From: a virus
Length of the DNA stretch: 22,878 bases
Reading direction: 5' to 3' (one strand)
Virus record (IMG/VR): IMGVR_UViG_3300000956_000091
Span: 1 to 22,878 of that record
How positions within the stretch are numbered: position 1 is the first letter of the stretch; every line of letters starts with the position of its first letter. The translations under genes and the position numbers were made by a program. This document shows positions 1 through 22,878 of the stretch, in pieces. The notes beneath the pieces are model-generated. The model saw only the letters and a list, made by a program, of their open reading frames with translations. It did not search any database and was not told where the DNA came from.

Positions 1-216
1 GCCCGCCGCGGCTCCTGTCCCGGTCGCGCTCCCGGTCACGTCGAGCTGCCGGGTGAGCGAGCCTGCGACTGCGCCCGATCCCGCGGCTGAGCCGGTGGCG
101 GCGTACTGCCGACCCGCGGACCCGGAGGCCGCTCCCGAGCCTGACGCCGAGCCCGAAGCTGCGAGGATGCGACTCGCTGACCCCGACGCCGAGCCGGAGC
201 CGGATGCCGAGCCGGT
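1..216 (-). repeat. 60-bp (20-residue) tandem repeats in the surface protein
   Basis: Three complete 20-codon units and a 12-codon partial unit are visible, running off the left edge. The units begin TGSASGSG, SGSASGSG, TGSAAGSG and TGSATGTG, and the complete units end SRILAA, GRQYAA and TRQLDV. The Gly/Ser/Ala half is best conserved and the last six residues vary. The copies differ at many third positions, so this is an old or selected protein repeat, not a recent DNA expansion. Confidence 0.8.
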
Positions 217-924
217 GACGCTGTGCGTCGTGCCGCCGCCGCCCGCAGCCGGACGGATCGCGACGAGCGTTACGGCCCAATCGTCCGACGTGCTGATCGT
301 CCATGCGCCCGGATCGAGCGAGCTGACCGCGCTCGACGCCATCGCCACCCCGAGCGTCGCGCCACCCGCACCACCTGACACGTCCGACGTGCGAAGGTCC
401 GGCAGGTTCGATGGGTACGTCGTGACAGTCCGGCTCGTGTCGACGGCCATGAGCGATACCCACAGTGTGTCTTCGGTCGCCCACGGGTTCGGGTCGAGCG
501 TCGGGTTGTCGGGGTTCGCTGAGACGCCCACGTCGCCCGGCGCGAGCGCCGAGCCCGTGGATTGCACCGAAGCCGCGTTATTGATCGCGCCCCATGAAGT
601 TCCGAGCGTGCCTTCCCACCCGGTGATCCGGAACACGCGCCAGCCGCCCTGTTCGGCGTCGTCGAGTGTGACCGTGAATGTCCCGCTCTCCCCGCCCGCG
701 GCGACCTTCTTCGCGAAGAGAAGCGTCGCGTTCGACGCACTACGTCGGCCGCCGACCCACGTTCCGTCCGGCCATGTTGCGTTCGGCGCGCCATCGGTGG
801 CGATGGCGACGAGGATCAGGTCGCCCGCGGCGAGGTTCGACGGATAGGTGAGCACCCATGACGTCGAGTTCGCAGCGACGGTGCCGTTCTTCGTGTCGGC
901 CGTCTCAACGACGGGGAACGCCAC
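1..924 (-). CDS. Putative tail/surface (adhesin-like) protein with C-terminal Gly/Ser/Ala repeats, partial
   Basis: The frame stays open for 308 codons from a GTG at 924 to the window edge, so the C-terminus is missing. Residues about 1-235 look like a beta-rich domain seen in phage and bacterial surface proteins (a YPSNLAAGDLILVAIATDG stretch near residue 28, ending in LVAIRPAAGGGG). From about residue 237 it becomes 20-residue repeats rich in G, S and A. The stop of the preceding gene (934-936) is in the same frame, which fixes the start to the GTG or later; no clear Shine-Dalgarno site is seen, so coupling to the upstream gene is likely. A role as a tail fibre or decoration protein is inferred from its place after tail genes. 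The long plus-strand frame over this region is a shadow of it. Confidence 0.72.
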   Translation of the reverse strand, partial: MAFPVVETADTKNGTVAANSTSWVLTYPSNLAAGDLILVAIATDGAPNATWPDGTWVGGRRSASNATLLFAKKVAAGGESGTFTVTLDDAEQGGWRVFRITGWEGTLGTSWGAINNAASVQSTGSALAPGDVGVSANPDNPTLDPNPWATEDTLWVSLMAVDTSRTVTTYPSNLPDLRTSDVSGGAGGATLGVAMASSAVSSLDPGAWTISTSDDWAVTLVAIRPAAGGGGTTHSVTGSASGSGSASGSASRILAASGSASGSGAASGSAGRQYAATGSAAGSGAVAGSLTRQLDVTGSATGTGAAAG

Positions 925-933
925 CGGGCGAGC

Positions 934-1401
934 CTACGCGGCGACGGCGAAGACGAACTCGGTCAGCGAGCGATCGGGGCCGTGCCGGGTGATCCAGACA
1001 ACCTCTGCGGTGCACGTCGCGGCGCCACCCGTCCATGCCGGGCTGTAGAGCCCGACGTCGTCGTCGTATCCGGTCGAGTTCGAGTACGGGCTGAAGCTGA
1101 CGCCGACGATCTCGCCGTCCTGCTCGCAGACGACATGAATGTACGTCGGAGCGACGTTCGTCGTGGCGGTCAGCGTGATCACCTGACCGTACTCCGGGGT
1201 CGGATCGTCGATCGTGAGTGTCGCCTCGCCCTCGACCCGCTTCAGCGTCGTCGACGCACAGGCGGGCCGGAGCGGGATATGACACGGCGACGACGCGATC
1301 GCCTCCGTCCACGAGTACGGCTTGTCGAACTTCGCCGCCGAGACAGGCGACGCGATGGCGAGGAAGAGCGCAGCCGTAGCTGCGACCAGAAGCTTCCGCA
1401 T
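934..1401 (-). CDS. Secreted four-cysteine protein of unknown function
   Basis: 155 residues. The N-terminus is a textbook Sec signal peptide: MRKLL, then a hydrophobic core, then a likely signal peptidase I site after SPVSA (about residue 22). The mature part has four cysteines (two in SSPCHIPLRPAC, one in VVCEQDGE, one in ATCTAE) that could form disulfides outside the cytoplasm, and looks beta-rich. The start is well supported: AGGAGG lies about 6 nt before the ATG and overlaps the end of the preceding gene. A signal-peptide protein among tail genes is not a usual virion component. It could act at the host surface, for example in superinfection exclusion, but this is only inference. Confidence 0.75.
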   Translation of the reverse strand: MRKLLVAATAALFLAIASPVSAAKFDKPYSWTEAIASSPCHIPLRPACASTTLKRVEGEATLTIDDPTPEYGQVITLTATTNVAPTYIHVVCEQDGEIVGVSFSPYSNSTGYDDDVGLYSPAWTGGAATCTAEVVWITRHGPDRSLTEFVFAVAA

Positions 1402-1412
1402 GATGCGACCTC

Positions 1413-1814
1413 CTACGCGAACGTCAGGACGAGCGCGCCCGCCGCGAAGCGAACGACGTCATCGACGGCGACCACCTTCGAGGCGCCTAGCGCGTTCCAC
1501 AGGAGCAGGTTCCCCGCCGTGACCGCGTCGAACACGCCGAAGTGCGTGATCGTGCCCCACGAGCCGGTCGCCGTCGGGAACGTGACGATGTTCGTGTTCG
1601 AGATCGAGCCCGTGCCCGCCGCGCCTGACGTCCAGTCCGCGTTCGCGATCGGCTGCCGTGCGTAGGCGTTGCCGCTGACCTCGGTGCCACCGCCGCTGTC
1701 CGAGGGTGCCGCCGTGTAAAGCCCGACGTAGGCGTTCGCGGCCTTCGTCGGGAACGTCGTGCCCTTGAACCAGTTCCGGATCGCGTCTTCGAGGTAGTCG
1801 CTCATCTGTGACAT
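1413..1814 (-). CDS. Small phage tail/fibre protein (gp80-like family)
   Basis: 133 residues. The layout matches small phage tail or fibre-associated proteins: an N-terminal helix that ends in a short linker (SDYLEDAIRNWFKGTTF), an AYVGLYTAAPSDSGGGTEVSG segment, and a C-terminal beta region with WGTITHFGVFDA, GNLLLWNAL and a GALVLTF end. AAGGAG sits 8 nt before the ATG at 1814; a second in-frame ATG lies three codons on. It lies just after the connector genes, so a structural role at the tail or fibre is likely. Family assignment is from motif memory, not a search. Confidence 0.7.
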   Translation of the reverse strand: MSQMSDYLEDAIRNWFKGTTFPTKAANAYVGLYTAAPSDSGGGTEVSGNAYARQPIANADWTSGAAGTGSISNTNIVTFPTATGSWGTITHFGVFDAVTAGNLLLWNALGASKVVAVDDVVRFAAGALVLTFA

Positions 1815-1827
1815 GCGGGCGTCTCCT

Positions 1828-2262
1828 TCAGGAGCTTCTGAACCTGTAGCCCTCGGCGACGATCGACACGCCTCGCACGTCGAACTGTCGAAGGTAGTCG
1901 TGATCGACGGTCGCCGTCAGGTTATCCCATAGCTGACCGTTCTCGCGAGTCAGGATCTTCAGAATGTAGTCGTCGACCTTCGCCTGAATGATCTCGGAGA
2001 TCTCGCGCTCGCGGACGCCCGTCGGCTCTTCGCCGGAGTTCGGGATCGAATACACCGCCCGGAGCGAGAACCGCTGCTGCGCCTCGCCGACGGCGTCGAA
2101 GCTGCCCGTGCCGATCCGCTCGAAGCGGTTCGAGATCGGGAAGACGTACAGCGTGTTCGGCGCCCACTCGTTCGGTTGCGAGCACGAGTCGTCGACCTCT
2201 GCCGTCCGGCCCGGCCCGGCCGGTTCGAGCAGCTCGCGCAGCGCGTCACACAGGTCGATCAC
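1828..2262 (-). CDS. Putative tail terminator / tail-completion protein
   Basis: 144 residues from a GTG that overlaps the preceding stop by 4 nt (GTGA at 2259-2262); the longer frame beginning at 2325 would overlap the upstream gene by far more and is less likely. The protein starts with an amphipathic helix (VIDLCDALRELLEP), followed by beta strands (NTLYVFPISNRFERIG, RFSLRAVYSIP) and ends with VSIVAEGYRFRSS. Size, position after the gp10-like gene and the strand pattern fit tail-terminator or minor tail proteins that close the tail tube. The family match is inferred from context; no diagnostic motif is present. Confidence 0.6.
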   Translation of the reverse strand: MIDLCDALRELLEPAGPGRTAEVDDSCSQPNEWAPNTLYVFPISNRFERIGTGSFDAVGEAQQRFSLRAVYSIPNSGEEPTGVREREISEIIQAKVDDYILKILTRENGQLWDNLTATVDHDYLRQFDVRGVSIVAEGYRFRSS

Positions 2263-2699
2263 GTGATCCGACCGAGATGCTGATCCATGAACTCGGGAAA
2301 CTTGTCGCCCGCCGGGCGAAGCCACGGCCGGTAGCCCTGCCGGGGTCCGCCGGGCCGCTGCATGACCCGCTTCGCGAACCTGTCTTCACCTGTGACCGGG
2401 TCGACCCAATGCAGCAGGTTGCCCCGGACCGGCAGGATCGGGCCGCCGAACTCGCGCTGCATCGCATGTCGCAACGGGGAGCCGACGCGGGCATGCCACC
2501 CGGCGCCGTCGTGCCGGACGTCAGTGACCGAGATAGAAGCTCTCAGCCCGCCCTGTACGGACCCCACGTTCAGCCCGGCGCCCCGAGTGACGCTGACAGG
2601 CGCATTCTCGGCTGCCGTGCCCCTGACGTCCTCACAGGATCGCCTGAAGCCCGTCTCGATCTCTCGTTCGAGCGCCGAGTGATCGACGACGAGCTTCAT
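2259..2699 (-). CDS. HK97 gp10-like head-tail joining protein
   Basis: 146 residues. It carries features of the HK97 gp10/neck family: an N-terminal helical segment, VRVGS-like and REFGGPI strands, then a basic C-terminus with a PRQGYRPWLRPAG motif (this family often ends with a P-x-RPF/W-L-R segment) and a final helix. Members join the connector to the tail. It starts at an ATG that overlaps the preceding gene by 4 nt and overlaps the next gene by 4 nt, so it is embedded in the connector operon. Confidence 0.75.
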   Translation of the reverse strand: MKLVVDHSALEREIETGFRRSCEDVRGTAAENAPVSVTRGAGLNVGSVQGGLRASISVTDVRHDGAGWHARVGSPLRHAMQREFGGPILPVRGNLLHWVDPVTGEDRFAKRVMQRPGGPRQGYRPWLRPAGDKFPEFMDQHLGRIT

Positions 2700-3196
2700 G
2701 TCGTGACGATCGTCCCGATGATCGCGCCACCGACGACGTCGTCGAGCAGCCCGATCACGCGAGGGTGAAAGCGGCCGTAGTCACGGTCATCGGCGAGCTG
2801 ACCGCTCGTGCCGTCGGGGTTCGAGAAGTTCGCCAGCCCGCGCGCCCGGCGGGACGCAGCGGCGTCGAGAATGTCGACGTTGGCGAGCAGGTACGCCGCC
2901 TGCAGGAATGTTGCACGTGAAACACGCGCCGGGATGACCGGATCGCCGACGTCGTCGACGTCCTCTGACCGAGGGAACCGGAGCGCCTGCGCCGTGTCCC
3001 ACACGGCCACCGTCGCCCCGACATGCTCGTCGATCTCGGCCGTCGCGCGGATCAGCGCGGCCTCGCGGTCCTCTGACGTCGCCTTCAGCCAAGCCTTCGG
3101 CAGCGACCCGAGTTCGAGTGCTGCGAAGGCGTCGGCCGAAGCGACGTCGAGGTACGAGTTCGCGTCTGCGGCCGCGACGGTCGCAATGACCGCCAC
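2696..3196 (-). CDS. DnaT-like (DnaT_2 type) head-tail connector protein
   Basis: 166 residues. The N-terminus has the typical pattern of this phage family: DANSYLDVASADAFAA, then an aromatic-containing region, then EDREAALIRATAEID and LRFPRSEDVDD. Families with this pattern are often labelled DnaT-like ssDNA-binding but are found between capsid and tail genes, where a head-tail adaptor role is more plausible. The start is a GTG 3 nt after the upstream stop, and the stop overlaps the next ATG by 4 nt. Confidence 0.72.
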   Translation of the reverse strand: MAVIATVAAADANSYLDVASADAFAALELGSLPKAWLKATSEDREAALIRATAEIDEHVGATVAVWDTAQALRFPRSEDVDDVGDPVIPARVSRATFLQAAYLLANVDILDAAASRRARGLANFSNPDGTSGQLADDRDYGRFHPRVIGLLDDVVGGAIIGTIVTT

Positions 3197-3199
3197 GGG

Positions 3200-3718
3200 T
3201 TACTTGTCCGCCGAGTCCTCGGCCGCCTGATCGTCGGCGACCGCGTTCGCGTCGAGTTCGAGATCCTCGACGATCGAGCCTGCCGAGCTGTCCGACTCGA
3301 CGTCGGCCTTCGGCGCGCTCTTCGCCTCGGCGGCCTGCGCCTTCGTCAGCGCGGCCTTGCGCTCGGCGACGTCCTTGTCGTCGACCGAGATCGCGACCGC
3401 CTCGCGACCGGCGTACAGGTCGCCCTGCTCGGCTTCCCATGCGCTGTTCGCCTTGACCTGCTCCGCGTACGTCGTCGGAGCGAAGCGCGACGGCATGTTC
3501 GTCTTCGTCTCGAAGTCGACATTCCCGCCCGCGTGGAGCACCGGCTCGGCGGGCTGCCGGACCTCGCCCACGTGGAGCCCCTTGTCCTTGACGTCCGGAA
3601 TGATATCGCCGTCCCGTGGGTCGACGAGTGCGTCGCGCGGACCCGACGCCGCGAGCGCGAGCGGGACGTCAGCCCCACGCGCGACGACGTCGGACGGCTT
3701 CGCTGCCTTCGTTGCCAT
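3200..3718 (-). CDS. Unknown protein downstream of the capsid gene
   Basis: 172 residues from the ATG at 3718, chosen because AAGGAG lies 8 nt upstream. The N-terminal two thirds (DVPLALAASGPRDALVDP, DFETKTNMPSRFAPTTYAEQ) show no motif I recognise. The C-terminal third is acidic and alanine-rich, so probably flexible. The position directly after the major capsid gene and before the connector gene suggests a head-associated or adaptor protein. The frame is open upstream to an ATG at 3841, which would add 41 residues (see the next entry). Confidence 0.65.
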   Translation of the reverse strand: MATKAAKPSDVVARGADVPLALAASGPRDALVDPRDGDIIPDVKDKGLHVGEVRQPAEPVLHAGGNVDFETKTNMPSRFAPTTYAEQVKANSAWEAEQGDLYAGREAVAISVDDKDVAERKAALTKAQAAEAKSAPKADVESDSSAGSIVEDLELDANAVADDQAAEDSADK

Positions 3719-3841
3719 TCTGCGTTCTCCTTGCACGTGAGCCGGTCCGGCATAGGGTACGCCCGGTCGAACCTCGACGATCCGCTCGTGGCGGCTCGTC
3801 CAGCCCGGCGGCGGGTCGAACCTCTGCCGGACCGGCTTCAT
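3719..3841 (-). other. In-frame 41-codon N-terminal extension of the preceding gene
   Basis: From ATG 3841 the frame runs without a stop into the gene above. Its codons have the G/C-ending bias of real genes in at least the first two dozen positions, and it encodes a basic Pro/Arg-rich segment (KPVRQRFDPPPGW). No Shine-Dalgarno site precedes ATG 3841, whereas ATG 3718 has a good one. The protein may therefore have two forms, or this may be decayed sequence. Confidence 0.4.
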
Positions 3842-3869
3842 GTCAGTCAGTCAGGAGCTTCGATCAGAC

Positions 3870-4901
3870 CTAGATCTGGTCGATGCCCTTCAGGCGTGCG
3901 GCAGCCTTGCCGTTGAAGTTGGCGATCGCCATGTACGCCTCGATCCGGGTCCGGTAGACGGGCTTCGTCTCAAGCTCGCCGAGATCGTAGACGTCGATGC
4001 CGCCGTTGGTGACGCCGGAGATGTACTCCTGCTCACCGAAGCGGACGGCGTAGATCGACGCTGTCGTCGTGTCCGTGCCCTGCGTCTCGCTGAACGGCAG
4101 GATCATCGTCGTGCCGTCGGTCGAGAGGCCCGGATCGACGATCGGGATGCCCGCGTAGATCTTCGCCTTCTTCCCGAACGCCTCGCGGGTTTCGAGCTGA
4201 AGCTGACCTGTGGCCCGCACGAGTGCGTCGATCTTCCGGATCAGCCACGAGTTCGCGTAGACCACGTCCGCCCCGCCGAGCACGGCCGCGAGCAGATCGT
4301 CGAGCATCGCGAGGGTCAGCGCGGCGCCGTTGGCGCCCGCCGTGAGCACCTGCGCGCCCGTGAGCATCGTCTGAAGCCCGTCGAATGCGTCGGGGTTCGA
4401 GCCCGAGTTGCCCGAGAAGAAGTTCTGCGTGAAGAAGATCGCCGCCGACTTCGCCTTCAGGCGTGTCTGAAGGGCTCGCTGATCGTTCAGGTTGCCCATC
4501 GTCCGCGCGATGAAGCGGTCGACGTCCGCGTCGCCGCCGAAGATCTTCAGGCCAACGGTCGCATTGACCACGGCGCCCGTCGACTCGGTGTACGCGGCGT
4601 TCACGGCACGGAAGGCGATGCCCGGAAGGGCTGACTCCTTCGTGTACTGGTAGGCGTTGCCCTCGATCTCCATGAACGGGATGCGGTCGAGAACCGGGCT
4701 CTCGTCGATGAAGACCTGAATGACGCCGCGCTGCAGCATGTTCGTCGATGCCGCCTGCGCCTGCGCGAGCGTGACCGCGCCGAGCGCGACGCCCGCGTCT
4801 CCGATCAGCAGGAAGCCGATCAGCGACGTCACCGCGGAGAGCAGGATCGCCCACAGGATCGGGTGCTGCCCGGCGAAGCGCCGAGCGTTCGTGAGTGTCA
4901 T
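3870..4901 (-). CDS. Major capsid protein (HK97-fold) with hydrophobic N-terminal extension
   Basis: 343 residues. From about residue 43 it follows a known phage capsid family: TLAQAQAASTNMLQRGVIQ, ESPVLDRIPFMEIEGNAYQYT, LPGIAFRAVNAAYTES, GGDADVDRFIA, and NSGSNPDAFDGLQTML, with a C-terminal YMAIANFNGKAAARLKGI. This forms the icosahedral shell. The family usually begins close to TLAQAQ; here about 42 residues precede it and residues 14-34 form a hydrophobic, membrane-helix-like stretch. The ATG is supported by AGGAG about 10 nt upstream, and no better start lies between. It follows a scaffold-like gene. Confidence 0.88.
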   Translation of the reverse strand: MTLTNARRFAGQHPILWAILLSAVTSLIGFLLIGDAGVALGAVTLAQAQAASTNMLQRGVIQVFIDESPVLDRIPFMEIEGNAYQYTKESALPGIAFRAVNAAYTESTGAVVNATVGLKIFGGDADVDRFIARTMGNLNDQRALQTRLKAKSAAIFFTQNFFSGNSGSNPDAFDGLQTMLTGAQVLTAGANGAALTLAMLDDLLAAVLGGADVVYANSWLIRKIDALVRATGQLQLETREAFGKKAKIYAGIPIVDPGLSTDGTTMILPFSETQGTDTTTASIYAVRFGEQEYISGVTNGGIDVYDLGELETKPVYRTRIEAYMAIANFNGKAAARLKGIDQI

Positions 4902-4910
4902 GTTCTAGAA

Positions 4911-4928
4911 GCTCCTGACTGCAGGAGC
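4911..4928 (-). promoter_or_regulatory. Hairpin over the ribosome-binding site of the capsid gene
   Basis: In the 32-nt gap before the capsid gene, GCTCCTG and CAGGAGC form a perfect 7-bp stem with a 4-nt loop (CAGT). The AGGAG Shine-Dalgarno bases lie in one arm, so folding would hide the site. It might tune capsid translation or slow ribosome loading, but the short stem could also be chance. Confidence 0.4.
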
Positions 4929-4933
4929 GTGAC

Positions 4934-5575
4934 CTAGCCCCGTCGGTTGCCTGACGCTGCGTATCCCGCCGAGAGCATGTCACGCGCCGTCTTCGGTTCG
5001 GGACCACCCTGCGAGCCATTGCCGCCCGCGGGCTGTCCGAAGTCGTTTCGGTTCGTGCCCGGCTTCAGGAACTCGTATCGCTTCACGACGTCGTCGACGA
5101 GCTTGCCGACCGCGGCTTCGTCCTTCGCGTTGCCGTCATCGTCGACCTCGATCTTGTCGAGATCCCCGTCGGCCGCCGCGAGCTTCGCCGCCGCGTCTGC
5201 GCTGGTCACCTTCCCGGCTGCAGCGCCCACGAATACCGCTCGTCGTGCGATGCGAAGAGCCCGTTCCTCGGCTGCCACTCGGGCGGCCTTCTCGCGCTCG
5301 GCGAGCTGTTCGTGCTCGCCCTTCTTCTTCATCTCGTCGGCCTGACGTTCCTGCTCGGCCTTCAGGAGCTTCTGATACTCCGTGTTGACCTGAGCGAACC
5401 GCTCGTACGGAACCGTCTGCTCGGGCGGCCCTGACGGCGCCGGAGCCCCGCCGCCCGAAGGTGGCGCAGCCGGTGGCGTCGAAGGCGGTGCCCCCGGTGC
5501 CGGATCGCCCGTAGGCGGCCCGCCTGCCGGAAGCTCGTACAGCGGCCCGAGTCCGAAGAACCGATCGCATCGCAT
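4934..5575 (-). CDS. Putative capsid scaffolding protein
   Basis: 213 residues from ATG 5575 (a GTG at 5581, two codons earlier, is equally possible). Residues about 20-60 are Pro/Gly-rich. A long charged coiled coil follows (EYQKLLKAEQERQADEMKKK to about residue 120), then an acidic Ala/Asp-rich segment and a Gly-rich tail. A long helix and disordered ends, placed immediately before the capsid gene, are the usual marks of a phage scaffold, which guides procapsid assembly and is then removed. No protease gene is obvious nearby. Confidence 0.72.
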   Translation of the reverse strand: MRCDRFFGLGPLYELPAGGPPTGDPAPGAPPSTPPAAPPSGGGAPAPSGPPEQTVPYERFAQVNTEYQKLLKAEQERQADEMKKKGEHEQLAEREKAARVAAEERALRIARRAVFVGAAAGKVTSADAAAKLAAADGDLDKIEVDDDGNAKDEAAVGKLVDDVVKRYEFLKPGTNRNDFGQPAGGNGSQGGPEPKTARDMLSAGYAASGNRRG

Positions 5576-5667
5576 CTTCACTTGTCGAGTTCCCTCACCC
5601 GCCCATGACGTCGGCGACACGGCTCGGACACTCACGCGGCCCGAGTTACTGCGCCGGAGTCTAGAAG

Positions 5668-5931
5668 CTACGGCCCTTCGTTGTCGAGCAGGATGCGCGA
5701 GCCCTTCATCGCATAGATCACCGCTCGGGCATGGTCGGCCGAGCCGGGCGCGACCTTCTCTAGTCGTTCCTCGATCCCGCCACCGTCGATCTCGACGCTG
5801 CGCCGGACGCGAGCGGGCTTCGAGAACGCCCGGCGGATGCGCGTCTCTTCGACGCCCGAAGCTTCGAGTACGTCGAGCCGACCCTTCTCCCACGAGATCG
5901 TCGTGCGCTCCCCGATCATCGCGAGGATCAC
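5668..5931 (-). CDS. 87-residue protein of unknown function, coupled to the head protein gene
   Basis: 87 residues from a GTG that overlaps the stop of the upstream gene by 4 nt (GTGA at 5928-5931), with GGAGGGG about 8 nt before it. The sequence (MIGERTTISW, VEETRIRRAF, HARAVIYAM) suggests a small mixed alpha/beta fold and is not one I recognise. It lies between the Mu F-like/metallopeptidase gene and the scaffold gene. It might be a small structural part, or a partner of the upstream peptidase domain; neither is shown by the sequence. Confidence 0.68.
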   Translation of the reverse strand: MILAMIGERTTISWEKGRLDVLEASGVEETRIRRAFSKPARVRRSVEIDGGGIEERLEKVAPGSADHARAVIYAMKGSRILLDNEGP

Positions 5932-7859
5932 GGCTCGACCCCTCCGAACACTCGATCGCGGAAGAAGGCATACCGGCGCGGGCTGTACCTCTTCAGCCGG
6001 GCCGGGTTCAGGAAGTAGAGCATGCCCGACTCGGCGAAGTCTTCGGCGTAGCCGTCGGTCATGGCATAGCGCGTCGGGTACATCTCGGCGCCGCTCTCGA
6101 TCGCGCTCTCGATCTTCGCGATCTCGTTCCTGACGCGAACGAGCAGCCCTTCGTAGAAGCTGTCGCCCGTCTCGCTCAGTCGCTCGACGTACTTCGCTTC
6201 CGACTCGCGCAGCCCCTTCAGCGCCCCGGCGTCGGGAGCGACCTGCCGCGTGGTGGCCTTCCTGATCGCGAAGTATTCGTCGTGCCAGTCCGCGGCGATC
6301 TTCTCGACCGACTTGAACGCCGACCACGCCTGCCGGGCCGTCGAGTTGACGGCCGTGTCGTACAGCCCGTAGCGGAAGTGGATCGTGTGCAGGAACTCGT
6401 GCAGGAAGATCTCTTCGACGCCGTTGACGCCCTCGCCCGCCCGGATCGACCTTGTGATATACGCCGGGAGCTTCGGAAGGTTCGCCTCGACGTAGCCCTG
6501 CGGGAATGCCCGGCCGAGCACGTTCGCGCCCCACCGGCTCGCGAACGGCGGCCGGATACCGAGGAAGCGCAGGTACTCGCTGTCGACGACGTAGCTCGGA
6601 TTGATCGCCCGGAGCCGTTCGAGCGCCTGAATGGTCGCAGCCCGAAGCTCCGGAGCCCACCCGAGCGGCTTGCCCCACGTGATCCCGTACCTGAGCTGCA
6701 GGAAGTTCGCGAACGCGGCGTTCCCCTGCGTGCCCTTCAGCAGCGAGAGCATCCGGATCTCGTCGGCCGTGAGCGTCCCGAGCCCACGCCAGAACTGCGC
6801 GTTCACGAGAGCTTCGAGCCGCTGCAGCGCGGCGAGCGAGTTCAGCGGCCCGGTCGCCCGGAGCGCCGCGTCGAGAATGTCGTCGGACACGCCCGGCAGC
6901 GCCGCTCGAATGCGGTTCAGGATGCCCCACTGATCGACCGTCACCCTCGACAGCGACGAGAGCTGACCGAGCGCGTTCGGGAAGTCGCCCGCGGCAGGCG
7001 GGATGATCGGCTTCTTCAGCCCGCCCATCGCCGTCTTCGGCAGGACCGGCGGCACGACGGCCGTGCCCGGCTTCAGGATCTTGCCGTTCGGATCTCGGTA
7101 CTCGGCCCGGATCGAGCACCGGCAGCGGGGATGCGCCGGGAGCTTCGGGAGCGGCCCGGCGAACGGGTAGCCGTCGCCCGGTGCGATCCGGTACACCTTG
7201 CCGCCCCGCGGCCCGCACGTCGGACACACGGCTTCGTCGGGCGAGATGATCCAGCGGACGAAGCTCGCCCCGGTCGACTCGATCCCGGCGAGTACGCCGC
7301 CGTTGAACGCCTTCATCGTCTCGGTCCGGGCGATCACGCCTGCCCGGTATTCGAGGCTCGGCCAGTGGGGTATGTTCGTCAGCCCCGACGCGATGATCCG
7401 GGTCCGGAGATCCGAGCCCGAGAGCCCCTGCAGGATGCCCTGAGCGATCGACTGCCGGATCGAGACGCGAATGTCGTTCGACGCCCCGACGATCAGCCCG
7501 AGCGTGTCCTTCGAGAGCGCGTCGAGCGCCGCGATCGGCATGACGACGGAGCTGTTGATCCGCCACCCGGCCGAGTAGGCTTCGGGGATGACGCTCGTCG
7601 TCCAACGGGAGCCGTCCGCGGCGAGCTGCGTCGCGACGCGGTTCGTCTCGTCGAGCAGCTTCCGGTAGAACACCGAGTCGCTCGCCGTGAGCGAGCCCTC
7701 GCGGATGAACTGTTCAAGTTCGAGGCGAGCCTCGCGGAAGAAGCTCTGAAGCTGCGCTGTCGAGTCGGCCTCCGCTCCGAGGAACTGCCACAGCCACGTG
7801 TGCCGGGGCGAAGTGACCCCGCCGGGGCGAAGCTCGTCGGGGAATGGCGCCAGCGTCAC
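5928..7859 (-). CDS. Mu F-like minor head protein fused to an HExxH metallopeptidase-like domain
   Basis: 643 residues from a GTG. Residues about 110-255 match the Mu F / SPP1 gp7 head-morphogenesis domain: a helix with IARTETMKAFN, then CPTC at 212-215 and HPRCRC at 243-248. After a Pro-rich linker (260-290) and a helical region comes a C-terminal domain with HEFLH at 487-491 and EDFAE at 606-610 followed by YFLNPARLKRYSP. This is the pattern of gluzincin-type metallopeptidases in which a downstream Glu completes the zinc site. Mu F domains with C-terminal effector domains are known in phages. Several long frames over this gene on the other strand and other frames are shadows. Confidence 0.85.
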   Translation of the reverse strand: MTLAPFPDELRPGGVTSPRHTWLWQFLGAEADSTAQLQSFFREARLELEQFIREGSLTASDSVFYRKLLDETNRVATQLAADGSRWTTSVIPEAYSAGWRINSSVVMPIAALDALSKDTLGLIVGASNDIRVSIRQSIAQGILQGLSGSDLRTRIIASGLTNIPHWPSLEYRAGVIARTETMKAFNGGVLAGIESTGASFVRWIISPDEAVCPTCGPRGGKVYRIAPGDGYPFAGPLPKLPAHPRCRCSIRAEYRDPNGKILKPGTAVVPPVLPKTAMGGLKKPIIPPAAGDFPNALGQLSSLSRVTVDQWGILNRIRAALPGVSDDILDAALRATGPLNSLAALQRLEALVNAQFWRGLGTLTADEIRMLSLLKGTQGNAAFANFLQLRYGITWGKPLGWAPELRAATIQALERLRAINPSYVVDSEYLRFLGIRPPFASRWGANVLGRAFPQGYVEANLPKLPAYITRSIRAGEGVNGVEEIFLHEFLHTIHFRYGLYDTAVNSTARQAWSAFKSVEKIAADWHDEYFAIRKATTRQVAPDAGALKGLRESEAKYVERLSETGDSFYEGLLVRVRNEIAKIESAIESGAEMYPTRYAMTDGYAEDFAESGMLYFLNPARLKRYSPRRYAFFRDRVFGGVEP

Positions 7860-7893
7860 GCCTGACAGCCTACAGCGGCCCTAGACAGCCGGA

Positions 7894-7919
7894 AGCCCGC
7901 CGGGCTGACCCGACGGGCT
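7894..7919 (-). terminator. Hairpin terminator-like element after the 158-residue gene
   Basis: In the 91-nt gap between genes, AGCCCGTCGGG and CCCGGCGGGCT form an 11-bp stem (one G-U pair) with a 4-nt loop (TCAG). Only a short run of T follows, so it may be a weak intrinsic terminator or an RNA-processing site. It closes the segment of genes that has its own promoters. Confidence 0.55.
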
Positions 7920-7950
7920 CCTGAGCGGCTCTGCCGTAGCAGCGTCGATC

Positions 7951-8424
7951 CTAGCGCGTCAGCGCCTCGACCATGTCGGCCGCCGACCGAGTCAGCGCAT
8001 CCGCATCGCCTCGCCACGTGAGCTGATACATCGCGTAGCTGACCCTCTCCCACTGTGCCCGAGACATCGTGAGCGTGAGCTGCTCGGCAGCCTTCGCGGA
8101 AGGCTTGAACGCATCGACCACGACCCGCGCGGCCTCGGTGCCGTACGCCTCGCCAGCGGCCTTCGCGGACTTCGCGCTCACGGCGATTGCGCCTGTGAGT
8201 GAACGGACCGTGACCTTCGTGATCGGGAAGACCTCGCGCATGTTCGCGTCGTAGCGGCGCGTGCGCTCGATCGTCGCGCTGCCCTTGAACTCGTGCCGCT
8301 CGCCGTCGGGATCGGTGATCGTGACCGTCGCCCATCCCGTCTCCCCACCGACGCCGACGTAGGTGGAGATGCTGAACTCACCCTTGCCGGTGCTGAGCTT
8401 CCACGAGCTAGCTGTCTGTGCCAT
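7951..8424 (-). CDS. 157-residue protein of unknown function behind its own promoter
   Basis: 157 residues from ATG 8424, with AAGGAG 7 nt upstream, which excludes the longer frame extending to 8877. The first half looks beta-rich (WKLSTGKGEFSISTYVGVGG, WATVTITDPDGERHEFKGSA), the second helical (AVSAKSAKAAGEAYGTEAARV, SRAQWERVSYAMYQLTW). I do not recognise it. A promoter with an operator-like palindrome lies directly upstream and a hairpin follows the stop, so it can be a single transcription unit in the late operon. That layout is typical of phage morons, genes that often act on the host and not in the virion. Confidence 0.72.
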   Translation of the reverse strand: MAQTASSWKLSTGKGEFSISTYVGVGGETGWATVTITDPDGERHEFKGSATIERTRRYDANMREVFPITKVTVRSLTGAIAVSAKSAKAAGEAYGTEAARVVVDAFKPSAKAAEQLTLTMSRAQWERVSYAMYQLTWRGDADALTRSAADMVEALTR

Positions 8425-8443
8425 CTGAGTGCTCCTTCCGTGT

Positions 8444-8458
8444 GCCCGACCGTCGGGC
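8444..8458 (-). promoter_or_regulatory. Inverted repeat near +1 of promoter P1
   Basis: GCCCGAC-C-GTCGGGC (plus-strand reading) is a perfect 7-bp inverted repeat with a single central base, lying just after the predicted transcription start of P1. The same place at P2 holds a repeat with the same core (GACCGTC) and matching changes in both arms. It could be an operator or a 5'-end RNA hairpin. Confidence 0.5.
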
Positions 8459-8467
8459 GATGTGAGA

Positions 8468-8496
8468 AAGTTACTCCGAAGCTTCTGTGCTGTCAA
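8468..8496 (-). promoter_or_regulatory. Promoter P1 (sigma-70 type)
   Basis: On the minus strand, TTGACA (8496-8491), a 17-nt spacer and TAACTT (8473-8468) form a good vegetative promoter. The spacer holds GAAGCTTC (8478-8485). Predicted start of transcription is near 8461, leaving a leader of about 37 nt before ATG 8424. The -35 box lies inside an 18-bp palindrome. Confidence 0.7.
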
Positions 8497-8509
8497 GCCC
8501 TGACTTGAC
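8492..8509. promoter_or_regulatory. Operator-like palindrome over the P1 -35 box
   Basis: GTCAAG-CCCTGA-CTTGAC is an 18-bp palindrome with perfect 6-bp arms, overlapping the -35 hexamer and starting 4 nt after the upstream gene's stop. The same palindrome with a similar centre occurs at P2. The overlap with -35 suggests repression by a dimeric regulator, phage or host encoded; no candidate regulator gene can be tied to it. Confidence 0.6.
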
Positions 8510-8513
8510 GGCT

Positions 8514-8768
8514 TCACGGGTTCTTCAGCTCGCAGTCGACGATGCCGTTCGCGAGGATCGAGCCGTCGGTGATCGCGCTGAACACGGCGTACTTGACGTC
8601 GTTCCGGATGGTCGCGACGTCGTCGACGCCGTAGTTCTCGCAGTAGTCGTCGAGATCGACGATCACGGCCAGCTCGACGCGGACCGTGATCCTCTTCGCT
8701 CGCTCGGTGCGGGCGATGCAGCGGTTCATCGCCGCCAGATCGCCCGCCACCGTCCGTCGCCGGGTCAT
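8514..8768 (-). CDS. 84-residue protein of unknown function
   Basis: 84 residues. The start ATG overlaps the preceding stop by 4 nt. The N-terminus is basic (MTRRRTVAGDLAAMNRCIAR); then comes a strand-helix pattern (VRVELAVIVDLDDYCENYGVDD, VKYAVFSAITDG). I see no known motif. It is the second gene of the two-gene unit behind promoter P2 and ends just before promoter P1. Confidence 0.68.
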   Translation of the reverse strand: MTRRRTVAGDLAAMNRCIARTERAKRITVRVELAVIVDLDDYCENYGVDDVATIRNDVKYAVFSAITDGSILANGIVDCELKNP

Positions 8769-9259
8769 GCCCCCACCTGCTCGTACCCGTACTTGTCCTC
8801 ACGGACCTCGGTCGCCTTCTCGCGATGCGCGACACTGATCGGGTCGAGCGGCTTGATCCAGCCGTCGATGATCGCAATGATCGTCTTCGCGGCGACCTCC
8901 GGGGTCGAGCGCGTCGCGTCGAGATCGAAGATCCCGGCGGCGTCCAGCTCAGCGAGTGCCCGTTGCGTCGCGGCCGAGAGATCCCGGCTCGCGTACTCGG
9001 CCTTCCATGCGCGGCTGAAGCCGGAGTTCCGGATCTCGCCGAGCACTTCCAGCTCGTACACGGCCTGCTGATATGACTCGCGGCGCTTCTCGGCGGCGAG
9101 CACGCTCGCGATGACCGGGTCGATGCTCATGACCGGGTGCTTCGCGCAGCCGGTGTAGCTGCCGTGCTCCGTGTTCAGGTAGTTCGCCGAGCACGCCTCG
9201 CATCCGAGCGTCGCGTCGACCTTGACCGTGTAGTCCCATCCTGCGACTGGCTTCTGCAT
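8765..9259 (-). CDS. Putative zinc-site protein of unknown function, first gene behind promoter P2
   Basis: 164 residues from ATG 9259, with AAGGAG upstream. A likely metal site lies near the N-terminus: CEAC at residues 20-23, then C and H in TGCAKHPVM. The rest is mainly helical (SVLAAEKRRESYQQAVYELE, TQRALAELDAAG), with APEVAAKTIIAII-like segments near the end. Not recognised. Its own promoter, operator-like repeats and unrelated neighbours (portal upstream, head protein downstream) mark it as an accessory gene, not core morphogenesis. Confidence 0.72.
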   Translation of the reverse strand: MQKPVAGWDYTVKVDATLGCEACSANYLNTEHGSYTGCAKHPVMSIDPVIASVLAAEKRRESYQQAVYELEVLGEIRNSGFSRAWKAEYASRDLSAATQRALAELDAAGIFDLDATRSTPEVAAKTIIAIIDGWIKPLDPISVAHREKATEVREDKYGYEQVGA

Positions 9260-9282
9260 CTCGATCTCTCTCCTTCGTCTGC

Positions 9283-9297
9283 GTCGGACCGTCCGAC
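9283..9297 (-). promoter_or_regulatory. Inverted repeat near +1 of promoter P2
   Basis: GTCGGAC-C-GTCCGAC (plus-strand reading) is a perfect 7-bp inverted repeat with one central base, beginning at about +1 of P2. It shares the GACCGTC core with the P1 copy while the outer arm bases differ in a paired way, so the symmetry is conserved rather than the exact sequence. Confidence 0.5.
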
Positions 9298-9304
9298 AAG
9301 AGAG

Positions 9305-9333
9305 AAGGTAGGAGCTTCCGAAGCTTCTGTCAA
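9305..9333 (-). promoter_or_regulatory. Promoter P2 (sigma-70 type)
   Basis: On the minus strand, TTGACA (9333-9328), a 17-nt spacer and TACCTT (9310-9305). The spacer begins with GAAGCTTC (9320-9327), followed by a second half copy (GGAAGCTCC). Predicted start is near 9298, about 40 nt before ATG 9259. The last codons of the upstream gene overlap the -35 region. Confidence 0.68.
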
Positions 9334-9346
9334 GTCCTAACTTGAC
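9329..9346. promoter_or_regulatory. Operator-like palindrome over the P2 -35 box
   Basis: GTCAAG-TCCTAA-CTTGAC is an 18-bp palindrome whose arms extend to 7 bp (GTCAAGT/ACTTGAC). Arms are identical to the P1 copy. It overlaps both the -35 box and the end of the upstream coding region. Confidence 0.62.
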
Positions 9347-9674
9347 GGGTCGGCGACCGATCGAGCTTCGAGCCCGGCACGAGGATCTCGAACGTCCGGA
9401 TCATCTCGTGCGGGATCGCCATCCCGTCCGCGATGTACGGCTCCGAGTCGTGCTGCCAGTTCGCGTTCAGCGCGACGAGCACGTAGGCGTCGTTCGAGCC
9501 CACGAAGTAACCCGTCGTCTCTTCGAGCGACTTCCGCATGACGTCGAGCGTGTCGAGATAATCGGGGATCGTCGACCAGCCGTTGTGCACCCGCGAGGCA
9601 TCACGCCACCGAGCGCGCACGACATCGCCCTGTCGCGCCCGCTTCAGCGTCGCCCGGTACTCGCGCTCTCTCAC
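9330..9674 (-). CDS. 114-residue phage protein of unknown function
   Basis: 114 residues from a GTG at 9674; no other start in this frame lies upstream before the portal gene. The layout GDVVRARWRDA...NGW, then ETTGYFVGSNDAYVLVAL, then AIPHEMIRTFEIL resembles a small phage protein family of unknown function that reads like an SH3-like beta barrel. No Shine-Dalgarno site is visible because the base before the GTG ends a long inverted repeat. The stop lies within the -35 palindrome of P2. Confidence 0.68.
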   Translation of the reverse strand: MREREYRATLKRARQGDVVRARWRDASRVHNGWSTIPDYLDTLDVMRKSLEETTGYFVGSNDAYVLVALNANWQHDSEPYIADGMAIPHEMIRTFEILVPGSKLDRSPTRQVRT

Positions 9675-9738
9675 TGAGGCGAGCCGGATAGCGACAGGGT
9701 TGTGCTAACCGAACCCGCTCTTTCCCCGGCTCGCCTCA
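9675..9738 (-). repeat. 64-nt inverted-repeat element filling the gap after the portal gene
   Basis: TGAGGCGAGCCGG and CCGGCTCGCCTCA form a perfect 13-bp stem around a 38-nt centre. The element runs from the portal stop codon (its TGA is the first three bases) to the base before the next GTG. The centre can also pair (GGGTT with AACCC, AGCG with CGCT), so a branched RNA fold is likely. There is no T-run, so it is not a standard terminator. It could be a processing or translation-control element or a small mobile palindrome. Confidence 0.65.
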
Positions 9739-11277
9739 TGCCTGCCGCTGTGCGCTAGATCCGCCCCTGCGCGTCTGTGGCGGCCCCTGACGCCCGCCCG
9801 GCGGCGGCGGTGCGTCGTCGTCCTCTTCGGCCGGTGCGCCGCCTCCGAAGGCGTCCTGCGCGGCCTGCACCGACGCGGCCTTCTCGTCGGCGATGCGCGC
9901 CAGCTCGTCGTCGAGTTCCTCGGCAGGCACTCGCCGGAGCTTCCGAAGCGAGAGTTCGAGCGACGACATGCCCGCCCCGAAGAGCCCCTGCTCGATCCGG
10001 GCTTCCTGCTCGTCGTCGGCCGGGAGCGGCGAGCCCGACGTCACCTTCGCCTTGCGCTGAGCTTCGTCCGTCACGCCGTCGATCCTGAGCCCGAAGTCGA
10101 TGATCCGCCGCTCCCGCGCCGCCTCGCGCCGCTGCCAGCGTGCCGCCTTCTTCAGATAGTTCTGAAGCTGCAGACGCATCGCTGTGCCCGAGCCGAGTTC
10201 ACCGCCCACGCCCCGGCCGAAGTAGCTGAGCGGAACCTCGGACGTGAGCATGATCAGGTCGATCACCTTGTCGAGATCGGCGAGATGCTGATCGAGCATG
10301 CCCTCGAAGGTGATATAGCGCGCCACGTCGGCTTCCTTCGGGTCGCGGATGCCGATCGCCTTGTCGGAGCCCTTGAACAGCGTGCCGCCGAACATCGTCG
10401 ACGCCGGGATCTGCAGCATCGGGTCGCCGTGGTATTCGAGAATGTTCGAGACGTTCGAGAGCGTGTTGTCGACGTCGTCGAAGAGGGTCATGCAGCGGGA
10501 GAGTTCCGAGACGCCCCAATACCGACCGCTCCACCGGGCGCCGTGCATGTCGATGAACGGCAGGAAGTCGAGCGTCGTCTGCTCGGACGAGACGCGACTG
10601 AAGTCCTCCTTCCCGCCCTTGCGCTCGGACCGGGTGATCTCGTACTTGCCTGAGATCGAGCTGACCTCGTGCATCTCGCGGACCTGCCAGATCTCATCCC
10701 GGCCGTCGTCCTTCGGGCGGTTCTCTTCCCACGCCAGCACGACGTACTCGATCAGCCGGTCGCTACCGCTCCGGAGCTTCGGGAAGTAGATCCCCGAGCT
10801 GATCTCTTCGATCTGCACCGGGTGGCCCGTCAGGTCGCCGAGCGCCTCGGACCGGAAGAGCCGCACGACGCTCGTGCCCCGGAACGACGCCGCGAAGACG
10901 CTCTCCCACGCCCGGCCGTCCGACCAGCCGTTCGCGTCGTCGATCGCGGCCCATCGGTCCTCTACCGACGTCGACGGCAGCTCGATCTCGGGCGGATCGC
11001 CCCACACCGAGTCCGCCCACACGTTGCACAGCAGCTCGGGCAGCGCGACCGCGAGCAGGATCTTCGACTTCTGATCCTCGCGCAGCGCGGCTCGCTCGAA
11101 GACGTCGTGCGGGCGGTTCTCGATCAGCGCCTCGTACTCGACGTAGCGATCGAGCCGCTCGGCGTCTTCGTCCGGCGGCCACAGCTTCGTGCTCGACGGG
11201 ACGCGCACCCGCGTCCGGTTGAACGGCGTGAGCCCCATGACGATAGGCTGACCGTAGCTTCCGCTCCACGTCGGCAT
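9736..11277 (-). CDS. Portal protein
   Basis: 513 residues from ATG 11277, with TAGGAG before it. The family pattern is that of SPP1 gp6-like portals: an N-terminal helical region, a beta-rich wing (SFRGTSVVRLFRSEALGD, GIYFPKLRSG), the stem region with GRYWGVSELSRCMTLFDDVD, NVSNILEYHGDPMLQIPA, then LMLTSEVPLSYFG-like and SGTAMRLQLQNYLKKA, and a disordered Pro/Gly/Arg C-terminus. The dodecamer forms the DNA gate of the head and docks the terminase motor. It comes immediately after the nuclease half of the terminase. Confidence 0.9.
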   Translation of the reverse strand: MPTWSGSYGQPIVMGLTPFNRTRVRVPSSTKLWPPDEDAERLDRYVEYEALIENRPHDVFERAALREDQKSKILLAVALPELLCNVWADSVWGDPPEIELPSTSVEDRWAAIDDANGWSDGRAWESVFAASFRGTSVVRLFRSEALGDLTGHPVQIEEISSGIYFPKLRSGSDRLIEYVVLAWEENRPKDDGRDEIWQVREMHEVSSISGKYEITRSERKGGKEDFSRVSSEQTTLDFLPFIDMHGARWSGRYWGVSELSRCMTLFDDVDNTLSNVSNILEYHGDPMLQIPASTMFGGTLFKGSDKAIGIRDPKEADVARYITFEGMLDQHLADLDKVIDLIMLTSEVPLSYFGRGVGGELGSGTAMRLQLQNYLKKAARWQRREAARERRIIDFGLRIDGVTDEAQRKAKVTSGSPLPADDEQEARIEQGLFGAGMSSLELSLRKLRRVPAEELDDELARIADEKAASVQAAQDAFGGGAPAEEDDDAPPPPGGRQGPPQTRRGGSSAQRQA

Positions 11278-11286
11278 CGGCGTCTC

Positions 11287-12069
11287 CTACAGGAAGCCCG
11301 GCGGGCGCCGGTTCAGTACCACGGCGCCGCTGAGCAGCCCGGTCATCTGCAGTATCCCCGACGCGGCGTCGGCCATGTCGTCGTGTCGAGCGTTCGGCAG
11401 CCGGGAGAGCTGCCACTCGAAGGCTGAAGCCTGCATCGTCGGATGATGGTAGACCCGGCCGAACTCGTACATACGCCCGAGCGCGAGATGACGGCTCAGC
11501 TTGTCCCGGTCCGGGCGCACGCCTTCGATCGGAAGTTCCGGATGGTCGCCGACGAGAAGCTGCACGAGCGCCGTCTGATAGGCGACCTCTTCGATCCCGA
11601 TCGCCGCCGGGCGGTAGTACCTCGCGACCTCGACGATGATCTCTTCCTGCTCCTTGATCCCGACGCGGCCGTGCCAGAACCAGCGGAAGAACACCGCGCC
11701 CCGGAGCGTTGGCGGCGGTTCCTCGCCCGGCTTCAGCTCCCACTCGGGCGCCAGATGTGCCGGAGTCTGCTCTAGGCTCACGTTCGCGACGACGATCGCC
11801 GTCTCGTCGGCTGTCGTCTTCTGCGAGATCGCCGGGTCGATGAAGGCGTACGGCGTGCCCGGCGGGTCGCCCCGGTAGTACCGGAACCACTCGGGCTTGA
11901 TGATCTGACCGGCGAGCCCGCCCCGGCGGCCCTGATACATCGTCTCGAAGAGCGGCGTGCCGAGATCCTCGTGCGCCTGCGCGAGATCGGCGAGCGGAAT
12001 GTAGCCCGGCCACAGCGCCGGACCCTGACCGTGCAGCTCGACCTTCAGCCGGGTCGGAGCCTCAGTCAC
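11287..12069 (-). CDS. terL: Terminase large subunit, nuclease half
   Basis: 260 residues from a GTG that overlaps the upstream stop by 4 nt. It starts with the segment that normally joins the two terminase domains (ALWPGYIPLADLAQA, LFETMYQGRR, IIKPEWFRYY) and continues into an RNase H-like nuclease with YAFIDPA (D78), IGIEEVAYQ (E160), RPDRDKLSRHL and HDDMADA (D230, D234), the expected acidic metal ligands. It cuts concatemeric DNA during packaging. No ATPase motif is present; that half is encoded about 2.1 kb upstream at 14139-14984. The two together would give one normal-length TerL of about 540 residues. Confidence 0.9.
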   Translation of the reverse strand: MTEAPTRLKVELHGQGPALWPGYIPLADLAQAHEDLGTPLFETMYQGRRGGLAGQIIKPEWFRYYRGDPPGTPYAFIDPAISQKTTADETAIVVANVSLEQTPAHLAPEWELKPGEEPPPTLRGAVFFRWFWHGRVGIKEQEEIIVEVARYYRPAAIGIEEVAYQTALVQLLVGDHPELPIEGVRPDRDKLSRHLALGRMYEFGRVYHHPTMQASAFEWQLSRLPNARHDDMADAASGILQMTGLLSGAVVLNRRPPGFL

Positions 12070-12593
12070 AGCCTGAGCCGCTTCGCGAACGCGAACAGGA
12101 GCGCGCCCGCCCCGACGACGCATCCGATGATGAAGCTCGCGAGCAGCGCCGGATCGGCGACGCCCATCGTCGAGACGCGCGGCCCGTTGCCCGGCTTGTC
12201 GCGGTTCGGGTCACGGCCCGGCGGGCAGGTGCGCCCCGGCTCCTGTGCACCTGTCCGGATCTCGCAGGTCGGACGCGGCCGCGGGGTCCGCGGCGGCTCG
12301 ACGGACGTCTCGACCGGGGTCGGCGTCTCTGTGACAGCGACGATCGGCGGATCGGTCAGTTCCGGCTCAGGCGTGCCCGACGTCTCGACCGGAATGATGC
12401 TCGGGGTCGGCGACGCGACAGGCGAGAAGCTCGGAGCTTCGGACGCGCGCACGGTTGGAGCTGCGCTCGGGCTCGGCGCCACGGCCACGGGTGGCGGGCT
12501 AGGCAGCGCGTCGATGACCGTCTCGGCGACGCCCGCGACGAGCATCGCAGCCGTCAGGACACCGAGAAGGCCCGCGAGCCCCCTATCGCTCAC
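12066..12593 (-). CDS. Proline-rich membrane protein with a helix at each end
   Basis: 175 residues from a GTG, overlapping the upstream gene by 11 nt. Hydrophobic helix at about residues 8-25 (GLLGVLTAAMLVAGVAETV), then about 110 residues of Pro/Thr/Ser/Glu-rich, probably extended sequence with two cysteines (PTCEIRTG, GRTCPPG), then a second helix near 149-168 (LLASFIIGCVVGAGALLFAF) and a basic end. It could span the periplasm or cell wall space, like a spanin or signalling protein, but no family match is known to me. It lies directly before the terminase nuclease gene. Confidence 0.72.
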   Translation of the reverse strand: MSDRGLAGLLGVLTAAMLVAGVAETVIDALPSPPPVAVAPSPSAAPTVRASEAPSFSPVASPTPSIIPVETSGTPEPELTDPPIVAVTETPTPVETSVEPPRTPRPRPTCEIRTGAQEPGRTCPPGRDPNRDKPGNGPRVSTMGVADPALLASFIIGCVVGAGALLFAFAKRLRL

Positions 12594-12999
12594 GAGTCAG
12601 CACCGCCTCGCCGCCGGGCTCGGCTGCTGGCGTCTCGGGCTCGGCGAACGGGTGCGACCGGCGCCACTTCAGGTACTCGACGTCGACGATGACCGCGGCG
12701 AAGAGCCCCACGAACACCCCAAGGGTGAGCGGCGTCAGCGCTGAGCTGAGCGCGGCGTAGTCGATCGCGATGACGCCGCGCTCGTTCAGCACTCGGAGAG
12801 CCGTCAGGAACAGCAGGTACGAGAGCCCGAGCACGCCTCCCGACGTCACGACGAGCTTCACGAACGTCAGCGTGAGCCACGTCGACGGCAACGGCTTCGT
12901 CGTGCGGTCCTGCCGCCACAGCCGATACAGGTAGCGAACGCCCTGTATCGCCCGTAGGTCGACGATGATCACGATCACGAGCGCGATGACGAGCGCCAT
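12583..12999 (-). CDS. Membrane protein with three predicted helices (holin-like candidate)
   Basis: 138 residues starting at the ATG in TGAATG, right after the upstream stop. Hydrophobic helices at about 2-18 (LVIALVIVIIVDL), 45-69 (TFVKLVVTSGGVLGLSYLLFL) and 84-109 (LSSALTPLTLGVFVGLFAAVIV), with a charged, Pro/Glu-rich C-terminus. A holin or lysis-associated role is possible from size, helix number and neighbouring small membrane genes, but no diagnostic motif is present. Confidence 0.72.
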   Translation of the reverse strand: MALVIALVIVIIVDLRAIQGVRYLYRLWRQDRTTKPLPSTWLTLTFVKLVVTSGGVLGLSYLLFLTALRVLNERGVIAIDYAALSSALTPLTLGVFVGLFAAVIVDVEYLKWRRSHPFAEPETPAAEPGGEAVLTRER

Positions 13000-13200
13000 T
13001 CAGCGACCCCCTGCGTTCAGTCGTTCGATGCGCCGGACCTCCTGCAAGTCTGCCGTAGCCGCGGCCAGATGGTCGAGCGCGCTGTCGACCTTCGTGATCG
13101 ACTCGTCGTGCGCGGGCCGGATCGCCCCGATCTCGTCTTCGAGACGCTTCAGGTTCTCGTCGCGCCCCGACACCGTGTCGCGCTCCTTCTCGTCGGTCAC
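13000..13200 (-). CDS. 66-residue coiled-coil protein
   Basis: 66 residues from a GTG overlapping the upstream stop by 4 nt. Highly charged and helical throughout (DENLKRLEDEIGAIRP, SALDHLAAATADLQEVRRIE), without a membrane helix. It probably pairs with the membrane-anchored coiled-coil protein encoded just upstream. Function unknown. Confidence 0.65.
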   Translation of the reverse strand: MTDEKERDTVSGRDENLKRLEDEIGAIRPAHDESITKVDSALDHLAAATADLQEVRRIERLNAGGR

Positions 13201-13484
13201 GTTCGGCCTACCTTCGCGCGCTGTCGTGCGATGGTCGAGATCGCCGTCGCCGCCTGCTCAGTCGCCTCGGCCGCCTTCGCGCTTGCGGCAGTCTGCTCCC
13301 GCCACCCCGTGACCGCAACGGACGCGAGTTCCTCGGCCTTGTCGAGCTGCGCTTCGAGCTTCGCCTCGCGGGCATCGGCCCGCGTCCGCTCACGGTTGTC
13401 GGCGTCGAGATGCAGCTTCCACAGGATGCCGATAACGGTCGAGAGGGTCGAGAGTGCGACGATGAGCGCCTGCTCGAAGGTCAC
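13197..13484 (-). CDS. Membrane-anchored coiled-coil protein
   Basis: 95 residues from a GTG that overlaps the CAP gene stop by 4 nt; the longer frame to 13520 is unlikely. One N-terminal membrane helix (ALIVALSTLSTVIGILW), then a long charged coiled coil (RADAREAKLEAQLDKAEELA and on). Small phage proteins with this layout sit in lysis modules as holin-like or spanin-like proteins; this is inference from architecture. Confidence 0.68.
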   Translation of the reverse strand: MTFEQALIVALSTLSTVIGILWKLHLDADNRERTRADAREAKLEAQLDKAEELASVAVTGWREQTAASAKAAEATEQAATAISTIARQRAKVGRT

Positions 13485-14011
13485 GGACGCTGCGTGTTCG
13501 TGAACTCGACGGCTGCCCACTTCTTACAGAAGCTTCCGTCGGCCTCGCAGTTCGAGCTGCTCTTCGTCTTGAAGATGGCGACGCCGTATCGATCGTAGTC
13601 ACAGTTCCGGATCAGCGCCCGGTGCCCCGGCGAGTCGATCCAGCCGTTGACGATGCGCCGCGCGACGTCGCGATCGGGGAAGCTCGACACAGCGAGGATC
13701 TCGCCCGCCCCGTACGGCCTCGGGATGCCCGCCTCGGCGTAGAAGTCCCATATCCGGTGCCCGTCGTTGAACTGGTGCGCGATCCGGTCACGGAAGCCCA
13801 TGTCGTACGCCTTGAACTCGGCCGCGGCGTCGAGCTGCGCGTCGCGGTCGATGTTCCGGCCGCACGCCCGGAAGTGCTCGGTCAGCACCCGAGCAGCGAT
13901 CTCGTCGGCGACGTCGGCGTTCGTGGTGGCGTTGCGCCACGACAGCGCGATCGCTGAGCTTGCGAGCAGGACTGCCAGCGCACCCGCGAGCAGCGATGCC
14001 CGCCCGATCAC
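13481..14011 (-). CDS. CAP (SCP/TAPS) domain protein with N-terminal membrane/signal segment
   Basis: 176 residues from a GTG overlapping the previous stop by 4 nt. Residues 1-25 are a hydrophobic signal or anchor. The CAP fold is indicated by a first helix with H79 in HQFND, GAGEILA at 101-107 (E104) and GWIDSPGHR at 123-131 (H130), the usual cavity residues, and a final strand WAAVEFT. Four cysteines (50, 137, 155, 162) suggest disulfides outside the cytoplasm. CAP proteins are secreted and bind lipids, cell-wall material or ions in other systems. Location inside the packaging cluster is odd, and a role at the host envelope is likely. Confidence 0.8.
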   Translation of the reverse strand: MIGRASLLAGALAVLLASSAIALSWRNATTNADVADEIAARVLTEHFRACGRNIDRDAQLDAAAEFKAYDMGFRDRIAHQFNDGHRIWDFYAEAGIPRPYGAGEILAVSSFPDRDVARRIVNGWIDSPGHRALIRNCDYDRYGVAIFKTKSSSNCEADGSFCKKWAAVEFTNTQRP

Positions 14012-14118
14012 GTCTTCCGGCCGAGCTTCTTCGCGATCCGCGGCGGGATCGAGTGAGCCTTCGTCGGCTTACCCGTCTTCACGAACTTTCCCGACTTGCC
14101 GTGCTTCGCCTGCGCCAT
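14008..14118 (-). CDS. 36-residue basic protein
   Basis: 36 residues, too short for most gene finders, from ATG 14118 with AAGGAG upstream. More than a third of the residues are Lys, Arg or His (KHGKSGKFVKTGKPTKAHS, then IAKKLGRKT). It lies between the ATPase half of the terminase and the CAP gene, overlapping the latter by 4 nt. Likely a nucleic-acid-binding or structural peptide; no family recognised. Confidence 0.62.
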   Translation of the reverse strand: MAQAKHGKSGKFVKTGKPTKAHSIPPRIAKKLGRKT

Positions 14119-14123
14119 CGCCC

Positions 14124-14137
14124 GCTCCTTCCGGAGC
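14124..14137 (-). promoter_or_regulatory. Hairpin over the ribosome-binding site of the 36-residue gene
   Basis: GCTCC-GGAA-GGAGC is a 5-bp stem with a 4-nt loop, in the 20-nt gap after the terminase ATPase gene; the AAGGAG site is in its loop and arm. It mirrors the hairpin before the capsid gene. Chance formation is quite possible for so short a stem. Confidence 0.3.
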
Positions 14138-14138
14138 T

Positions 14139-14984
14139 TCAGTCGACCCGTTCGAGATCCGAGCCGGTCAGCTCCCGGTACTTCTGACCCGGCCGCCACG
14201 TCACCCCGTTCGGGATGGTCACGTCGGCCTCGACGATGGTACTCGACGATCGGGCGGCCATATGCAGCACCACGAAGCTTCCGGATTGCGCCGCGCTGTC
14301 GACGACGTCGGCTTCCGCCCACAGCGTGCCCGCGATGACCCGCCACCCGCCGGGCTTCAGCCGGGAGAACACCGAGCGCCTGATCCACACCTTCCGGGCT
14401 TCGAGCATCGTCTCGGACCGAGCCGTCGCTTCGTCGACCGCGTCGTCGATCACGACGCCGTTCGCCCGACGGCCGATGATCGCCCCGCCCGCCCCGACGA
14501 AGACGATCTGCGGATCTTTCGACTGCCGGAGCTGCCGGACCGGCCCCTTCAGGAACCGCCCGTCCGCGGACCAGCCTCGACGGTAGTCGGGCTCGACGCC
14601 GGGGAACACGGCACGCTGCTCGGGCGCCTGCTCGAACACGTTCGCGATCGTGTCGCCGTAGAGCTTGCCGAGCGTGTCCGTCGTCGTGACGCCGATGACC
14701 TGCTCGTTGTACCTGTGACCGAGGTAGAAGCTCGGGAAGATGATCGACGTGTAGGTCGACTTCGCGTGCCCCGGTGGAGCGATGATCACGAGCCGGGAGA
14801 TCAGCCCGTCGTACACGCCCTGCAGCGCGTCGAGCATGAGCACGTGGTGATCGGCGGGCTCGACCTCGAAGACGTGCCGCGAATACTCGAAGAGGCTACC
14901 CCGTGCCAGCCTTCGAGCGCGCTCTAGGCGTAGCCGTAGCTCGACGATCGCGTCGTGCCGTTCGCTCTCGTTCGCGTAGCCCAC
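14139..14984 (-). CDS. terL: Terminase large subunit, ATPase half
   Basis: 281 residues from a GTG. Contains the packaging-motor ATPase motifs: an adenine-side segment (RRLARGSLFEYSRHVFE), Walker A APPGHAKST at 69-77, Walker B GVVIDDAVDEATA with the acidic pair at 180-181, and a coupling motif AGTLW at 218-222. It powers DNA translocation into the head through the portal. The reading frame stops after WRPGQKYRELTGSDLERVD, just in the linker before the nuclease domain, which is encoded separately at 11287-12069. It overlaps the small terminase gene by 89 nt in another frame. Confidence 0.9.
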   Translation of the reverse strand: MGYANESERHDAIVELRLRLERARRLARGSLFEYSRHVFEVEPADHHVLMLDALQGVYDGLISRLVIIAPPGHAKSTYTSIIFPSFYLGHRYNEQVIGVTTTDTLGKLYGDTIANVFEQAPEQRAVFPGVEPDYRRGWSADGRFLKGPVRQLRQSKDPQIVFVGAGGAIIGRRANGVVIDDAVDEATARSETMLEARKVWIRRSVFSRLKPGGWRVIAGTLWAEADVVDSAAQSGSFVVLHMAARSSSTIVEADVTIPNGVTWRPGQKYRELTGSDLERVD

Positions 14985-15528
14985 TCAGCCGTTCCTCGAT
15001 CTCGTCGTCGTTCATGCCCTCGAAGCCCGAAGCTCCGAACAGTGGCGACCCGTCCTTGCCGGTGATCTCCTTGCGGTCCTGCCACCCGTCCCGGCGTCGA
15101 CGCAGCCATTCGAGCGCGGCTCGCCAGTCGCCCGGTACTCGCACCTGCCCCTCTCCTGCCGCGGCCTCGACCCGCGAGCGTGCGGCGGCGGCGATGATGA
15201 TGACCCGAGCGTGCTCGGCGTAGCTCTCGGCCGCCTCGATCTTGTGAGCATATCGAGAGTAGATCGTGTCAAGGCTGTCGAGCTTGTCGGCCTCGCCCTT
15301 CTCGATCCATTCGTAGTGGGTTCGGCGCGGGACGCCGCACAGCTCCGCGGCGACGAACGGCCGGTCGCCCATCCGCACGTACTTCGCGATCTTGTCGCCG
15401 AGCGACTCCGACAGGACGTTCGGCGTCTCGTACGGGCGCCCCTGAGCCACGAGAGCGACCTCGCGGTTCGGTCCGTGTCTCCGTGCCCGCTTCGAGCCCT
15501 TCGGTGGCGTAGCGGCCGTTCTAGGCAT
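14896..15528 (-). CDS. terS: Terminase small subunit
   Basis: 210 residues. Basic N-terminus, an HTH-like segment (GDRPFVAAELCGVPRRTHYEWIE), a helical oligomerisation region (YAHKIEAAESYAEHARVIIIAAAA) and the typical WRAALEWLRRRRDGWQDR motif, then an acidic stretch and a low-complexity Arg/Ala tail. It recognises phage DNA and controls the large terminase. The tail overlaps the start of the ATPase gene by 89 nt, which is long for this genome. No strong Shine-Dalgarno site before ATG 15528. Confidence 0.82.
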   Translation of the reverse strand: MPRTAATPPKGSKRARRHGPNREVALVAQGRPYETPNVLSESLGDKIAKYVRMGDRPFVAAELCGVPRRTHYEWIEKGEADKLDSLDTIYSRYAHKIEAAESYAEHARVIIIAAAARSRVEAAAGEGQVRVPGDWRAALEWLRRRRDGWQDRKEITGKDGSPLFGASGFEGMNDDEIEERLSGLRERERTARRDRRATATPRARSKAGTG

Positions 15529-15546
15529 GCTCAGAAGCTACCACGA

Positions 15547-15780
15547 TCAGACTCGCTCACGGTAGTCGCGGCCCGGCTTCGGCTTATTGCCGATATGCCA
15601 GCAGTCGCACACGCCGCAGATGTACGCCTGCATGTTCCCGGCGTTCGTGAAGTGGCTCGACCGGCGGGCGGCCTTCGCCTTCGCCTTCGTCGGGTAGGGC
15701 TTCTTCAGCTCGAAGTCGCCCCGGCGGTGCCCTAGCTCGCGCTCGACGATCATCTGATCGCGCAGCTTCCCGTTCACCAT
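15547..15780 (-). CDS. Small zinc-knuckle (CxxC..WHIG) phage protein
   Basis: 77 residues from ATG 15780, overlapping the upstream stop by 7 nt (the adjacent GTG 15777 would give 4 nt). Pattern: ELKKPYPTKAKAKAARRSS, then YICGVCDCWHIG with C55, C58 and H62 as probable zinc ligands. Proteins with a Tyr-Pro-Thr helix and a Cys-x2-Cys-x3-His-I/L-G end are common small phage proteins of unknown function, probably nucleic-acid binding. Confidence 0.72.
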   Translation of the reverse strand: MVNGKLRDQMIVERELGHRRGDFELKKPYPTKAKAKAARRSSHFTNAGNMQAYICGVCDCWHIGNKPKPGRDYRERV

Positions 15781-16025
15781 GCGATCAGGACCGGCTGCAG
15801 GCGAGCCCGGCCGCCGCCGGGGTGAAGCGCCGAGTCGTATCCACACTCAGCGCACAGCGTGTCGAGATGCCACAGGAAGCCGCGCTGATAGCTCGGGCAC
15901 GGCTCGGCGTAGGCATGTCGGCCCCGGTGAGCGCCGAGCGCGCAGGGTCGACACAGGACGCACTTCTTCGAGAACGTCGGGTTCGAGCAGCCCTCGGCAT
16001 GACAGAAGCCGTCACCCTTCGCCAT
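15774..16025 (-). CDS. Cysteine-rich putative zinc protein
   Basis: 83 residues from ATG 16025, overlapping the upstream gene by 14 nt. Eight cysteines (8, 13, 22, 25, 28, 43, 58, 61) in the pattern C-x4-C, CVLCRPC and CAECG, together with nearby His, point to two zinc sites. Not recognised. It may bind nucleic acid or a host protein. Confidence 0.68.
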   Translation of the reverse strand: MAKGDGFCHAEGCSNPTFSKKCVLCRPCALGAHRGRHAYAEPCPSYQRGFLWHLDTLCAECGYDSALHPGGGRARLQPVLIAW

Positions 16026-16443
16026 CGCTCGTCTCGGCGCGCAGCACGTCCATGTCGGCGAGCGCGGCACGGCTGCCGTCGTCCTTCACGAACGACATGA
16101 GCCCGGCGAACATGCCCGGCCCGAACCGGCCCTCGTACATACCCTCGATCGTCACGAAGCCCATGCCGTCGGTCGAGAGCTTGTCGAACCCGATGACCCG
16201 GCCCGTCTCGACCTCTTCGGCGTGCATGTGTTCGAGCTTCGTCGGCGCTGCGAACACGATCACCCGGTAGCGGGTGCCGGGGATCAGCTCGATCGGCACC
16301 ACTTCGCTCAGAAGCTTCTGCCACTCGGCCCGGAACTCCTGCAGGTCGACCGTGCTCCCCGGTTCGAGCTGATCCTGCAGGCGGCGGGCTCGGCGCGTCC
16401 GGGCGAGGAACGCCTCGCGGTCGGCCTCGAAGATGACGGTCAT
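16012..16443 (-). CDS. 143-residue protein of unknown function
   Basis: 143 residues from ATG 16443, which overlaps the upstream stop by 4 nt; a longer frame exists but conflicts with the upstream gene. An N-terminal helical segment (ADREAFLARTRRARRLQDQL) is followed by a beta-rich part (GTRYRVIVFAAP, GMGFVTIEGMYEGRFG). No motif recognised. Part of the accessory operon upstream of the packaging genes. Confidence 0.7.
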   Translation of the reverse strand: MTVIFEADREAFLARTRRARRLQDQLEPGSTVDLQEFRAEWQKLLSEVVPIELIPGTRYRVIVFAAPTKLEHMHAEEVETGRVIGFDKLSTDGMGFVTIEGMYEGRFGPGMFAGLMSFVKDDGSRAALADMDVLRAETSDGEG

Positions 16444-16688
16444 CGGTACGCCGCCTCGTCTCGATCGGGCACGAGCGCCTTCTCGGGCTTCGCCCCGAGC
16501 CCCTCTTCGAGCTGCCAGCGGAACATGCCCCGGCGGCCGCGCGCCGGATCTTTCACCCGGACCAGCTCGACCGTCCCGCCTGACGGCGCCTGCGCCGTGC
16601 CGACTTCGAGGATCTCGACCTTCCGGCCGTGGTACTCGACGATCTCGCCCGGCTTGAACGTCCGGGGCTTCGGAGCCTTCTTCGTCAT
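16440..16688 (-). CDS. 82-residue small beta-barrel-like protein
   Basis: 82 residues from ATG 16688. This start is chosen because GAGG is 8 nt upstream and the upstream gene's TGA overlaps it by 4 nt; ATG 16694 is an alternative but too close to the GAGG. The sequence (FKPGEIVEYHGRKVEILEVG, TVELVRVKD) suggests a KOW/SH3-like barrel, possibly for nucleic acid or protein binding. Function unknown. Confidence 0.68.
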   Translation of the reverse strand: MTKKAPKPRTFKPGEIVEYHGRKVEILEVGTAQAPSGGTVELVRVKDPARGRRGMFRWQLEEGLGAKPEKALVPDRDEAAYR

Positions 16689-16846
16689 CGCCATACCCTC
16701 GTGATACCGAGCGCAACGATCGTCGCCGCGGCAGCGATCGCCCATGCCAGCATGCCTCGCCAGTCGCCCACGAGCGCCGCCTGCCACTCGAAGATGACCA
16801 TCATCGCCAGCAGCGCCCACGTCGCCAGTTCGAGCAGGCGGGTCAC
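16685..16846 (-). CDS. 53-residue membrane protein
   Basis: 53 residues from a GTG that overlaps the upstream stop by 4 nt and ends overlapping the next ATG by 4 nt; the double coupling and the absence of stops support it. It has two hydrophobic helices (LLELATWALLAMMVIFEW and MLAWAIAAAATIVALGI) joined by a short loop (QAALVGDWRG). Too short and GTG-started, so easily missed. Size and topology would fit a small holin-like or regulatory membrane peptide; function unknown. Confidence 0.66.
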   Translation of the reverse strand: MTRLLELATWALLAMMVIFEWQAALVGDWRGMLAWAIAAAATIVALGITRVWR

Positions 16847-17217
16847 GAGTTCCTGAGCCGCTCGGGGTCGGCCAGCATGAACGCCTGATTAGCCACGTCA
16901 GCGGCCCGCTTGCGTAGCTCGTCGATGCCGACCGAGCCCTCGCGGAACCGCTCGTGCACGTATTCGAGATGGTCGACGGCTCGATCGAGCCGGTCGCGGC
17001 ACTCGTCGTCGCTGTAGCTCGCCCTCCACCCGGCGCCCCACCCGCGCCGGAGCCCGTCACGCATCCGCCGGAGCATGTCGGACGTCGAGCGGATCAGGAA
17101 CATCGCGACGGCGTCCCGGTCGAGCTTGTCCTGCTTCGTCGGCTTCTCGTCGACGGGCTCCTGCCCGCGCTGCGCCCGATCGTAGATCCCGTGCGCGGCC
17201 GGGTCGATCGGGTTCAT
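16843..17217 (-). CDS. 124-residue helical protein (ADVAN motif)
   Basis: 124 residues from ATG 17217. Mostly helical. The C-terminal RKRAADVANQAFMLAD stretch resembles the ADVANxAxMxAD motif of some phage MazG-like or nucleotide-binding proteins, with a preceding helix LDRAVDHLEYVHERFREG. That similarity is from memory and only local, so enzyme activity is not claimed. It overlaps both neighbours by 4 nt. Confidence 0.68.
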   Translation of the reverse strand: MNPIDPAAHGIYDRAQRGQEPVDEKPTKQDKLDRDAVAMFLIRSTSDMLRRMRDGLRRGWGAGWRASYSDDECRDRLDRAVDHLEYVHERFREGSVGIDELRKRAADVANQAFMLADPERLRNS

Positions 17218-17495
17218 GACGGCTTGACCTGAGCCTCGCCCGTCGGCACGAGAAGGCGCGGCTTCGACGGCAGCTCGATCCCGTCCGGGCGACGGCTCCG
17301 GGCGAGCTTCGCGGCATCGTAGAGCTGCGTCGCGATCAGCAGGAAGGCGGGGACGTCGTCGGGATCTTCGCCGAACTCACGCGGCACGATGATCCGGACC
17401 ACGCCGCCGCTCCGGGCGAGCTGATACTGCGCGACCATGCTGTCGCCCGACGGCTCGGGGAACTGCTCGGGAGCTTCGGGCTCCTTCCCCTTCAT
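17214..17495 (-). CDS. 93-residue protein of unknown function
   Basis: 93 residues, 4-nt overlaps on both sides. Charged Pro/Glu-rich N-terminus (MKGKEPEAPEQFPEP), then VVRIIVPREFGEDPDDVPAF and a helix (LLIATQLYDAAKLARSR). No known motif. Confidence 0.65.
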   Translation of the reverse strand: MKGKEPEAPEQFPEPSGDSMVAQYQLARSGGVVRIIVPREFGEDPDDVPAFLLIATQLYDAAKLARSRRPDGIELPSKPRLLVPTGEAQVKPS

Positions 17496-17797
17496 CGGTC
17501 GGTCCTGACGAGCCGCACGGTCGCGACGTAGCCGTAGTCGGCGAGCAGGTTCTTGATCGCCGTCTCGACGGCGTCGACCGTCATCGGGTCCGCGTCGCCG
17601 TCGAGGTTATTCCGCATGATGATCGTGCCCATCAGCGGCAGAACGATCGGCAGCTCCTTCGTCTCCTGCCCGGCGGCCTTGACCTGCTCGCCCGGATGGT
17701 CCGGGTCGCCCGGATGCAGCACTTCGATATCGCCCGTCACGGTGCCCTTCATCGGCTCGCTCCCGGCGTCGTCTGGCATCTCGTTCCCGTTCGTCAC
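17492..17797 (-). CDS. 101-residue protein of unknown function
   Basis: 101 residues from a GTG with GGAAGGAG just upstream; it overlaps the preceding stop by 4 nt. Disordered acidic N-terminus, then beta strands around GTIIMRNNLDGDADP and a C-terminal helix plus strand (VDAVETAIKNLLADYGYVATVRLV). Not recognised. Confidence 0.66.
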   Translation of the reverse strand: MTNGNEMPDDAGSEPMKGTVTGDIEVLHPGDPDHPGEQVKAAGQETKELPIVLPLMGTIIMRNNLDGDADPMTVDAVETAIKNLLADYGYVATVRLVRTDR

Positions 17798-18342
17798 TTC
17801 GCTCCTTCCGCCTTCGCCGGGTCGAACTTCGCCCCGCACTCAGGACACTCGATCAGCTTCGTCTTCCGGACCATCCGGCGGCTGTCGAGCTTCAGCGGCT
17901 TATCGAGTTCTGCGACCTCGCGTTCGAGATCCTCGACGTCGTCGAGATCCGCTCCGGTCGCCTCGAACAGCTCCCGGTCGGCCTGAAGCTCCTGCATGAG
18001 ATCGAGCAGCTCGGACGGCATGTTCCGCCCTCTGCCCGGTATCCAGTTGTCGGCGAGCATGATCGCCCTCGCAACGTCGTCGTCGACGTCGACGAAGTGC
18101 ACCGGCCCATTCGGTGCTCCGAGGCTTCGGAGTGCCTTCAGTTCCCCGTTCCCGACGATCACGTACCGGGTCGATCGCTGCGCGACCATCGCCCGCCACG
18201 TGCCGAACCGCCGGATCGACTCGGCGATCGCGCCGACGTCGTGCTCGCGGAAGTTCTCGGGATGCTCGATCAGGGTTGCGAGCGGGACGATCTCGACCGG
18301 CCACAGCTTCGAGACTTCGCCCCGCTCGATCACGTCCGTCAT
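17794..18342 (-). CDS. ParB/Srx-domain protein with C-terminal zinc knuckle
   Basis: 182 residues from ATG 18342. N-terminal ParB/sulfiredoxin-like fold: VEIVPLATLIEHPENFREHD, IAESIRRFGTW, YVIVGNGELKALRSLG, DVDDDVARAIMLADNW. In ParB the matching box binds CTP; in other members it is a nuclease or kinase-like fold. The C-terminus adds an acidic linker and LIECPECGAKFDP, a CxxC knuckle. No HTH is present, so it is not a full partition protein. Such proteins are common in phages next to terminase genes, with an unproven role in DNA modification or packaging. It overlaps the HTH gene by 4 nt. Confidence 0.8.
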   Translation of the reverse strand: MTDVIERGEVSKLWPVEIVPLATLIEHPENFREHDVGAIAESIRRFGTWRAMVAQRSTRYVIVGNGELKALRSLGAPNGPVHFVDVDDDVARAIMLADNWIPGRGRNMPSELLDLMQELQADRELFEATGADLDDVEDLEREVAELDKPLKLDSRRMVRKTKLIECPECGAKFDPAKAEGAK

Positions 18343-18584
18343 CGACTGAGCCTCGCCTCGATCTCGTGCCGGTTCATCCACACAGCCCGGATCGCCGACG
18401 TCTCACCGGACAGCCCGAGCTTCGCGTAGGCGAGCGTCATGTAGCCCCGCGCCGTGCTGACGCTGATCCCGACTGCGTCCGCGGCTTCCTGCATCGACCC
18501 GCTCTCGACCAGCGCCGCGAGCACGTCGAGCTGTCGCGGCGACAGCGGAAGCCCGCGCGGATCACGGCTCGCCGGGCCGCTCAT
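18339..18584 (-). CDS. Standalone LuxR/GerE-type helix-turn-helix protein
   Basis: 81 residues from ATG 18584. The core LSPRQLDVLAALVESGSM, AADAVGISVSTARGYMTLAY and KLGLSGETSAIRAVW is the LuxR C-terminal DNA-binding fold, with the sensory domain missing. It may regulate phage transcription, and is one possible partner for the operator repeats near 8.5 and 9.3 kb, though nothing links them directly. Confidence 0.82.
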   Translation of the reverse strand: MSGPASRDPRGLPLSPRQLDVLAALVESGSMQEAADAVGISVSTARGYMTLAYAKLGLSGETSAIRAVWMNRHEIEARLSR

Positions 18585-19036
18585 GCGTCGCGCAGCCGGA
18601 GGAACTTCACGACGCGGCTGTCGATCTTGATCGCCCCGCCGGACACCCGGTAGCCGAGCCCCATCGACGTCGAGTACGAGCCCTCGCGCCAGATCTCGAT
18701 CTTCCCGCCGAACGTGCCGTGCCAGCTCCCCGAGACGACGCGCTTCGTGAGCGAGATGTAGTTCCACGCCGTGCCGTTGTCGTCGGGGTCGAACGGGTAG
18801 CGGTCGAGCCGCACGTCGATCCGCGAGTCGGGCTCGGTTACGATGAGTCCGCTGACGCTGACATTCACGAAGTAGGTTCGGAAGTCGAGCAGCTCGTCGC
18901 CCGGCAGCATCGGCGGCGCGAAGTCGGGCTCGATCAGCCCGTCGAACCGCTTGACCTGCCACGGGTGCCACAGGCCATCCTCGGCCATCCCGACTTCTCG
19001 GTCCTTGTCGGTGATCGTCGGGTGGGTGGCGCTCAT
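18581..19036 (-). CDS. 151-residue protein of unknown function
   Basis: 151 residues, starting in a 4-nt overlap with the resolvase gene. The sequence looks mostly beta (LDFRTYFVNVSVSGLIVTEP, AWNYISLTKRVV, SWHGTFGGKIEIWR, VVKFLRLRDA). No family recognised. Confidence 0.7.
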   Translation of the reverse strand: MSATHPTITDKDREVGMAEDGLWHPWQVKRFDGLIEPDFAPPMLPGDELLDFRTYFVNVSVSGLIVTEPDSRIDVRLDRYPFDPDDNGTAWNYISLTKRVVSGSWHGTFGGKIEIWREGSYSTSMGLGYRVSGGAIKIDSRVVKFLRLRDA

Positions 19037-19440
19037 TCGATGACCTCCGAAGCTACGAACTCGGTGTACGGCTCCCGCGGCGACTGCGCGATCGCGAACG
19101 AGATCGACCGGATGACCCTGATCGAGTCGTCGAGCAGGATGCCAGCGGCCACGATGCCGTCAAGTTCCGGCTTGATCGAGCCGATCAGGTTGTCCCAATC
19201 CCGCACCGCCCGAGTGTGCACCCCGAAGACGACGGTCAGGTCGGCGAGCCGGAGCGGGCGCCACTTCAGCCCGTGCCGGGCCTCCCACTCATGCTTCGCC
19301 TGCTCGGCCGTGTGCGTCGTCGAGTTCTTCCACGTCTCGTTGTCCCGAGCGACCGAGCGCCAGTGTCGCCGGGCGTTCGCCGTCGGCGGGCGCCCCGGCA
19401 CGCGGATCGTGATCTCCTGCAGGATCGTCTCAGTCGCCAT
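19033..19440 (-). CDS. rusA: RusA-like Holliday junction resolvase
   Basis: 135 residues. Matches the RusA family: a strand ITIRVPGRPPTANARR, then VVFGVHT, VRDWDNLIGSIKPELDGIV and ILLDDS. The acidic residues D81, D83 and D104/D105 and K90 correspond to the RusA catalytic set. It would cut four-way junctions formed by recombination or replication before packaging. It overlaps the upstream gene by 11 nt. Confidence 0.85.
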   Translation of the reverse strand: MATETILQEITIRVPGRPPTANARRHWRSVARDNETWKNSTTHTAEQAKHEWEARHGLKWRPLRLADLTVVFGVHTRAVRDWDNLIGSIKPELDGIVAAGILLDDSIRVIRSISFAIAQSPREPYTEFVASEVIE

Positions 19441-19747
19441 CGAACAGCTCGTCCGCGAGCGACCCTAGTTCGTCGATCGTGATCGCCTTCTCGGGCTTGC
19501 CGATGCCCTCGCGCATCGGCCGAGCGTTCTCGCTCGCCGCGTTGAACAGCGCGTCGGCGCCGTGAACGGCCGCCTCGCTCTCAGCCTTCTCGACGTCGGA
19601 CAGAGACACCGCCTGCTGCTGTGTGACGAGCGCAAGCCCGTTCCGCCTGAGCGCGTCTTCGAGCGTCCTCCACGTCAGCTCGCCCGGAGCTTCGAGCGCC
19701 TCTCGGAGCGCGTGCTCGGCGGCGTACTGCATCGTCGGGCTAGTCAT
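19430..19747 (-). CDS. 105-residue helical protein of unknown function
   Basis: 105 residues from ATG 19747 (an in-frame ATG five codons on is an alternative). Helical and acidic at the C-terminus (AEHALREALEAPGELTWRTL, DVEKAESEAAVHGADAL, ELGSLADELFDGD). It overlaps the upstream zinc-ribbon gene by 8 nt. No known motif. Confidence 0.65.
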   Translation of the reverse strand: MTSPTMQYAAEHALREALEAPGELTWRTLEDALRRNGLALVTQQQAVSLSDVEKAESEAAVHGADALFNAASENARPMREGIGKPEKAITIDELGSLADELFDGD

Positions 19748-20030
19748 AGTCGGCGCTCGTCATCGGCTTCGCGGGCTCCACGGACCAGTCCGGAGCCGCG
19801 CCGGGCGGCAGGTCGAGCCCGAGATCGAGCGGGCCGTGCTCGGCGCCGCACCATCGGCACGTCGTCGGCCGCGGGATCTTCGTGATCGGGTCGGAGCGCA
19901 GCTCGACGAGCGTGTAGCGAGCGCACTTCCGGCACTTCCGGCTGATCTTCTCGACGAGCTTCGTCGGCTTGTCGAGCGACTTGCGCTGCGCCTTGACCCT
20001 CGGACCCTTCTTCGTTCGTGGAGAAGCCAC
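19740..20030 (-). CDS. Zinc-ribbon protein of unknown function
   Basis: 96 residues from a GTG with AAGGAG 7 nt upstream. The basic N-terminus (KKGPRVKAQRKSLDKPTK) is followed by two CxxC knuckles (RKCRKCARY and TTCRWCGAEHG), consistent with a zinc ribbon that binds nucleic acid. It lies directly after the putative replication initiator gene. Confidence 0.72.
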   Translation of the reverse strand: MASPRTKKGPRVKAQRKSLDKPTKLVEKISRKCRKCARYTLVELRSDPITKIPRPTTCRWCGAEHGPLDLGLDLPPGAAPDWSVEPAKPMTSADYD

Positions 20031-20031
20031 G

Positions 20032-21006
20032 TCATGACTCCTTCGATAGCCCCTGACCGTCAGGGATAGGCGGACGGCCGTCCGGGTGGCGGTCCCGATC
20101 GGGGAGCGAAGGAGTGAGCTTCGACCCTCTACCGGCTGCAGGGTCCGTGACCGACCTTGCGACTGCAGACACCGGGCTCGTCGCCGAGCCGTCCGGGACG
20201 GACGTTACCACGTCTCCGACCTTCGTCATAGCCCCGCCGCGCGAGCCGTTCACAGGCGGCTCGTAGCGGCCTGTCGCGACCAGCGCGGCTCGGAATGCCG
20301 CTTCCTCCGGCGTCGGCTCTCTGCGTCGCTTCTCGGCGGCCCTGACGGTCGCCTGCTCCATGCGCTCGGCCTGTTTCGCGAGCCGGGCCGAGACGCGCCC
20401 GAGCAGCCCGTTCTCGGTGCCCACCTTCGCCTCGACTTCGAGCGCCGCGATCACGTTGATGATGCCGTGCCGATCTTCGAGATCACGGAGCCACGAGCCC
20501 GACTTGCCGCCCCACGGCCGGACCTGTGTCAGCTCGTAGAAGCGATCGAGCGAGTCGCGCTCGTCGCCGTTCACAGCTACAGCTCCGTTCTCCTTCTCCG
20601 TAGAGATAGATATAGACGTAGAGGGTAGAGAGCCATGTTCCGCTGTGTTCGTGAACGGTTCGGGAACAGTTCGCGAACTGTTATCCACACGTTCCGCACC
20701 GTTTTCCTTCGGCGACTTCCGCTCGGTGGACAGCACGCCCGACTGATAGGTGCTCCACCCGACGATCTCGATCGAACCGTCCGCCTGCTCGGCTAGGTCA
20801 CCCTCCGAGAAGAGGAAGTCGGCCGCGTCCTGACCGAGCTTGCCGATGACAGCCCGACGGCTCGGAAGCATGCCGCGAGGCGAGTTCCTGACGCCCCATG
20901 CGAGCGCCTCGATGAACGCCCGGAACTGAGCGTCGGTGTAGTGGACCTTCCGGTCGACGACGTCGCCGTAGACCTTGAACCACGGTCCGAGTGATTGCCT
21001 TCGCAT
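20032..21006 (-). CDS. Putative phage replication initiator (winged-helix/replisome organiser type)
   Basis: 324 residues from ATG 21006 (a TTG seven codons earlier is possible). The N-terminal 100 residues look like a winged-helix DNA-binding domain of phage replisome organisers (WFKVYGDVVDRKVHYTD, FIEALAWGVRN, RRAVIGKLG, EIVGWSTYQ). A Ser/Thr-rich linker follows, then a helical segment (DRFYELTQVRPW to RLAKQAERMEQATV) and a disordered, basic C-terminus. The gene carries origin-like repeats in the linker, as in lambda-type initiators whose origin lies in their own gene. The identity is inferred from fold pattern and origin, not a firm family match. Confidence 0.62.
   Translation of the reverse strand: MRRQSLGPWFKVYGDVVDRKVHYTDAQFRAFIEALAWGVRNSPRGMLPSRRAVIGKLGQDAADFLFSEGDLAEQADGSIEIVGWSTYQSGVLSTERKSPKENGAERVDNSSRTVPEPFTNTAEHGSLPSTSISISTEKENGAVAVNGDERDSLDRFYELTQVRPWGGKSGSWLRDLEDRHGIINVIAALEVEAKVGTENGLLGRVSARLAKQAERMEQATVRAAEKRRREPTPEEAAFRAALVATGRYEPPVNGSRGGAMTKVGDVVTSVPDGSATSPVSAVARSVTDPAAGRGSKLTPSLPDRDRHPDGRPPIPDGQGLSKES
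20583..20636. other. AT-richer tract beside the iterons (candidate DNA-unwinding element)
   Basis: In a strongly GC-rich genome this stretch holds GTAGAG-ATAGATATAGAC-GTAGAG-GGTAGAG. It encodes the linker of the initiator. Its place next to the repeats and DnaA box fits an unwinding element, by analogy to known origins. Confidence 0.5.
20637..20700. repeat. Iteron-like array of GTTCNNGAAC units
   Basis: Three near-perfect palindromes, GTTCGTGAAC (20647), GTTCGGGAAC (20658) and GTTCGCGAAC (20669), are spaced exactly 11 bp. The same 11-bp register continues with GTT of a DnaA box (20680) and GTTCCGCACC (20691), and GTTCCGCTGT (20637) lies 10 bp before the first. Spacing of one helical turn puts all units on one face of DNA, as expected for an initiator-binding array. 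Confidence 0.68.
20681..20689 (+). promoter_or_regulatory. Consensus DnaA box
   Basis: TTATCCACA matches the bacterial DnaA-box consensus (TTATNCACA) and sits in the iteron register. It suggests that host DnaA helps to open the phage origin. Confidence 0.68.
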
Positions 21007-21105
21007 CCCCGTAGTGACCTCTCGCAAGTCGGGCGGCCGGGACGCTTGCGATCGCCCCGGCCCCCGAGATCCTGTCGTTCAGCTCGCGCCGCCGACGGCC
21101 GTAGC

Positions 21106-21399
21106 CTACACGGACGGCTCGCGCCGGGCGAGCCACGAGCGCTCGAAGATCCGAAGCTCACGGCTCACGTTGACGTTCGCGTTGTGGCACTCGGCGACCG
21201 TGTGCAGCTCGTCGTCGGGCGCCTTCCGCCCGTAGGCGTTCTCGCCCTCCGCGGGCACGTGCGCCAGTTCGAGCCTGCCGAGATCCGTCGGCTCGTGCGG
21301 CGTGCCCCACGTGTCCCGGCACTCGTGCGGCATCGGTGCCATGTACGCGACGCAGACTCGATCGCGGTCGACGATCACGTAGTGGCGCAGCTCGCGCAT
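21106..21399 (-). CDS. HNH-like endonuclease-family protein
   Basis: 97 residues from ATG 21399; a longer start at 21474 would overlap the upstream gene by 65 nt and is less likely. Pattern HYVIVDRDRVCVAY, HECRDTWG, LELAHVPAEG, GRKAPDDELHTVAECHNANVN: a His-Val motif (H47) and a Cys-His-x2-Asn (C71/H72/N75), with C16 and C27, resemble a degenerate HNH/zinc fold seen in small phage proteins. Nuclease activity is not certain because the motif is not fully canonical. Confidence 0.6.
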   Translation of the reverse strand: MRELRHYVIVDRDRVCVAYMAPMPHECRDTWGTPHEPTDLGRLELAHVPAEGENAYGRKAPDDELHTVAECHNANVNVSRELRIFERSWLARREPSV

Positions 21400-21409
21400 G
21401 GTGCACGGC

Positions 21410-22102
21410 TTACCCCGGAGCTTCGGGCTCGGCTTCTCCGGCTTCTGGCGCTTCAAGAGCTTCGGGAACAGCATCGGGGATCTCCATCTCGAACATCGGG
21501 CGAAGGTCGGACTGCGGGATCAGGTGGCGCGAGACGTCGAGCGTGTAGCCCATGACGAGCGCGCCCTTCGGGTGCCAGTACCGCTCGATCATGCCCTCCT
21601 TGCCCGGCAGCCAGCCGATCAGCCTGTACGTCGGGAACTTCCCGACGACGAGAACGTAGCGCCGCGAGCCCTTGTCGTACTCGTACAGCGACAACATGCC
21701 GTCGCCCCGGCGGACGTTGCGGACCTCGACGTCCGTGCCCACGTCGGGCAGGCGGCGGATGCCGCGGTTCCATTCGAGCCCCGTCCACCGAGCGACGAAC
21801 AGCTCGGCCCCGAGCCCGTCGGTCACGACGTCGATGATCGACCGACCGCGAGCCCGGTACTTCATGTGCGCGTCCTTGTCGGCCTCGTATCGCGCGGCGA
21901 CCTTCTTCGCGACCGGCAGCAGAAGCTTCTGATCAGCGGGGTCGAGCGTGCCGTGCATCGGCTTGAAGCGGCCCGTCGCCATCCGGTGCGCCGGGTGCAC
22001 GAGATCGCCCGGCCAGATCGGCGCGTGCGAGCAGGCGTACTTCGGGCTGCCGTCGTTGAACGATCCGCTCGGAGCGGCGCCACAGCTCGCGCACGGGATC
22101 AC
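21410..22102 (-). CDS. Zinc-site protein with conserved EVR core (possible nuclease fold)
   Basis: 230 residues from a GTG overlapping the preceding stop by 4 nt. N-terminal CASC plus a later Cys-Ser-His give a likely zinc knuckle. The C-terminal half (GLGAELFVARWTGLEWN, DVGTDVEVRNVRRGDGML, RYVLVVGKFPTYRLIGWLPG) follows a widespread phage family of unknown function. A D..EVR strand pair followed by a VLV strand is reminiscent of PD-(D/E)XK folds, but Arg replaces the usual Lys, so catalysis is only a hypothesis. Pro/Glu-rich C-terminus. Confidence 0.68.
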   Translation of the reverse strand: MIPCASCGAAPSGSFNDGSPKYACSHAPIWPGDLVHPAHRMATGRFKPMHGTLDPADQKLLLPVAKKVAARYEADKDAHMKYRARGRSIIDVVTDGLGAELFVARWTGLEWNRGIRRLPDVGTDVEVRNVRRGDGMLSLYEYDKGSRRYVLVVGKFPTYRLIGWLPGKEGMIERYWHPKGALVMGYTLDVSRHLIPQSDLRPMFEMEIPDAVPEALEAPEAGEAEPEAPG

Positions 22103-22329
22103 GACGGCGTCGCTTCGCGCTCCATGCGCTTGCACTCGATCTTCGCCATGTCGGGATCGTCGACGACGACGAAGCCGTTCAGCGCGAGCGCCATCTGCAG
22201 CGCGTCGCCGACGGCTGCCATGTTGCCGCCCGGATGCTGACGGAGCACGTCGGCATGACCGTCAACGGCGTTCTCGACCGTCGCCACGGCACGCCCGAGC
22301 CGTCGGAGCTGCGCGTGCGTCATCGTCAT
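22099..22329 (-). CDS. 76-residue protein of unknown function
   Basis: 76 residues; its ATG overlaps the upstream stop by 4 nt and its stop overlaps the next GTG by 4 nt. Helix-rich (AQLRRLGRAVATVENAV, GDALQMALALNG), ending in a short strand (FVVVDD) and a basic tail. No motif recognised. Confidence 0.65.
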   Translation of the reverse strand: MTMTHAQLRRLGRAVATVENAVDGHADVLRQHPGGNMAAVGDALQMALALNGFVVVDDPDMAKIECKRMEREATPS

Positions 22330-22766
22330 TCGGTCTTTCCTTCGCTGGCGCTCTCGGAGAGACGGGCGTTGATTTCACGGGTAAGCGCCCGGAGGAAGTC
22401 CGGCGTGGTGTGCGTTGCGAGTGATGCGGCCTGATAAGCGTCCGTGACCGCTGCCACGTCGAGGCTCCCGTCGCTGGCGGCACGTTCCGCGAGCATCTGG
22501 CGAAGCATGTCGTTCTCGCGTTTCAGGCCAGCCCAGCGGTCGTCGCTGGCGGCAGGGGTAGCGGCGATGGCGGCGCGGGCCTGTTTCCGAACCTCAGCGA
22601 TGTTCTCGGTGTCGCCTGCGCTCAGGCGCTCGCCACTGGCGATAACGGACTGCATGAACGCCATCTCGCGGAGTGCCGCTTCAAGCGCCGCTCGCAGTCC
22701 CGGCTCGTCAGTCGTGGCGGGCATGATCGGATCGAGTCGAACCCAGCGGCCCCTACCCACGTTCAT
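22326..22766 (-). CDS. Coiled-coil protein of unknown function
   Basis: 146 residues from ATG 22766, with GGGAG 7 nt upstream; starts at 22814 (TTG) and 22724 (ATG) are alternatives. Largely helical with coiled-coil character (LRAALEAALREMAFMQSVI, RKQARAAIAA, LKRENDMLRQMLAERAASDG). It overlaps the upstream gene by 14 nt. No family recognised. Confidence 0.66.
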   Translation of the reverse strand: MNVGRGRWVRLDPIMPATTDEPGLRAALEAALREMAFMQSVIASGERLSAGDTENIAEVRKQARAAIAATPAASDDRWAGLKRENDMLRQMLAERAASDGSLDVAAVTDAYQAASLATHTTPDFLRALTREINARLSESASEGKTE

Positions 22767-22878
22767 TCCCTCGCTCCCGCCGCAGTCGATCGGCCTCGGC
22801 TCGGTCGTATTCAAGCGCCTTAGCGCGAACGCGCGGGTCGAGACTCTCGCGCCTGTGGTCCTCGTGGCGGCTGCGCGT
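22753..22878 (-). CDS. C-terminal end of a charged protein (partial at right edge)
   Basis: The last 41 codons of a gene that begins outside the window, ending with TAG at 22753-22755. The visible part is very charged (SRHEDHRRESLDPRVRAKAL, RAEADRLRRERGNERG), consistent with a helical or nucleic-acid-binding tail. Function cannot be judged from this fragment. Confidence 0.5.
   Translation of the reverse strand, partial: TRSRHEDHRRESLDPRVRAKALEYDRAEADRLRRERGNERG

Follow-up and report, generated by a model that had tools for sequence, protein, structure and literature searches.

To our knowledge, nearly all large terminases (TerL) are single proteins, and a fundamental issue for packaging motors is whether pumping and cutting have to be linked covalently. 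Two-gene TerLs are already known in cultured phages: Arthrobacter cluster AY phages, including BillyTP and BlueShadow, encode the TerL ATPase and nuclease as separate genes (PMC11920828, PMC12820723). In other terL genes, the frame is interrupted by extra DNA, as an intron or intein (ICP1, SIOphi and phiAGATE; Mic1), and is spliced back into one protein (PMC10448857, PMC11878797, PMC7156551). The stretch of viral DNA analyzed here (22,878 nucleotides; hereafter, the window) has an interrupted terL frame in which we found no intron or intein signal. Like the AY phages, it carries separate ATPase and nuclease genes in the packaging operon, between the small subunit (TerS) and the portal. However, the AY halves are consecutive (genes 2 and 3 of BillyTP overlap by 17 nt, with nothing between), while six genes separate the halves in the window. 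We searched the AY halves with profiles of the window's clade using hmmsearch and found no hit at E 10; distant homology of the two as TerL is assumed. A natural lineage that encodes the halves separately, with unrelated genes in between, offers a ready-made means of testing the coupling of pumping to cutting.

The two TerL halves in the window are separate open reading frames, not one polypeptide, and lie 2.07 kb apart (all window coordinates given here are on the minus strand). The first (14139..14984, 281 aa, GTG start) contains the ATPase domain only (phrog_38, E 2.7e-37), and the second (11287..12069, 260 aa) contains the RNase H-like nuclease domain only (phrog_38, E 4e-27; Pfam Terminase_6C, E 1.2e-6), with a GTG start that overlaps the stop of the preceding gene, which encodes a Pro-rich protein. 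These profile searches confirmed the domain content that a sequence-only reading of this DNA had given the two halves, as well as its claim that together they make one normal TerL. In a six-frame search, the ATPase half covered positions 249-474 of phrog_38 and the nuclease half covered 467-571 and 580-702, tiling the family without a gap. Because these positions overlap across the break, no sequence is missing there, and a truncation of the halves or of the linker at the break was ruled out. Walker A, Walker B and the coupling threonine are present (APPGHAKST, VIDDA and GTLW), and the acidic catalytic set of the nuclease (D78, E160, D230, D231, D234) is complete. The loss of catalytic residues that had been feared on alignment was not seen: P71, K75, D180, D181, R208, T220 and D226 of the ATPase half and D78, E160, K190, R193, D230, D231 and D234 of the nuclease half were invariant among 21-22 relatives (21 for K75, D180, D181 and T220; 22 for the nuclease acidic set). 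TerS (14896..15528; phrog_4102, E 8e-10) lies upstream and overlaps the ATPase gene, and the portal gene (9736..11277; Pfam SPP1_portal, E 9e-11) lies downstream of the split pair. Both halves align to the contiguous phrog_38-type TerL family, whose members (e.g., L089 and L091-L097) have the same two domains and motifs but in one polypeptide; L089 has a long continuous linker at the site where the window's clade is broken.

To characterize the halves as proteins, we modelled each alone with AF2. The ATPase half (pLDDT 91.6) matched the PhiV-1 terminase, P74-26 and the T4 gp17 ATPase by Foldseek, and the nuclease half (pLDDT 83) matched the T4 and RB49 gp17 and D6E nuclease domains. Each model had a strong core and a confident fold, with disorder mainly at the termini facing the break; the least confident parts were residues 1-16 and the C-terminal 12 residues of the nuclease half, together with the final ~10 residues of the ATPase half. 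A search of the PDB by sequence with both half profiles gave no match, whereas the structures matched by fold included individually solved ATPase and nuclease domains of TerL (2o0j, 3c6a, 2wbn, 4znl). Each half is thus predicted by these models to be an autonomous fold.

Relatives with the same arrangement had been proposed as a check on the split. An initial scan of genome contigs for relatives and a single-sequence scan of viral contigs with the ATPase half found none, but profiles of two to five rows recovered ATPase-half relatives in viral contigs. The same TerL split recurs in three of these (L001, L003 and L004), each with the portal downstream in the same place (51-55% identity), and the window and these three contigs form one clade with a support of 99. 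The ATPase half is 46-56% identical to those of L001, L003, L004 and L005, and the nuclease half is 53-68% identical to those of L001, L003 and L004. A weakly similar TerS occupies the same upstream position in L003 and L005. Eight further contigs that had been hit through the nuclease only (L012, L015, L017, L019, L027, L049, L075 and L080) proved to encode contiguous TerLs with a divergent ATPase, and the remaining TerL relatives with readable open reading frames are contiguous.

What lies between the halves differs from contig to contig. The gap holds one gene for a 41-aa basic peptide in L003, one for a 58-aa peptide in L004, five small genes in L001 (tiny basic-peptide genes and two more) and six in the window. 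The first gap gene in the window (14008..14118) encodes a basic peptide of 36 aa and pI 12 whose homologue occupies the corresponding position in L003 (61% identity over 31 aa, E 2e-7, with the C-terminus PPRIAKKLGRKT). In both, the stop codon of this gene overlaps the start of the following one at an equivalent position; the following gene is that of a CAP-domain protein in the window and apparently that of the nuclease half in L003. No CAP or similar membrane genes were found in the gaps of L001, L003 or L004; among members of the split clade, the CAP and membrane cassette is peculiar to the window. These comparisons show that the split in this clade is old and heritable, with most gap genes changing.

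Could the split TerL instead be degenerate or mis-assembled, with the true terminase elsewhere? At 22.9 kb, the virus record is not complete (its relative G292 reaches at least 39.5 kb), which leaves room for this, and both a second intact terL and an assembly junction between 12069 and 14139 had been put forward as refuters. No second TerL was found in the 22.9 kb of this partial record, and G292 (39.5 kb) has a single TerL ATPase. Independent contigs share the split with intact motifs, making an assembly artefact very unlikely; TerS and the portal flank the pair, codon usage is normal throughout, and mis-assembly would require two joins, each falling on a 4-nt stop/start overlap. Taken as a whole, we regard this explanation as extremely improbable.

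A split TerL pair was also found in two Armatimonadota metagenome-assembled genomes (L103 and L104). It is broken at the same linker as in the window, retains both active sites and has low dN/dS; its halves are directly adjacent, overlapping by ATGA, in contrast to the six genes between those of the window. This orphan pair adjoins lpxC/fabZ-like genes on bacterial contigs. In the tree, L103 and L104 group with the unsplit L089, and the break in TerL therefore probably arose at least twice.

The gap sequences also bear on whether one TerL protein could still be made. With real terL introns known in ICP1 (PMC10448857) and in SIOphi and phiAGATE (PMC11878797), the six genes might be the cargo of a self-splicing intron, or the halves might be trans-spliced. 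However, an Rfam search with permissive filters, allowing matches up to E 1, gave no intron in the window, L001, L003, L004 or L103; Pfam and PHROGs recognized no homing endonuclease in the gap, and no intein was detected in the window. At stop/start signals, the gap genes share nucleotides with the reading frames on either side, the relatives' gap sequences are unrelated except for the basic peptide, and the L103/L104 halves overlap with no gap between them; splicing is scarcely credible here. Recoding by frameshift, stop read-through or ribosome hopping could in principle produce a TerL of full length or join the basic peptide to the nuclease half. Two of the relatives hint at this: the L003 nuclease half lacks a standard start (Met-Tyr-Gln is preceded not by ATG, GTG or TTG but only by an ATA, which follows GGAGG and overlaps TAG), and in L004 a single TAG interrupts the frame that the 58-aa peptide shares with the nuclease half. 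In the window, recoding would have to bypass 2 kb holding six genes, and the nuclease half begins at an ordinary GTG or ATG in the window, L001, L103 and L104, which makes recoding very unlikely.

Next, we characterized the gap genes of the window. The basic-peptide gene starts 20 nt past the ATPase stop, with its own GGAAGGAG. It is followed by the CAP-domain protein (13481..14011, 176 aa), which scored 39.7 bits against a Pfam cut-off of 21.1 (E 1e-9), placing it in the CAP superfamily (PF00188), and has an N-terminal hydrophobic segment beginning at residue 5 by hydropathy. The third protein (13197..13484, 95 aa) is a membrane protein and likely coiled coil in which hydropathy indicates one N-terminal membrane helix and then a charged, Ala-rich stretch. 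The fourth (CC66; 13000..13200) is a charged 66-aa protein and likely coiled coil, as judged from sequence and codon usage. The fifth (TM138; 12583..12999, 138 aa) has three hydropathy peaks, taken as three membrane helices, and the sixth is the Pro-rich protein (12066..12593, 175 aa), whose hydropathy, peaking at residues 5 and 150, predicts a membrane helix at either end. Codon-usage scores of the six (0.34-0.64) resemble those of the ATPase, nuclease, portal, MuF and MCP genes (0.40-0.53), and the six gap genes therefore look real. The GTGA/ATGA coupling described in the sequence-only reading holds for most junctions but not all: GTGA overlaps join basic peptide to CAP, CAP to membrane coiled coil, membrane coiled coil to CC66 and Pro-rich protein to nuclease, but CC66 and TM138 are adjacent (TGA-ATG, no overlap), TM138 and the Pro-rich gene overlap by 11 nt, and the ATPase and basic-peptide genes are 20 nt apart. 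In make-up, the cassette combines a CAP protein carrying a signal- or anchor-like segment with three proteins carrying membrane helices.

Few relatives of these proteins were detected. The CAP protein had none in viral contigs and, among phages, only one in Bacillus phage Slash (25% identity); it shares its domain with secreted CAP proteins of bacteria and phages (PF00188), but sits inside a terminase operon. Neither phages nor viral contigs gave a match to TM138, and CC66 had none in phages. The Pro-rich protein and membrane coiled coil were compared with Pfam and PHROGs, where the coiled coil had no family match of weight.

The cargo may be the virus's lysis module, made up of holin, spanin-like and CAP proteins, that has been moved into the packaging operon, a possibility that we hold to be real but doubtful. 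The three membrane-helix proteins and the signal-like segment of the CAP protein would fit it, and an endolysin lies between terL and the portal in Streptomyces phage Abafar and in Listeria phages A511 and CKA15 (PMC12282133). In the relative G292, the tail genes are followed by a small soluble protein, a 3-TM protein, a 320-aa soluble protein and a 2-TM protein. However, neither Pfam nor PHROGs found an endolysin in the six gap genes, the cassette had no sequence match to the G292 module, and the window does not reach the usual site of lysis genes in this virus. By hydropathy, the cassette has one-, three- and two-helix membrane proteins as candidates for holin or spanin, with no family match in Pfam or PHROGs. 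TM138 was also considered as a counterpart of the G292 3-TM protein, and the comparison was set aside: there was no BLAST hit, and the global alignment z of 3.9 is attainable from shared hydrophobic composition.

We consider it highly probable that this TerL is two polypeptides working in trans and that the gap between their genes is a tolerated insertion slot, here holding envelope-type cargo. Assembly in trans, which the sequence-only reading had proposed, is supported by a split kept over a clade ~46-68% identical to the window, by intact catalytic residues and by the autonomous folds. The accompanying idea, that the cassette became locked into the packaging operon, is not supported: the gap holds one tiny peptide gene in L003 and L004 and five unrelated genes, none of them CAP, in L001. 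As these contigs have the split without the CAP cassette, the split is independent of it and most likely preceded it. An ancestral single terL would have been broken in the flexible linker between ATPase and nuclease, each part acquiring its own start or stop, and the two subunits would meet at the portal and act as a normal packaging motor. Once the halves had become independent cistrons within a single late operon, new genes could have been tolerated between them. In the window, five further genes, most of them joined by stop/start overlaps, would have entered between the basic-peptide and nuclease genes. Since the split is heritable while most gap genes change, the gap acts as a slot in which extra genes can land within an otherwise essential gene, and it illustrates concretely how phages can add late genes to a core operon and leave it intact. 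The cargo sits in the late operon and so is probably made late; judging by its composition, it most probably acts at the host envelope, perhaps assisting lysis or modifying the wall or surface.

Finally, the ATPase and nuclease might be made in different amounts, with the basic peptide serving as a third part of the motor that stands in for the covalent linker and holds the nuclease to the ATPase or DNA. This seems unlikely, but if true, it would mean a three-part motor in which cutting is dosed separately from pumping. Such dosing would draw on the position of the nuclease gene after variable genes and on its start, which is often a weak GTG or TTG, or perhaps ATA.

The window, an incomplete 22,878-base virus record, encodes its packaging genes on the minus strand in the order TerS (15528-14896), TerL ATPase half (14984-14139), six gap genes, TerL nuclease half (12069-11287) and portal (11277-9736). 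Both halves matched the PHROGs TerL family phrog_38 (E = 2.7e-37 for the ATPase half; E = 4e-27 for the nuclease half, which also matched Pfam Terminase_6C). In a six-frame search, the ATPase half matched phrog_38 positions 249-474 and the nuclease half positions 467-571 and 580-702; the two therefore follow on from each other along the family, overlapping slightly where the protein is split. The catalytic residues were invariant in alignments of 21-22 relatives, contiguous TerLs included. The contiguous TerL of relative L089 runs from its ATPase domain through "...ALSDGKEVWAEAKF" and a long linker to "...LFIHDQGPALWPEYW"; in the window clade, the ATPase half ends after "...EADVTIPNGVTWRP..." and the nuclease half starts "...LKVELHGQGPALWP", which places the break within the linker and leaves both domains whole. 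AlphaFold2 models of the ATPase half (pLDDT 91.6, low confidence in roughly the last ten residues) and the nuclease half (pLDDT 83.2, with confidence dropping at residues 1-16 and over the C-terminal 12) agree with this arrangement, and in Foldseek both halves matched TerL structures, among them domains crystallised alone. The TerS gene shares 89 nt (14896-14984) with that of the ATPase half, each read in its own frame; a similar long overlap occurs in the virus contig L003.

Three independent metagenomic virus contigs are split in the same way, each with the portal next: L001 (ATPase half 594-1463, nuclease half 2431-3150), L003 (4914-5762 and from about 5968 to 6717) and L004 (to 774 and 1016-1723). 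The split noted in the sequence-only reading is thus borne out as no artefact, and it is more general than is visible from the window alone. Identity to the window among relatives was 46-56% for ATPase halves and 53-68% for nuclease halves. A fourth virus contig, G292 (L005, 39.5 kb), has a capsid protein with 82% identity to the window's; it starts within the portal gene and breaks off within the ATPase half, which puts its two ends around the TerL gap. In L003 (5960-6120), neither ATG nor GTG nor TTG precedes the Met-Tyr-Gln of the nuclease half; translation may begin at an ATA that overlaps the TAG ending the basic peptide gene and follows closely on a GGAGG.

In a maximum-likelihood tree of both TerL domains (60 sequences), the window, L001, L003 and L004 formed one clade (support 99). 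The TerLs of L103 and L104, from two Armatimonadota MAGs, are split at the same linker with no gap, and these group with the unsplit L089 (support 98). The simplest reading of the tree is that TerL broke at this linker twice, separately, though, the deep nodes between the groups being weak (support 46-47), it may instead have broken once and re-fused. Other relatives examined had contiguous TerLs. The Armatimonadota pair (L103:6965-8424, L104:6959-8430) has an ATGA overlap, intact motifs and a low dN/dS (dN of about 0.05-0.07 versus dS of 0.33-0.39); its neighbours in both MAGs are, we take it from their sequence, LpxC- and FabZ-like, and the stretch read around it showed no further recognisable phage gene. 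This orphan pair may be a domesticated terminase.

The content of the gap differs among these viruses. In the window it comprises a basic 36-aa peptide (14118-14008), a CAP protein with a Pfam CAP match (14011-13481), a 95-aa membrane coiled coil (13484-13197), a 66-aa coiled coil (13200-13000), a 138-aa three-helix membrane protein (12999-12583) and a 175-aa Pro-rich protein (12593-12066), and the codon usage of all six resembles that of core genes. The L003 gap holds a single 41-aa peptide (61% identity over 31 residues to the window's basic peptide, E = 2e-7) with the same ...KKLGRKT end, and that of L004 a single basic 58-aa peptide. The L001 gap is occupied by five small genes, of which three are short and, as read from sequence, basic; none of the five resembles the window cassette. 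In the window and L003 the basic gene leads to the next by a stop/start overlap, the next gene being CAP in the window and apparently the nuclease half in L003. The simplest history would be insertion of five genes between basic peptide and nuclease in the window's lineage. CAP had no match in L001, L003, L004 or G292, and the proposal of an envelope cassette locked into the packaging operon is unsupported, as the gaps of the three split relatives lack CAP and differ in content.

In the near-complete relative G292, the region that follows the tail genes, an expected site for lysis genes, encodes small soluble, 3-TM, 320-aa soluble and 2-TM proteins (L128:2917-5001, corresponding to G292 22717-24801), a set that looks like a lysis module; the first three had no weighty Pfam or PHROGs match. 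No sequence link was found between this set and the window cassette. The window ends short of the matching region; the cassette may either replace a lysis module or add to one. Streptomyces phage Abafar (L105, 650-4085) has an annotated endolysin between terL and portal, a further example of a lysis gene lying within a packaging operon.

The two TerL domain genes are separate, intact and kept so in relatives within a compact operon, and no intron signal was found. The ATPase and nuclease proteins would join in trans at the portal. Their expression would rely on translational coupling along a polycistronic late message, and the nuclease half may be produced at a lower level. The cassette would act on the host envelope.

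Separate ATPase and nuclease TerL genes, as in the window, are recorded in most Arthrobacter cluster AY phages (PMC11920828, PMC12820723). In BillyTP, a phage of this cluster, the two TerL genes overlap, and they had no match to the window profiles. Two PHROGs terminase families, phrog_4758 and phrog_5573, span only 243 and 250 positions and match one TerL half each, which suggests further separately encoded halves. In the open-licence literature we found no report of TerL halves parted by unrelated genes, or of a related series with differing gap contents; an earlier report is possible. Spliced terL genes are known from ICP1 and Bastillevirinae (PMC10448857, PMC11878797), and an intein-containing terL from Mic1 (PMC7156551). 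Among the TerL relatives, five carry large in-frame insertions between matched profile stretches (L032 3-2792, L039 859-2712, L055 5366-7753, L057 5078-7813 and L115 1381-3342), and these are probably inteins.
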